A DNA stretch of 64,000 nt, from positions 77,119 through 141,118 of the forward strand of contig CANQPG010000002.1 of assembly GCA_947625705.1 (NCBI GenBank). The letters run 5' to 3'. Within the stretch, counting starts at the first letter, position 1, and each line of letters starts with the position of its first letter. A program made the position numbers and the translations under genes. The notes beneath the pieces were generated by a model. That model made no database searches and was not told the DNA's origin. It saw nothing but the letters and a program-made list of their open reading frames with translations. The DNA is from an uncultured Peptococcaceae bacterium (GTDB taxonomy: Bacteria > Bacillota > Dehalobacteriia > UBA4068 > UBA4997). This document shows positions 1 through 64,000 of the stretch, in pieces.

Positions 1-53
1 CGGTACTCCGCCCGGTGGGAATCATGCAAAAGCCTCATCGAACACTATCTCCG

Positions 54-1511
54 TCATTCGTTTAATAATTGTTTATAAATTTCAACATATTGCTCCGCCG
101 AGCGGTTCCAGCTGAAATCCCGCGCCATTGCCTGCTTTTGCAGGCCGCGCCACACCTTGGGATTGTCATAATAGACGCCCAGCGCCATTTTGGCCGTGAA
201 CAGCAGCTCATGCGCGTTATAGTTGGCGAAGCTGAAGCCCGTGCCCTCGCCGGTGTATTGGTTATAGGGCGAAACGCTGTCTTTCAGCCCGCCCGTTTCC
301 CGCACAATAGGGAGCGTCCCATAGCGCATGGCAATCATCTGCGCCAAACCGCAGGGCTCGAATTTGGAGGGCATCAGCAGCATATCGCCGCCGGCATAGA
401 GCATATGCGCCAGGCGGTCGTCAAATTGCAGGCGGCAGGCAAAATTCGCGTATTTATCATTGAACCAGCGGAAAGAGTTTTCATACTTTGGATCGCCCAC
501 GCCCAGCACGGCCACCTGCACCGGCTGCTCCAGCAGCTCGCCCAGAATATGCAGCAGCAGATCCAGTCCCTTTTGCTCGGTCAGGCGGCTCACGAGCACC
601 AGCAGCGGCCGATCTGCCCGCTCCGGCAGATCAAACTCCCGCTGCACGGCGGCCTTGCAGATGGCCTTGCCCGCCATTTTGGCCGCGCTGAAATAGGCCG
701 GGATCAGCTTGTCGCGCTCTGGGTCATAAGTCCGAACGTCAATGCCGTTCAGTACGCCGGCCAGCACATTGCCGCGGCGGCGGAACACATCGTCCAGCCC
801 CTCGCCGAAAGCGGGCGTGCAAATTTCCGCGGCATAGGTGGGGCTGACGGTGAGCAGGCGGTCGGCATAGCAGACCCCGCCCAGCAGGTAATTCAGCGCC
901 CCGTCGCGGATCAGCTGATCCCGCGCGGCCTTTTTATCCGCCAGCCCCAGCACGTCGCCCAAAAAATTGGGATCGTATTTCCCCTGAAATTTCAGGTTAT
1001 GCACCGAAAACAGCGTTTTGATCGCGGCATAGCCCGCGGCCTGCATGTACTGCTCCCGCAGCAGCACCGGCACCAGCGCCGTGTGCCAGTCGTTGCAGTG
1101 GATAAGCTGCGGCTGAAAATCCGGGATATATTGCAGCGCCTCCAGCACCGCCTTGGCAAAAAAGGCAATGCGCTCGGCGTCGTCGTTATAGCCGTAAAAA
1201 GCGTCGCGCTTAAAATAATATTCGTTGTCGATGAAATAATAGGTCTGATACTTATAGTCCAGCCGCTCCACGCCGCAATACTGCCGGCGCCACCCCAGCG
1301 GCAGCTGAAAATCGGCCACGTGCGTAAGGCGCGCCGCCAGCCGCTCCGGCATGGTCGGCAGCTTCGGCAGTATCACGCGCACCGCCGCCCCCGCCCGTTT
1401 CAGCGCCTGGGGGAGGCTCCCCGCCACCTCGCCCAGGCCGCCGGTTTTGCCGAAAGGCTCGGCCTCGAAGCTGGCAAACAGAACCCGCGGCGCGTTTTTG
1501 CTTTTCACCAT
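54..1511 (-). CDS. glgA: Glycogen synthase (ADP-glucose type, GT5)
   Basis: N-terminal VLFASFEAEPFGKTGGLGEVAGSLPQAL (KTGGL motif), C-terminal SKFEPCGLAQMIAMRYGTLPIVRETGGL; in glg operon. Confidence 0.97.
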   Translation of the reverse strand: MVKSKNAPRVLFASFEAEPFGKTGGLGEVAGSLPQALKRAGAAVRVILPKLPTMPERLAARLTHVADFQLPLGWRRQYCGVERLDYKYQTYYFIDNEYYFKRDAFYGYNDDAERIAFFAKAVLEALQYIPDFQPQLIHCNDWHTALVPVLLREQYMQAAGYAAIKTLFSVHNLKFQGKYDPNFLGDVLGLADKKAARDQLIRDGALNYLLGGVCYADRLLTVSPTYAAEICTPAFGEGLDDVFRRRGNVLAGVLNGIDVRTYDPERDKLIPAYFSAAKMAGKAICKAAVQREFDLPERADRPLLVLVSRLTEQKGLDLLLHILGELLEQPVQVAVLGVGDPKYENSFRWFNDKYANFACRLQFDDRLAHMLYAGGDMLLMPSKFEPCGLAQMIAMRYGTLPIVRETGGLKDSVSPYNQYTGEGTGFSFANYNAHELLFTAKMALGVYYDNPKVWRGLQKQAMARDFSWNRSAEQYVEIYKQLLNE

Positions 1512-1540
1512 ATTATTTCACCCGTTTCCATAAAATTTAG

Positions 1541-2644
1541 TTAAATTTCGCTGCCTTTGGGTATCACCAGCGGCTTGGCGGCCGTGCCGAACAGCTTGTT
1601 GCCGCGGCTGACGGTCACGTATTTATCGCAGATGACGTTCTCCAGCACCGCGCCCGGCTCCACCACGGTTTTCTGCATGATGACGCAGTTTTTGACGACC
1701 GCGCCCTCGCCCACATGCACGCCGCGGAACAGGATACTGTTTTCCACCGTGCCGTCGATAAGGCAGCCGGTGGGCACCAGCGCGTTATGTACATTGGGGC
1801 TTGCGCCGTATTTGGCGGGAGGGTTATCCTGCACCTTGGTGCAGACCTTATGCTCGGCGGAGAAAACTTCCCGCCGCACCTCCTCGCGCAAAAGATCCTG
1901 CGAGCAGGCCATATAATCGCGGATATTGTTCAGCCGCCCCAAATAACCCGCAAACGGGTACGCGCCCACGTTCAGGTTCGGCAGGTTCTCGGCCATAATA
2001 TCCATCAGATCAAGATAGCCCAGCGCCTTATACCATTCGATAAATTTCAGCAGCAGCTCGCGGCTGGTGATGAAGCAGTCCATAAAGCAGGCCGCGCTGC
2101 CCTGCGCCTCGGCCGCAAAGCCTTTCACCCGGTCGCCGTCCAGCGAGAGGTAGGTCTCCCGGTGGTTTTCCGCGTCGGCAGTTTGCTTATAAAGCAGCGT
2201 CACATCACAACCGGAAGCGCGGTGGGCGGCTATCAGCGGCCTAAGATCCATGTTATATACCTTATGGCTGCCGGAAACGATCACATATTCCTCGTCGCCG
2301 CGCTCCAAAAAGGCGCGGTTCTGAATAATATCGCGCAGCAAAAAAGTGGAGCGCATATTTTTCAGCCCATAGATCGAGCCGGGCAGAATGAACATGCCGC
2401 CGCTTTTGCGGTTCAGCGACCATTCTTTGCCCGCGCCCACGTGATCCATGATGGCGCGGTAATGATAGGGCGTGATCAGCCCGATGGTGCGTATACCGGA
2501 ATTGACCATGTTGGAAAGCGGAAAATCCAGCACGCGATAGCGCCCGCCGAACGGGAGCGCCGCCATGCCGCGCTCGGAGGTTAAGCTGCCGAACGCGTCG
2601 TTATTATAGTTGCAGGAAATCAGTCCCAAAACTCTGCCGCTCAT
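1541..2644 (-). CDS. glgD: Glucose-1-phosphate adenylyltransferase regulatory-type subunit GlgD
   Basis: Nucleotidyltransferase-like protein with degenerate N-terminus (GLISCNYNNDAFGSLTSERGMAALPFGGRYRVLDFPLSNMVNSGI), adjacent to glgC. Confidence 0.93.
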   Translation of the reverse strand: MSGRVLGLISCNYNNDAFGSLTSERGMAALPFGGRYRVLDFPLSNMVNSGIRTIGLITPYHYRAIMDHVGAGKEWSLNRKSGGMFILPGSIYGLKNMRSTFLLRDIIQNRAFLERGDEEYVIVSGSHKVYNMDLRPLIAAHRASGCDVTLLYKQTADAENHRETYLSLDGDRVKGFAAEAQGSAACFMDCFITSRELLLKFIEWYKALGYLDLMDIMAENLPNLNVGAYPFAGYLGRLNNIRDYMACSQDLLREEVRREVFSAEHKVCTKVQDNPPAKYGASPNVHNALVPTGCLIDGTVENSILFRGVHVGEGAVVKNCVIMQKTVVEPGAVLENVICDKYVTVSRGNKLFGTAAKPLVIPKGSEI

Positions 2645-2645
2645 T

Positions 2646-3806
2646 TTAATACCCCCTGCTCCACAAATCGTCCTTAATATGCTCGCCGTCGCCGCAGACC
2701 TGCACCGGCTCGGCCTCGTCCAGGCTCCCGAAATAAGCGTTCATCTCGATCACCGCGCCTTCGCCGACGATAGCGCGCATGACCCGCGCGCCGCTTTCCA
2801 CGTGCGCCCCGGGGAGGAGTATGGCGTTTTCCACCTTAGCCCCCGCGCCCACATATGCCTCGGAGCTGATAATGGAATTCCTCACCTCGCCCAGCACCGT
2901 GCAGCCGTTGCAGACCACCGAATTTTCGACGACCGCTTTCTCGCCCACGTAATGCGGCGGATAAATGTTGGAATTGCTGAAAATGCGCTGCCCGCCGGAG
3001 AAAATATCAAACTCGCTGTCCTCGCGCAGCAGATCCATACTGGTCTGGTAATAGCTTTCGATGGTGCCGACGTCTTTCCAATAACCGGAAAAGGCGTAGG
3101 CGTACAGGCGTTTACCCTCGTTCAGCAGCATGGGTATCACGTTTTTGCCGAAATCGTGTTCAGAGGCGGCGATCTGCGCGTCGGCCAGCAGCGCCTGCTT
3201 CAGCACCTGCCAGTTGAATATGTAGATACCCATCGAGGCCAGATTGCTGTCCGGACGGGCGGGCTTTTCGGTAAATTTTTCGATCTTGCCGTCCGCCGCC
3301 GCCGTGATGATACCGAAGCGGCTCGCCTCCGCCGGCGGCACCTCGATCACGGATACGGTCAGCTCCGCGCCGCTCTGCTTGTGGAAGTCCAGCATCAGGT
3401 TGTAATCCATCTTGTACAGGTGGTCGCCGGAGATGATCAGCACATATTCCGGGTCATAGCTTTCAATGAAATCCAGATTTTTATACACCGCGTCCGCCGT
3501 GCCGTTATACCATTCCGCGCCGTCCTGCGTGGCATACGGCGGCAAAACGTAAACGCCGCCCGCGGCCTCGTCCAAGTCCCAGGGGGCGCCCGTGCCGATG
3601 TAGGAATTCAACATCAGCGGGCGATACTGCGTCAGCACACCCACGGTGTCGATACCGGAATTGACGCAGTTGCTTAAGCTGAAGTCAATGATACGGTATT
3701 TGCCGCCGAACGAAACCGCCGGCTTGGCGATCTTTCTGGTCAGCGCGCCCAGGCGGCTGCCCTGGCCGCCCGCCAACAGCATAGCCAGACATTCTTTTTT
3801 GCTCAT
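2646..3806 (-). CDS. glgC: Glucose-1-phosphate adenylyltransferase
   Basis: [45 protein letters not shown]; left-handed beta-helix C-terminus. Confidence 0.97.
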
Positions 3807-3855
3807 CTCCGAAAACCTCCCTCACCTCAAATTGCTTCCTATATAATACTTCCGC

Positions 3856-6284
3856 CTATAAATGCCAAATGTCCCGTGCGTATTCCCGGATCGCGCGGTC
3901 GCTGCTGAAATAGCCTGCCTCGGCCACGTTGGTTATCGCCATCTGCCGCCAATGCGCCGGCTGCTGATACCAGCCCATCACCTGCTGCCAGGCCGCCAGA
4001 TACGCGCCGAAATCCTTTAACACAAAATATTCGTCGTTATTCCGCAGCAGCGGGTCATAGATACCCCAGAAATCGCCGCCGTGCGCGGCAAACGTACCGT
4101 CCACCAGCTGCTCGGTCAGCTTTTTCAGCCGCGCGTCGTTCTTGCACTCGTCAAACGCCAGATACCCGCCGGAAAGGTAATACTCCATCACCTGCTCCGC
4201 CGTCAGGCCGAAAATGCAGATGTTATCGCGCCCCACGCGCTCCAATATCTCAATATTCGCGCCGTCCAAAGTGCCCAGCGTCACCGCGCCGTTGAACATA
4301 AACTTCATGTTGCCGGTGCCGCTGGCCTCCTTGCCCGCGGTGGATATCTGCTCGCTGATATCGGCGGCGGGGTAGATAAGCTCGCCGGTGCTGACGTTGA
4401 AATTCTCGATAAACGCCACCTGCAAATGCCCGCGGCAGGCAGGATCATTGTTCACCAGCTCGGCCACGCTGCAGATCAGGCGGATAACCTCTTTGGCAAA
4501 CGCATAGCCCTGCGCCGCCTTGCCCGCAAAGATGAAGCACACCGGCGGCAGCTCCGCCGCCTCGCCGGCTTTCAGCCGGTTATAAAGGTGCATGATCTTA
4601 AACACGTTCAGCAGCTGCCGCTTATAGGCGTGGATACGCTTCACCTGCACGTCGAAAACCGCGTCGGGGTCAAGCAGCACGCCGCCGTTATGCCGTACAT
4701 ATTCGGCCAGCCGCAGCTTGTTCTGCCGCTTCACCTGCGCAAAATCCGCCTGGAATTTGGCGTCCGCCGCATAGGGCAGCAGCTTTTCAAGCTCCGCCGC
4801 GTCGCTCTGCCAGCCCGCGCCGATCGCCTCGGTTATCAGGCGGGAAAGCCCCGGGTTGGCCGCCAGCAGAAAGCGGCGGTGGCTGACGCCGTTGGTTTTG
4901 TTCTGAAATTTCTCCGGCGCAAGCTGATAAAAATCCCGCAGAACGTCATGCTTTAATATCTCAGTGTGCAGCTCGGCCACGCCGTTTACGGCATGGCTGC
5001 CGATGACCGATAAATTCGCCATTCTGACCTGGCCGTCCCAAAGCACGGCGGTGGCTTTCAGCTTCTCCTGCCAGCCCGCGTCCGTGCCCGCCAGGCTCTC
5101 GCGATAACGGCGGTCAATTTCCTCAATGATCATATAAACACGGGGCAGCAGCTGCCGCACCAGATCGATCGACCATTTTTCCAGCGCCTCGGGCAGCACC
5201 GTGTGGTTGGTGTAGGAGATGGTATGGCAGGTGATCTGCCAGGCCTCGTCCCAGCCCACGTCCTCCTCGTCGATCAGCAAACGCATCAGCTCCGGTACGG
5301 CCAGCGCCGGGTGCGTGTCATTGATATGCACCGCCACCCGCTCCGGGAATTTCGCCCAGGCATTGCTGCCGAACCGCTCCTTATACTGGCTTAAAATCGA
5401 CTGCAAGCCCGCCGACGTGAAGAAGTATTCCTGCTTCAGGCGCAGGGCTTTGCCGGCCTCCAGGCTGTCGTCGGGGTATAAAATGCAGGTGATGGCCTCC
5501 ACTTCGTTGCGGTCGCGCATGGCGGCGCTGTAATCGCCCCGGTTAAACGCGGCCAGGTCGAGCTTCTCCTGCACGGGCTGCGCCGACCACAGGCGAAGGC
5601 GGTTCACCGTGCCCCCGCCAAATCCGACGACCGGCACGTCATATGGCACGGCGCGCACCGCCTGATAGCCGTGGTGGCGGAAGAACAGCCGCCCGTCGTG
5701 ATACTGCCGCTGCACCTCGCCGCCGAAGCGCACCTCCACCGCGTCCTCCTGCTTGCAAAGCTCCCAGGGGAAGCCATAGGCCAGCCAGTCGTCCGGTTCT
5801 TCATGCTGGGCGCCGTCCACGATACGCTGACGGAACAGGCCATAGCGATAGCGGATACCCATGCCCTGCCCCGCCAGGCCCAGGCAAGAGAGTCCAAAAA
5901 GCAGGCCGCCAGCCGCCCAAGGCCGCCGTTGCCCAGCGCCGGGTCGCGTTCGCAGGCGCAAAGCTCGTCCAGATCCTCGCCAAGCTCCGCCAAGCCCGCC
6001 CGCACCAGGTCAATGATGCCGAGGTTCAGCAGGTAATTTTGCAGCAGCCGCCCGATCAAAAACTCCATCGAAAAGTAATAGACCTGTTTGACGGCAGCTT
6101 CCTGCTGCCGCCGCTGCGTCTCCGCCGACAAAACCGCCGCCTTGCCGGCCAACAGGCGCACCAGCGCCGCGTATTTTTCCTGCTTGTCACAGGTTTCAAA
6201 GGGCTCGGCCACCGAGCGCAGAAATTCGTTTTTATATTCCCGCACAAACTCGGCGCTGTCCTGAAATATCCGCGTTTCCGTCAT
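3856..6284 (-). pseudogene. glgP: Glycogen phosphorylase, split over two overlapping frames (3856-5961 and 5604-6284) by an apparent frameshift near 5881-5884
   Basis: ORF 5604-6284 gives ...[23 protein letters not shown] then nonsense; ORF 3856-5961 resumes [24 protein letters not shown]... through the PLP-binding region GTGNMKFMFNGA. Could be a real lesion or a sequence/assembly error. Confidence 0.85.
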
Positions 6285-6322
6285 CTATTGTTTAGCCTCC
6301 TTAAAAGCATTGTTTATGTATA

Positions 6323-8242
6323 TTAGGAATGGGGCTTGATTATAACCCCGCCCAGCGGGGGTATGGTCAGGCTTATCGCGTAGGGCTGCCCGTGCATAAA
6401 CTGTGCCTTGCCGCCGCGCTTCGGCAGTTTGCGCGCCTTAAGCTCCGCCGGGTTCACCTTGCCGCTGCCGCCGAAATCCGCCGCGTCGCTGTTGAATATC
6501 TCGCGGTAACGGCCGCCGTGCGGCACGCCCACCGCGTAATCGTAATACGTCTGCGGCTGAAAATTCAATATCACCAGCAGAAAATCGCGCGGACGTTTGC
6601 CCTGCCGCCGGAAGATCAGCACGCCCTGCTGCTCGTTGTCGGCCTCCTGCCAGACGAAGCCCTCCCAGGCGTAATTCTGCTGCCACAGCGCCTTTTCCTT
6701 CAGATACATCTGGTTCGCCGCCGCGATAAAACACCGGTGCGCCGCGTGCGCCGGGTAATCCAGCAAAAACCACTCCAGCTGCTCGGCAAAGCGCCATTCG
6801 ATGAACTGGCCGAACTCACCGCCCATAAAATTGAGCTTCGCGCCGCTGTGGGTCAGCTGATACATATACAGCAGCCTGAGCCCCGCAAACTGCCGCCAGT
6901 AATCGCCCGGCATACGCCCGATCAGCGAGCATTTGCCGTGCACCACCTCGTCGTGCGAAAGCGGCAGGATAAAATTCTCATTGAACGCGTACATCATCGA
7001 AAACGTCAGCAGCCGGTGGTTATACGGCCGCCCGGGGAAGTCGATACTCATATAGCGCAGGGTGTCGTTCATCCAGCCCATGTCCCATTTATAATGGAAG
7101 CCAAGCCCCCCCGCCGCAGGCGGATACGTCACCAGCGGCCAGGCCGTGCTTTCCTCCGCCGCCATAAACACGTCGGGGAAATACGCCCCCACCGTCTCGT
7201 TCAATTTGCGGATAAACGCCGAGGCCGGGTAACATTCCTCGCTGCCGTCGGGGTTATACCGCTTCAGCTTAGGGTCGTCCACGCCGAAGTTCAGATACAG
7301 CATACTGGTCACGCCGTCTACCCGGAGGCCGTCGGCGTGATACTGCTCCAGCCAGAAAAGCGCGTTGCTGATCAGAAAGCTCTGCACCTCCGGCCGGGCA
7401 AAATTGAATTTATACGTCCCCCAAACGGCATGATCCTCCGCCTCGTAAAGCGGGGTGCCGTCAAATTCAGAGAGACCGTGCGCGTCGCGGCAGAAATGCC
7501 CCGGCGCCCAGTCCAAAATCACGCCGATATTCGCCCGGTGCAGCGCGTCGATCAGCCGCATTAAACCCTCGGGCGCGCCGAAACGGCTGGTGGGCGCAAA
7601 ATAGCCGGTGATCTGATAGCCCCAGGAGTCGTCCAGCGGGTGCTCCATCAGCGGCATAAACTCCACATGCGTGTAGCCCATCTCTTTCAGATACGGCGGC
7701 AAAACTTCCGCCAATTCGGTATAGCTTAAAAAGCCCTCCGGGTTATCCGGGGCGGCCTCGCCGCGCCGCCAGCTGCCCAGGTGCATTTCATAAATATTCA
7801 AAGGTTTTGCAAAATGTGCATGTTCCCGCCGGTATTTCAGCCATTTGGCGTCATGCCAGGCAAAGCCCGCAATATCCGCCACCCGGCTGGCCGTGCCTGG
7901 TCTTTTCTCGGCGGCAAAAGCGAAAGGATCGGCCTTATAAAGCGTCCGCCCGTCCTGCGTGGTTATGCAGTATTTATACAGCGCGCCCGGTGTGACGTTC
8001 GGCACAAAAAGCTGCCAGAAGCCGCCCGGAAGCGGCTGCATGGCGAAACCCTCGCCGCGCCACGCGTTAAAATCGCCGACCACGCTTATCGCAGCGGCAG
8101 CGGGCGCAAACACGACAAACCCCGTGCCGCAAACGCCACCAATCTCCTGCGGGTGCGCGCCCAAGCTATGATAAGCATGGAAATATTCGCCCCGGTTGTA
8201 AAGATAGGCGGCTTTTTCGTCCAGCAAACGGTATGCCTGCAC
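6323..8242 (-). CDS. glgB: 1,4-alpha-glucan branching enzyme
   Basis: CBM48 plus GH13 motifs: VEFMPLMEHPLDDSWGYQITGYF, DGLRVDGVTSMLY, FMAAEESTAWP, LPLSHDEVVHGK. Confidence 0.96.
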   Translation of the reverse strand: MQAYRLLDEKAAYLYNRGEYFHAYHSLGAHPQEIGGVCGTGFVVFAPAAAAISVVGDFNAWRGEGFAMQPLPGGFWQLFVPNVTPGALYKYCITTQDGRTLYKADPFAFAAEKRPGTASRVADIAGFAWHDAKWLKYRREHAHFAKPLNIYEMHLGSWRRGEAAPDNPEGFLSYTELAEVLPPYLKEMGYTHVEFMPLMEHPLDDSWGYQITGYFAPTSRFGAPEGLMRLIDALHRANIGVILDWAPGHFCRDAHGLSEFDGTPLYEAEDHAVWGTYKFNFARPEVQSFLISNALFWLEQYHADGLRVDGVTSMLYLNFGVDDPKLKRYNPDGSEECYPASAFIRKLNETVGAYFPDVFMAAEESTAWPLVTYPPAAGGLGFHYKWDMGWMNDTLRYMSIDFPGRPYNHRLLTFSMMYAFNENFILPLSHDEVVHGKCSLIGRMPGDYWRQFAGLRLLYMYQLTHSGAKLNFMGGEFGQFIEWRFAEQLEWFLLDYPAHAAHRCFIAAANQMYLKEKALWQQNYAWEGFVWQEADNEQQGVLIFRRQGKRPRDFLLVILNFQPQTYYDYAVGVPHGGRYREIFNSDAADFGGSGKVNPAELKARKLPKRGGKAQFMHGQPYAISLTIPPLGGVIIKPHS

Positions 8243-8414
8243 AGCGTCTCACCCCCGCGTCGGAAATCTGCCGCTAAAAGGCGCAGCGGCTGACAATTCT
8301 TCTAATGTATAGTATAGCATAAATGCCGCCCGCTCACAACGCTTTTTACATATCTTTAACCACCGCCGGCGCGAGTATTTTGCGCCCCGCGCCATTATTT
8401 TTTAGCTCAACCTA

Positions 8415-8444
8415 GTGACATATTCCGTATGAATATGGTACAAT
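8415..8444 (+). promoter_or_regulatory. Candidate sigma-A promoter GTGACA-N18-TACAAT whose spacer carries the inverted repeat ATATTC-CGTAT-GAATAT (8420-8436)
   Basis: Motif reading upstream of the ECF sigma gene. Confidence 0.4.
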
Positions 8445-8474
8445 AATAAATTGACGAGAGATAGTATAGTTGTG

Positions 8475-8524
8475 CAGGCAGAATTTTTTGCCGCCGCCCT
8501 GCAAGTTTTTGGCGGGTCTGCCTG
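8475..8524 (+). promoter_or_regulatory. 5' UTR hairpin CAGGCAGA...TCTGCCTG with inner CCGCC/GGCGG, upstream of the ECF sigma RBS
   Basis: 8-bp perfect complementary arms 8475-8482 / 8517-8524. Confidence 0.5.
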
Positions 8525-8550
8525 TAATTATAGCGTAGGAGGAAGAATAG

Positions 8551-9111
8551 ATGAATAACCTCCTTGATGAAGATCTGGCTCGGCTGGCTCAGCAGGGCAA
8601 TCAGGACGCTTTTGCCGAATTGGTAAAACGTTATGAAAAGCAGATCTTCAGCATGGCTTACCGCTTGATCGGCGACTATGACGAGGCCGCCGACCTGGCG
8701 CAGGAGGCTTTTTTAAGGATTTACAGTCAGCTTAACCGCTATGACCCGGATAAAAAATTTTTCTCCTGGATGTATCGCGTGGCACAGAACACCTGCCTGA
8801 ACGCGCTGGCCAAAAAGCCCGCCAACGTCATACCCGTGGAGCGGGCGGAGGAATATTTCAGCGACGACGGCGGAACCGGCGGCAGCGAACCGGAGCAGGA
8901 TTATCTGAACCGGGAGCTGCGGCACAATATCGACCGCGCCATCGCCGATTTACCGGACAATTACCGCGACGTGATCTATCTGCGGTATATCGAGGATATG
9001 TCATATCAGCAGATCGCCGAAAAGCTGGGTTTGCCGCTTTCCACCGTGGAGACGCGGCTGTTCCGCGGTAAAAAGCAGTTACAGCAGCGCTTGACCGAGC
9101 TGCTGCGCTGA
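8551..9111 (+). CDS. ECF-type RNA polymerase sigma factor (sigma-70 family)
   Basis: Region 2: FAELVKRYEKQIFSMAYRLIGDYDEAADLAQEAFLRIY; region 4: LPDNYRDVIYLRYIEDMSYQQIAEKLGLPLSTVETRLFRGKKQL; RBS aggagg. Confidence 0.95.
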   Translation: MNNLLDEDLARLAQQGNQDAFAELVKRYEKQIFSMAYRLIGDYDEAADLAQEAFLRIYSQLNRYDPDKKFFSWMYRVAQNTCLNALAKKPANVIPVERAEEYFSDDGGTGGSEPEQDYLNRELRHNIDRAIADLPDNYRDVIYLRYIEDMSYQQIAEKLGLPLSTVETRLFRGKKQLQQRLTELLR

Positions 9112-9177
9112 CCGAAATCTTTTGAGCTTTCCGCCTAACATTGTTAATATGCACCAAAATGAAAGGAGATGAAGGGC

Positions 9178-10266
9178 ATGGCCAAAAAGCTTGACGACCG
9201 CTTAAACCGCGCGTTATCCGACGACGCTGCTTTTGAAAAATTGCTTAAGGCCAGCTTAAAGCCCGTCGAGCCTCCTTGCGATTTTTCCGCCCGTGTGATG
9301 AACGCCATCGCCGAGGAACAGGCACAGCCTGCTCCCGCCAAGGTGATACGCTTCCCGTTCCGCCGTTTCGCGCTGGGTGCGGCGTCATGCGCTGCCGCCC
9401 TGCTGCTGTTCGTGGCCGTGGCGGCGCCATCAGCCGACCAGACCGCCATTCCCACCGCCAAGCCGCTGCAAATTGCGGAGCAGCCATTGTTCACCGCACC
9501 GGAGCCAGCCAAAGTCGAACAGCCGACCCAAACACCGGAAACCACCGCACCGGAGGATACCAATACACCGACTACGCCTGATACGCCCACGCCGGCCACA
9601 GTGACCGCACCGGAGCCGACGGAGCCGGTACACGCAGCTGACCCGGAACCGCCGGCAGAAGTGAAGGACGGCGAACTGATCCTGCCCCGCACGGCTTACG
9701 GCACGGAAATGAAAGACTCGCTGGCCACCCGCCTGGTGGCGGAGGTGGAGAACAGCCACATTTATCAGCCCGGTTTTGCCGATAAAAACGCCGTTTTCTA
9801 CACGGCCGACGATGTGAACGTCTATTCCTGGCGGGTCGATCTGGCGAACGCCGGCGAGCCGCAGGCCTCCGTGCAGGCCGCTAAAAGCGATCTGCCCGGC
9901 GTAGCGCAGCTTTTGACCGCGACGACTGCCCCGGTGGAAAACACCACTCTGGTGACGTCACCGGACAACACCATGCTGGCGCAGAACAGCGCCAACGGCA
10001 TGTGGATATCGCTGATGGACGGCGACGTCTTTAAGCTGACCGCTGAAAGCGGCGGCAAAATCGTCGCCTGGTCGCCGGATTCCTCCAAGCTGCTGTTCAC
10101 CAACGCGGCGGGCAATCTGTTCCTGGGCTATCCGCTGGAGCAGCGCATCTATCAGATTTCCGACCAGAACGTTAAGGACGTCTGCTGGAGCACCGACAAC
10201 AAGACGCTGCTTTATGTGGCCGAGGGCGACACGCAGGACGCGCTTTATATCGTGACGGTTTATTAA
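9178..10266 (+). CDS. Putative anti-sigma factor: short N-terminal cytoplasmic domain, one TM segment, Pro/Thr-rich linker, TolB/WD40-like extracytoplasmic domain
   Basis: Directly downstream of the ECF sigma gene; TM FALGAASCAAALLLFVAVAA; repeats such as WSPDSSKLLFTNAAGNLFLG; start could be 9169 or 9178. Confidence 0.7.
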   Translation: MAKKLDDRLNRALSDDAAFEKLLKASLKPVEPPCDFSARVMNAIAEEQAQPAPAKVIRFPFRRFALGAASCAAALLLFVAVAAPSADQTAIPTAKPLQIAEQPLFTAPEPAKVEQPTQTPETTAPEDTNTPTTPDTPTPATVTAPEPTEPVHAADPEPPAEVKDGELILPRTAYGTEMKDSLATRLVAEVENSHIYQPGFADKNAVFYTADDVNVYSWRVDLANAGEPQASVQAAKSDLPGVAQLLTATTAPVENTTLVTSPDNTMLAQNSANGMWISLMDGDVFKLTAESGGKIVAWSPDSSKLLFTNAAGNLFLGYPLEQRIYQISDQNVKDVCWSTDNKTLLYVAEGDTQDALYIVTVY

Positions 10267-10275
10267 TTGCATAGC

Positions 10276-10312
10276 AGACGGGCGCGGGGCAAAACCTGCG
10301 CCCGCTTTTTAT
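10276..10312 (+). terminator. Rho-independent terminator
   Basis: gggcgcggggcaaaacctgcgcccgcttttt. Confidence 0.75.
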
Positions 10313-10405
10313 GCCTTGCCGCAATTTTTTTGCAAATTCACGCAAAAATTATCGGCAGAAACGCTTGACGAGCGGCGGATTTCGTGCTATTATATACGAG
10401 TACCT

Positions 10406-10493
10406 GCGGATGTGGCGGAATTGGCAGACGCGCTAGATTCAGGTTCTAGTGAGGGTTGACTTCGTGGGGGTTCAAGTCCCTTCATCCGCACCA
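10406..10493 (+). tRNA. tRNA-Leu (anticodon CAG), CCA encoded
   Basis: Acceptor GCGGATG/CATCCGC, anticodon arm CTAGA-TTCAGGT-TCTAG, long variable arm, GGTTCAAGTCC T-arm. Confidence 0.96.
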
Positions 10494-10498
10494 TAAAA

Positions 10499-10527
10499 AG
10501 AGCTTCCCGGCGGAGGCTCTTTTTTGT
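10499..10527 (+). terminator. Terminator after tRNA-Leu
   Basis: agagcttcccggcggaggctcttttttg. Confidence 0.75.
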
Positions 10528-10588
10528 TATCAAAATAAGATTTAAGAAATCTTTTTGCGGAGCTCAAATACTGCATACCGCCCACTAT

Positions 10589-10714
10589 TCAGAAGCGCAA
10601 GAGTGCGTCAGATGCTAGGAATAAGGCTTTTGACCGAGCAAGCTGTATTGAAATACGCGTCGCGAGGGCAAAAGACTTATGACAACGCAGATGGCGTGCT
10701 ATTGTCGCTTCTGA
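10589..10714 (+). ncRNA. Candidate structured RNA element (closed multi-stem junction) in the leader of ltaE; family not identified
   Basis: Outer stem TCAGAAGCG/CGCTTCTGA (9 bp), H1 GCGT-CAG-ATGC, H2 ATAAGgCTTTTG/CAAAAGaCTTAT (11 bp, one mismatch), H3 ACGC-AGATG-GCGT. Confidence 0.6.
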
Positions 10715-10740
10715 CGTCAGAAAACAAAAGGAGGATAAAT

Positions 10741-11766
10741 ATGATTTCTTTCGCCAGCGATTACATCACCGGCGCGCACCCGAAAGTGTTAGAACGCCTG
10801 CTGGAGACCAATCTGGAGCCGCTGCCCGGTTACGGCACGGATAAATACTGCGCCGCAGCGGCCGCCAAGATCCGCACCGCCTGCGGCAATGACAAATTGG
10901 ACGTCTTCTTCCTCGCCGGCGGCACGCAGGCCAACGCCGTTATCATCGCCACTATGCTCGCGCCGTATCAGGGCGCGGTGGCCGCAGTCACCGGGCATAT
11001 CAACGCGCATGAGGCGGGCGCGGTGGAATATACCGGCCATAAGGTGCTGCCGCTGCCGCACCATGATGGCAAGATCGACCCGGCGGAGCTGGCCGCATAT
11101 CTGGCCGATTTCTACGCCGACGCCAACCATGAGCATATGGTCTATCCGGGGCTGGTCTATATCTCTCACCCCACGGAATACGGCACGCTGTACAGCAAGG
11201 CGGAGCTTACCGCCATCGCCGAAACCTGCCGCCGCTATCAGATACCGCTGTTTATGGACGGGGCGCGGCTGGCCTACGCGCTGGCCAGCCGGGAAACCGA
11301 CGTGACCCTCCCGGATATTGCCGCGCTCTGCGACGCTTTTTACATCGGCGGCACCAAAGCGGGTGCGCTCTGCGGCGAGGCGGTGGTGTTTAAACCGGAA
11401 TTTACGCCGCCGGGCTTCGTCACCATGACCAAGCAGCACGGCGCCATGCTGGCCAAGGGGCGGCTGCTGGGCGTGCAGTTCGACGCGCTGTTCACCGACG
11501 GTCTCTACCTGGAGATCGGCCGCCACGCCATCGCGATGGCGGAGCTTCTGAAGCAGACCCTGCGTGACGCCGGCTGCCGCTTTTTGCTTAATTCCCCCAC
11601 CAATCAGCAGTTCATCGTGCTGGAGAACGCCAAGCTGGCCGAGCTTCAGCAGCACGTTGCCGTCTCGTTCTGGGAAAAGGTGGACGATGAGCACACGGCG
11701 GTGCGGCTGGCCACCTGCTGGTCAACCACACCGGAGGATATCGCAGAATTGCGCAAATATCTATAA
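10741..11766 (+). CDS. ltaE: Low-specificity L-threonine aldolase / beta-eliminating lyase family
   Basis: MISFASDYITGAHPKVLERLLETNLEPLPGYGTDKYC, FIGGTKAGALCGEAVVF (PLP Lys); RBS aaggaggataaat before ATG 10741. Confidence 0.9.
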   Translation: MISFASDYITGAHPKVLERLLETNLEPLPGYGTDKYCAAAAAKIRTACGNDKLDVFFLAGGTQANAVIIATMLAPYQGAVAAVTGHINAHEAGAVEYTGHKVLPLPHHDGKIDPAELAAYLADFYADANHEHMVYPGLVYISHPTEYGTLYSKAELTAIAETCRRYQIPLFMDGARLAYALASRETDVTLPDIAALCDAFYIGGTKAGALCGEAVVFKPEFTPPGFVTMTKQHGAMLAKGRLLGVQFDALFTDGLYLEIGRHAIAMAELLKQTLRDAGCRFLLNSPTNQQFIVLENAKLAELQQHVAVSFWEKVDDEHTAVRLATCWSTTPEDIAELRKYL

Positions 11767-11769
11767 AAG

Positions 11770-11814
11770 CCAAACGCCGTCGGGGCAAACCCCGGCGGCG
11801 TTATTTTTTTTGCG
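11770..11814. terminator. Bidirectional terminator between convergent genes
   Basis: aacgccgtcggggcaaaccccggcggcgttatttttttt. Confidence 0.8.
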
Positions 11815-11820
11815 CATTTT

Positions 11821-12732
11821 TCAGTTTTGTTCGGCCAGATATGCCCTGAGGTTCGCCGAAACCACGCGGAACATGGCGCGGCTGTTGCTCTCGGCCAGGA
11901 AGGAATTGTGCGGCGTCACGATGACGTTCGGCATGTCCCAAAGCGGGCTGGCCTCGGGAAGCGGCTCCTGCTCAAAAACGTCCAGCACCGCCCCGGCGAG
12001 GCTGCCGTTTTGCAGCGCCGCCACCAGCGCCGCCTCGTCCACCAGCGAGCCCCGCGCCACGTTCACAAACAGCGCGCCCGGCTTAATGGCAGATAACCGC
12101 GCCGCGTCGAACATATGGCGGGTGCTGCGCATCAGCGGCAGCGTCAGCGCCACGATATCCGCCCGGCTCAGCGCCTCGTCCAGCCTGTCCGCCAGCAGCA
12201 CCTCGGCAAAATAGGGCGATTTCACCCGCGCGATATCCACGCCGATAACCTCGGCGTCAAAGGCGGCAAAGCGCCTGGCAATCTCATTGCCGATACTGCC
12301 TGCGCCAATTACGCAGACGGTTTTCCCCGCGATCTCCTGTATGCCGCGCAGCCGCTCCCAGCGGTGCGCCGCCTGCGCCGCCGCAAACTGGCGGGATTTT
12401 TTGTAAAGCTGCAATACGCCGCAGAGGGCAAACTCCGCCATCGGCGCGCTGTATACGCCGCGCGCGTTCTTCAGCACAATGCCGCGCTGATTGATCTCGC
12501 TAAGCGGCAAATGATCCAGCCCGGCGGAGGTTATCTGCAAATATTTCAGGTTAGTAAACTGCTCAATCGGATTGGCGCGGAACAGGTCATAGGCGATCAC
12601 CACCTCATACTGCTCCGGATCGACCACCGGAGCGGTCTCGTCCGCATGAAACGTCATCTCCAGCCCCAGTTCGGCCAGATACGTCTGCTCCTGCGGGGTC
12701 AATTTTAAACTGCGCGTAATCAAAGTCTTCAT
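11821..12732 (-). CDS. D-isomer-specific 2-hydroxyacid dehydrogenase (phosphoglycerate dehydrogenase-like)
   Basis: KTVCVIGAGSIGNEIARRFAAFDAEVIGVD; LSAIKPGALFVNVARGSLVDEAALVAAL; IVTPHNSF. Confidence 0.92.
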   Translation of the reverse strand: MKTLITRSLKLTPQEQTYLAELGLEMTFHADETAPVVDPEQYEVVIAYDLFRANPIEQFTNLKYLQITSAGLDHLPLSEINQRGIVLKNARGVYSAPMAEFALCGVLQLYKKSRQFAAAQAAHRWERLRGIQEIAGKTVCVIGAGSIGNEIARRFAAFDAEVIGVDIARVKSPYFAEVLLADRLDEALSRADIVALTLPLMRSTRHMFDAARLSAIKPGALFVNVARGSLVDEAALVAALQNGSLAGAVLDVFEQEPLPEASPLWDMPNVIVTPHNSFLAESNSRAMFRVVSANLRAYLAEQN

Positions 12733-12743
12733 TTTTATACCTC

Positions 12744-13694
12744 TTATTGTTGCTTTTCCTGTTCAGCGCCCAGTACCTCCGGGTGCCCGGCCAAATTCGG
12801 GTTGATATGCACCATGCAGTGCTTCACCTCCGGCAGGTTCTGCTCGATACGGTGGTGCAGATCCTCGGCGATATCGTGCGCCGCCACCACCGAAAGCGTC
12901 GGATCGACGCCGATCTCGATATCCACATAGCTTTTGTTGCCGAAACGCCGCGTCTTCAAATCGTCCAGCGTTTCCACGCCGTGGGTGGCAAAAATCAGCT
13001 CGCGGATCCTCGCCACCACCTCCGGGGCGCAGGCATGATCGACCATCTTATCGAAAGCGTCCATGGCGATATCATACGCCACCTTCAGAATGAACAGGCA
13101 GATGATGAGCGCCGCCACCGGATCCAGCACCGGCCAGCCCAAACGCGCCCCCAGCACGCCGACAAAGCTGCCAATGGAAGAAAGCGCGTCGGAACGGTGG
13201 TGCCAGGCGTCGGCCATCAGCGCGCCGGAATTGGTGCGCTTCGCCGCCCGCTTGGTATAGTGGAACATCCACTCTTTCACGGCAATGGAAAGCGCCGCCG
13301 CGATCAGCGCCAGCATACCCGGCGCGGCCAGCTTGCCCGCCAGCGCCAGCGAGACGTTTTTAACGCCGCTCACTCCAATGCCCAGCCCGGTGGCAAACAG
13401 CAGCAGCGCGAGCAAGAGCGCCGTCACGCACTCCATACGCTCGTGGCCGTAGGGGTGGTCGGCGTCCTCCGCCTTGGCCGACATGCTGACCCCGAACATC
13501 ACCATCAGCGTACTGAACACGTCGGAGGCCGAATGTACCGCGTCGGAAACCATCGCACCGGAGGAAGCCACAATACCTGCCGCCAGCTTCAAAAGCGACA
13601 GCACGATATTCACCGCCAGGCTCACGGCGGAAACATGCAGCGCCAGCTTTTTCACTGCCGCCGCGTCATAAATTCTGGCTTCAGGATCCGCCAT
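12744..13694 (-). CDS. Cation diffusion facilitator family transporter
   Basis: SGAMVSDAVHSASDVFSTLMV, DADHPYGHERME, ALMADAWHHRSDALSSIG plus C-terminal dimerisation domain. Confidence 0.94.
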   Translation of the reverse strand: MADPEARIYDAAAVKKLALHVSAVSLAVNIVLSLLKLAAGIVASSGAMVSDAVHSASDVFSTLMVMFGVSMSAKAEDADHPYGHERMECVTALLLALLLFATGLGIGVSGVKNVSLALAGKLAAPGMLALIAAALSIAVKEWMFHYTKRAAKRTNSGALMADAWHHRSDALSSIGSFVGVLGARLGWPVLDPVAALIICLFILKVAYDIAMDAFDKMVDHACAPEVVARIRELIFATHGVETLDDLKTRRFGNKSYVDIEIGVDPTLSVVAAHDIAEDLHHRIEQNLPEVKHCMVHINPNLAGHPEVLGAEQEKQQ

Positions 13695-13750
13695 TATCTT
13701 CGCTCTCCTTTTATTTTAGCACAAATTTCGCGCCATTGCATGCGCCAATT

Positions 13751-14626
13751 TTACTGATTTTTTTGATTTTGCAGCAGCAGGCCGTCCAACAGCCCCGCGT
13801 CGCTGGCGGTGAATGCGTCGGTTTCAAGCAGCGCCGCCAGCTGCAAATATATCGCGATCCCGGCGCAGATAACGTCCTCCCGCCCGGTGAGCAGCGGGTA
13901 TTTTTCCAGACGTTCGGCCGGGGTCAGCGGCAGCAGCTCCGCCTGCAATGCTTTAAGCTCCGCCACCGTCACCACGCGGCCGGAAACCGCTTCGCGGTCA
14001 TATACGGTGATGCCGGCCAAAAGCGCTGCCAGCAGGGTGATGGTGCCGCCCACGCTGATAAACTGCCGGGGTTTCCCCTCCGGCGGCAGAACGGGCAGCA
14101 GCCCGGCCAAGATATCCGCCAAATCGGCCTCTTGCACCTCGCCCAGATAGAGCCGCACCGCGCCCACTTTCACGCTTCTGCCGCGGATCTCGCCCCCCGG
14201 CTGGCGGCAGATCAGCTCCGTACTGCCGCCGCCCACGTCGATGATGGCGGCGTCGCCCTGCCCGACGGAGGCTGCCCCGGCATAAGAGCAGGCCGCCTCC
14301 TCCTCGCCGCTTAAAATCCGGAGCTCCCAACCCAGCTCGCGCCGCACCTCGGCCTGAAAATCCGCGCCGTCGGCGGCCTCGCGCACCGCGCTGGTGGCGG
14401 CCACGATCGGCGGCTCCTGCACGCCCGCGGCCTGCATAACGGCGGCAAATTCCTTTAGCGCCGCGATGGTTTTGGCGCGCCCGCGGGCGGATAACTTTCC
14501 CCCCACCGCCGTTTCGCCCAGCCGTGTGGTGAACAGCTGCTGGTGCTTCACCTGCACCCGCCCGCCTTGCACCTCGCCGATCAACAGGCGCACGGTGTTG
14601 CTGCCGATATCGATTGCTGCCCGCAT
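13751..14626 (-). CDS. Ppx/GppA phosphatase family protein
   Basis: AAIDIGSNTVRLLIGEVQGG; AIIDVGGGSTELIC. Confidence 0.92.
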   Translation of the reverse strand: MRAAIDIGSNTVRLLIGEVQGGRVQVKHQQLFTTRLGETAVGGKLSARGRAKTIAALKEFAAVMQAAGVQEPPIVAATSAVREAADGADFQAEVRRELGWELRILSGEEEAACSYAGAASVGQGDAAIIDVGGGSTELICRQPGGEIRGRSVKVGAVRLYLGEVQEADLADILAGLLPVLPPEGKPRQFISVGGTITLLAALLAGITVYDREAVSGRVVTVAELKALQAELLPLTPAERLEKYPLLTGREDVICAGIAIYLQLAALLETDAFTASDAGLLDGLLLQNQKNQ

Positions 14627-14696
14627 TAAAACTCCCCCTTATTCAAAAAGGAAAGGCACCCGGCGGATGCCTTTCCCCAATTCTCGTAAGCTGCGG

Positions 14697-15053
14697 CTAA
14701 CGCCGGCGCCCCTCCTGATGCCGTTTCAGCTGGCTCAGTTTTTCGTTGCTGTTCTTCATAAACTCGGCCAGCTTGTTCTCAAAGCGGTCGTTTTTGGCGG
14801 CGGTGTCGCGCGGCGGCGGCGCCACGGCCTTTTTGATGGAAAGACCGATCTTGCCGTCGGCGGCCAGCGAAAGAACCTTCACCTTGACCTCATCGCCCAC
14901 GCTGATAAAATCGCTGACCTCTTTCACATAGGTATCCGCCACTTCGGAAATATGTACCAGCCCCGTCGTCTGTTCGTCCAGCTTCACAAACGCGCCGAAC
15001 TTGGTTATACCCGTCACCACGCCGGTGCAGATATCGCCCTCAGCAATAGCCAT
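14697..15053 (-). CDS. S1 RNA-binding domain protein (YabR-like)
   Basis: GDICTGVVTGITKFGAFVKLDEQTTGLVHISEVADTYVKEVSDFISVGDEVKVKVL. Confidence 0.92.
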   Translation of the reverse strand: MAIAEGDICTGVVTGITKFGAFVKLDEQTTGLVHISEVADTYVKEVSDFISVGDEVKVKVLSLAADGKIGLSIKKAVAPPPRDTAAKNDRFENKLAEFMKNSNEKLSQLKRHQEGRRR

Positions 15054-15079
15054 GCGTTAAAAATCCTCCTCAAGCGCCC

Positions 15080-15415
15080 TTAATGTATGTTGCTATCGTC
15101 CACGCCGGCATATTCGTCAACGTCATCGTTGGTCTCCGCCGGCAGCACCAGATACTCATTCGGTTTGATCAGCTTAAAGCGCTCGCGCGCCAAACGCTCC
15201 ATATAGGTTTCGTCGTTGATTAAGGCGCGGGTCTCCATAAGCTCGGCGTTGCGTGCCTGCAAGTCCTCATACACGGCGGCATAATACGCCTGCTTCTCCT
15301 GTAATTGCTGCAATTTAACAAACTGGTTGGCGTAAGCAAACCCAGCCACCACAAAGCAGCAAAGCAGCACCAACGTGCTGATCCGAAGCCTGCGGCGCGG
15401 TTTATTCTTGCTCAT
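15080..15415 (-). CDS. divIC: Septum formation initiator DivIC/FtsB family
   Basis: Short N-terminus, one TM, coiled coil, YMERLARERFKLIKPNEYLVLP; in yabP-yabQ-divIC-S1 order. Confidence 0.85.
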   Translation of the reverse strand: MSKNKPRRRLRISTLVLLCCFVVAGFAYANQFVKLQQLQEKQAYYAAVYEDLQARNAELMETRALINDETYMERLARERFKLIKPNEYLVLPAETNDDVDEYAGVDDSNIH

Positions 15416-15512
15416 ATCTGAACCCCTTGCCCCCAAAATTACACTAACACGCTTGATTATCCTTAATTATATAACAACCGCCGGGGGAAAATCAACAGGT
15501 AATCGCAAATTT

Positions 15513-16097
15513 TTACACATCGTCCACCGGCTCTTCCGCCTGCTCCGCCGGCGTGGCAGCCAAAAGCCGCCGCAGCCGCCGCTTAACCGCACCGCCGACC
15601 CGCCGCGCCAGGCGCAGAGGCGGCGCGAACAGCCAGCGCAATATCCGTCCAAACAGGCTCGTCACCCGGCGAACCAAACGCGCCAGCACCAGCAACAGAC
15701 GAAACGCCAGCTCCACCGGCCAAACCAGCGGCAGCAGCAGAAAGGCCACCGCCCGCTGCAAAAGCTCAAAAAGCCAGCCCAAAAACCGCCCCACCGCACG
15801 GCAGAAGCGCTGCAGCAGCGGAAACGCCCAAGGGCTGATCAGCCCCTGCTGCACCGCCACACCCAAAAGCGCCAGCGCCAGCGGCGCGGCACGCAGCGAA
15901 AGCGAATTGATGCGGTAAAACGCCCCGGCCGCAAGCGAGAGCGCCAAAAGCCACCAAATGATATCGCCCAGCCCCTTGGCGGCGCGGCGGTGGGCGCCCC
16001 GGAACCACACCCGGTAAACGTCATAAAACACGCCGAGCGCCAGCCCCAGCGCGAACGCCAGCACCAGCTGCACGGCCTGAAACTCTGCCCGGTCCAT
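15513..16097 (-). CDS. yabQ: Spore cortex biosynthesis protein YabQ
   Basis: Membrane protein LALGLALGVFYDVYRVWFRGAHR next to yabP. Confidence 0.87.
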   Translation of the reverse strand: MDRAEFQAVQLVLAFALGLALGVFYDVYRVWFRGAHRRAAKGLGDIIWWLLALSLAAGAFYRINSLSLRAAPLALALLGVAVQQGLISPWAFPLLQRFCRAVGRFLGWLFELLQRAVAFLLLPLVWPVELAFRLLLVLARLVRRVTSLFGRILRWLFAPPLRLARRVGGAVKRRLRRLLAATPAEQAEEPVDDV

Positions 16098-16382
16098 CTA
16101 TTTGGTCAGCCGGGCCAGCAGGCGGCCGCGCTTTTTGCCGGGGGCTTCCTCAAAGCTCAGGCTGTCGATCTCGCCCGTGAGCGAAAGCTCCTCGCTTTCC
16201 AGCAGCAGCTGCGCCACGTGCAGATCGCGCCCGCGCACCACCAGCCGCCCCTGCGTCGTCTCCAGATTGACCTGCCCGTTATCGAAATCCTCCACCCGCA
16301 GCACCCCGTGCAGCTCCAGCAGCTTGCGGTCGGTGATCAGTATGGTGTTTTCACCGGCGTTCCCGTTTTCTTCCGGCTTCAT
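16098..16382 (-). CDS. yabP: Sporulation protein YabP
   Basis: LITDRKLLELHGVLRVEDFDNGQVNLETTQGRLVVRGRDLHVAQLLLESEELSLTGEIDSLSFEE. Confidence 0.93.
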   Translation of the reverse strand: MKPEENGNAGENTILITDRKLLELHGVLRVEDFDNGQVNLETTQGRLVVRGRDLHVAQLLLESEELSLTGEIDSLSFEEAPGKKRGRLLARLTK

Positions 16383-16462
16383 ATCGGCATACGCTCCTCT
16401 CAGCTTGCGCTTGCTGCATTATATGCGGCGGGGGCGCGGCGTATGCTTGGGCAAAGCCCGGC

Positions 16463-16738
16463 TTAAAAAGTCTGGTCTTCGCTGGCAATATTTTCCTCGC
16501 GCAGTATCTTGTACATCTCCTGCGCCTGGTCGGCGCGCTTGGTCTCGGCCACCTCAAGAACTTCCAGCTCCACCTCGCGGCGGCCGAAAAGCAAAGTCAG
16601 CCTATCGCCCACTTTCACATCGGTGGCCGCCTTGGCCGGGCGGCCGTTGATCAGGATCTTGCCCGCGCCGCTCACGTCTTTGGCCACCGTGCGGCGCTTG
16701 ATCAGGCGCGACACCTTCAAAAATTTATCCAATCGCAT
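16463..16738 (-). CDS. rqcP: S4-domain RNA-binding protein (RqcP/YabO family)
   Basis: MRLDKFLKVSRLIKRRTVAKDVSGAGKILINGRPAKAATDVKVGDRLTLLFG; the ORF-track start at 16795 is a likely N-terminal overextension. Confidence 0.9.
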   Translation of the reverse strand: MRLDKFLKVSRLIKRRTVAKDVSGAGKILINGRPAKAATDVKVGDRLTLLFGRREVELEVLEVAETKRADQAQEMYKILREENIASEDQTF

Positions 16739-16816
16739 AACGTTCCTCCTGCCAGATAAAGAAAAGAGGAGAAGCTGCTGCCTCTCCTCTCCCAAAGCCG
16801 AAATAGTTTGGCTGGC

Positions 16817-17095
16817 TTATTTCGCCACGGCGTCTTTCAAAGCCTTGCCGGCCTTAAACGCAGGCACCTTAGCAGCGGCAATGGTGATCTTCTTGCCGGT
16901 CTGCGGATTGTGACCCTCGCGGGCAGCGCGCTCGCGCACTTCAAACGTGCCGAAGCCGATCAGCTGAACCTTGTCATCTTTCTTCAAGCTCTTGGTCACC
17001 ACTTCCACAAAAGCGTCCAGAGCCTTGCCGGCGTCCTTTTTGCTGATTTCCGCTTCCGCCGCAATGGCATTAATCAATTCGGTTTTGTTCATCAT
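16817..17095 (-). CDS. hup: HU family DNA-binding protein
   Basis: [72 protein letters not shown]. Confidence 0.98.
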
Positions 17096-17272
17096 TCAAG
17101 CCTCCTAAATATTTTTGCTCTGCGCGGCTTGTCCCGGCGCTATGAGCAGATAAATGTAAAATCATATATATTTTAACACTGGGAAAACGAAGTTTCAAGC
17201 CTTTTTTGGTTTTTTCCCCCTAAAACCAATGCTTTTTTGCTGGGTTTTTGGCAAAATTGCCAATTTAGGCGA

Positions 17273-18436
17273 TTAATTACGGCGAAAAACTGCCGTAAGC
17301 GGTGAACGCACTGCACAAACCTCCCCCCGGCGCAAATAAACGCGGGGGATACGCGCCGAAGCCGCCGTCCGCCGGAGCGGCGCCGACACCACATCGCCCA
17401 CCTTGATATCACACCCGGTGCAGTCGCAAAGCAGCGTCTGCATGGCCACCCGCCCCAGCACCTCCAGGGGCTTGCCCTGCCAATACACCAAACGGTGATA
17501 CCGCCCCAGCGCCAGCTTCCCCAGATTACGGGAAAACGTCTGCACGCTGTCTTTTACAGTGACGGGGCGCGCCCCTGCCTGCACGCCGAAGCCGTCGCCA
17601 TAGCCAAACGGCACCGCCGCCACCCGCATGGGGCGCTTGGCGGTAAACTCGCGGCCATAGCCCACCGTATCGCCGGGGGCAAGATCGCGCACTGCCGCAA
17701 TTCGCGCCTTGGCGCAGAACGGCTCGGCTAAATTAAGGCCAAACTGCCGCGCCAAATTCAGCTGCGCATACAGCACCGAGCCCAGCCGCACCGCGTCAAA
17801 CCGCGCCGCGGGGAACTTCAGCGCCCCCGCCGAGTTGGCCAGATGAAAGCAAACGCCGTCGAAGCCCGCCTGCAATATCTGCTCGCGCTGGCGGGTAAAT
17901 TCCGCCAGCTGACGTTTGGCAAAGCTCTCGTCCTGCTCCAGCGCCGTCGCCAGATGGGAATACGCCCCGGTAAGCCGCACATTTGGGCAATCGGCCAGCG
18001 CTTGCAGCAGCTCCGGCAGATCCTGCGTATTCGCGCCAAAGCGGTTCATGCCGGTGTTCAGCTTCAGATGACACGCCACGCCGGGGGGCGCCGCCAGCCT
18101 TTGCAGCGTATCGATACCGTCCAGCGTCGCCGTCAGGTCATACTCCGCAAAATAAGGCGCTTCATCGGCCTGCGGCGGCAGAAACACCAGCACCGGGGCG
18201 GTTATCCCCGCCTCGCGCAGCTCCAGCGCCTCGGAGAGCGTGGTCACCGCCAGCATGGCCGCCCCCGCCGCGCTAAACGTCTTGGCACACTCCACCGCGC
18301 CGAAGCCGTAAGCGTCGTTCTTCACCACCGCGATCACCGGCGTCTGCACCAGCTCCTGCACGGCGGCAAAACCCTCGGCCAGCTTATCCAAATCAATCTC
18401 GATCCAATGGGAAAGCCCCGCCGGCACTGTACTCAT
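17273..18436 (-). CDS. alr: Alanine racemase
   Basis: IEIDLDKLAEGFAAV...VIAVVKNDAYGFGAVECAKTF; VGYGREFTAKRPMRVAAVPFGYGDGF. Confidence 0.93.
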   Translation of the reverse strand: MSTVPAGLSHWIEIDLDKLAEGFAAVQELVQTPVIAVVKNDAYGFGAVECAKTFSAAGAAMLAVTTLSEALELREAGITAPVLVFLPPQADEAPYFAEYDLTATLDGIDTLQRLAAPPGVACHLKLNTGMNRFGANTQDLPELLQALADCPNVRLTGAYSHLATALEQDESFAKRQLAEFTRQREQILQAGFDGVCFHLANSAGALKFPAARFDAVRLGSVLYAQLNLARQFGLNLAEPFCAKARIAAVRDLAPGDTVGYGREFTAKRPMRVAAVPFGYGDGFGVQAGARPVTVKDSVQTFSRNLGKLALGRYHRLVYWQGKPLEVLGRVAMQTLLCDCTGCDIKVGDVVSAPLRRTAASARIPRVYLRRGEVCAVRSPLTAVFRRN

Positions 18437-18451
18437 ATCCTCACCGCCCCG

Positions 18452-19564
18452 CTATTTGCCGCCCTTAAGCCGCTTTTTCAGGTTGATCAGGCGGCGCACA
18501 TTCTTCTGGTAAATCGGCTCCAAAAAGTTATAGAGCTTGTATTTGCCGGGCTTAAACGGCAGGTCATATTCGCCGATAAACTCGGTGTATTTGCCGCCGA
18601 AGCCCTTTTTGAATTTGACCAGCCCGTACAGCGGGTGATCCTCCGGTACGTGGCCGGGCACGCCGCGGAAGTCATACATCGTGCAGCCCTGCGCTTTCGC
18701 CCATTCGATCATCGTCCACTGAATGGCATAGTTGGGCATCAGGTTGCGGTGCGAGTTGGCGCTCGCCCCGTAGATGTACCACGCTTTGTCGCCCATGCGG
18801 AACGCCAGCGTCCCCGCGATCGCCTCGCCCTCATAATAAGCCATGAAAAGCTCGCAAAGCCCCGCCGGGTGCAGGTTGTCATAGAAACGCTCAAAATAGC
18901 TGTACGGGCGGATCAGGAAATGGTCGCGGCTGGCCGTCGTGGTCAAAATGCGGTAAAACGCCGGCAATGCCTCACGCCCCGCCGCCGTCACGATCTCCAC
19001 GCCCTTTTTGCCCGCCAGACGGATATTATAACGCGTTTTCTGGTGGCAGGCCGCCAGCAGCTCATCAACCGTGGGGTTAATATCCAACCGGAACACAAAG
19101 CGCGGCTGCACGCCCTCGAAGCCCTCGCCCTGCCCGGCCGGCACAAAACCGCTCTCCTTTAAGCGCGCCCGCCAGGTCTCCGCCGCCGCCAGGTCAATAT
19201 CAATATCGGGGTCAACTTTCCAGTAAATTGCCCCGCGCTCCTTGGCCAGCGCCCGCACGGCAGCCACCGCCGCCCGCCACAGCGCCGTATCGTCGATATC
19301 CAGCACCGGCCCCCTGGGCGAATAGAAAATGTTGCCGAGGCCCGCCGGCAGCTTCCGCTGCAAGATCAGCGCCGCCGCGCAAACCGCGCCGTCCTTTTCC
19401 AGCACCAGGTGCAGCGGCTGCCAGGCCGGCTGTTTCACCGCGCCCCACTGCCAGCTTTGCAAAACGTGCCCCTTGGGGTGCGCCGCCACGAAGTCGTTGA
19501 ACAGCCGCACATTCTCCGGGGTGTCTTCCAACAATCTATAACTGTAATCGCCTGTGATATTCAA
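18452..19564 (-). CDS. FemAB/FemX-like peptidoglycan bridge aminoacyltransferase (GNAT fold)
   Basis: HPKGHVLQSWQWGAVK; MYDFRGVPG; GLVKFKKGFGGKYTEFIGEYDLPFKP. Confidence 0.9.
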   Translation of the reverse strand: MNITGDYSYRLLEDTPENVRLFNDFVAAHPKGHVLQSWQWGAVKQPAWQPLHLVLEKDGAVCAAALILQRKLPAGLGNIFYSPRGPVLDIDDTALWRAAVAAVRALAKERGAIYWKVDPDIDIDLAAAETWRARLKESGFVPAGQGEGFEGVQPRFVFRLDINPTVDELLAACHQKTRYNIRLAGKKGVEIVTAAGREALPAFYRILTTTASRDHFLIRPYSYFERFYDNLHPAGLCELFMAYYEGEAIAGTLAFRMGDKAWYIYGASANSHRNLMPNYAIQWTMIEWAKAQGCTMYDFRGVPGHVPEDHPLYGLVKFKKGFGGKYTEFIGEYDLPFKPGKYKLYNFLEPIYQKNVRRLINLKKRLKGGK

Positions 19565-19598
19565 GCTATATTCTCCTTATGAAAATAATTTTTGGCGG

Positions 19599-19741
19599 GG
19601 CTCGGATAATTCTTTTCCACGAAATTTAGCGCAGCGAAGCGGAGGTCATGTAGTGGAAAAGATTTATCGGAGCCCGCTGCTTTTGGGCAGGGCATTGATA
19701 AAACTTTCCGCTTCATGACCTGCGCAAATTACGCGGAAAGT
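19599..19741. repeat. Twin-hairpin intergenic element; two hairpins carry similar loop modules in opposite orientation
   Basis: GGCTCGGATAAtTCTTTTCCAC...GTGGAAAAGAtTTATCGGAGCC (19599-19674) and ACTTTCCGC...GCGGAAAGT (19703-19741), with related gAAATTTaGCGCAG..GGTCATG / CATGACCtGCGCAAATTa cores. Confidence 0.55.
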
Positions 19742-19756
19742 ATTAGCAATACCCGC

Positions 19757-21328
19757 CTAGTCTGCACACACGCGCAAAAAATCCGTCACTAACGGGTGCG
19801 GACGCTCAGGGTGGGAAATAAATTCCGGGTGATACTGGCACGCCACAAACCACTTATGCGCGGGGATCTCGGCAATCTCCACAAAGCCGCCCTCCGCCGA
19901 ACGTCCGGAAAGCGTTAACCCGGCCGCCGCCAGCTCCGCTTCCACATCTTCTTTCAATACGTAACGGTGGCGGTGACGCTCCAAAATTTCCGGTTGGCCA
20001 TAGATCTGCGCCGCCCGGCTGCCCTCGGCGAGCGTCACTCCGGAGAGACCGCTTTCCAATGTTCCGCCCTGCTTGGCCTGACCCCGCGCGTCAAACAGCA
20101 CGTCAGCCTGGCCGCTTTCCGGCATAGCGGCGGGTATCTGCGCCACATTGCGGGCAAACTCCACTACGGCGGCGTGCATGCCCATACCGAGCGCCAGCAG
20201 CGGCACATCATGCGTCCGCGCATAGCCCGCGGCGGCGATCATGCCGTCTGCCCCGCGCGTGCCGAAGCCGTCGGGTATCACCACGCCCGCGTAGCCGGCA
20301 AGCATATCCGCCGCGTTATCCGCCGTGATATCCTGCGCGGCCAGCATTTCCACCTCGGCCGAAAGCCCCAGATTGATGGCGCAGTGGTGCAGCGCCTCCA
20401 CCAGACTGATGTAAGCGTCGGGCAGCGCCGTGTATTTGCCGACCAGCGCCAGCTTCACCACCTTATTATTAGCCAAAGAGCGCTGATAAAATTCCTCCCA
20501 GCCGTTAATATCGGCCTCCGCCGGCGCCAGACCGAGCTTTTCGGCCACGATTTTATCCAGCCCCTGCCGGTGCAGGCTTAAGGGGAGCTCATACACATTG
20601 TCGGTGTAAAGCTGCTGGATCACCGCCTGCTTGTCGATATCGCAGAACAGCGAAATTTTGCCCACCGCGCCCGCGTCCAGCTCCACCTCGGTGCGGCAGA
20701 CAATAACGTCGGGCTGGATACCGAGGCTTCTGAGCGTCTTCACGCTGTGCTGCACGGGCTTGGTCTTGGCCTCGCCCGCCACGTGCAGATACGGCACCAG
20801 CGCCACATGCACGAACAGCGTGTTCTCGCGCCCCAGATCGCGCCGCATTTGGCGGATCGTTTCCAGAAACGCCAGCGACTCGATATCGCCCACCACGCCG
20901 CCGATCTCCACGATGATCACGTCAAACGCCCAATCGGCCAGATCGTTGGTGATGGTGCGCTTGATCTCGTTGGTGACGTGGGGAATGACCTGAACCGTGT
21001 TGCCGCCGAAATCGCCCGCCCGTTCGCGGTCGAGGATACGGCGGTAAATGCGCCCCAGCGTCGAGCAGGCGCGCCCGGAAAGGCTCACGTTCATAAAACG
21101 CTCGTAATGCCCCAGCGCCAGATCGGTCTCCATGCCGTCGTTGGTGACGAAAACCTCGCCGTGCTGATACGGGTTCATCAGCCCGTTATCGGTGTTGAAA
21201 TAGGTGTCCAGCCGCAGCACGCCAACCTTCAGCCCGCGCCCTTTCAGCAGCTTGCCGAGTGACGCCGCCGTCAGCCCCTTGCCCAGCGAGGAGACCACCC
21301 CGCCGGTGAAAAAGATGTATTTTGTCAT
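19757..21328 (-). CDS. pyrG: CTP synthase homologue with substituted active-site residues
   Basis: MTKYIFFTGGVVSSLGKGLTAASLGKLLKGRGLKV, KTKPVQHSVK, CQYHPEF; but GATase motif reads LLALGMGMH instead of (G)ICLGMQ and synthase motif reads ETDLALGHYERF instead of ETDLDLGHYERF. Confidence 0.9.
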   Translation of the reverse strand: MTKYIFFTGGVVSSLGKGLTAASLGKLLKGRGLKVGVLRLDTYFNTDNGLMNPYQHGEVFVTNDGMETDLALGHYERFMNVSLSGRACSTLGRIYRRILDRERAGDFGGNTVQVIPHVTNEIKRTITNDLADWAFDVIIVEIGGVVGDIESLAFLETIRQMRRDLGRENTLFVHVALVPYLHVAGEAKTKPVQHSVKTLRSLGIQPDVIVCRTEVELDAGAVGKISLFCDIDKQAVIQQLYTDNVYELPLSLHRQGLDKIVAEKLGLAPAEADINGWEEFYQRSLANNKVVKLALVGKYTALPDAYISLVEALHHCAINLGLSAEVEMLAAQDITADNAADMLAGYAGVVIPDGFGTRGADGMIAAAGYARTHDVPLLALGMGMHAAVVEFARNVAQIPAAMPESGQADVLFDARGQAKQGGTLESGLSGVTLAEGSRAAQIYGQPEILERHRHRYVLKEDVEAELAAAGLTLSGRSAEGGFVEIAEIPAHKWFVACQYHPEFISHPERPHPLVTDFLRVCAD

Positions 21329-21400
21329 CGCCTTACCCTCAAAAGCTATCCCAATATATTCAACCGCTGATCTATCCCAATATAATTCCCTTTGTAAGCG

Positions 21401-23089
21401 TCACATCTTCTGCGGGGCGGAAACGCCGAGCAGCGAGAGGCATTTCGCCACCGCGTCCGCCGTCACCCGGCAGAGCCAGAGCCGCGCCGCCTGCAAATCA
21501 GCGTCCACCCCCAGCACCCGGCAGGCGCCGTAAAAGCTGTGGAACAGGGCGGAAAGCTCCATCACATAGGCCGCGATACGGTGGGGAGCCTCCTGCGCCG
21601 CCGCCTGGGCAATCTCGTCCGGCAGCTCCAAAAGGCGCCGCAGCAGATCGCGCTCCGCTTCCTCCGTCAAAAGGCCGAAGTTGACGTCCGCCGCGTCGGC
21701 AAGCGATATCCCCTGCTCCGCCGCCTGATTGATAATGCTGTTGATCCGCGCGTGGGCATACTGCACATAATAGACCGGGTTGTCCATCGACTGGCTTTTG
21801 GCCAAGTCGAGGTCAAAATCCATCTGGCTGTCCGCCGAACGCATCACGAAGAAGAAACGCGCCGCGTCTTTCCCCACCTCGTCCAGCAGCTCCTCCAACG
21901 TCACATAAGTGCCCGCCCGCTTGGACATACGCATGATCTCGCCACCGGAGAACAAACGCACCAGCTGCATTAAAATGATCTCCAATTCCTCGGCGGGGTA
22001 GCCCAAAGCCGCAAGCGCCGCCTTGAGCCGCGCCACATGGCCGTGGTGATCCGCCCCCCAGATGTTGATCAGCCGCGTAAAGCCGCGCTGAAACTTGTTC
22101 TTATGATAGGCAATATCCGCCGCGTAATAGGTCGGTATGCCGTTGGCGCGCACCAGCACCTCCGGTTTTTCGCAGCCGAATTTGTCCGCCGCAAACCACA
22201 GCGCCCCGTCCTGCTCCAAAACATTGCCGTCCGCCTTAAGCTGCTGCACCGCGCCCATCACTTCGTCGGCGTCGTGCAGCGTCTGCTCGCTGAACCACAC
22301 GTCATATTCCACGCCGTAATGCGCCAGCGCCTCTTTGATCGCGCCGATCTTCTTGGCGAGAGCATAGCGGGTCAATTCCTGCTGCCGTTCCGCCGCCGGG
22401 GCAGCCAGCAGCTTATCCCCCTCCGCCGCGATATACTCCTTAACGGTGGCGATGATATCCTCGCCGTGATAGCCGTCCTCCGGGAACGGCACGTCCTGCC
22501 CAAACTGCTGCAAATAACGCGCCTCCAGCGAGAGGCCGAAGTTTTCAATTTGCTTGCCCGCGTCGTTGATGTAATACTCGCGGGTCACGCTGTAACCCGC
22601 CGCCTGCATGATGTTGGCCAGGCTGTCGCCGATAGCCGCGCCGCGCGCGTTCCCCAGGTGCAGCTCGCCGGTCGGGTTGGCCGAAACAAACTCAACATTC
22701 ACCTTTTGGCCGCCGCCCGCGTCGCTCTCGCCGAAGTGTTTGCCCTGCGCCGCCGCGTCCGCCAGCCCGTCGGTCAGCCAGTGCGCCTGCATACGGAAGT
22801 TGATGAAGCCCGCCCCGGCAATTTCGACGTTTTCCACAAACTTCGGCGTTTCTTCCTTATATAAATGCGCCAAAATGGCCTCGGCAATCTTCCGGGGCGG
22901 CATTTTGGCCTGCCGCGCCAGCAGCATGGCCAGATTGGCCGCAAAATCGCCGTGCGCCTTTTCGCGCGGGCGTTCGATGACAAAATCCGGCAGTGTTTCA
23001 AAGGATATCTCACCTGCCGCGCGGGCTCTTTCCGCCGCCTGCGTCAAATCCAGTCTCAGCTCCCGCCGCGTTTCCTCCAACCAGTTCAT
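21401..23089 (-). CDS. argS: Arginyl-tRNA synthetase
   Basis: VEFVSANPTGELHLGNARGAAIGDSLANI (HIGH-like); C-terminal anticodon-binding DALR-type domain. Confidence 0.97.
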   Translation of the reverse strand: MNWLEETRRELRLDLTQAAERARAAGEISFETLPDFVIERPREKAHGDFAANLAMLLARQAKMPPRKIAEAILAHLYKEETPKFVENVEIAGAGFINFRMQAHWLTDGLADAAAQGKHFGESDAGGGQKVNVEFVSANPTGELHLGNARGAAIGDSLANIMQAAGYSVTREYYINDAGKQIENFGLSLEARYLQQFGQDVPFPEDGYHGEDIIATVKEYIAAEGDKLLAAPAAERQQELTRYALAKKIGAIKEALAHYGVEYDVWFSEQTLHDADEVMGAVQQLKADGNVLEQDGALWFAADKFGCEKPEVLVRANGIPTYYAADIAYHKNKFQRGFTRLINIWGADHHGHVARLKAALAALGYPAEELEIILMQLVRLFSGGEIMRMSKRAGTYVTLEELLDEVGKDAARFFFVMRSADSQMDFDLDLAKSQSMDNPVYYVQYAHARINSIINQAAEQGISLADAADVNFGLLTEEAERDLLRRLLELPDEIAQAAAQEAPHRIAAYVMELSALFHSFYGACRVLGVDADLQAARLWLCRVTADAVAKCLSLLGVSAPQKM

Positions 23090-23589
23090 CGCATATCCTC
23101 CTGTCTGCCGGGGGCAAAGCCCAGCCCGGCCACGTCCCGCTTCTCGCGCGGGAAGTCGATCTCCTTATCCTGAATAAACAGCGTCACCGTACCGGAAACG
23201 ATCAGCTCGCCTTTGTCGTCGGTCACGTCCACGGTGTAAATGCCCAGGTGCTTGCCGCGGTTTTTCTCCTTGGCCTCGGCGCGCAGCGTGCCGCCGCTGC
23301 AGGTGGTGTGATAATTCATCGAAAGCTGCTCCGGCGTCACAAAATAGCCGTAAGACATCGCCGCCTTGCCCGCCGCCTGCCCCACCATGGTGGCCAGCCA
23401 GCCGCCGTGGACGTTGCCTTGCACATTCAAATGCCGGGGCAGCAGCGGCATAACCATCGTGGCAAAGCCGGGTCCCAAATCCACCAGCTCAATGCCGTCG
23501 GAATAGTAAGCGTTCTCGTTTTCGTTAATATACTCGATCTTCGTCGCCCAATCCGCGTCCTTAAACGCCGGGCGCAGTGCTTCCGCCAT
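23086..23589 (-). CDS. PaaI-family hotdog thioesterase
   Basis: NVQGNVHGGWLATMVGQAAGKAAMSYG..; start likely at MAEALRP. Confidence 0.85.
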   Translation of the reverse strand: MAEALRPAFKDADWATKIEYINENENAYYSDGIELVDLGPGFATMVMPLLPRHLNVQGNVHGGWLATMVGQAAGKAAMSYGYFVTPEQLSMNYHTTCSGGTLRAEAKEKNRGKHLGIYTVDVTDDKGELIVSGTVTLFIQDKEIDFPREKRDVAGLGFAPGRQEDMR

Positions 23590-23794
23590 GCGCTTCACCT
23601 CAAAAATGCTTTTTTCACGCCAAAAATGCCCGCAGACGAAAGCAGGCAATTTTACCCTAACCTATTAGATTATAGCAGATATTTCGGCGGCTGTCTATGC
23701 CAAATGCGCCACTTTTGCAAAGCGCACCAAGCAAAAGCGCCCTCCCGCCGCGGCCGATACCGGCTGGCAGGAGAGCGCGTTCAGCAGCCCCGTT

Positions 23795-26353
23795 TTAATA
23801 CAAGTTGAACAAAATCTTGGCAATTTCCGCGCGGGTGATGTTGTCAAGCGGTTTGATGGTGCCGTCCTCATAGCCGCCCACCAGACCCAGCGTCACCAGC
23901 CGCGCCACGTGATCTTTCGCCCAGCCGCTGATCTGGTCGCCGTCGGCAAACGTCTGCTCGCCCGCGGCATATTCCTCGCCCAAAATGCGGCTGATCACGG
24001 CCATCGCCTCCTGGCGGCTGATGTTGTTGCGCGGATAGAAATAAATCGTCCCTTTCACGTCCTCGCCGGTCATAATGCCCGCGTCATAAACCGCGCGGAT
24101 CGCGCCCAGCGCCCAGCCGGGGATATCCGGCCGGTCGGCATACGGCAGGCTGATCGGCTGCGAGGTGTCCAGCTGCAAATAGCGCGCCGCGATCACGGCA
24201 AACTCCGCCCGGGTCAGGTTGCGGCTGGGGTTAAACGTCAGGTTGCCCGCCGCGTCCGTCTCGCCCTGCATCAGGCCGCGCTCCGCAAGGTACGCAATAT
24301 TTTCCGCCGCCCAATGCCCGGCGGGCACGTCGGTATACTTAAGCTCGGCGCTCTTATCCCCCACGGTGAACGTCAGCGACTTGCGGGAACGCTTGCCCGC
24401 CGCGTCACAAGCCGAAAGGGTCAGACGGTGCTGGCCGTCAGCCAGGCCGGATATTTCACAGGTGACGATACCCGTCGCCCAGGCATAGTCAAAATCAACC
24501 GGCTGGCCGTCCAGCGTCAGCGTCAGATCTTCCTTGCCCGGCAGCTCGCCGCCATAGCCCACCGCCACACGGAAGCTGAACGAAGCCGCAGCGCCGCTGG
24601 CCACCTTGGTGGGCAGGTTAACGCCCACAATGGCCGGGCCGTCGCCCGCCGCCTGCTGCAAAACCACCAGCCGCGCCGTGGTATTGCCCGCCTGCGCGAT
24701 GATCTGGCCGGAGGTATCCGTGCCCCCCGCGTGGTAAACGCCGTCTTCGTCGATCATGCCGATATCACCGGATACCGACCACGTCAGCCCCCGGTTATCC
24801 AGCGCCACTGCCTCGCCCTTATAAACGCCGGCGGCGGCAAGCGTCACCTCGTCGCCCGGCAGCACATTGAGAGTGGCAAGCGCCGTGCCGTCGCGCATGA
24901 TTTGCAGCTGGCTGACGGACTTCAAAACGTAAACATTCTGCTCGGCGGCCAAATCACCGCAGATGGCGCGGAAAGTCACCTTGCCCGCCGTATCGCCCGC
25001 CGTTAAGAGAGCAGTATCGTCGCCGGTATCCGCGATCTCCGCGTCGCCCTCCGAAACTTCCCAGTCCACATAATCGGGCAGACTGGCCGTATCCAGCGCG
25101 GCGTTCAGCCCAACGGCGCGCAAAGCCAGCTCCGAACCCGCCAGCAGATAGCGCCGCCCGGCCTCAATTTGCAAAACCTCGGCGTCGCGCCCGGCGTCAC
25201 GGTTATTGATCAGGAAAATGTAGTTGGCGCAAAGGCGCGGCTGCCCGTCCGAGGGGGAATTGACCACGCCGATCTCCCGCCCCAGCCGCTTCACCGACAT
25301 CACGGAGGAGCCGCCGCCGTCCAGGTTAATTGCGTTCACCGCGCCCAGATCGATCATTTCCTGCGCCAGCACGGCGGGGGATAAGCCCACGCTGTAATCG
25401 GCCTGCCGCCCGTCATTTTCCAGGAAGAACATCGAGCCGTCCGCCCGGAAGCCGATCGCCGTTCTGGCCGCCGTGCCGGTGGGGGTGTCGCCCGCCGATA
25501 TCTGTCCGTTCAGCACCAGCTTCTTGCCGCCCACGGCGTAAACGGCCTCTTTCCAGGCCGGGTCGTCGGCGGAAACGGTCAGCGTCACCTCGTCGCCCGC
25601 CGCGAAAATGCCGAGCTTGGTCGCATCTCCCGTGGCCGCAATGGTCAGCACCATCTGGTTGGCCGCAATGGGGGTGGCGCCGGTCTCCTCCCGCACCGAA
25701 ACGACGCGGCAGCGGATCGAGCAGCCGATATACGGGTCAACATCGTCCAGCTTCTCCAGCACCACGTTGGTGCCGGGCTTGTCCAGCCGGGTGTTATCGC
25801 CCCAGTTACGGTCATAAAGGTTCACGGTATAGGAGGAGCGCGTCTTGTTCAAATTCTCCACCGTCACGCCGCCCCGGGGGCCGTTCACGTACATCGTCAG
25901 CACCGGTTTGCCGAAGATATAGCTGCCGTCGACGCGGAAGCCCACGGCATATGCGCCCCCGGCGGAGGTTATCAGCTTCCCGTCCTGCACCACGATACCG
26001 ATGGGAACGCCGCTGTTGGTGTTGAAGAAATCGGCGTTAAAGCCGGCCAGCACGTCATAGCCCAGGTCATTCTTCAGATAATCCGCCACATAGCCGATGG
26101 ACGAGCGGCCGTAAAAGCCCCGGCCAAACGCCACAATGGGAACAACGTCCTCATTCGGCTGGTATTCGATATAATGCAGCCGCTGCACGCCCAGCGAGTT
26201 TTCCGCCGCCGCGTCGTAATACGTCACCCCCGGCCCAAGCGCATACTGCTGCGGGTAAAAATACGCCGCCGTGTATGCCAACGCCGGGCTGGCCGACATC
26301 ACCGCCAGCAGCAGCGCCAGCAGCACCGCCCTGATCTTCGCGTTCCAATGCAT
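23795..26353 (-). CDS. Secreted phosphodiester glycosidase (NAGPA-like) domain protein with Ig-like region and C-terminal SLH repeats
   Basis: Signal peptide MHWNAKIRAVLLALLLAVMSASPALA; NLDGGGSSVM; three SLH units (YTDVPAGHWAAENIAYLAERGLMQG...ITRAEIAKIL). Confidence 0.88.
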   Translation of the reverse strand: MHWNAKIRAVLLALLLAVMSASPALAYTAAYFYPQQYALGPGVTYYDAAAENSLGVQRLHYIEYQPNEDVVPIVAFGRGFYGRSSIGYVADYLKNDLGYDVLAGFNADFFNTNSGVPIGIVVQDGKLITSAGGAYAVGFRVDGSYIFGKPVLTMYVNGPRGGVTVENLNKTRSSYTVNLYDRNWGDNTRLDKPGTNVVLEKLDDVDPYIGCSIRCRVVSVREETGATPIAANQMVLTIAATGDATKLGIFAAGDEVTLTVSADDPAWKEAVYAVGGKKLVLNGQISAGDTPTGTAARTAIGFRADGSMFFLENDGRQADYSVGLSPAVLAQEMIDLGAVNAINLDGGGSSVMSVKRLGREIGVVNSPSDGQPRLCANYIFLINNRDAGRDAEVLQIEAGRRYLLAGSELALRAVGLNAALDTASLPDYVDWEVSEGDAEIADTGDDTALLTAGDTAGKVTFRAICGDLAAEQNVYVLKSVSQLQIMRDGTALATLNVLPGDEVTLAAAGVYKGEAVALDNRGLTWSVSGDIGMIDEDGVYHAGGTDTSGQIIAQAGNTTARLVVLQQAAGDGPAIVGVNLPTKVASGAAASFSFRVAVGYGGELPGKEDLTLTLDGQPVDFDYAWATGIVTCEISGLADGQHRLTLSACDAAGKRSRKSLTFTVGDKSAELKYTDVPAGHWAAENIAYLAERGLMQGETDAAGNLTFNPSRNLTRAEFAVIAARYLQLDTSQPISLPYADRPDIPGWALGAIRAVYDAGIMTGEDVKGTIYFYPRNNISRQEAMAVISRILGEEYAAGEQTFADGDQISGWAKDHVARLVTLGLVGGYEDGTIKPLDNITRAEIAKILFNLY

Positions 26354-26476
26354 GAAATGTTCCTCCTTATACCTATCACCCATTTACTGCCTTAGAGTTT
26401 ATATTATAGCAAAAAAACGCCCGCAAGGAAAGCCCCGCGGCCGTTTTTTCCGCAAATTTCCACAAATTTCCTGCCT

Positions 26477-26737
26477 TTATTGCCCCTCGGCCAAATGCTC
26501 ATACTTCCGTTTGGTGGCCATGCCGCCCCGCAGGTGCCGCTCCGCCTTGTTGTTGGCCAGGATCTCCCGCACCTGCCCGGCCACCACCTCATTCAACAGC
26601 GGCAGCCGCTCGGTCACGTCCTTATGCACCGTGCTTTTGCTGACGCCGAAAACGCCCGCCGTCTGCCGCACGGTCGATTTGCTCTCGATTATGTAATTGC
26701 TGATTTCCAACACGCGCTTCGCGATATATTCCTGCAT
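26477..26737 (-). CDS. spoIIID: Sporulation transcriptional regulator SpoIIID
   Basis: MQEYIAKRVLEISNYIIESKSTVRQTAGVFGVSKSTVHKDVTERLPLLN. Confidence 0.96.
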   Translation of the reverse strand: MQEYIAKRVLEISNYIIESKSTVRQTAGVFGVSKSTVHKDVTERLPLLNEVVAGQVREILANNKAERHLRGGMATKRKYEHLAEGQ

Positions 26738-26814
26738 GAAAATAGCCTCCCCAAGCCTAAACTTTGTTAAAGTCTATGGCCGGAGAGGCTCTTTTATGCC
26801 AGAGGATACGCCTT

Positions 26815-28503
26815 TCAGTTTTGGCCGCAATCCGTACGGCAAAGCGCGTCAAAGCTGCCGTCGCGCACGGCGGCGTAATAGCGGTAGCCGCCCGCAAAAT
26901 TATAGCAATCAAATCCGTGCTGGGTGAGTATTCGGCAGGCAATGTAGCTTCTTAACCCTGCCTGGCACATCACATATACCGGGCGGCTCGCGTCAATTTC
27001 CGCCAAATGCTCCCGGAGGCCGTTCAGCGGTATATTCCGGTCAAAGCCCGCAGCAGCGCCGCGCGCATATTCCTCCGCCGTCCGCACGTCGATCAGCTGC
27101 GCGCCGCCGGCCGCCAGCTCTCGAATATCCTCGTAGAAGAACTGGCGCACCCGCCCATCGAGCACGTTTTCGGCGATCATGCCCGCCATATTGATGGGAT
27201 CGCGCGCCGAGGAATACGGCGGCGCATAGGCCAAGTCGAGATCTTTCAAGTCTCTCACCTTAAGCCCCGCCTGCATGGCCGTGGCCAGCACGTCGATACG
27301 CTTGTCCACGCCCTCAAATCCGACGATCTGCCCGCCCAAAATGCGCTCCGTTTTCGGGTCGAACAGCACCTTCATGTTCAGCACCCGCCCGCCGGGATAA
27401 TAGCCCGCGTGCGAAGCCGGCGAAAGTATCACCTTGGCGTAATCCAGCCCCAGGCGCCCCGCCGCCCGCTCGTTCAGCCCGGTGCAGGCCGCCGTCATCG
27501 CAAACACTTTCAATACGGAAGAACCCGCCGAGCCGGGATATATGCTCGCAATTCCCGCAATGTTATCCGCCGCCACGCGCCCCTCGCGGTTGGCCGGCCC
27601 CGCCAGCGGTATAAATGAAAGCTCACCGGACGCCCGGTTTTTGACCTGCACCGCGTCGCCCACCGCGTAAATGTCCGGGTCGGAAGTCCGCATATGCTCG
27701 TCCACCGCGATAGTACCGTGCACGCCCAATTCCAGCCCGGCTTCCCGTGCCAGCTCATTTTCCGGCTGCACGCCCACGGCCAGCAGCACCATATCCGCGG
27801 GAATTGCCGCACCGCCCGCTGTTCTCACCAGCAAGCCATCCGCTTCCGGTACAAACGCCGCCGCCCGGTCGCCCAGAAGCAGCGTCACGCCCTGCTCCCG
27901 CAAATGCGCGTGCAGAAAGCTCGCCATATCGGCGTCCAGCGGCGTCAAAACCTGTTCGTTCCGCTCGATAATGGCAACGTCCAGCCCCAGGCCGCGCAGG
28001 TTTTCCGCCATTTCCAGCCCGATAAAGCCGCCGCCCACGATAACGGCGGAACGCATACCGGCAGCCGCCGCTTTTGCCCGCAGGCGGAACGTATCCTCCA
28101 CCGTACGCAGGGTATAAACGCGCTCGTCGTCCGCACCGGGGATATCGGGTATCACGGGGCGCGCGCCGGGCGCCAGCACCAGCTTGTCATATGTTTCGGC
28201 AAACTCCCGCCCGCTGTTCAAATCGCGCACCAGCACCTGCTTTTGCGCCCGGTCGATAGCAAGCACCTCGTGCCGCACCCGCGCGTCGATATTAAAGCGC
28301 GCGCGGAAGCTCTGCGGCGTTTGCAGCGTCAGCGCACTCTCCTCGGTTATCGTGCCGCCCACGTAATAGGGCAGACCGCAGTTGGCGTATGACACGTAAC
28401 CCGTCCGCTCGAACATGATAATTTCGGCGTCTTCCTGCAAACGGCGCAGGCGGGCGGCTGCCGAAGCGCCCCCGGCCACCCCGCCGACGATCACAACTTT
28501 CAT
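26815..28503 (-). CDS. CoA-disulfide reductase/NADH oxidase-type FAD enzyme with C-terminal rhodanese domain
   Basis: KVVIVGGVAGGASAAARLRRLQEDAEIIMFERTGYVSYANCGLPYYVGG; rhodanese VYVMCQAGLRSYIACRIL. Confidence 0.94.
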   Translation of the reverse strand: MKVVIVGGVAGGASAAARLRRLQEDAEIIMFERTGYVSYANCGLPYYVGGTITEESALTLQTPQSFRARFNIDARVRHEVLAIDRAQKQVLVRDLNSGREFAETYDKLVLAPGARPVIPDIPGADDERVYTLRTVEDTFRLRAKAAAAGMRSAVIVGGGFIGLEMAENLRGLGLDVAIIERNEQVLTPLDADMASFLHAHLREQGVTLLLGDRAAAFVPEADGLLVRTAGGAAIPADMVLLAVGVQPENELAREAGLELGVHGTIAVDEHMRTSDPDIYAVGDAVQVKNRASGELSFIPLAGPANREGRVAADNIAGIASIYPGSAGSSVLKVFAMTAACTGLNERAAGRLGLDYAKVILSPASHAGYYPGGRVLNMKVLFDPKTERILGGQIVGFEGVDKRIDVLATAMQAGLKVRDLKDLDLAYAPPYSSARDPINMAGMIAENVLDGRVRQFFYEDIRELAAGGAQLIDVRTAEEYARGAAAGFDRNIPLNGLREHLAEIDASRPVYVMCQAGLRSYIACRILTQHGFDCYNFAGGYRYYAAVRDGSFDALCRTDCGQN

Positions 28504-28507
28504 AATC

Positions 28508-29863
28508 TTAAGCCTCCAAAAATGCCTTATACGCCTTGTACGCCTCGTAAATATCGGCCTTGCTGGTCACTTCCCACGGCGCGTGCATGCTCAGCACCGG
28601 CACGCCGCTGTCGATGACCTCCATGCCGTAAAGCGCGAGGATATATGCGATGGTGCCGCCGCCGCCCAGATCGACGCGCCCCAGCTCCGCCGTCTGGTAA
28701 TGCACGTCCGCGTCGTCCATCACGCGGCGGATATAAGCCAGATACTCGGCGTTGGCGTCGTTGCTGCCGGATTTGCCGCGCGCCCCGGTGAACTTGTTGA
28801 ACACCACCCCATGCGCAAGATAAGCCGCGTTCTGCTTCTCAAACGCCGCGGCATAAGCGTGATCATAAGCGGAGCTGACGTCGGAGGAAAGCATTTTGCT
28901 GTCCCGGAGCGCCCGGCGCAGCGCCAGCTCGGAATATTTGCCGCAAAGCTCCAAAACCTCGGCCACCGCGTTTTCAAAGAAATGCGACTGCATACCCGTC
29001 GCGCCCACGCTGCCGATCTCCTCCTTATCCACCAGCAGGCAGCAGGCGGTGCGGCGGATATTTTCCGCTTCCAGCATGGCCAGCAGCGAAGTGTAAGCAC
29101 AGGAACGGTCGTCCTGCCCATATGAGAGGATCATGCTGCCGTCAAAACCGGGCACGGCCTCCAGCTCGGCAGAGATGAAATCCGCCTCCTCGATGTCATA
29201 CTTTTCTTTCAGCAGCCGCAGCACATTGGCGGCCACAGCCTTTTTCTTCTCACCTTTCAGCGGCATATTGCCGACGAGGATATTCAGATCCTCGCCCTCC
29301 ACCACGCGCGCGCCCTTTTTCTCCAGCTGCTCCTGCGCCAGATGGATCAGCAGATCGGTCACGCAGAACACCGGGTCGGCTGCGTCCTCGCCGATCACGA
29401 TATCCACCGCCGTGCCGTCCTTTTTCACCACCGTGCCGTGCAGCGCCAGCGGCAGCGTCACCCACTGGTATTTTTTGATGCCGCCGTAATAGTGCGTGTC
29501 GAGATAGGCCAGCTCACCGTCTTCAAACAGCGGGTTCTGCTTGATATCCAGCCGGGGCGAGTCGATATGCGCCCCCAGGATATTCAAGCCCTTTTCCGGC
29601 CCCTCCGCGCCGATTTGGAACAGCGCCACCGCCTTTTTCATGCAGACGGCGTACACCTTATCGCCCGCCTTAAGGGGCGTGCCCGCCGCCGTTAAATCGG
29701 CCAGGTTACGGTAGCCCGCCGCCTCGGCCTTGGCCACGATGATCCGGGCACATTCCCGCTCGGTCTTGCCGCGGGAAAGAAAATCGCGGTAGCCCGCCGC
29801 CACCCGCTCCAGCTCCTGCATGGCATGCTTGTTATACGACAAAAATGCGTTTTTATTTTCCAT
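28508..29863 (-). CDS. M18 family aminopeptidase
   Basis: LGAHIDSPRLDIKQNPLFEDGELAYLDTHYYGGIKKYQWVTLPLALHG; VDKEEIGSVGATGMQS; start MENKNAF. Confidence 0.94.
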   Translation of the reverse strand: MENKNAFLSYNKHAMQELERVAAGYRDFLSRGKTERECARIIVAKAEAAGYRNLADLTAAGTPLKAGDKVYAVCMKKAVALFQIGAEGPEKGLNILGAHIDSPRLDIKQNPLFEDGELAYLDTHYYGGIKKYQWVTLPLALHGTVVKKDGTAVDIVIGEDAADPVFCVTDLLIHLAQEQLEKKGARVVEGEDLNILVGNMPLKGEKKKAVAANVLRLLKEKYDIEEADFISAELEAVPGFDGSMILSYGQDDRSCAYTSLLAMLEAENIRRTACCLLVDKEEIGSVGATGMQSHFFENAVAEVLELCGKYSELALRRALRDSKMLSSDVSSAYDHAYAAAFEKQNAAYLAHGVVFNKFTGARGKSGSNDANAEYLAYIRRVMDDADVHYQTAELGRVDLGGGGTIAYILALYGMEVIDSGVPVLSMHAPWEVTSKADIYEAYKAYKAFLEA

Positions 29864-30021
29864 TATAATATAACCTCCGTATCCATACCGAAAATTCTGC
29901 TTATTATAATCAGTATAAACGATTTGGCGCAGCAAAACAAGCGCCCCGGCAAATTTTGCCGTCTGCCGCCGCTTGAAAACCCAGTAAATATATGTTATTA
30001 TTAGGCGAAGAGGTGAAAAAT

Positions 30022-30459
30022 ATGAAAATATCCACCAAAGGGCGCTACGCGCTGCGTATGCTGCTGGATTTGGCCGAACATCAGAACGACGGCTTTGTCG
30101 CGCTGAAAGATATTGCCGCCCGCCAGGATATTTCCAAAAAATATCTGGAACAGATCGTCGCCATTCTGAATAAATCCGATATGCTGCAAACCAACCGCGG
30201 CTTTCAGGGCGGCTATAAGCTGGCGCGCACGCCGGATAAATACACCGTGGGCGAGATACTGCGGCTGACGGAGGGCGGGCTGGAACCGGTGGCCTGCCTG
30301 GCGCACGGCACGCTGAACTGCACGCGCGGCTGCGGCTGCGCCACGCTGCCCGTCTGGCGGGGCTTAGACCGTGTCATCAACGAATATCTGGACGGCATAA
30401 CCCTACAGGATATCCTCGACCAGCAGCGGCAGATGTACAGCAACGATTACGTCATCTAA
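30022..30459 (+). CDS. Rrf2/IscR family regulator with Cys-rich (Fe-S type) motif
   Basis: MKISTKGRYALRMLLDLAEHQNDGFVALKDIAARQDISKKYLEQIVAILNKSDMLQTNRGFQGGYKLAR; CLAHGTLNCTRGCGCATLPVW. Confidence 0.93.
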   Translation: MKISTKGRYALRMLLDLAEHQNDGFVALKDIAARQDISKKYLEQIVAILNKSDMLQTNRGFQGGYKLARTPDKYTVGEILRLTEGGLEPVACLAHGTLNCTRGCGCATLPVWRGLDRVINEYLDGITLQDILDQQRQMYSNDYVI

Positions 30460-30485
30460 AGCAGCGGTTTTTTGCGTAATAAGTA

Positions 30486-30515
30486 TTGACAACAACAACA
30501 ACAACACTATATAAT
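30486..30515 (+). promoter_or_regulatory. Near-consensus sigma-A promoter TTGACA-N18-TATAAT with a (CAA)5 tract in the -35/spacer; predicted antitoxin RNA promoter
   Basis: ttgacaacaacaacaacaacactatataat. Confidence 0.75.
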
Positions 30516-30520
30516 AAATA

Positions 30521-30607
30521 AGGAGCTACCGATAGACGGCTAGCCCCCGAAAGTTTTTTGGTTAAAAAATAACCGCCGACTTTACGAGGTGTGGGCGGTT
30601 ATTTTTT
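30521..30607 (+). ncRNA. Predicted antisense RNA (type I antitoxin), about 87 nt
   Basis: Starts about 6 nt after TATAAT; ends at 14-bp hairpin AAAAAATAACCGCC/GGCGGTTATTTTTT; overlaps the 3' end of the 30599-30682 ORF transcript. Confidence 0.65.
30564..30607. terminator. Bidirectional intrinsic terminator shared by convergent toxin mRNA and antitoxin RNA
   Basis: Perfect 14-bp arms AAAAAATAACCGCC / GGCGGTTATTTTTT, 16-nt loop. Confidence 0.85.
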
Positions 30608-30682
30608 ATTGCCAAGTAAATATCCGATACTGAAGGAAGTCAAGCATAAGCTTAAAATTCCAACGAAATTTTCGATACTCAT
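30599..30682 (-). CDS. 27-aa hydrophobic peptide MSIENFVGILSLCLTSFSIGYLLGNKK, putative type I (holin-like/Fst-like) toxin; absent from ORF track
   Basis: Strong RBS aaaggagggatgtcagg-ATG; single TM helix followed by basic tail NKK; stop codon inside the terminator stem. Confidence 0.7.
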   Translation of the reverse strand: MSIENFVGILSLCLTSFSIGYLLGNKK

Positions 30683-30802
30683 CCTGACATCCCTCCTTTA
30701 CGCAGAATTCCCTTTTGGGTTTCTATGTAAACGGAGGGCTTTTTTATCTCCCTCCGGGAAAGAGGGCTAACCGCCTACCGCTGTTGGTAGCTCCTGTATG
30801 CC

Positions 30803-30831
30803 AATATAACATAAATTATATCAGAAAGCAA
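30803..30831 (-). promoter_or_regulatory. Candidate toxin mRNA promoter TTGCTT-N17-TATATT
   Basis: Minus-strand reading ttgctttctgatataatttatgttatattggcatacAGGAGCTACC. Confidence 0.6.
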
Positions 30832-30833
30832 CA

Positions 30834-31763
30834 TTATTCCGCAAACATCGGCGTGGACAAATACCGCTCGCCCGTATCCGGCAGCAGGGCAACGATGACC
30901 TTGCCGCGATTTTCCGGGCGCTTCGCCAGCTCCGCCGCCGCCCATACCGCCGCCGCCGAGGATATGCCGACCAGCAAGCCCTCGCCCCGCGCCAGCTCTC
31001 GGCCAACGCTGAAAGCGTCCTCATTTTCCACGGTGATGATCTCGTCATAAATTGCGGTATCCAGCGTCTGCGGCACAAAGCCCGCGCCGATACCCTGAAT
31101 TTTATGCGGCCCGGCCTGCCCCCCGGAAAGCACGGGTGAACCGGCCGGCTCCACCGCCACGATCTTAACATCGGGCTTCTGCTCTTTCAGATAAGCGCCC
31201 ACACCGGAAAGCGTACCGCCTGTGCCCACGCCGGCCACAAAGATATCCACTTTGCCCGCCGTCTGCCGCCAGATCTCCGACCCCGTTGTGGCTTTATGCA
31301 TTGCCGGGTTGGCCATATTGGTAAACTGGCCGGGGATAAAACTGCCCGGGGTGGCCGCCGCCAGCTCTTCCGCCTTGGCAATGGCGCCCGCCATGCCTTT
31401 GGCGCCGTCGGTCAAAACCAGTTTGGCGCCGTAAGCTTTCAGCAGATTGCGCCGCTCCACGCTCATCGTCTCCGGCATGGTCAAAACGACCTGATAGCCG
31501 CGCGCCGCCGCCACCGCCGCCAGCCCGATACCGGTGTTGCCGCTGGTCGGCTCAATGATCAGCGCGCCGGGTTTGATCAAGCCCCGCCTTTCCGCGTCGT
31601 CCAGCATTGCCAGGGCGATCCTGTCCTTAACGCTGCCCGCCGGATTAAAATATTCCAGCTTGGCCAGCAATGTTGCCGTAAGCTCGTGCGCCCGCCGGTA
31701 ATTCGTCAGCTCCAGCAGCGGGGTATTGCCGATCAGCTCGTCAATGGATTTTGCCCAACTCAT
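30834..31763 (-). CDS. cysK: Cysteine synthase A (O-acetylserine sulfhydrylase)
   Basis: [52 protein letters not shown]. Confidence 0.97.
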
Positions 31764-31814
31764 AATATCCTCTCCTTTTTGGGAATACTAGGCCTGTACG
31801 CCATCACCCTGTAA

Positions 31815-31865
31815 ACCTATCAGTTTTATAGGTGTTATTATAACACCGCCCGCCCGCGTTGTCAA
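31815..31865 (-). promoter_or_regulatory. Consensus cysK promoter TTGACA-N17-TATAAT (31837-31865), followed by inverted repeat ACCTAT-N7-ATAGGT (31815-31833)
   Basis: Motif reading on minus strand. Confidence 0.75.
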
Positions 31866-31889
31866 CAGTGTTTTTTTTCGCCCCCGCTA

Positions 31890-31918
31890 TTGACAAACTC
31901 TCCGTTTATGTGTAGAAT
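31890..31918 (+). promoter_or_regulatory. iscS operon promoter TTGACA-N17-TAGAAT, with palindrome ACCTAGGT downstream at 31943-31950
   Basis: Motif reading on plus strand. Confidence 0.7.
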
Positions 31919-32010
31919 ACATTTGTTGATAGTATACCAAACACCTAGGTTTTGTCAGTTTGCCGCATAGGCGGCGGCTGCAAAGCCCAATTTAATAGAA
32001 GGAGAAAGCC

Positions 32011-33210
32011 ATGACGGAACAAAAACTTATTTACGTCGATAACTCGGCCACCACCAAGATGAGCCAAGCGGCGGTGGACGCCATGCTGCCGTATCTGGCG
32101 GAATTTTACGGCAACCCGTCCAGCCTGCACAGCGTGGGGCAGCGGGCGGCCGAGGCCATCACTCTGGCGCGCGCGCAAATTGCGGCGTGTCTGGACTGCA
32201 CGCCGCAGGAGATATACTTCACCAGCGGCGGCAGCGAGGCCGACAATCAAGCTCTGCTCTCCGCCGCCATGATCGGCGAGCGCAAGGGCAAAAAACACAT
32301 CATCAGCACGGCCATTGAACATCACGCCGTGCTGCACACATTGCGCCGCCTGCAAAAGCAGGGCTTTGAGGTGACGCTGCTGGACGCGCACCAAGACGGT
32401 CTGGTGCGGCCGGAGGAACTGGCCGCCGCCATTCGTCCCGATACCTGCCTGGTCTCGGTGATGTTCGCCAACAACGAGATCGGCACCATTCAGCCGATCG
32501 AAGAAATTGGCCGTATCTGCAAGGAAAAGGGCGTGATGTTCCACACCGACGCCGTACAGGCGGTGGGGCATATCCCGGTTTCGGTGCAAAAGGCGCAGGC
32601 AGATTTCCTCGCCCTCTCCGCCCACAAATTCCACGGTCCCAAGGGGATCGGCGTGCTTTACGCCAAAAAGGGCATACCGCTGACCAATCTGATTGAGGGC
32701 GGCGCCCAGGAGCGCGGCAAACGCGCGGGGACGGAGAATATTCCCGCCATTATGGGCATGGCGGCGGCGCTCAAGGAGGCCTGCGACCATCTGGACGAGA
32801 ACGCGGCCAAAATGCGCGCCATGCGTGACCGGCTGATCGAGGGCTTGAGCGTTATCCCCCACAGCACCGTGAACGGCGACCATGTAAAGCGTCTGCCCGG
32901 CAATGTGAATATGTGCTTCGAGGGCATTGAGGGCGAGTCTCTGCTGCTGCTGCTGGACGACAAGGGTATCTGCGCGTCCTCCGGCAGCGCCTGCACCAGC
33001 GGGTCGTTAGACCCCAGCCATGTGCTGCTGGCGATCGGCCTGCCGCATGAGGTGGCGCATGGGTCGCTGCGCCTTTCGCTTTCGGAGGAAAACACGATGG
33101 AAGAGATGGAATATATTATTAAAGCCGTGCCGGAGGTCGTCGCCTATCTGCGGGCGATCTCACCGATCTGGCACGATCTGGAGGAGGGTAAGAAAAATCA
33201 TGTTATATAG
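32011..33210 (+). CDS. iscS: Cysteine desulfurase (NifS/IscS family)
   Basis: IYVDNSATTKMSQAAVDAMLPYL; ALSAHKFHGPKGIGVLY; GICASSGSACTSG. Confidence 0.95.
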   Translation: MTEQKLIYVDNSATTKMSQAAVDAMLPYLAEFYGNPSSLHSVGQRAAEAITLARAQIAACLDCTPQEIYFTSGGSEADNQALLSAAMIGERKGKKHIISTAIEHHAVLHTLRRLQKQGFEVTLLDAHQDGLVRPEELAAAIRPDTCLVSVMFANNEIGTIQPIEEIGRICKEKGVMFHTDAVQAVGHIPVSVQKAQADFLALSAHKFHGPKGIGVLYAKKGIPLTNLIEGGAQERGKRAGTENIPAIMGMAAALKEACDHLDENAAKMRAMRDRLIEGLSVIPHSTVNGDHVKRLPGNVNMCFEGIEGESLLLLLDDKGICASSGSACTSGSLDPSHVLLAIGLPHEVAHGSLRLSLSEENTMEEMEYIIKAVPEVVAYLRAISPIWHDLEEGKKNHVI

Positions 33211-33628
33211 TGAAAAGGTCATGGATCACTTCCGCAACCCCAGAAACCTCGGCACCATGGAAGACGCCGACGCGGTGGGCGAAGTGGGCAACGCCAAATG
33301 CGGCGACATCATGCGCATTTATCTGAAGATCAAGGACGATATCATCACCGACGTTAAATTCATCACGTTCGGCTGCGGCTCGGCCATTGCCAGCAGCTCG
33401 ATGGCGACGGAGATGATCAAGGGCAAGCCGGTTTCGGAAGCCTTGCAGCTTTCCAACAAGGCGGTGGTGGAAGCGCTGGAGGGTCTGCCCGCCCACAAGC
33501 TGCACTGTTCGGTGCTGGCGGAGGAAGCGGTCAAGGCCGCCGTTAAGGATTACTATGACAAAAACGGCATTGCCTACGACAAGGAGCAGTTCAAGCAGGG
33601 GCCGACCTGCGCCTGCGGCGATCACTGA
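33200..33628 (+). CDS. iscU: Fe-S cluster scaffold NifU/IscU family
   Basis: [64 protein letters not shown]. Confidence 0.95.
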
Positions 33629-33633
33629 TCAAT

Positions 33634-34719
33634 ATGAACCAAGTTGATTTGCCTAAGAAGGCGCTGATCGCCTTAAGCGGCGGCGTTGATTCAAGCGTCG
33701 CCGCCTATTTGATGCAGCAGGCGGGCTATGCGTGCAGCGGCGCCACCATGCGCCTGTATACCAACGAGACCATCGGCAGCAGCGCGCAGACCTGCTGTTC
33801 GCTGGCCGATGTGGAGGACGCCCGGAACGTCGCGGCGCGGCTGAACATTCCGTTTTATGTGTTCAACCTGACGGAATGTTTTCGGCAGGAGGTCATCGAG
33901 CCGTTTGTCGCGGCCTATCTGGCGGGCGAAACGCCCAACCCCTGCATTGAATGCAACCGCCGCTTAAAATTCGACCGGTTTCTGCAAAAGGCGCAAACGC
34001 TGCAATATGACTGCATCGCCACCGGCCACTACGCCCGCATTTCCCACGACAAGGGCAGCGGGCGCTGGCTGCTGCACACCGCCGCCGACCCGGCCAAGGA
34101 TCAAAGCTATGTGCTGTATATGCTGACGCAGGAGCAGCTGGCGCATACCGTCTTCCCGCTGGGCGGGCTATCCAAGCAGGAGGTGCGCCGCATTGCCGCA
34201 GCGCAGGGCTTTATCAATGCGCATAAGGCGGAAAGCCAGGACATCTGCTTTGTACCGGACGGCGACCACGCCGCGTTTATCGAACGCTTCTGCGGCCGCC
34301 CCGCCCCGCCCGGCGATTTTGTTGACAGCACCGGGCAAAAACTCGGCCAACACCGCGGCCTGATACATTACACCATCGGCCAGCGGCGGGGGCTGCGTTT
34401 GGCGCTGGGCGAGCCGGTTTACGTCACTCGCCTGAACGCGGCGGCTAACACCGTCACCGTCGGCGCGGCGGCAGATTTGGACGTTCGCCGCGTCACCTTG
34501 CATAAAATCAACCTGATCGCGGCGGATAATCTCACGAAACCCTTGCGTTTTACTGCCAAAATACGCTATAATCAAAAAGCGCAGGCGGCGCTCGTCCACC
34601 AAACCGGAACGGACGAGCTGGTCATCGAGTTCGACCAGCCGCAGCGTGCCGCGGCTCGTGGCCAATCCGCCGTTATCTACGACGGCGATGTGGTTATCGG
34701 CGGCGGCGTCATCATTTAA
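33634..34719 (+). CDS. mnmA: tRNA-specific 2-thiouridylase
   Basis: [48 protein letters not shown]. Confidence 0.96.
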
Positions 34720-34757
34720 TATTAAATTTTAATATTGAAAAGAGGAGAAGCAGCAAC

Positions 34758-35633
34758 ATGATTAACGAGAGATTTGAGCTGAACAAAAATCTGGCGCAGA
34801 TGTTAAAGGGCGGCGTCATCATGGACGTTACCACCCCGGAGCAGGCCAAGATCGCCGAGGCCGCGGGCGCCTGCGCGGTAATGGCGCTGGAGCGGATACC
34901 CGCGGATATCCGGGCGGCGGGCGGCGTTTCCCGCATGAGCGACCCCAAGATGATCAAGGGTATCCAGGCCGCCGTTTCCATTCCCGTGATGGCCAAATGC
35001 CGTATCGGCCATTTCGCCGAAGCGCAGATTTTGCAGGCCATTGAAATTGACTATATCGACGAGAGCGAAGTGCTCTCCCCCGCCGACGACAAGTATCATA
35101 TCGATAAAACCGCGTTTAAGGTGCCGTTTGTCTGCGGCGCACGCGATTTGGGCGAGGCGCTGCGCCGTATCAACGAGGGCGCTTCGATGATCCGTACCAA
35201 GGGCGAGCCCGGCACCGGCGACGTGGTGCAGGCCGTGCGCCATATGCGTATGATGCAGGCGGAAATTCGCCGCCTCACTTCGATGAGCGAGGACGAGCTG
35301 TTCGACGCGGCCAAGGAGCTGCAGGTGCCCTACGATCTGGTGCAGTATGTGCATGAAAACGGCAAACTGCCGGTGGTGAACTTTGCGGCGGGCGGTGTGG
35401 CCACCCCCGCCGACGCCGCGCTGATGATGCAGCTGGGCGCCGAGGGCGTGTTCGTCGGCTCCGGCATTTTCAAATCCGGTAATCCGGAAAAGCGCGCCGC
35501 CGCTATCGTCAAAGCCGTCACCAACTACACCGACGCCAAAATGCTGGCCGAGCTTTCCGAGGACTTGGGCGAAGCAATGGTGGGCATTAACGAGCAGGAG
35601 ATCGAAATTCTGATGGCGGAGCGTGGCAAATAA
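34758..35633 (+). CDS. pdxS: Pyridoxal 5'-phosphate synthase lyase subunit
   Basis: [49 protein letters not shown]. Confidence 0.98.
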
Positions 35634-36196
35634 TGCAGATCGGCGTTTTGGCATTGCAGGGCGCGTTTATCGAGCATGAACAAATGCTCTCTGCCCTGGG
35701 CGCGGATAGCTTTGAGATACGCCAGCTCGCTGACCTTGCCCGCCCAATGGACGGCCTGATCATTCCCGGCGGCGAAAGCACCGTGCAGGGGAAACTCCTG
35801 CATGACCTGGGGCTGTTTGAGCCGCTGCAAAAAATGCTGCAGGCGGGGCTTCCCGTCTTCGGCACCTGCGCCGGGCTGCTGCTGCTGGCCAAACATATTG
35901 CCAACGACGAACGGCGTCATCTGGCCACGCTGGACGTCACCGCCGTGCGCAACGCCTACGGGCGGCAGCTGGGCAGCTTCCACACCGTCTCCCCTTTCGC
36001 CGACCGCGGCGAGATACCGATGACGTTTATCCGCGCCCCGTATATTGCAAGCGTCGGCGCAAATGTGGAGGTACTGGCCACCGTCGATGGGCATATCGTA
36101 GCCGCGCGCGAGGGCAAGCAGCTGGTCACTGCGTTCCACCCGGAGCTGACCGGCGACCTGACGGTGCACCAATATTTTCTCGATATGCTGAAATAA
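35633..36196 (+). CDS. pdxT: Pyridoxal 5'-phosphate synthase glutaminase subunit
   Basis: [55 protein letters not shown]. Confidence 0.97.
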   Translation: MQIGVLALQGAFIEHEQMLSALGADSFEIRQLADLARPMDGLIIPGGESTVQGKLLHDLGLFEPLQKMLQAGLPVFGTCAGLLLLAKHIANDERRHLATLDVTAVRNAYGRQLGSFHTVSPFADRGEIPMTFIRAPYIASVGANVEVLATVDGHIVAAREGKQLVTAFHPELTGDLTVHQYFLDMLK

Positions 36197-36199
36197 CAA

Positions 36200-36238
36200 A
36201 AGAGCCGCAGTTTTTGCCGACTGCGGCTCTTTTTTTGC
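36200..36238. terminator. Terminator between convergent pdxT and spoVT
   Basis: agagccgcagtttttgccgactgcggctcttttttt. Confidence 0.85.
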
Positions 36239-36247
36239 GCCCAAAAT

Positions 36248-36796
36248 TCAGTTGGCCAGCTGGCTCCCCAAAAAGCCGGCAATCGTCTGCGCCAGCTTGT
36301 ATTCCACCTCGCCGCTCTGGGGCGTATCGGAATCGCTGAGGAAGATCACGCCGCCCAGCACATCGCCCTCGGCAATGATGGGCGCGGCCAGCGCCAGCTT
36401 GTATTTGTCCTCCCCCGCCGCCACGGGCATAAGTTTCCCACCCGGCTGATACTGGTAGATCTGCCGATCCTCCATCAGACGCTCCAGCTCGCTGCTGATC
36501 CGCTTCTCGTTCAGATCACGCGCGGGTGCTCCGGAAACGGCAATGATCGAATCCCGGTCAGCCACGGCAGAGATATAGCCGGTGGTGCGGTTCAGCGTCT
36601 CGCACATATTGGCGGCAAAGTCGGTAAACTCCCCCATCGGCGAATATTTTTTGAAAATAACCTCGCCGTCCTTGGCCGTAAATATCTCCAGCGGGTCACC
36701 CTCGCGGATATGCATGGTCCGGCGAATTTCCTTGGGGATAACAATGCGGCCCAAATCGTCAATGCGGCGCACAATGCCTGTTGCTTTCATCATCAA
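36248..36796 (-). CDS. spoVT: Stage V sporulation protein T (AbrB-type N-terminus, GAF-like C-terminus)
   Basis: MKATGIVRRIDDLGRIVIPKEIRRTMHIREGDPLEIFTAKDGEVIFKKYSPMGE. Confidence 0.95.
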   Translation of the reverse strand: MMMKATGIVRRIDDLGRIVIPKEIRRTMHIREGDPLEIFTAKDGEVIFKKYSPMGEFTDFAANMCETLNRTTGYISAVADRDSIIAVSGAPARDLNEKRISSELERLMEDRQIYQYQPGGKLMPVAAGEDKYKLALAAPIIAEGDVLGGVIFLSDSDTPQSGEVEYKLAQTIAGFLGSQLAN

Positions 36797-36914
36797 GCTC
36801 TCCTTTTTTTACAAATTACTCTTGCAGTAGCTATTCTTTGCAAAGGCGGGAATTTTATGCGCCGGGGCGGGGTCGGCAGCAAATTTCATTTTTAAGTTTT
36901 TTAACAGCAAGCCG

Positions 36915-38009
36915 CTAAATCGTATATTCCAGATAAGAGCTTTCGCACGGGCTGCCCTTAGCCAGCAGCATACGCTTTTCCGTCAGATCCATTGCCACGG
37001 AAAAGATCGTACACATTCTAAGCTGCGGCGGATCCAACGGATCCTCATGGCGGCAGATAGAATCGGGATATTCCGCGTGGTCGCAAAGCAGACCTTTGAT
37101 AAACTGCTCGTCTAACTCGCCCCGTTCAACCGCCCGGCCGATCAGGCGGCGGCTGCGGTTGGCGCGGATAAAGCTGTCCGGTGCCATCAGGCGCGACATA
37201 TCCACGACGTCCATGCGCATACTTTCAAAATGGTTGGCGTGTGTGATATAGCCCCGCTCGGGATAAAGCACATCAAAATCCGCCGGCGCCTTTTCAACGT
37301 CAAACGCTTCGCCGCAGCCGGAAGCGATCAGATAATTGGCCGCACAGGCATTGGGCAGCTTGTTGATCTTTTCCAGAGCGTCGCTCAGCTTGACGCTGTT
37401 CAATATGCCGCGCAGCACGATATGCAGCGGCACGCCGTCCGGGGAGCCCACCGTGCCGAGCGCATTCAGGCAAACGCCGATACCCGCCGAGTTAAAGCCG
37501 ATCTTGCCGATGATACCGGCCTCCGTCACCATCAAAAGCTCCGCCCCGTTCTGCTGTTTGATCCGCAGCAGAATGATCGAATCCAACTGGGTGGACTTCC
37601 AGTCCCAGTTCTGCGCCAGCCAGGTGTGATGATCGGCAGTTACCTCGGGCAAAGCCGCCAGGGCGGTGCAGCCGTCGCTGTCGATATGCACCTCGTGCTT
37701 ATCGCTTTTCTGCATCATCACGACTTCGCTGCGGGCGTTCAGCGCCAGAATATCCTGCAGCTCCACACCGGCGCCCTCGGCCAGCCCCCGCATCTCGTCC
37801 ATCATGGCGGGGTCAAAGTTTTCGATATGCCCCACATAGCTTAAACTGCGGCGTTTGGCTTCGTCCCAGGTGAGGCCGCCGTATGTCTTAAACATTTTCT
37901 GATAGGTGGCGATACTGCGCTTAACGTGTGCCGCGGCCAGCCGGCCATGCTGCAGCCCGATCTCATACGCATTACCGGAAAGCTCAAAATAAGGTATGGT
38001 TTTGTTCAT
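36915..38009 (-). CDS. C45 family Ntn-hydrolase (acyl-CoA:6-APA acyltransferase-like)
   Basis: YEIGLQHGRLAAAHV; SDGCTALAALPEVTADHHTWLAQNWDW (candidate nucleophile Cys after DG). Confidence 0.87.
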   Translation of the reverse strand: MNKTIPYFELSGNAYEIGLQHGRLAAAHVKRSIATYQKMFKTYGGLTWDEAKRRSLSYVGHIENFDPAMMDEMRGLAEGAGVELQDILALNARSEVVMMQKSDKHEVHIDSDGCTALAALPEVTADHHTWLAQNWDWKSTQLDSIILLRIKQQNGAELLMVTEAGIIGKIGFNSAGIGVCLNALGTVGSPDGVPLHIVLRGILNSVKLSDALEKINKLPNACAANYLIASGCGEAFDVEKAPADFDVLYPERGYITHANHFESMRMDVVDMSRLMAPDSFIRANRSRRLIGRAVERGELDEQFIKGLLCDHAEYPDSICRHEDPLDPPQLRMCTIFSVAMDLTEKRMLLAKGSPCESSYLEYTI

Positions 38010-38068
38010 TTTTATCCTTCCTTCTTTTGCTTGGCGAGTTTGATTATGACCCCTGTTCTGCCGTCATC

Positions 38069-38743
38069 TTACTGAGCGGCGTTTTTCTTTTTCTCTTCCA
38101 TATTAAAGAATACCACACCCATGCAAATGGTGCCGAATACACAAACCAAAAGCTGCAGCCAGGTGGGCGTGCCCAGCTTGCCCAAAATGAACGCCATGGC
38201 CAGCGCAAAAGCGCCCAGCTTCAAATTGCGCAGCGCAAAATTGGCCAATACGGCGCCGAAAACGGCCGGCAGGATATAATTGAAAGCCTGGGTGATCGCC
38301 GGCGGCAAGGCCGCGATTATCTGCACGCCGAACACAGCGGCAAAAGCCAGAATGATCAGGTTGATCAGCACGGAAACGCCGATACCCAGCGTGGAGATGA
38401 TATCGCCCTCGGGCGTGCCCTCCTGCACCTCCGCCGCCTGCTGGGCAATAGCGGAAACCGGCACGCGCATATTGGAGATATTGCCGGCCAGCCAGGACAT
38501 ATACGTACCGGACGTACCGACGATCGGGAAATAGGCGATGGGCTCCACGATCCAGCTGACGATCAGAATGGTGAACAGCTTGCCCATGATAGCAACGATC
38601 TGCCCCCAGGTGGGCATGATACCGTGCATAAAATACAGATAAGCCGCCGGGATAAAACTCATGACCAGCGCCAATATAAGGGTTATTCTGCCCCAAAAGA
38701 TTATCCCCTTTAAGAAATCGTTATAAATATCGGATTTGTTCAT
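38069..38743 (-). CDS. Multi-TM membrane protein, possible transporter subunit
   Basis: Multiple hydrophobic segments; compact same-strand run with 36915-38009 and 38760-39467. Confidence 0.65.
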   Translation of the reverse strand: MNKSDIYNDFLKGIIFWGRITLILALVMSFIPAAYLYFMHGIMPTWGQIVAIMGKLFTILIVSWIVEPIAYFPIVGTSGTYMSWLAGNISNMRVPVSAIAQQAAEVQEGTPEGDIISTLGIGVSVLINLIILAFAAVFGVQIIAALPPAITQAFNYILPAVFGAVLANFALRNLKLGAFALAMAFILGKLGTPTWLQLLVCVFGTICMGVVFFNMEEKKKNAAQ

Positions 38744-38759
38744 AAAGCGTCACCTCCCG

Positions 38760-39467
38760 TCAGACGCACAGCATGGCCGTAGCCATACCGCATACCATGG
38801 CAATACCCAGCGCCCATTCGTTGAGCCAGTGCGCCTTCAGACCCTTGGCGACAAAATGCAGTATCAGCATGACCGCCGCGCCGGTCAGATACGATACCGT
38901 ACCGGCCGGACCGTTGTTGGTAAGATAAGGCGCGCCGAAATAAGCGAACGCACCGATCATCGCCGCCACGGAAAGTATCGGCAGCATGGCGTCGTTGCCG
39001 CGGACGGCTTTTTTGCGAATCACATCAAATTTATCCGCAAAGAGAATACAAAAGATCAGCCAGCCAAGCGCCCCCAGCGTACAGGCCCAAACCGAACCGC
39101 CGAAAGCTTCGGCAGTGTAGCCGTCGCCCATGGAAGCGCCGACCACTTCGGCGCCGGTTTCGGCCGCCATCAGCTCAAAGGGCACCGAGCCGATGACCGA
39201 AAGCCGCATCCAGGCAAACGGGCCGCCCAAAACAGCCATCAGCGACACCAGCGCAATAACGATCGCGATAGCGGGGCCAATCGTCGTGATAGCACCGGAG
39301 CGTATCGCCGCTTTCATTTGCTCCTTGGCCAAGCCCATCTCCTCGCCGCTTTTCCAGGCTTTTTTCATAAACACCAGCGCCTGAAAGATCACGACCAGAA
39401 TGATGAAGCTGCAGGCCAGCCAAAGCCCCGGTTCATTGGCAATTTTCAAATAATCTGTTTCCTGCAT
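38760..39467 (-). CDS. Multi-TM membrane protein (DUF5058-like), possible transporter subunit
   Basis: LWLACSFIILVVIFQALVFMKKAWKSGEEMGL...ALVSLMAVLGGPFAWMRLSVIGSVPFELMAAETGAEVVG; family assignment by recollection. Confidence 0.6.
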   Translation of the reverse strand: MQETDYLKIANEPGLWLACSFIILVVIFQALVFMKKAWKSGEEMGLAKEQMKAAIRSGAITTIGPAIAIVIALVSLMAVLGGPFAWMRLSVIGSVPFELMAAETGAEVVGASMGDGYTAEAFGGSVWACTLGALGWLIFCILFADKFDVIRKKAVRGNDAMLPILSVAAMIGAFAYFGAPYLTNNGPAGTVSYLTGAAVMLILHFVAKGLKAHWLNEWALGIAMVCGMATAMLCV

Positions 39468-39710
39468 TTTTATCCCTCCTCAAGATTTATACATTGCTAA
39501 AGCGCGCTATTTTAGCCAAAAATAACTAATTGGAAGGGTGATATTAAAAAATTTTTCTACAATATAATGTTATCATGCTTTGGTATTACAGACAATTGAA
39601 CTAAAGTATGATTTTGGGGCGGCCGGGCAAAGCAAAAGAGCCTGCCGTCCGCATTTTACGGACGGCAAGCCCTTTTTATTGCCTGCTTATTTTGGCATAT
39701 TATTCGGTTT

Positions 39711-40499
39711 TCAGCGTTGATACGGTGTCTGCTTCACGCGGACGATCAGCTGCGAGCGTTTTTCGATGCCGAGTTTTTTATAGATCGACCAGGCATGGCT
39801 CTTTACAGTTGAGAGGCTGATGTACAGACGCTCGGCAATTTCGCGGTTGCTTAAGCCCAAAAGTATCAAAGACATGACCTCGCGCTCCCTTGGCGTCAAA
39901 CAGTCGGGGCACAAGTCGGGCAGCGGCGTGTATGCAGCCTGTTCCAGCCGGCTTATTTTCATCTGCTGTAACAAAAGATAAGATATGTAATTGGTCAGCT
40001 TTTCCAAAACCGTCCGGTCATAGTTGGTGAAGTCGTGCTCGCCCAGGGCGCTTAAAAAAGACATACCGCCTAAATAGCGCTTGCCGTCGTATAACACCAG
40101 TATCATCTTATCGTGGTAAGCAAACTGATTCAGCACCTGCCGCTGATACACGTTGTTGGCAAAATAATCCTCCCGGTTGGTTATATCGCTCAGCATGATC
40201 ACGCCGGAATGTTTAAAATGACCAAGCAGGTTATGGTAATCGAAAGGATCATAGCGCCGGTACTGCTTACTGTAATTTTCCATGATGTACGGCTCCACGT
40301 TATAAAAACGCGGATCAACCAGAATGTTGGCAGAATCAGCCAGCCAAAAAGTAACATGACGATAGCCCATTTCTTCTGCCATAGCCTGCAGCACGCGCTC
40401 CCGCAGGCCGTCCAAAGGATCGTTGGCGTGAAATTTGCTCTGCGTGACCCGGCAAAAGAAACGGTCAATGCGCTGAAAATCTTCCCTGGCAAGTTGCAT
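39711..40499 (-). CDS. LuxR-type transcriptional regulator with GAF-like N-terminal sensor region
   Basis: C-terminal HTH LTPREREVMSLILLGLSNREIAERLYISLSTVKSHAWSIYKKLGI. Confidence 0.92.
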   Translation of the reverse strand: MQLAREDFQRIDRFFCRVTQSKFHANDPLDGLRERVLQAMAEEMGYRHVTFWLADSANILVDPRFYNVEPYIMENYSKQYRRYDPFDYHNLLGHFKHSGVIMLSDITNREDYFANNVYQRQVLNQFAYHDKMILVLYDGKRYLGGMSFLSALGEHDFTNYDRTVLEKLTNYISYLLLQQMKISRLEQAAYTPLPDLCPDCLTPREREVMSLILLGLSNREIAERLYISLSTVKSHAWSIYKKLGIEKRSQLIVRVKQTPYQR

Positions 40500-40726
40500 A
40501 ACGGAAGCTCACCTCTTTTACGTACCCAAAGCTTCGATCATTCTGTGAGGTGTGACGCACGGATAATGCCTGACGCTTAAGGCCGCCATCATATGCCGTG
40601 CCGACATATTATGACAGCTTTTGTCAACTGCAATATACCATATCAACGCCGCCGTTGTCAAGCTGGCCGGGAAGAGGGCGCGCCGCCGGCGCCGAATCAC
40701 ATTTTATGCTTTTTTTAATTGCCTGC

Positions 40727-43700
40727 CTAATCCACCTGATCCAATATCCGTTGGAAAATCATCGCCGTCTCGGCTCTGGTGATACGAGCCTGGGGAGAGA
40801 AGCACTTTGCCTCATTACCCTGCATGAGCCCGCGTTCCGTGACCCACCGAACCGGCTCCAGAGCGTAATCCGAGATTGACCCGCTGTCCACATATGGCAA
40901 TGCCTTATCAGTGCCGTCAGTGCCAAGATCCAGTCCCCGGAATTCAGCGTATCGATAGATGATCGCCGCCATCTGCTCCCGGGTCATGCTGTCATCAGGC
41001 GCAAAGTGGGTAGCCGAGTAGCCCTTAACGATCTTATGCTCGTTGGCCCAAGCCACGGGTTCCGCAAAATACATACCCTCCGCACAATCCTCAAAGGTGG
41101 AGACGAAATCTGTCTCCGGTTCGTTCTCCAGCCTATGCAGAATGGTCACAACCATGCCGCGAGTAAGTTCCGTGCCGGGAACAAACTCCGTGTCGCTCAC
41201 ACCCTGCATTAAACCGGCATCAACCACCTTATACACGGCGCCGTAGAACCAATCCCTTTCCTCCACGTCTTTGAAATGAAGCTCTTTCGGCTGGGGTTCC
41301 GGATCAGGCTCAGGTTCAGTCACAGGCTTAGAGTGGCTCGAACCACTGCTCCGCTTCTTCCACTTCGCATAAAAAGCCTTGTCCCCCACCGCGTCCTTGG
41401 GAATCTCCACGACCGGATCTCCCGTCAGATCGGCATTATCGTACCAGCCGGCAAAGCGATAGCCTGACTTGACCACGTCTGTGGGGAGAGCAGTCGCCAT
41501 ACCTGCTATATAGCTTTTCACGTCACCGCTTTTTACCGTACCGCCATTGGTCTCCAATGTCACGTTGTAGATCTTTACATCTACGGCGACAGACAGCGAC
41601 ACGGTCACAGTCTGATAATGGTTCGTGTCCTCCGGGGTATAAATGGCGTCAAACGTATTGATCCCGGCCTCACTAATAACTTGGGTCTCGTCCGCCCAAC
41701 GCCAGCCATTCGGCAGGGCTACGTCAGCGAGGGTGCTTCCCCAGCCGGCATAAAGCCCCTGCGGAACGGTATAGGGAGGCTCGGCTTTATCGATCTGCAC
41801 AACAACGGTTCCGCCTGTAGAGCCCACGTGGTTAGCGTCGCCGGACAGAATATAGTAAACCGTGTAGCTCCCCACTTCCGTCGCCGTGGGGATAGCCGCC
41901 GAATAGTTCACTCCGTCCAGAGAATATTGCAGCTCACCGCCGCTGGCAGTGCCCGCCGTGACCAGTTCCTGCGCCGCCCCGGTGTAAACCAGCTTCTGTG
42001 CCTGAGGCGCGCTGTCGATCCCAGAAGCGGCCTGGGCGATCGTGAAATCCGCGGTACTTTGCACTTCCCGGTAGTTATCCGTCGCGGCAAACTTCGCCAA
42101 GAGGGTGTACTCTCCCGCTGCGGTCGGCACGGTTGCGCTGTATGTATCGTCGCCCGCGCCCTTTGCTTTGTAGAAATACGTCACGTTCTCCACACCGTTG
42201 GTTTCCGAAACTGCCGCCGGCGTCTGGGGCGGCTCGCCGTATGTCCAGCCCTCCAGGGAGACCGAGCCCGAACCTGCGCCCTTATGCACCACCACGGTAA
42301 CCGTGAACTCGAAGCTTTCCGTCCCTAAGCTTGCGGTCATAAGAACAGGATCGGAGGACATTTTAAAGGCACGGATCTTGACGGGATAACCCGCCTCATT
42401 GGCAGGAATATCCGCCGCGATCTCCAGAACCTCCTGGTCAGTGATTTGAACGCTGTCTATCCCGCCGTCGGTGATGGTAAATTTGAACTGACCCTGCGTA
42501 TCCGAGTTATCCCCCATCACCACATACTGCGAAAGATCCACCTTGGTTGGCTCGGTGTTTGCCCCATAGGTGAGGGTGACGGTCTTTTCACCATCGTTTT
42601 CACCATACATAGTCTCGCCAATGGCGTATACGTTGGTATTATCCGACGAAATGGGCGTATCCTCGGTGAACTCATCTCCGTCCACGTCCGCCGTCATAAA
42701 CCAGCGGCTCAATTTGGTCGTGCCGCTGACCGGGGGATCGGGCAGACCGCTGACACCCGCGGGGTTGGCGTATTTTACCGCATGGATCTTATTGGAACCG
42801 CCGCCCGCGATACAGAAATTGACCTTATACACTGTATTGTCGGGATCACTTGACAGCACCGGGGAGGCGTCCAGACTTACCCCCTTAACGCTCTGACCCC
42901 AGACTTGGTCAGCACTTACGCCACCCTTGGCGCTCTGGAGCAGATAGGCAACCTCACCGGAGGCAAACTGCTCCGCCGTCTTTGCTTCCACCTGCCCGGC
43001 AACATCGTCCGCATATTGCAGCCCCTTGTCGGAGGGATCAGAGGACAGATAGTAACAGTTTGTTATGGTTTCGGGAACGGTTGTCTCACTACCACCGCAG
43101 AAGCTGCCAACTCCTTCACTACCGCCTGATACACGCCCGGTACTATAGCAATTTGAGATGGTTCCACTTGTATTCTTTCCACAGAGACCGCCGACACCGC
43201 TATCGCCTCCAACAGAAGGACTACCTGATACGTTCCCCGTATTATAGCAATCTGAGATGGCTCCTCCATCATTCCTTGCGCAGATACCGCCAAGCGAAAA
43301 AATGCCTGATACATCCCCTGTGTTGTAGCAATTTGTCATGGAGCCTGTGTTAACTCCGCAGACACCGCCGGCACGAGTAGTATAATAAATATCACCTGAT
43401 ACAATCCCTGTGTTGTAGCAATTTATAATAGAGCCGCCCTTGTTATATCCGCAGACGCCTCCAAGATCATCACCTTCACCTGATACATCCCCATTATTGT
43501 AGCAATTTGTCATGGAGCTGCCGTAGTTATATCCGCAGACGCCGCCGACATAATAATCTGTACCTGATACATCCCCATTGTTGTAGCAATTTGTCATGGA
43601 GCCATTATAGTTATATCCGCAGACGCCGCCGACATCACCACGACCTGATACGATCCCTGTGTTGCAGCAGTCTGCCATGGTACCGTAGTTTTGTCCGCAT

Positions 43701-46405
43701 ACACCGCCGACAGAATTATATTCACCTGATATATCCCCTGTATTGTAGCAATTTATAATAGAGCCGCCATCGTTATATCCGCAGACGCCGCCGACACGAT
43801 TAGAATAACTATAAGCTGATACATCCCCCGTGTTGTAGCAGTCTGTCATGGAGCCGCCGGCATTATATCCACAGACGCCTCCAACATCATCATTTTTACC
43901 TGATACCTCCCCTGTGCTACAGCAATTTGTCAAGGAGCCGCCATCGTTATATCCACAGACGCCGCCGACATAATTATTACTTCCTGATACAATCCCTGTG
44001 TTGCAGCAGTCTGTCATAGTGCCGTAGTTTTCTCCGCAGACGCCGCCAACATAATTCTTTCCGGTAACGGAGCCGGAAACTACCAGATTTTGGATCGTTC
44101 CCTTGTTATGGCCAAAGAGCCCATCGCGGTAATAATAAGAGCCAGAGAGTTCGTGGTTGATGTACAAGCCACTGATGGTATGACCGTCGCCGTCAAAGAT
44201 GGCGGTGGCCGGGAAAGCACAGTAATAGGAATTGCCGATAGGCGTCCAATCCGCCTTGCCGGAGCCATAATTCTCAGACATGTCAATGTCCGCCGTAAGC
44301 CGCACAGTTACTCCGGTATAGTCGATTCCGGCGTTCACGTTATCCCGAAACGCCTCCAGTTCCGCCAGATTGGCTATCTCCGTGGTTGAGGCCGGGAAGA
44401 CACGGGTGATGGCCGCCCCGTCGGAGAAGATGGTCCCGTAACTGTTGGAAACCCGGCAGCGGTAATGATTGCCCTCCATGGCATAGGTAAGCGCCGGGGT
44501 GGTGTAGCTTTCAGAGGTTGCCCCCGGCACATCCGCCCATGTGGCTCCCTGGTCAGTGCTCACCTGCCACTGATAGGAGAGTCCATCTCCCACGGCGGTA
44601 ATGGAGAAAGCAACTGTTTCACCCACCCGGGTCGTCTGGTCGATAGGCTGTACAGTTACCGAGGGGAGATTCGGGTCGGTTTCCACCGTAAAAGCCTTGA
44701 CCATGGCATTGCCGACGGTGTATTTACCCTTTGTCTCCTCTGACACGTCTTTGAATGTATGATTGTCAGGATAGACACGGTAAGTCTCTCCAGGATTGAC
44801 GACAGCTATGTACCCTTCCGTCTCGCAGCCAACCTCCAGAGGCTGATAGTAGCGTCCGTCCGGTCTCTCAATCAACGCAACCACGGAGAAACGGTCATCT
44901 TTCGACAGATATACCGGTGTATCCATATCCAGCGTATGATAACCCGCATAGAGAAGCGTCTCGCTGCAAACGGAGGCAAGAACGCCATCATAAGGTCCTA
45001 CGGCATCCGCCTTAAGCCGGTAAACCTCAATGGTAACATCGGAACCAGCCGCATTAGTCACCAGAGATACCGCCTTCAACGTCTCACTGCCGTTGGCTGT
45101 AAACACATTAGCCACGCCCATCTTCGCAGAAGTATACTCAATGTTCCTATAACTGCCCAAATTGAGGTAATCGTACTGGTAATTGTGGTCATAGCTAAAA
45201 TCGGTTTCCCCCTGCAGGCTGGACACATCACTGATGGTACGGTCGTAATAGGAGAGATAGAAGTATCCATCCTCGCACCAACCGGCTCCCCAGCTGTTTT
45301 TGGCAATCCAAGCGCCGTCCCCCTCCGGCTGGATACCGGCATTAAAATTGGTGCGGGGATAGTTATCGTCCCAACCCACTATACAGACCTCATGGTTTAC
45401 GGCCGTACTTTCGTTCGACACGTTGACGAACTGACAGTTGTTGGTGTAGTTGAAATATGTCCCATCCTTGGAGCCGCCTGGTCTGGACTGATCGGCATAA
45501 TAGGCGACCGCCACGGCGCCATGCTCCATGATGGCCCGCTTGATATGCTCTACCGCTGTTTCATCATAGCTGTATGTAGCGTTAGCCGCGGGCAGGCCGT
45601 TGCTTTTATAGGCAGAAAAGCTTGCGGGAGAGGGCAGAAAGTCCACATCAGTCAGGTGAACGACGCTCTCATTCCGCTTAGATTCCGGCACACTCCAATC
45701 CCCGTCCGTCCCGGTTCCTCCGTCAGTGTTCTGATACGGAATGGATGCTTCAGAAGCCGCCCCCTGCCATGCGCCCAGCACAGAGGTCGTTATATCAATA
45801 TTTCCGCCATAGTGCAAACCGTCAGAATCGGCGGCTCGGCCTTCTCCCAGCTGACCCTGCCCCACCTCGCTGTCGGCCAGAGATTCAGCTGTCTGCGGAT
45901 GATAACCAAACCAGGCCAGATGATGTTCCGAATAGTCCGGCTCAGTCTTAGCCTCGCTGCCGCCCGCGCCGACTTGGGTCAGGATATTACTCTCCAGCGC
46001 ACTCAGGCAGCCAAAGGCCCAGCAGGTGCCCCAGCTGTGCTGATCCTTGACAACGGTGGAGCGCCCCAGTGTGCGCAGATCATACTTCGCCGGCAGCTCG
46101 CTCTGCAGAGAAATATCCGCAGGAGCCACCGGGCCAATATATGACCGCCAGAATGGGTTAGGTGCCAGTCCACCGGGGTGCTCGGTGTTTTCCACCGGTT
46201 CCCACTCTTCAAACTCCAGCGCGGGAAATATATCGTTCCCTGCCGCGTCGGATTCGCCCGGTTCCACCTCCTCTGCCGGAAACTGAGCCACCGGCGTTTC
46301 CGCCATGATCTCCTCGCTGCTCTCCGCAGCCGCCGCCGGGAATGTACCAAACAGCCCCGCCAGCATGACTGCCGCTGTCAGCAGCACAACAAGTCTGCGC
46401 CTCAT
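40727..46405 (-). CDS. Large secreted C1A (papain-like) cysteine protease with Ig-like, Cys-rich GLUG tandem repeats, MBG-like and InlB/flg_new-like domains and C-terminal SLH repeats
   Basis: YDLRTLGRSTVVKDQHSWGTCWAFGCLSALE, NHEVCIVGWDDNY, WIAKNSWGAGWCEDGYFYLSYYD; about 12 GGVCG..NCYNTGDVSG repeats; three SLH units at C-terminus. Confidence 0.93.
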   Translation of the reverse strand: MRRRLVVLLTAAVMLAGLFGTFPAAAAESSEEIMAETPVAQFPAEEVEPGESDAAGNDIFPALEFEEWEPVENTEHPGGLAPNPFWRSYIGPVAPADISLQSELPAKYDLRTLGRSTVVKDQHSWGTCWAFGCLSALESNILTQVGAGGSEAKTEPDYSEHHLAWFGYHPQTAESLADSEVGQGQLGEGRAADSDGLHYGGNIDITTSVLGAWQGAASEASIPYQNTDGGTGTDGDWSVPESKRNESVVHLTDVDFLPSPASFSAYKSNGLPAANATYSYDETAVEHIKRAIMEHGAVAVAYYADQSRPGGSKDGTYFNYTNNCQFVNVSNESTAVNHEVCIVGWDDNYPRTNFNAGIQPEGDGAWIAKNSWGAGWCEDGYFYLSYYDRTISDVSSLQGETDFSYDHNYQYDYLNLGSYRNIEYTSAKMGVANVFTANGSETLKAVSLVTNAAGSDVTIEVYRLKADAVGPYDGVLASVCSETLLYAGYHTLDMDTPVYLSKDDRFSVVALIERPDGRYYQPLEVGCETEGYIAVVNPGETYRVYPDNHTFKDVSEETKGKYTVGNAMVKAFTVETDPNLPSVTVQPIDQTTRVGETVAFSITAVGDGLSYQWQVSTDQGATWADVPGATSESYTTPALTYAMEGNHYRCRVSNSYGTIFSDGAAITRVFPASTTEIANLAELEAFRDNVNAGIDYTGVTVRLTADIDMSENYGSGKADWTPIGNSYYCAFPATAIFDGDGHTISGLYINHELSGSYYYRDGLFGHNKGTIQNLVVSGSVTGKNYVGGVCGENYGTMTDCCNTGIVSGSNNYVGGVCGYNDGGSLTNCCSTGEVSGKNDDVGGVCGYNAGGSMTDCYNTGDVSAYSYSNRVGGVCGYNDGGSIINCYNTGDISGEYNSVGGVCGQNYGTMADCCNTGIVSGRGDVGGVCGYNYNGSMTNCYNNGDVSGTDYYVGGVCGYNYGSSMTNCYNNGDVSGEGDDLGGVCGYNKGGSIINCYNTGIVSGDIYYTTRAGGVCGVNTGSMTNCYNTGDVSGIFSLGGICARNDGGAISDCYNTGNVSGSPSVGGDSGVGGLCGKNTSGTISNCYSTGRVSGGSEGVGSFCGGSETTVPETITNCYYLSSDPSDKGLQYADDVAGQVEAKTAEQFASGEVAYLLQSAKGGVSADQVWGQSVKGVSLDASPVLSSDPDNTVYKVNFCIAGGGSNKIHAVKYANPAGVSGLPDPPVSGTTKLSRWFMTADVDGDEFTEDTPISSDNTNVYAIGETMYGENDGEKTVTLTYGANTEPTKVDLSQYVVMGDNSDTQGQFKFTITDGGIDSVQITDQEVLEIAADIPANEAGYPVKIRAFKMSSDPVLMTASLGTESFEFTVTVVVHKGAGSGSVSLEGWTYGEPPQTPAAVSETNGVENVTYFYKAKGAGDDTYSATVPTAAGEYTLLAKFAATDNYREVQSTADFTIAQAASGIDSAPQAQKLVYTGAAQELVTAGTASGGELQYSLDGVNYSAAIPTATEVGSYTVYYILSGDANHVGSTGGTVVVQIDKAEPPYTVPQGLYAGWGSTLADVALPNGWRWADETQVISEAGINTFDAIYTPEDTNHYQTVTVSLSVAVDVKIYNVTLETNGGTVKSGDVKSYIAGMATALPTDVVKSGYRFAGWYDNADLTGDPVVEIPKDAVGDKAFYAKWKKRSSGSSHSKPVTEPEPDPEPQPKELHFKDVEERDWFYGAVYKVVDAGLMQGVSDTEFVPGTELTRGMVVTILHRLENEPETDFVSTFEDCAEGMYFAEPVAWANEHKIVKGYSATHFAPDDSMTREQMAAIIYRYAEFRGLDLGTDGTDKALPYVDSGSISDYALEPVRWVTERGLMQGNEAKCFSPQARITRAETAMIFQRILDQVD
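43060..44105 (-). repeat. Coding tandem repeats (about 12 GLUG-type units) inside the SLH protease
   Basis: Repeated (V/L)GGVCGYN.GGS(M/I)xxCYNTGDVSG translation; DNA repeats such as tccgcagacgccgccgaca and gttgtagcaatttgtcatggagcc. Confidence 0.9.
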
Positions 46406-46518
46406 AATGAACCCTCCGTGAATTTGAAACGTGCATTTCAGTCAAACAAACGCCTTTGAAGATAGTCTGCGCTAACTAAAACCCGCTTCTTCTGCTTTGC
46501 TTCCTATTATAATATTCA

Positions 46519-46547
46519 AGTGTAGCATTTTACGCAGATATTGTCAA
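46519..46547 (-). promoter_or_regulatory. Promoter TTGACA-N17-TACACT for the SLH protease
   Basis: ttgacaatatctgcgtaaaatgctacact on minus strand. Confidence 0.6.
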
Positions 46548-46596
46548 CAAATCCACAGAAGTAACAACATTTGCCATGTCATACCATTTTTGTCAT

Positions 46597-47769
46597 TCAG
46601 TTGCCGGAGAGCACTGCCACAAAATGCTCCAGCCGCGCCACAGCCTCGGCAATGTCGCGCATGGAGGCGGCATAACAGGCGCGCACAAAGCCCTCCCCGC
46701 CGGGGCCAAAGGCGCTGCCGGGGATAACGGCCACTTTTTCTTCAATCAAAAAGCGCTCGCAGAACTCATCAGAGGTCAAGCCGGTGGAGCGAATGTCGGG
46801 GAACACATAGAACGCCCCCTTGGGCTTGAAGCAATACAGGCCGAGGCGGTTCAGATTTTCCACCAGATAGCGGCGGCGGCCGTCATACTCCCCGCGCATT
46901 CGCTCGATGTCCTCGTCGCCGCTGCGCATGGCCTCCACGGCGGCATACTGGCTGGTGGTGGGCGCCGACATAATACCGAACTGGTGCAGCTTGGTCATCG
47001 CGGCGATAATCGGCTTAGGCGCGCAGGCATAGCCCATGCGCCAGCCGGTCATGGCGTGGCTTTTGGAGAAGCCGCCCACCACCACGGTGCGCTCCCGCAT
47101 ATCGGGGATATTGGCCAGCGAGACGTGGCGGCGGCCATAGGTCAGCTCGGCGTAAATTTCATCGGAAACGACCATGATATCCGTCCCGCGCAGCACCGCC
47201 GCGATAGCCTCCAAATCCTGGCGATCCATGGTGCCGCCGGTGGGATTGCAGGGGAAAGGCAGCACCAGCACCTTGGTTTGGGGGGTGATGGCCGCCTTAA
47301 GCTCCGCCGGCGTCAGGCGAAACTCGTTGGCCGCTTTCAGCTCCAGATATTTGGGTATACCGCCGGCCATTTCAGTCAAAGGGCCATAGCAAACAAAGGA
47401 GGGCGTCGGCACGATGACCTCGTCGCCGGGGTCAAGCAGCACCCGCAGCGCCAGGTCAATGGCCTCGCTGCCGCCCACGGTGACCAGAAGCTCTCCGGCA
47501 TAGTCATAGCGGAGGCCGAAGCGGCGTTCAAGGTAAGCGGCGATCTCCCGGCGCAGCTGAAGCATACCGGCGTTGGAGGTGTATTTGGTGCGCCCCTGTT
47601 CCAGCGAGCAGATACCGGCATGGCGAATGTGCCAGGGCGTGACAAAATCCGGTTCGCCGATGCCCAGCGAGATAACGTCGGTCATCTCGTCCAGAATATC
47701 AAAAAACTTCCGGATACCGGAGGGCTTGATGTTCTGTATTTTTTCGTTTAGAACGCTGTCATAATTCAT
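46597..47769 (-). CDS. Class I/II PLP-dependent aminotransferase
   Basis: DVISLGIGEPDFVTPWHIRHAG; FPCNPTGGTMDRQDLEAIA; GGFSKSHAMTGWRMGYACAP. Confidence 0.93.
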   Translation of the reverse strand: MNYDSVLNEKIQNIKPSGIRKFFDILDEMTDVISLGIGEPDFVTPWHIRHAGICSLEQGRTKYTSNAGMLQLRREIAAYLERRFGLRYDYAGELLVTVGGSEAIDLALRVLLDPGDEVIVPTPSFVCYGPLTEMAGGIPKYLELKAANEFRLTPAELKAAITPQTKVLVLPFPCNPTGGTMDRQDLEAIAAVLRGTDIMVVSDEIYAELTYGRRHVSLANIPDMRERTVVVGGFSKSHAMTGWRMGYACAPKPIIAAMTKLHQFGIMSAPTTSQYAAVEAMRSGDEDIERMRGEYDGRRRYLVENLNRLGLYCFKPKGAFYVFPDIRSTGLTSDEFCERFLIEEKVAVIPGSAFGPGGEGFVRACYAASMRDIAEAVARLEHFVAVLSGN

Positions 47770-48245
47770 ACGAAGATATATTCCCTTTCCTCCGGGGCCT
47801 GGGGCTGAAACACCAGGTGCTTTTCCTTATATTTTTTCAAAATGAAGTGAGTGGACGTGCCGGTGACGCCCTGAATGGGCGCCAGCCGCTCGGCCACAAA
47901 CTGGGCGACCTGGCGCAGGGTGCAGCCCGAGATGATGATGGTCAGGTCGAAAGAGCCGCTCATCAGGTACATGCTCTCCACCTCGTCATACTGGTAAATG
48001 CGCTCGGCAATACGGTCAAAGCCGTCCTTGGATTGGGGCGTGACATTGACCTCGATCAGCGCCGTCACCGTATCCTTATGAATACTGTCCCAGTCCACGA
48101 TAGCCTGATAGCCCAAAATTGTGTGGTTATCCTCATATTGCTTGATGGCGGCCTTGGCCTCGTCCGCCGAGACGCCCGCCGCCGCGGCCAGCGCCGACAC
48201 CGGCATGGTGCAGTCTCTCTCCAACAGCTCCAGCAGTTTTTCCAT
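47766..48245 (-). CDS. Lrp/AsnC family regulator
   Basis: MEKLLELLERDCTMPVSALAAAAGVSADEAKAAIKQYEDNHTILGYQAIV; true start at 48245, not 48551. Confidence 0.9.
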   Translation of the reverse strand: MEKLLELLERDCTMPVSALAAAAGVSADEAKAAIKQYEDNHTILGYQAIVDWDSIHKDTVTALIEVNVTPQSKDGFDRIAERIYQYDEVESMYLMSGSFDLTIIISGCTLRQVAQFVAERLAPIQGVTGTSTHFILKKYKEKHLVFQPQAPEEREYIFV

Positions 48246-48339
48246 GGCTCTTCCTCCTATGACAATACAGTATCGCTTGAATGGGTTTATTATACACAGG
48301 GCAGCGGCGAAAAACAATCCCCCGCTCCATTTAATACGC

Positions 48340-49302
48340 CTAAAGCTGCAAATCATTGTAACCGTATACTTCTTTGGCCAGCCGGATAAAGTTTTGGGCG
48401 GCCTTGTTGACGTAACTGCCGCGCACCGTGGCGGCCACAAATTCCATGCCGTACTGCCCGGGCGTTTCGCCGAAAGAAAGCATGGCCGGCAGCATCGGCT
48501 GCGCCAGATTATACACAAAGAAATTGGGCGCGATGTAGACGCCGTAACCATAAGCGGCCAGACTGATGGACGTCACCTGATTGCGCACCCGCATGGCAAT
48601 TTGGGGCGCTATGCCGTAATCCCGGAACACCTGATGGATAATACGCTCCGAATTTTGCTCCGGGAAATTGCAGATAAACGGCTGGTCGGCCAGATCGCGG
48701 ATATCTATCCAGGGGTAAGGATAGCCCTCCCGGTTTTCGATGGCACACGCCGCCGCCAGCTCCTTGGACATATAAATCACGGCCGTATCCAGAAAAATAT
48801 GCTCATATGTCAGCTTGGGGTGCTTGTCCACCAAATCAAAAAAGGCCACGTCCAGCTCGTTGTTGAGCAGCATTTTTTCCAACGTCTGGATCCATTGCTC
48901 CTCATACCGGATCTCGATACCGGGATAAAGCCGGGCAAAATTCTTCAGCATAACCGGCAAAAAAGAAACGCCGCGCATATAACTGAAGCCGATACGCAGC
49001 ACGCCCTGCTCCTGATTTTTGATATCGTTCAGGTTGCGCTGCAGGCTGTTGCGCTGAAACAAAATCTCCCTGCCCTGCTCGGCCAGGCATTTCCCGGCAT
49101 AGGTGGGGTAGATTTTTTTGCCCACCCGGCTGAACAGCGTCAGCCCCAGGCGCTGCTCCAGGTTTTTGATATAAATGCTCAGCGCCGGCTGGGTGATATG
49201 CAGCGCCTCAGCGGCCTTGGAAACTCCGCCGCACTCAATTATCATGTTGACATATTCAATATCCCGAAACTCCAAGCCTGCCGCAAACGTGTTGTTATCC
49301 AT
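48340..49302 (-). CDS. LysR family transcriptional regulator
   Basis: EYVNMIIECGGVSKAAEALHITQPALSIYIKNLEQRLGLTLFSRVGKKIYPT. Confidence 0.95.
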   Translation of the reverse strand: MDNNTFAAGLEFRDIEYVNMIIECGGVSKAAEALHITQPALSIYIKNLEQRLGLTLFSRVGKKIYPTYAGKCLAEQGREILFQRNSLQRNLNDIKNQEQGVLRIGFSYMRGVSFLPVMLKNFARLYPGIEIRYEEQWIQTLEKMLLNNELDVAFFDLVDKHPKLTYEHIFLDTAVIYMSKELAAACAIENREGYPYPWIDIRDLADQPFICNFPEQNSERIIHQVFRDYGIAPQIAMRVRNQVTSISLAAYGYGVYIAPNFFVYNLAQPMLPAMLSFGETPGQYGMEFVAATVRGSYVNKAAQNFIRLAKEVYGYNDLQL

Positions 49303-49432
49303 TGCCCTGCCCTCCATTGTTCATTTGCAAAACTTATCTATATCATATTATATATATTTTCCTGCAAATAATCAATGACAACGCATGGCTTCATACGCAC
49401 CGCCGCTGTTAATCACCCAATGCCTTGGCGTT

Positions 49433-49480
49433 AAATTTGGCATTACCAAATTTATTTCATTATATTTGGTAATACCAAAT
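49433..49480. promoter_or_regulatory. Tandem palindromic operators AAATTTGG-CATTA-CCAAATTT (49433-49453) and ATTTGGTA-A-TACCAAAT (49464-49480)
   Basis: Two related palindromes, centres 29 bp apart, upstream of the XRE regulator. Confidence 0.75.
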
Positions 49481-49515
49481 TTGGCAAGGTTAAATTCTCA
49501 TATAATATCAATAAT

Positions 49516-49785
49516 ATGAGGTCGGTGGTGATTACCCTGAAAATGCGCAAACTGGAACTTGGCGACCAAAACATTGTCGGCGCACGTGTAACCGAAGCCA
49601 GATTACGTCAAAATATGAAACAGGTCGAATTGCTGGCAAAATTACAACTTGCGGGCATAAGTATCAGCGTCCCCGCTCTCTCACTTTTGGAAGGGCAAAA
49701 ACGCCCGGTTTCGGATAAAGAGCTGAAAGCCCTGGCCGGTATCCTCAATGTATCGGTTGAATGGCTGCTGGGAATTGAAGAATAA
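49516..49785 (+). CDS. XRE-family HTH regulator (start may be 49543)
   Basis: VGARVTEARLRQNMKQVELLAKLQLAGISISVPALSLLEGQKRPVSDKELKALAGILNVSVEWLLG. Confidence 0.88.
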   Translation: MRSVVITLKMRKLELGDQNIVGARVTEARLRQNMKQVELLAKLQLAGISISVPALSLLEGQKRPVSDKELKALAGILNVSVEWLLGIEE

Positions 49786-49804
49786 TATGGATATACCCGA
49801 TTAA

Positions 49805-49842
49805 AAACAGCAGCTTCCCGCCAAAAGGAAGCTGCTGTTAAC
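49805..49842 (+). terminator. Hairpin aacagcagcttcc...ggaagctgctgtt, probable terminator
   Basis: 13-bp perfect stem after the XRE gene; weak T-tract. Confidence 0.55.
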
Positions 49843-49883
49843 TTTATATATCAAGCCGCCCGCCATACAGGGCGGTTTCATTT

Positions 49884-50762
49884 TTATGCCCGCCGCCACA
49901 GCAGCAGATTGTTTTCGAACAGCACGTTCAGCCTGCCTGCGTCCTTAAGCCAGGCCAGATACGAGCGCACGGTGCTGCCCACCAGCACATACTGCTCAAA
50001 GTTCATGGTCAGGCCGTAAGCGCCGAACAGCTTTTGCAGTATAACCTCGAAGCAAAGCGGCTCGCGGCAGATATCAACGATTTTTTCGGCAATCTCCAGC
50101 ACCTTGTCGATGTTATACCGGGCAAGCTCGCTCACATCTTCCGCCGCCGCCGCGTGCGCCGGCACGAACATGGCCGCCTGCATGGTCATAACCTGCTCCA
50201 GCGTTTTAAGATATGCCGCCACGTCATAGATGAAGCCGATCTGGTATTTATCCAGCGTTTCGCGGCTCGATAGGCAATCGGCCAGATAAACCACATCATC
50301 GGCGGTGCGGAAGCCCACCATGTCAAAGAAATGCCCCGGCAGCGGTATGATCTCCCAGCCCGTCGGCAAAACTTCCGAGGTAAGCTCCTGCGCGTCGCTC
50401 TCCTGCGCCATCAAAAATTTGTGCCGCAGATCCTTGCAGGGGAAGCCGCCGTAGAGGAACGACGGCTCCAGCAGCGGGCGGCGGGTGAAAGCGCAGTCGA
50501 TCCCCGGCGCGTAGATTTGGCACCCCGTCTGCCCCTGCAAATAACGGTTGCCGCCGATGTGGTCGGCGTTGGAATGGGTGTTGTAAATAGCATGGAGCCG
50601 CCAGCCCTGCGCGTCCAGCAGCTGGCGGACTTTTCTGCCCGCGTCCTTGTCGTTGCCGCTGTCGATCAGGCAGACCTCATTTTCTCCCAACTTCACCAGA
50701 CCGATCTTGGCCGGGCTTTCGATATAATAGCTTTGCGCCGTGATTTGCCTTAATTCGTACAT
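49884..50762 (-). CDS. MBL-fold metallo-hydrolase
   Basis: HAIYNTHSNADHIGGNRYLQ; start MYELRQITAQSYYIESPAK. Confidence 0.88.
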   Translation of the reverse strand: MYELRQITAQSYYIESPAKIGLVKLGENEVCLIDSGNDKDAGRKVRQLLDAQGWRLHAIYNTHSNADHIGGNRYLQGQTGCQIYAPGIDCAFTRRPLLEPSFLYGGFPCKDLRHKFLMAQESDAQELTSEVLPTGWEIIPLPGHFFDMVGFRTADDVVYLADCLSSRETLDKYQIGFIYDVAAYLKTLEQVMTMQAAMFVPAHAAAAEDVSELARYNIDKVLEIAEKIVDICREPLCFEVILQKLFGAYGLTMNFEQYVLVGSTVRSYLAWLKDAGRLNVLFENNLLLWRRA

Positions 50763-50892
50763 ATTAATATACCTCCTCCAACGGCTTGTCCGCCCTGCCG
50801 CCTTTTTATATAGGAAGATTATAACATAACGACCCGGCAGCGTCAATTTGCCCGCTTTTCCGCCGCGATAACAGGAAAATTTGGCCTCCCGC

Positions 50893-50957
50893 TTGACAAA
50901 CACACAAAAAATGTTAAAATGTAGGATATAATAGTTTAACCATTTAGTTGGTTAAAC
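50893..50957 (+). promoter_or_regulatory. Promoter TTGACA-N16-TAAAAT with downstream perfect inverted repeat GTTTAACCA-TTTAGT-TGGTTAAAC (50934-50957), likely operator
   Basis: Motif reading upstream of the ABC transporter operon. Confidence 0.65.
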
Positions 50958-50993
50958 CGAAAAATTAGGAAGGTATCAAGGGAGGAAAGAACG

Positions 50994-52022
50994 ATGAAGA
51001 AATTAGTAGCATTGATGTTGAGCCTGATGATGGTAATGTGTCTGGCCGGCTGCGGCGGCGGCGATCAGCCCCAGGGCGGCGGCGACACCACGACCGGCAC
51101 CGTAAACGAAAAAGACGTTATCGATGTGGGTTTTGTGCAGTTGGTGGATATGGCCGACGCTGTGCAGATGCACGACAGCTTTATTCAGACCATTGCTGAC
51201 GCCGGCCTGGCCGACAAGATCAACATTCACTTTGAAAGCGCTTCCGGCGACGCAGCCACCATGTCCACCATTATCCAGGGCTTTGTGGATAACGGCTATG
51301 ACCTGGTCGTGCCCATGCTGACCCCGCCTGCGCAGGCAGCTGTCAGCATTTGCGGCGGCGAGACCCCGATCATCTTCATGTCGGTAGTCGATCCGGTATA
51401 TTCCAAGATCATGCCCGATCTGAACACCGTTGACCCGGCAAATCTCGCCACCGGCACGTCGAACACCATTCCGGCCGATCTGATCATCGACACGGCCAAT
51501 GCCATCACGCCGCTGGCGGACGGCAAGCAAGTCTGCATTATGTACAACACCTCGCAGAACAACGCCGAATGCACCATGCAGGCGGCCAAGGCATACTGCG
51601 ACGCGCAGTCTATCCCCTATGAGGTTGTGGGCTATGCCGACGTGACCGACGCCATCACTCAGGCGCAGGCGCTTTCCGCCGACGAGGTGGGTTATGTTTA
51701 TGTGACGCTGGATTCGATCATCGCCAGCAACTTCAACCAGCTGGGTCAGACGCTGACCGAAATGGGTATCCCCGTTTACGGCGCGGCTGACGCGATGACG
51801 CAGGGCGGCGCGTTCTGCTCCTATGGCGTGGATTACGCCACCGTCGGCGAGATGACCGCCGATATGGTGATCGACTGGTATAACGGCAAGGCTCTGGAAG
51901 ATATGCCCTGCCAGCAATACAGCAACTTTACTCTGGTTATCAACAGCGACGTTCAGGAAGCCCTCGGCATCACTCTGCCGGAGGATTACGCCGCCCAGGC
52001 CACCTATGTGACCACCAAGTAA
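50994..52022 (+). CDS. ABC transporter substrate-binding lipoprotein
   Basis: MKKLVALMLSLMMVMCLAGCGGG lipobox; DVGFVQLVDMADAVQMHDSFIQTIAD... Confidence 0.92.
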   Translation: MKKLVALMLSLMMVMCLAGCGGGDQPQGGGDTTTGTVNEKDVIDVGFVQLVDMADAVQMHDSFIQTIADAGLADKINIHFESASGDAATMSTIIQGFVDNGYDLVVPMLTPPAQAAVSICGGETPIIFMSVVDPVYSKIMPDLNTVDPANLATGTSNTIPADLIIDTANAITPLADGKQVCIMYNTSQNNAECTMQAAKAYCDAQSIPYEVVGYADVTDAITQAQALSADEVGYVYVTLDSIIASNFNQLGQTLTEMGIPVYGAADAMTQGGAFCSYGVDYATVGEMTADMVIDWYNGKALEDMPCQQYSNFTLVINSDVQEALGITLPEDYAAQATYVTTK

Positions 52023-52104
52023 TCAAGCCCGAATGCAGCGCGGGGAGTGCCTGGCTCTCCCCGCGTTTTGTTTTTCCGATCGTTTCGTTTAAGGAGTTTT
52101 TCGC

Positions 52105-53025
52105 ATGACCAATCAATTACTGGGCGCGGTGGAGCTGGGCTTGGTCTACGGCCTGATGGTGCTGGGCGTATTCATCACGTTCCGTATACTTAAAATCCCC
52201 GACCTCACCGTAGACGGCAGCATTACGCTCGGCATGGCCGTAAGCGCCATGCTCACCAACGCCGGCCACCCCATCTTAGCCATACTTATCGCCTTGGCGG
52301 CGGGCGCCTTGGCCGGCAGCTGCACCGCCTTTTTCCAAACCAAAGTCAAAATACCCTCGATCCTCGCGGGCATTATGACGATGTCGGCGCTGTATTCCAT
52401 CAACCTGCTGATCATGAACAACGGCACGCCGAACATATCCATTTTAGGCGCGGACACCGTTTTTTCGCTATTCCAGGACATGACAGGCGTATCGAAGCAC
52501 GCCGCGTTGATCATCGTGGGTCTCTTGATCTGCGGCATTGTGGTGGCGCTGGTGGAGTTTTTCTTCACCACGCATACCGGCCTTTGTATCTGCGCCACCG
52601 GCGATAACGAGGAAATGGTGCGGGCGACCTCCGTCTCCACCACCAAAATGAAGTGGATCGCGCTGGCGCTTGCCAACGGCTGCGTCGCCATCTCCGGCGC
52701 GGTATACACCCAGTACATGGGCTATGCCGACGTCACTGCGGGCAGCGGCACCATCGTTATCGGATTTGCCTCGGTGATCATCGGCGAAACGCTGTGCGTC
52801 AAGCGGAGCCTGCCCATCGGCTTTATCTCGGCCATTGTGGGCAGCGTGGCTTACCGCCTGATCATCGCCGTCGCCATTAAAACCAACCTGTTCCCGACGT
52901 ATTTTTTGAAGCTGATCTCGGTGCTGATCATTGCGGTGGCGCTGGCCGTGGGGCCGGTCAAAGCCGCGATGGCCGAACGCCGCAACAAGACGAGGAGGGA
53001 GCGGGAAAATGCTGCAAATTCGTAA
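52105..53025 (+). CDS. ABC transporter permease
   Basis: LGLVYGLMVLGVFITFRILKIPDLTVDGSITLGMAVSAML. Confidence 0.93.
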   Translation: MTNQLLGAVELGLVYGLMVLGVFITFRILKIPDLTVDGSITLGMAVSAMLTNAGHPILAILIALAAGALAGSCTAFFQTKVKIPSILAGIMTMSALYSINLLIMNNGTPNISILGADTVFSLFQDMTGVSKHAALIIVGLLICGIVVALVEFFFTTHTGLCICATGDNEEMVRATSVSTTKMKWIALALANGCVAISGAVYTQYMGYADVTAGSGTIVIGFASVIIGETLCVKRSLPIGFISAIVGSVAYRLIIAVAIKTNLFPTYFLKLISVLIIAVALAVGPVKAAMAERRNKTRRERENAANS

Positions 53026-53800
53026 TATCCACAAAACTTTCGCCCCCGGCACCGCCAACGAAAAAAAGGTGCTTAAGGGCTTGTCGCTCCACCTGGCGCC
53101 CGGCGATTTCGCCACCATTATCGGCAGCAACGGGGCGGGCAAATCGACGCTTTTCAACGCCATCGCCGGGACTTTTTTGACCGACGAGGGGCAGATCTTG
53201 ATCGACGGCGAAGACGTAACGTTTAAGCCCGAGACTTACCGCGCCAAAGTGATCGGCCGCATTTTCCAGGATCCGATGAAAGGCACCGCGCCCGATTTGA
53301 CGATTGAGCAAAATCTGGCGATCCCTTACGCTTCGCAGAAAAAGGGACTGCACCCCGCCATCACCAAGCGCGACCGCGAGGTGTTCCGCGAGGCGCTCGC
53401 CCGGCTCGGCATGGGGCTGGAGGATCGCATGAAAACCAAAATGGGCTTGCTCTCCGGCGGGCAGCGTCAGGCCGTCACCCTGCTGATGGCGGTCATCGTC
53501 ACGCCGAAAATACTGCTCTTAGACGAACACACCGCCGCGCTTGACCCGCTGACGGCGGAAAAAGTCTTCCAGATCACCCGCGAGGTGGTGGCGGAAAAAG
53601 GTATCACCACGCTGATGATCACCCACAACATCGCTTCCGCGCTGGAGCTGGGCAACCGCACCCTGATGATGGACGACGGCAACGTAGTGCTGGATATTCA
53701 GGGCGAGGAGCGCAAGTCGCTGACCGTACCCGGGCTGCTGCAAAAATACCGCGAGGTCAAGGGCGAAATGCTGGATAACGACCGCATTTTGTTATCGTAA
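53009..53800 (+). CDS. ABC transporter ATP-binding protein
   Basis: IIGSNGAGKSTLFNAIAG, LLSGGQRQAVTLLMA, LLLDEHTAALD; start MLQIRNIHKTF. Confidence 0.95.
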   Translation: MLQIRNIHKTFAPGTANEKKVLKGLSLHLAPGDFATIIGSNGAGKSTLFNAIAGTFLTDEGQILIDGEDVTFKPETYRAKVIGRIFQDPMKGTAPDLTIEQNLAIPYASQKKGLHPAITKRDREVFREALARLGMGLEDRMKTKMGLLSGGQRQAVTLLMAVIVTPKILLLDEHTAALDPLTAEKVFQITREVVAEKGITTLMITHNIASALELGNRTLMMDDGNVVLDIQGEERKSLTVPGLLQKYREVKGEMLDNDRILLS

Positions 53801-53820
53801 ATATTCCGAACAAAGTGCAA

Positions 53821-53856
53821 GAGCAGAGCCAAAATTGGCTCTGCTCTTTTTGTGTG
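53821..53856 (+). terminator. Terminator of ABC operon
   Basis: gagcagagccaaaattggctctgctcttttt. Confidence 0.85.
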
Positions 53857-53863
53857 CCGAAAT

Positions 53864-54505
53864 TTATTCCGCCTGCTTCAGCGGCTGCGCCAGCTGCGCC
53901 GCCTCACTCAGCCAGACGGGCTGCACCGGCTTCCCCAGCGCGTCGGCCAGCCGGGCGGGCAAATTCTCGCTCGCCGCCAGCGGCGCCAACAGCCGCACGT
54001 CCACCTTATCGGTGAAGCGCACGTCCGCCACTTGGCAGCCAAGCCCGGCCAAAAGCGGTTCCAGCCGCGGCCAGTCCGCGTAAGTGAGCGTCAGCGCCAG
54101 CGCCCGGGCGGGTATCAGCCGCACCAATTCCGCCGCCTGCACCGCCTGCTGCGCCGCCTGCGTATAGGCGCGCACCAGACCGCCCGTGCCCAGCAGTATG
54201 CCGCCGAAATAACGCGTCACCACGATGACCACGTTCGCCAGCCCCGCCCCCCGGATCACCTCCAGAATGGGGCGCCCAGCCGTGCCGCTCGGCTCGCCGT
54301 CGTCCGAGGAGCGCTGAAACTCGCCGTTTGCCCCCGTCTGCCAGGCATAGCAGTTATGGGTGGCGTCGCGGTGCCGGGCGCGTATCGCCTGCAAAAACGC
54401 CTGCGCCGCCTGCTCGTCCGCCGCCGGGCTGATATAGCCGATGAAGCGGGATTTTTTCTCGATGAACTCCGCCTGCGCCGGGGCGGCAATGGTGATGATA
54501 TCCAT
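53864..54505 (-). CDS. YigZ/IMPACT family protein
   Basis: EKKSRFIGYISPAADEQAAQAFLQAIRARHRDATHNCYAW; SSDDGEPSGTAGRPILEVI. Confidence 0.94.
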   Translation of the reverse strand: MDIITIAAPAQAEFIEKKSRFIGYISPAADEQAAQAFLQAIRARHRDATHNCYAWQTGANGEFQRSSDDGEPSGTAGRPILEVIRGAGLANVVIVVTRYFGGILLGTGGLVRAYTQAAQQAVQAAELVRLIPARALALTLTYADWPRLEPLLAGLGCQVADVRFTDKVDVRLLAPLAASENLPARLADALGKPVQPVWLSEAAQLAQPLKQAE

Positions 54506-54513
54506 ACGCCCTC

Positions 54514-55056
54514 CTAAACCATGCCCGGAAAGCCCTGCTGACGCAGCGCCTCAAACACCATCACGGCCACCGAATTGGATAAGTTATACGAGCGGAACTC
54601 CGCCCGCATGGGGATACGCACTCGCCGGCCGGGGTAGGCCGCGTGGATAAAATCCGGCAGCCCCGCCGTCTCCCGCCCAAACACCAGATACGCCCCCTTG
54701 GGGTATGCCGCGTCGGTGTGCGGCACGCTCCCCTTCGTCGTCGCGAGGAAAATCTCCGCGCCGGGATTTTTGGCGATAAAATCCGCCCAATCGTGATAAA
54801 CGTACAGCGAAAGCTTGTCCCAGTAATCCAGACCGGAACGCCGCGCCCGCCGGTCGAACAGATCAAAGCCCAGCGGCTCGATCAAATGCAGCGCCGCCCC
54901 GGTGATGGCGCAGGTGCGCCCGATGTTGCCGGTGTTGGCGGGGATCTCCGGCTGATACAGCACCACGTTCAGCACCGCCGGCGTCAGCGGCCGCTCCTGC
55001 GGGTGCGGCCAGTGCGCCGCGTCAAGCGGCGTTAAATCATGCGTTAAATCCTGCAT
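54514..55056 (-). CDS. trmL: tRNA (cytidine(34)-2'-O)-methyltransferase (SPOUT)
   Basis: VVLYQPEIPANTGNIGRTCAITGAALHLIEPLGFDL; LVFGRETAGLPDFIHAAYPGRRVRIPM; NLSNSVAVMVFEALRQ. Confidence 0.94.
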   Translation of the reverse strand: MQDLTHDLTPLDAAHWPHPQERPLTPAVLNVVLYQPEIPANTGNIGRTCAITGAALHLIEPLGFDLFDRRARRSGLDYWDKLSLYVYHDWADFIAKNPGAEIFLATTKGSVPHTDAAYPKGAYLVFGRETAGLPDFIHAAYPGRRVRIPMRAEFRSYNLSNSVAVMVFEALRQQGFPGMV

Positions 55057-55137
55057 ATGTATGACCTCGTATACCTAAAAATGCCGTCTCTCGCTATATC
55101 ATAGCACAGAGACGGCAAAAAATCCAGCGGCCGGCGC

Positions 55138-55710
55138 TCATTCCTCCCCCGGCGCAGCGATCAGCTCGTCCAGCGATTCCAGAACTTCATCCAGCTCGGC
55201 CTGCGACTCCAGCTGATAGCCGCCGTTTTGCAGCGCTTCCGCCAGCTCCGGCGGCAGCTCGCTCATATCCACCGGCATTTCCAGCAGCAGGTCGCCCCGG
55301 TGTTCCGCCGTGCCGCGGTATACCGCCAGACCCCGCCCGCTATCCACTATCAAACGCTTTTCCTGCTCGATCGGGCAGATGTCCTCCACCTGGCGCGTAA
55401 TTTCCAGCGATTTTTCACCGGTCTGCGCCACATTCCAGCCATCGCCCGCCAGCTGATCAAACGTCAGCCCGCGGAACTCGCCGCCCTCTACCAGCACTTC
55501 TTCCGCCGTGTAGCCGCAGGGGTAAATCTCCCGCCGCGTCACCCGCATATCCGCCGCCACCTGGGGCGAGCGCGCCGCGATCTCCGTCGCCGCCTTGTAT
55601 GGCTTGTCCACCTCCGGGGCGCCCTCGGCCAGCACAAAATAAATATATGAGGCGCTGGCCGCAAACACGAACACCACCGCCAGCGATAAACCGAACCACA
55701 GCTTGCGCAT
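55138..55710 (-). CDS. BofC-like protein (bypass of forespore C domain)
   Basis: N-terminal TM; MRVTRREIYPCGYTAEEVLVEGGEFRGLTFDQLAGDGWNV. Confidence 0.6.
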   Translation of the reverse strand: MRKLWFGLSLAVVFVFAASASYIYFVLAEGAPEVDKPYKAATEIAARSPQVAADMRVTRREIYPCGYTAEEVLVEGGEFRGLTFDQLAGDGWNVAQTGEKSLEITRQVEDICPIEQEKRLIVDSGRGLAVYRGTAEHRGDLLLEMPVDMSELPPELAEALQNGGYQLESQAELDEVLESLDELIAAPGEE

Positions 55711-55813
55711 ATTGCCACCTCTTCCGGGTTTTGGGCTTATTATGCGCCGAAAAGCCGCAGCTTATGCGTGGGCGCGCCGCCGAGCCAAAATCCCGCACGG
55801 CGCGCCGCACATC

Positions 55814-56596
55814 TTACAGATTGACCGGCAGCTCCTCCGCGCCCGCAGGCAAGGCTTCCGCCGCAGCCTGTTCGCGCTGCTGCCGCCGCTTTTCCTGCAA
55901 CGCTTTCAGGCTTTGCGCCGCGCGCTGCCGCAGGCGGTTAACGTTTTCGCCGCCGTGCTCTGCCAGCTCGGCCACCGCGGCAAAGTTTACTTTTAAGAGA
56001 CCCGCCGAGACCCGCAGATCGGCAAGCGCCGCCGCGTCCACCACCACCGACTCTTCGCCCAGCGTTTGGATATACTGCGCGGGAACGGCGATCTTGCCCG
56101 CCCACAGCCAGCTGAACACGCCGCCCGCAATCTCCAGCCGGGTGATATCGCCGGTTTCACGGTTCAGATAAAAGCCCTCCACCCGGCCCAGCGCGCTCCC
56201 GTCGTCGCTGACGATATGCGCGCCGATCAGATTGCAGGGACGGCGCATGTATTCCACGATACGCGGCAGATTGACCGGGTGCTTCGGCGTCTGCTTCTCG
56301 TCCACCGTGATAACGTCGTCGCCGATCGTGTGGATCTTCCCCGCCGGGATCACCCGCACGTCATGATACCAGCCGCCCTTATCCACCGCCAGCGCCAAAA
56401 GGCGTTTATCCCGCGCGTCGATCACCGCGTCTTTCACCCGCCCGATGACCGCCGCCTCGTTCAAGCTGTATACCTGCATATCCGGCAGGTCAATGGCGCT
56501 GATCTCCGCCGAAATTTCGCCGCGCCGCTCCAGATCCCTCGTTAAATTTGCCACCAAAACCACGCTCCCTCTTGCCTCGTCGCTTTGCCAAAGCAT
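55814..56596 (-). CDS. PRC-barrel domain protein
   Basis: VYSLNEAAVIGRVKDAVIDARDKRLLALAVDKGGWYHDVRVIPAGKIHTIGDDVITV. Confidence 0.82.
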   Translation of the reverse strand: MLWQSDEARGSVVLVANLTRDLERRGEISAEISAIDLPDMQVYSLNEAAVIGRVKDAVIDARDKRLLALAVDKGGWYHDVRVIPAGKIHTIGDDVITVDEKQTPKHPVNLPRIVEYMRRPCNLIGAHIVSDDGSALGRVEGFYLNRETGDITRLEIAGGVFSWLWAGKIAVPAQYIQTLGEESVVVDAAALADLRVSAGLLKVNFAAVAELAEHGGENVNRLRQRAAQSLKALQEKRRQQREQAAAEALPAGAEELPVNL

Positions 56597-56710
56597 ATGC
56601 GAAGCAGGGCGTTTTATGCCTGAAAATATTTCCGCGCGGGCTTTTCAGCGGGCGCAAATTGTGCTAAAATATATAAGATAAGCATATTAAATATGTGGGA
56701 AGTTGAACAG

Positions 56711-57295
56711 ATGAAACTAATCGCAGGGCTGGGCAACCCCGGCATCGAATACCAGAACACCCGCCATAACATCGGCTTTATCGCCATCGACTATCTGGCC
56801 GAACGCTTGGGAGCGGAGTTCAACAAAAGCAAGTTTTTCGCCCTGACGGCGCAGGCGAATTATCACGGCGAAAAGCTGCTGCTGCTGAAGCCGCAGACGT
56901 TCATGAATTTAAGCGGCAAGGCCGTACGGGCGGCGGCGGATTTTTATAAGATTGACCCGGCGGATATCCTTATCATCTTCGACGACATGGATCTGCCCTG
57001 CGGCCAGCTGCGCATACGTGCGCGCGGCTCGGCGGGCGGCCACAACGGTATGAAAGACATTATCGCCCAGATGGGCAACAACCAGAACATCAGCCGTTTC
57101 CGCCTCGGTATCAGCCACCCGCTTTTCGGCGACCCGGCGGCCTACGTGCTGGGGCGTTTCAGCGACGAGGAGAAGCTGCTGCTGCGCCCGGCGGTGGAAG
57201 ACGCGGCGGACGCGGCGCTCTGCTGGGCGGAGTTCGGCACGACGGCGGCCATGAACCGCTTTAACGGCAAAGCCGCCCGCGCCTTGGAGAAATGA
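56711..57295 (+). CDS. pth: Peptidyl-tRNA hydrolase
   Basis: MKLIAGLGNPGIEYQNTRHNIGFIAIDYLAERLG; KPQTFMNLSGKAV; RARGSAGGHNGMKDI. Confidence 0.97.
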   Translation: MKLIAGLGNPGIEYQNTRHNIGFIAIDYLAERLGAEFNKSKFFALTAQANYHGEKLLLLKPQTFMNLSGKAVRAAADFYKIDPADILIIFDDMDLPCGQLRIRARGSAGGHNGMKDIIAQMGNNQNISRFRLGISHPLFGDPAAYVLGRFSDEEKLLLRPAVEDAADAALCWAEFGTTAAMNRFNGKAARALEK

Positions 57296-57305
57296 TAAAC
57301 CAGAA

Positions 57306-60300
57306 ATGATGAACGAAACCGATCAATTTCAACAGGAATTGTTAAGCAGCCTGACCGGCGACACCAAGCTGGGCAGGCTTTTCGCGTCGGCCAAAGGCAA
57401 CTTTCCCTTTGCCGTGGGGCTGGCGGAAAGCTTTAAGGCGGCGGCAGTGGCCGCGTTGCTTACAGAGCAAAAGCAGCCCATATTGCTGCTCTCCCCCGAC
57501 GCGGAAAGCGCCGCCCGCTGGCTGGAAAACCTGCGCGCGCTGCTCCCGGGGGATATGGCCGGCAGCGCCTTGCTGCTGCCCCCGGTGGAGCTTTCGCCCT
57601 TTACCGACTTCCAGCCGGAGGCCGAGGTGGTGGCGGCGCGTTTAAACGCCCTTGCCGCGCTCGCTAAAGGGGAAGCCGTCTGCGTGGTGACCCCGGCGGA
57701 GGCGCTGCTGGGTCGCTTTCAGCCGAAAGACGCCTTTGCGGCAGAGCGGCTGCTGCTTGCCCCCGGCGTCACCATCGAGCTGGACGAGCTGGCACGGCGG
57801 CTGGTGGAGCTCGGCTATCAGCGCGAAAGCATGATCGACACGCCCGGCACCTTTGCCTGCCGCGGCGGCATTGCGGATATTTTCCCCATCGGCTGGGAGC
57901 GCCCGGTGCGGCTGGATTTCTTCGATAACGAGATCGAAACGGTGCGCTATTTTGCGCCCGACACCCAGCGCTCTGCCGAAACCTGCCTCAAGGAGCCGGA
58001 GCTGTTCCCCTGCCGCCTGACAGGCGGTGGGGTGACGCTGCTGGATTATCTGCCGGCGGGAGCGTATCTGCTGGTGGACGAGGCGGCGCAGTGTGAGCAA
58101 AGCCTGCGCGAGGCAGAGCAGGAGCGCCAAATTTACTTTGACGGCCTGCTGGACGCGCACCGCCTGGGCAAAAAGGAGCTTAACGCATTTGCCGCGGCGT
58201 TCCTCCCCGCGGACGAGGCCATTGCCCAGATCAACGCCCGCCCCCACAGCAGCTTTATGCAGCTTACTGCCGCCGGCGCGATCAAACAGACCCAGCACGT
58301 TGAGCTCAAGGCTACGCCGATCCCGTCCTACGTGGGGCAGCTGCCGCTTTTTGCCAAGGATCTGCAAAAATGGCGCAAGGCCGGGCGGCGCATATTCTTC
58401 TGCGTCAGCTCCAAGCTGCGCGCCGGCAATCTGCGCGACATTTTAAGCGATTACGACTATCCGGAAGCGGCCATCGGCGTATCGCCCCTGGCCGCCGGCT
58501 TTGAATATCCCGCCGGCAAGCTGATCGTGCTGACCGAGCGGGAAATTCTGGGGCGCGCGGCCAAGGCTAAACGCGGCCAGGCCAAGCGTGAGGCCGATAT
58601 CAATACGTTCGTGGAGCTCTCGCCCGGCGATTACGTCGTCCACACCAACCACGGCGTCGGCCGCTTTGCCGGCATTGAGCGCATCACGGCGGACGGAGCG
58701 ACCGCTGATTATCTGAAAATCGAATACGCGGCGGGCGACAAGCTGTTTATCCCGGTGGAGCAAATGCACCTGGTGCAGAAGTACATCGGCAGCGACTCCG
58801 CCGCCCCCAAGCTGAACCGCCTGGGCGGCAGCACCTGGGAAAAAACCAAAGCCAAGGTGCGCGCTTCCGTCCGCGATATGGCCGTCGAGCTTTTGCGGCT
58901 ATACGCCGCGCGCGAGCGGGCACAGGGCTTCGCGTTTTCGCCCGACACCAACTGGCAGCGCGAGTTTGAGGACGCCTTTGAATATGAAGAAACGGCGGGG
59001 CAGCTGCAAGCGCTGGCCGATATCAAGCGCGATATGCAAAGCCCCCGCCCGATGGATCGGCTGCTCTGCGGCGACGTGGGCTATGGCAAAACAGAGCTGG
59101 CCATGCGGGCGGCGTTCAAGGCCGTGCAGGACGGCAAGCAGGTGGCCATGCTCTCCCCCACCACGCTGCTGGCCGAGCAGCATTACCAGAATTTCTGCAA
59201 GCGCTTCGCCAATTATCCCGTTAAAATTGCGCTGCTTTCGCGCTTTGTCAGCGCCAAGCAGCAGAAAGAAGCGCTGGCGGGGCTGGCCGCGGGCACGGTG
59301 GATATTTTGATCGGCACGCACCGCCTGCTCTCCAAAGACGTGCAGTTTAAGTCGCTTGGCCTGCTGGTGGTGGACGAGGAGCAGCGCTTCGGCGTCGCCC
59401 ACAAGGAGAAGATCAAGCAGCTGAAAGGCTCGGTGGACGTTTTGACCTTATCCGCCACGCCGATCCCGCGCACGCTGCATATGTCGCTGGTGGGCATGCG
59501 CGACATGAGCGTGATCGCCACGCCCCCGAAAGACCGGCTGCCCGTGCAGACGTTCGTCATCGAGCACCACCCCCGGCTGCTGCAAAAGGCCATCGAGCGC
59601 GAGCTTTCGCGCGGCGGCCAGGTATATTATATCTATAACAGCGTAAAAAGTATCGAGGAGAAGCTGGCGGAGCTTCAGGAGCTGGTGCCGCGGGCGCGCG
59701 TGCTGGCCGCCCACGGCCAGATGACGGAGCGCCAGCTGAAGCCGATCATGACTGATTTTCTGGAGGGGCGGGCAGACGTTCTGCTCTGCACCACCATTGC
59801 CGAATCCGGGCTGGATATCCCGAACGTCAACACCCTGATCGTGGAGAACGCCGAAAACTTCGGCCTGGCGCAGCTTTATCAGCTGCGGGGGCGCGTGGGG
59901 CGCAGCAACCGCCAGGCGTTTGCGTATTTCACCTATCGCCCCGGCAAAATTTTGCAGGAGGACGCGCGGCGCAGGCTTTCGGCTATCCGCGATTTCACCC
60001 AACTGGGCGCGGGCTTCAAAATTGCCATGCGCGATTTGGAAATTCGCGGCGCGGGCAACCTCCTTGGCGCCGAGCAGCACGGCCACATTGCCGCCGTCGG
60101 CTTCGATCTTTACTGCAAGCTGATCAATGAGGCCATCGAGCAGGGCATGGGCGAGGCGGCGCCGAAACCGGCCGCCGAGTGCAAGCTCGACCTGGGGCTG
60201 GACGCGTTTATCCCGGACAATTACGTCAGCGAGGGCACGCTGAAATTCCAGATATACAACAAAATCGCCGCCTGCGAGCAGCCGGAGGAAGCCGAGCAGC

Positions 60301-60662
60301 TGTTAAGCGAGCTTACCGACCGCTTCGGCCCGCCGCCCAAGGCGGTGCAAAATCTTTTCGTTATCCTCAGCCTGCGCAATCTGGCCGAGGCGCTTGCCGC
60401 CAAATCGCTGACCGCGCCGCACCAGATATTGACGCTGAACTTTGGGCCGAAAAACCCGTTCGACGGGCAGGCCATGCTGAAGCTGGCCAATGCTTACGGC
60501 CGGCGGCTGAAATTCCTCGGCAAAAAGGAGCTGCTGCTGCGCCTCTCGCTGGAAAACCGCACCGAGGACGCGCGCCTGGCCGAGATCAAAGCGTTTTTAG
60601 AGGACTTACTGACACATCTTAACAAAACCGCGGCGGAAAATGTTGCAAACCCCGCCGAATAA
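57306..60662 (+). CDS. mfd: Transcription-repair coupling factor
   Basis: RID, helicase and TRCF domains: [68 protein letters not shown]. Confidence 0.98.
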   Translation: [1118 protein letters not shown]

Positions 60663-60722
60663 GTGTAAAATAGTAGTGTTGACACACACAAACTACAAAA
60701 TTTTGTTTCAGGAGGATCAAAC

Positions 60723-61832
60723 ATGAAGAAAACTCTGAGCCTGCTGCTCTCCGGCCTGCTGCTGCTGGCGGCGCTGACCCTTGGCGGCTGCGGCGAAAAG
60801 GCAGAGCCCCCGGCAATGATCGTGAACGGGGTGGAAATTCCGCAGGGCGTGGTTAATTATTATCTGAACTATGGCAAGGATTATCTGACCAGCTACGGTA
60901 TCGACTTCACCGACGAGAAAAACGGCGCGCAGTATATGAGCATGGTGGAGGAACAGGCCGTGGATATCGTGACCGAGGTGGCCGTGGTGCGCACTTTGGC
61001 GACGGAGGCCGGGATCACCGTGGACGAAACGGCGCTCTCTGACGCTTTGGCCGACCAGAAAGCGCATTTTGCCGACGACGCGGCCTGGGAAACCTGGCTC
61101 AACACCTATGAGCTCACCGAGGACGACGTCAACTGGATATTGGAATATCAGCTTTTGGCCGACGCGCTTTATGAGCAGGTGAACAGCGATCTGACACTTT
61201 CGGATTCCGAGCTGGCCGAGGCTTACAACGCCGACCCCGACGCTTACGACACCTACAAATTTGCCCACATTCTGGTATCCGTGCAGGGCGAAACGGACGA
61301 GGCGGGCAACACCACCGAGCCAACCGACGCCGCCTGGGAAGAAGCCCGCACCACCGCGGTTTACCTGATCAAGCAGATAAACGACGGCACCGCCACCTTT
61401 GAGGATTTGGCGCAGCGCTACAACGCCGACAGCACCAAAGCCACCGGCGGCGACCTGGGGCAATACGTGACCAAGAAAGACTCGCCTTATGTGGAGGAGT
61501 TCAACGAAGCGGCGTTTAAGCTCACCGAGGTGGGCGAGATCACGCAGGAGCCGGTGCGCAGCAGCTTCGGCTATCACATCATCAAGCTGCTGGATAAGAC
61601 CACCGGCGTGGGCGAGGCCAAAGACGCCATTCTCGAAGACAAGCTGGGCACCGAGCGCGACCAGCACTACTTTGAAAAGGTGGACGAAGCCATGCAGAAC
61701 GTGGAGATCACCCAGGATTACGTGCGTAAATACGCTCTGCCCGAGGAGCCGGCCGATAACGATACCACCGACGGCGGCACCGCTGACGGCGGCGAGAATA
61801 ACGGCGGCGAAACCCAGCCCGCCAACAACTGA
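60723..61832 (+). CDS. prsA: Peptidylprolyl isomerase lipoprotein (PrsA/SurA parvulin family)
   Basis: Lipobox TLGGCGEK; AHILVS...FEDLAQRYNADSTKATGGDLGQYV...FGYHIIKLLD. Confidence 0.93.
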   Translation: MKKTLSLLLSGLLLLAALTLGGCGEKAEPPAMIVNGVEIPQGVVNYYLNYGKDYLTSYGIDFTDEKNGAQYMSMVEEQAVDIVTEVAVVRTLATEAGITVDETALSDALADQKAHFADDAAWETWLNTYELTEDDVNWILEYQLLADALYEQVNSDLTLSDSELAEAYNADPDAYDTYKFAHILVSVQGETDEAGNTTEPTDAAWEEARTTAVYLIKQINDGTATFEDLAQRYNADSTKATGGDLGQYVTKKDSPYVEEFNEAAFKLTEVGEITQEPVRSSFGYHIIKLLDKTTGVGEAKDAILEDKLGTERDQHYFEKVDEAMQNVEITQDYVRKYALPEEPADNDTTDGGTADGGENNGGETQPANN

Positions 61833-61847
61833 TATTAACGCCAACAT

Positions 61848-61886
61848 GAAGATACCCGAGCAATTATGCCCGGGTATCTTTTTTAT
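61848..61886. terminator. Terminator between convergent prsA and spoIIE
   Basis: aagatacccgagcaattatgcccgggtatctttttt. Confidence 0.85.
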
Positions 61887-64000
61887 GCTATTTTGGCGGT
61901 TAAAATGGTGATGTCGTCGCGCACCCGGCCGCCGCTGATGGTGACGGCGCGTTCCAGCAGAAATTCCGCCATCTGCTGCGGGTCGTCGATGTTGTTGTCC
62001 TCGATCAGGTGGACGAGCCATTCCAAATCCTGCTCGCTGTCCGCGTCCAAAAGACCGTCGCTGGCCATGATCACCATGTCGCCCGCCTCCAGCTGCGCCT
62101 GATAGATCGTCTTATCCACCGTTTGCAGCATACCGACGGGGAGCGAAGCGTTCTTGATAATTTTGACCTCGCCGCCGCGCTTGATGAAGCTGGGCGCCGC
62201 GCCCGTTTTGATGAACTCCGCGCTGTTGTCATAGCGGTCGATAATGCACATATCCAGCGTGACGAACGCCTCCTCGCCGCCTTGCAGCATCAGCACGGTG
62301 TTCACGGTGTCCACGGCGGTGTGGCGGTCGAAACCCACTTCCAGCAGGTGCGTCAGCATATTAACGGCACTGCCGGATTTCAGCGCCGCGGGTATGCCCG
62401 CCCCCATGCCGTCGCTGATCATCAAAAGCTGCCGCCCCTCGCCCAGCGTCACGGCGTCGCCGGAATCGCCGCAGACGGGGTTGCCGTCCTTGGAAAGCTG
62501 GGCTTTGCCGGTGACGAGGGTGTTCGCCCCCTCGCGCAGCATATGAAAGCAGCAGCCGACGCCGCAGTTATTGCCACAGCTCACCTCCTGGGTGCGGAAG
62601 CGCTTTTGCAGCACGCGGCTCACCTCGCGCGCGGCCATATCGCGGCAGGCCACCTCGCCGGGGCACTCCTCCAGGTTCACCCAAAAATCGAGATTTTTTT
62701 CGCCCAGGTGGGTTATCTGCACGCTCCCCACCGCCAGGCCGTGTTTGGCAAAGCGCCGCTGCAAGGCTTTCTCGATATAATTCAGGTTGCCGCCCGCGTC
62801 CAGCATTTCGCCGGCCAGCTTCTCCATCACCTCGGCCGTGCCTTCCAACTGCCCGGAGAGGAAGAGCCGGCTGCCGCTTTTCTGCTGCTGCCAGTAATTG
62901 CTCTGGCAGTAAAGCTCGTACAGGCAGTTGATCGTCGCCACCAGCTCGCGCATATGCGGGCAGCGGCGGGAGAAATTATCCGGCACGTCCTGCACGGTGG
63001 CCGCGCCCTTTTGTTCCGCCACGTTAAAAAGCCCCATCACGCCGCGGTAAGTCTCCGCCACGTCCACCGACCAGCAGAGATTGCGGATCGAGCAGCGGTT
63101 GCACACCTGGCCGCAAAGGTGGTTCAGCACCATTTCCACGTTTTTCTCCTGCTCCGCCCCGTCGTCGTTATTCACACTGCGGCAGCCCGCCGCCAAATCG
63201 CGGAAGATCTGCGCCGCGCTTTGCAGCCGCCGGGCGGAAAAGCGCAGCCGCCGGCGGTTGTTCTCCTCCTCCGCCGTCTTCAGATTGAGCCCGGTGAACA
63301 TGCGCTCCCCGCGGCTGAGCCATTTCTCCGGCAGCAGAAACAGCATACCCACCGCGATAAAGCTGGCGATCAGCTGCTGCTGAATGGCGCTCATCTCCAT
63401 CACGTAAAGCCCCAGCATGACGTTCCCCAGCACAAAGCCGACCGCCACCCCAAGCCGCGAGAAACCCTTGAACGCCCCCGCCAAAAGGCCGGCAAAAGCG
63501 TATAGCCCGATCACGGCGGGGGAAACCGCCTGATCCAGGCTCGGCATGATCCCCATCAGCGCGCCGACGCCGGCGCCCGCGCCTGCGCCGCCCCAAAACG
63601 CCGCCAGCATGACCAGAAAGCGGCTGATGATATCGCGGAGCTGCAAGCCGGCCACGCTGAACTCGCCCAGCCCGCAGATACAGCCCAAAAACAGCACGAA
63701 CAGGCAGACCAGCTCGTCGGCGGAGAGGCTTTTCACGTCGCCAAGCTCCTGCAAAATACCCAGCGCGATCAGCATGATCAGCGAGAGCCCCGCCGCAAAC
63801 GCCCCCTCGAAGCAGATGACCAGCAGGTTATAGGCCGACGCCTCGGCGGAGATCAGCAAAAACAGCGCGCGCAATGTGATCAGCGCCGCGCCGCAAAGCA
63901 TCGGCGCCAGCAGCCAGTCGCGCTTTTCATCGCGGGGTTTTATGTAGAGCAGCAGGCAGGCCAGAACCTCCGCCGCGATATACGGCCAGGCGTTGATACC
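61883..64000 (-). CDS. spoIIE: Stage II sporulation protein E (PP2C-type phosphatase); 5' end truncated by window edge
   Basis: Multi-TM N-terminus then MISDGMGAGIPAALKSGSAVNMLTHLLEVGF, GDMVIMASDGLLD; reading frame stays open to 64000. Confidence 0.95.
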   Translation of the reverse strand, partial: GINAWPYIAAEVLACLLLYIKPRDEKRDWLLAPMLCGAALITLRALFLLISAEASAYNLLVICFEGAFAAGLSLIMLIALGILQELGDVKSLSADELVCLFVLFLGCICGLGEFSVAGLQLRDIISRFLVMLAAFWGGAGAGAGVGALMGIMPSLDQAVSPAVIGLYAFAGLLAGAFKGFSRLGVAVGFVLGNVMLGLYVMEMSAIQQQLIASFIAVGMLFLLPEKWLSRGERMFTGLNLKTAEEENNRRRLRFSARRLQSAAQIFRDLAAGCRSVNNDDGAEQEKNVEMVLNHLCGQVCNRCSIRNLCWSVDVAETYRGVMGLFNVAEQKGAATVQDVPDNFSRRCPHMRELVATINCLYELYCQSNYWQQQKSGSRLFLSGQLEGTAEVMEKLAGEMLDAGGNLNYIEKALQRRFAKHGLAVGSVQITHLGEKNLDFWVNLEECPGEVACRDMAAREVSRVLQKRFRTQEVSCGNNCGVGCCFHMLREGANTLVTGKAQLSKDGNPVCGDSGDAVTLGEGRQLLMISDGMGAGIPAALKSGSAVNMLTHLLEVGFDRHTAVDTVNTVLMLQGGEEAFVTLDMCIIDRYDNSAEFIKTGAAPSFIKRGGEVKIIKNASLPVGMLQTVDKTIYQAQLEAGDMVIMASDGLLDADSEQDLEWLVHLIEDNNIDDPQQMAEFLLERAVTISGGRVRDDITILTAKIA

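Follow-up and report, generated by a model that had tools for sequence, protein, structure and literature searches.

A structured element between tRNA-Leu and ltaE

The DNA analyzed here (the window, 64,000 nt) contains a 126-nt sequence that was predicted, from its letters, to be a structured element, and that lies between tRNA-Leu (CAG) and the ribosome binding site of ltaE. Its position raises the question of whether the element regulates ltaE, acts as a free-standing RNA, or belongs to a dispersed family. The sequence, coordinates, and setting given in the original prediction are all present in the window, as are the predicted outer stem, a 9-bp terminal inverted repeat (10589–10597/10706–10714), and the predicted apical hairpin (Table 1). 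The expectation of strong structure also holds, far above chance: the element has a minimum free energy (MFE) of −55.9 kcal/mol, with z = −5.36 and with 0/200 shuffles equally stable. A search for terminator and promoter patterns at the window copy returned none. The ltaE reading frame stays open from a TTG at 10555 across the whole hairpin (10555–10740), and automatic annotation may therefore make ltaE 62 codons too long.

Table 1. Features of the hairpin and its neighbors (window coordinates)
Feature	Position	Strand	Comment
tRNA-Leu (CAG)	10406–10493	+	Upstream neighbor, outside the element
Leader, G-poor and A/C-rich	10577–10588	+	Directly 5′ of the hairpin
Whole element, one rod-like hairpin, 126 nt	10589–10714	+	Fold energy, covariance model, 20 genome copies
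Outer stem, 5′ arm	10589–10600	+	Pairs with 10702–10704 and 10706–10714; extra base 10705
Second stem, 5′ arm, AGUGCGUCA	10602–10610	+	Pairs with 10692–10700; conserved tandem U·G/G·U wobbles
Tandem G·A internal loop, 5′ side	10611–10612	+	Opposite 10690–10691
Conserved asymmetric internal loop, 5′ side, UAGGA	10616–10620	+	Kept in other families (alignment A5)
Apical hairpin, GUAU-UGAA-AUAC	10645–10656	+	
Conserved asymmetric internal loop, 3′ side, GACAAC	10681–10686	+	
Tandem G·A internal loop, 3′ side	10690–10691	+	
3′ arm of second and outer stems	10692–10714	+	3′ end is the boundary abutting genes
ltaE Shine-Dalgarno sequence, AGGAGG	10729–10734	+	About 15 nt past the 3′ end of the hairpin
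ltaE, threonine aldolase / beta-eliminating lyase, PF01212	10741–11766	+	Downstream neighbor

The element folds as one continuous hairpin

The element had been proposed to form a closed multi-stem junction carrying two local hairpins, H1 and H3. The junction fold has an energy of −26.8 kcal/mol, whereas one unbroken hairpin, with the H1 and H3 strands paired to each other, reaches −55.2 kcal/mol. Across 59 copies from the genus, the local hairpins are kept in 54% (H1) and 31% (H3) of cells, compared with 96% for the long stem. Energy and covariation thus rule out the junction. The CAGAUG strings noted in H1 and H3 are both present; rather than belonging to separate hairpins, they face each other as a symmetric tandem G·A loop.

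Length, stem positions, and tandem G·A loops are constant across copies, and stem sequences vary. In particular, the outer stem covaries in alignments A2 and A3, and its sequence is nearly wholly exchanged between copies with complementarity kept (for example, CAGCCGUUCAA/UUGGACGGCUG at C2:48389). The second stem is paired in 96% of cells, with a G·U to A·C ratio of 149:8 (63 copies). The tandem G·A loop reads GA/GA in 47/63 copies and AA/GG in 7/63 copies, and the AC of the GACAAC loop is invariant in 17/17 aligned members from several families. Upstream of the hairpin, positions −11 to −2 are enriched in A and C and depleted in G (41 copies).

Copies are dispersed in the genome, the genus, and other Firmicutes families

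The original prediction had listed a dispersed structured repeat among its options and had proposed looking for further copies and for covariation; both are found, with many copies in the same genome, more in relatives, and covarying stems. We built covariance models R1 and R2 from two sub-classes of copies, and R3 as a broader model. R3 scores the window element at 126.6 bits (E = 9e-26). A BLAST search of the host genome (G000; a 1.6-Mb draft, 92% complete) with the element returns many copies. With R1 and R2, 20 copies are detected in this genome, and about 70 copies are present in 8/9 sampled species of the genus, at 1 to about 20 per genome, nearly all 121–127 nt in length; G002 has none. 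Near-identical copies occur at unrelated loci of the host genome (C48, C24, C6, and C14), copies in the host genome and genus also lie at purC/purB, groEL, glmU, and many other genes, and tandem copies with locus-specific linkers are present in G004 and G008.

Outside the genus, within the phylum that the genome search covered, R3 detects full-length relatives in G135 (three copies) and G097, which belong to one genus, and in G248, G200, and G313 (three copies). Full-length relatives span at least three other Firmicutes families. Weaker relatives are detected in G306 and G027 (R3) and in G053 (R1). Pairing in the distant members was counted on a structure-fitted alignment and is biased towards structure; their shared loop motifs are independent evidence. 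Specifically, an AGGA/GACAAC-type loop is present in the better-scoring distant members (G135, G248, G200, G313, and G306), a GGAG-GCGUAC/GUACG-GA motif is present near the tip in most distant members, and the CAGAU/AGAUGG motif recurs in G135.

No copy scanned has a match in Rfam 15, even at permissive thresholds, in line with the expectation that the element is not a standard riboswitch. BLAST searches of phage and plasmid collections with G000 and G135 copies, and of plasmids with G313 copies, returned no match. In viral contigs, one match to a first search pattern was taken as chance and a second pattern had none, and in a pattern scan of GTDB contigs, 5/19 matches lie within the genus (G004 and G008) and the others were taken as chance.

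Several smaller repeats accompany the hairpins. A short repeat with core TCGCCTGCGGCTCG occurs inside or beside several copies in G004 (L107 2727–2740, L101 2721/5719, L103 2752, and L104 1668/1852/1911), and a longer copy in the host genome (C15:11992–12238) likewise has an internal insert. The sequence GTGAAAAGTATTATCAA lies upstream of two copies at different loci of the host genome (L014 2367–2383 and L022 2242–2258) and is perhaps itself a dispersed repeat. Several full copies (L009 2380–2430, L017, L022, and L099) are immediately preceded, in tandem, by partial copies of the 5′ end (about 20–25 nt plus flank), as if from slippage or deletion.

Orthologous sites are filled, empty, or deleted

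Comparison of orthologous loci reveals extensive differences between species. Between purC and purB, the element is common to G000, G004, G005, and G007, is absent in G003, and is reduced by apparent internal deletions to remnants in G001 and G006. At groEL, among the loci read, the element is found only in G000 (the loci read in G006 and G002 are too short to tell). Filled, empty, and deleted sites, together with tandem copies, are the behavior of a mobile or duplicating element. As a separate observation, G001, G005, and G007 carry tandem repeats downstream of groEL (L192, L194, and L195) where G000 has the hairpin; the repeat unit in G001 and G007 begins TTAATGAAATCAAGCCGTAGGCGCAGATT.

At ltaE, the element is found only in G000 and, in decayed form, in the sister species G003. 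In G008, tRNA-Leu still adjoins ltaE, without the element. The absence of the element from ltaE elsewhere rules out a conserved ltaE-specific role, and a specific link to threonine aldolase finds no support.

Compensatory change preserves the fold on one strand

Pairing holds in 96.4% of the cells of the class B alignment, compared with 33–44% when the partner is slid, and 0/500 shuffles do as well. Changes on both sides of a pair are seen at 23/42 pairs in class B and at 27/44 pairs in class A. Among orthologous copies compared at one locus, 20/46 changed pairs have been returned to Watson-Crick pairing by a second substitution, compensation events that are few and not all independent; the remaining changed pairs comprise 14 G·U, 4 A·C (5 counting one pair changed on both sides), and 7 mismatches. 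In two comparisons involving G003, by contrast, 0/23 changed pairs are restored to Watson-Crick. The difference indicates that copies in most species are constrained in fold after insertion, whereas copies in G003 drift.

The fold is kept on one strand. Counted in helix context, which replaced a whole-hairpin count confounded by internal loops, G·U exceeds A·C on the + strand by 108:41, compared with 7:8, the neutral expectation, in decayed G003 copies; by copy, 40 lean to G·U and 10 to A·C, with the reservation that these tallies come from related sequences and are not independent counts. The + strand is more stable than its complement in 58/62 copies (MFE −59.7 versus −45.6 kcal/mol). The G·U bias and the greater stability of the + strand indicate that the functional molecule is most likely the + strand, as either RNA or single-stranded DNA (ssDNA), forms that sequence alone cannot separate.

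The 3′ end of the element abuts gene boundaries

An antisense right-hand neighbor has its stop codon within −15 to +6 nt of the element's 3′ end in 35/44 cases; genes were defined by mechanical ORF calls, so individual offsets may be in error. Before right-hand genes in the sense direction (ltaE, glmU, and other + strand genes), the 3′ end is placed immediately ahead of the Shine-Dalgarno sequence. The left flank is much longer than the right, also between convergent genes. Distant copies are placed similarly: the 3′ end is near an antisense stop codon in 6/10 (offsets −11, 0, +2, +3, +4, and −11), and in G200 the element ends 3 nt before a tRNA. In about 28/65 copies, both neighbors are antisense. 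In G248 (L204 2807–3211), a T-box leader and pheS flank a copy that is antisense to each of them.

Interpretation

The observations to be explained are dispersal, presence and absence between species, tandem arrays, strand-specific folding, compensation at single loci, and placement of the 3′ end. We favor, at about even probability, an uncatalogued Firmicutes family of intergenic hairpin repeats, about 125 nt long, that are mobile and non-autonomous and the folded + strand of which would be read by a trans-acting factor. The functional form would be a rod of constant length, RNA or ssDNA, bearing tandem G·A modules and the AGGA/GACAAC loop and preceded by the short A/C-rich leader; the factor would recognize the fold and not the double-stranded sequence, and the copies would have dispersed through mobility. 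Such a putative factor is suggested by G003, in which the copies have decayed wholesale and from which the factor has probably been lost. Structure selection at a fixed locus exceeds what a purely selfish element needs, and a host function is therefore likely mixed in.

The elements resemble MITEs in being small, non-coding, and dispersed and in having terminal inverted repeats. Target-site duplication, a further MITE hallmark, was sought as flanking direct repeats of 2–9 nt, and no excess was found across 62 copies; this result and the lack of a candidate recombinase count against the mobile reading. No autonomous partner transposon came up in the stretches covered, which fell short of whole genomes. 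Candidates for the trans-acting factor were also considered. The Y1 transposase (PF01797, RAYT) is present in 1/9 genus genomes and, being absent from the other 8, was rejected; reverse transcriptase is unlikely, as it is absent from copy-rich species; and tyrosine recombinases, counted as a class that may include IntI, are present in 9/9 genomes, which is uninformative. The copies are not arrayed as cassettes.

The main rival to a mobile repeat, with a minor but appreciable share of the probability, is an RNA-level boundary element. Rightward transcripts (read-through from + strand genes, antisense transcripts, and tRNA or operon leaders) would carry the hairpin and be terminated, cleaved, or bound by protein just before a gene boundary, be it an antisense stop codon, a Shine-Dalgarno sequence, or a tRNA 5′ end. 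The strict 3′-end placement at all three kinds of boundary, the folding of the + strand, and the compensatory evolution in situ all suit such an insulator or processing site, as does a G·U to A·C bias that is stronger where the left gene points in the + direction (52:11 versus 52:30). Against it, the copies flanked on both sides by antisense genes would need an unseen promoter for + strand transcription, the window copy showed neither a terminator nor a promoter pattern, and the element is lost or its site empty at many orthologous loci.

A multi-copy, free-standing ncRNA gene, with a promoter of its own at each copy and acting in trans, is improbable. It would fit the conserved leader and hairpin, the RNA-like tandem G·A and G·U features, and the presence of members in several families; however, the upstream regions share no common promoter, copy number ranges from 0 to about 20, and the stems are so variable that no conserved guide or seed exists outside the internal loops.

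Integron attC sites of the VCR type are long imperfect hairpins, similar in length to the element, that lie right after a stop codon, are folded from the bottom strand, and are more conserved in structure than in sequence. The present hairpins share this geometry, with the folded strand antisense to the preceding gene (the 35/44 copies with antisense right-hand neighbors), and their strand-specific structure and the ubiquity of tyrosine recombinases in the genus would accord with recombination of the folded strand by such an enzyme, as in integrons. That reading is nonetheless very improbable: the RYYYAAC/GTTRRRY core pair is present in 0/62 copies, and copies occur one at a time, at core genes such as purC and groEL, rather than in cassette arrays.

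Slightly lower still we rank a neutral palindrome, the arms of which are matched by template-switch mutagenesis and not by selection. Palindromes are prone to template switching, and partial tandem duplicates of element ends exist, but the reading is disfavored by the persistence across families of non-complementary loops (tandem G·A, U·G/G·U, and AGGA/GACAAC) and by the preference for G·U over A·C on one strand. Cis-regulation of ltaE, by a riboswitch or by other means, as suggested by a location 15 nt upstream of the ltaE Shine-Dalgarno sequence, can be practically discounted, given 19 further copies at unrelated genes and the lack of the element at ltaE in seven of eight other species, G008 included, with a decayed copy in the eighth.

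Relation to known repeats

A mobile hairpin repeat of this sort has relatives in kind. ERIC and NEMIS (Correia) elements are mobile intergenic imperfect palindromes of about 125–160 bp, and NEMIS/Correia elements insert at TA with duplication. The present hairpins are similar in size and likewise palindromic and intergenic, but their hosts are unrelated, the sequences are not known to be related, and no duplication is seen. HEARO/OMEGA and other Rfam structured RNAs are also multi-copy and structured, but match none of the copies scanned. The bcr1–bcr18 repeats of the Bacillus cereus group are dispersed intergenic repeats, often in UTRs or operon gaps, of which some are structure-conserved and bcr1–3 are MITE-like (PMC3446304). 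Both sets are dispersed intergenic Gram-positive repeats, some with conserved secondary structure; the present family differs in crossing Firmicutes families, in lacking target-site duplication, and in its fixed orientation to gene ends, distinctions drawn from description and not from sequence. REPs are 20–40 bp with tetranucleotide tags (PMC3733652). As in REP/REPIN-RAYT systems, the tags of which are of the GTAG/CGTC type, hairpins are dispersed and long maintained, with putative strand-specific recognition in trans, but the unit here is 121–127 nt and the Y1 transposase is missing from most of the genus.

The kind of element, a dispersed structured intergenic repeat, is thus known (bcr1–bcr18, PMC3446304; REPs, PMC3733652). 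What is new is the combination of structural selection in situ, strand specificity, 3′-end placement, and cross-family spread, in a family that is not in Rfam; our literature search covered openly accessible work, and an earlier description under another name is therefore possible.

More tentatively, and with less confidence than we place in mobility itself, these hairpins may form a Firmicutes-wide, structure-conserved class, set by the 3′ end against gene boundaries and acting as a folded + strand, RNA or ssDNA, with a dedicated protein partner. Such a class would be a new mobile system specific for structure, or else a domesticated element that sets transcript boundaries across the genome.

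Hairpins scattered through bacterial genomes tend to be regarded as decaying debris. Here, compensatory change maintains the fold of single copies, on one strand only, in strict orientation to gene ends, and in several families, and G003, in which all examined copies are decaying, offers a natural route to the missing partner. Annotation libraries would gain a family of RNA or ssDNA elements, in which structure-specific mobility or transcript-boundary control could be tested.
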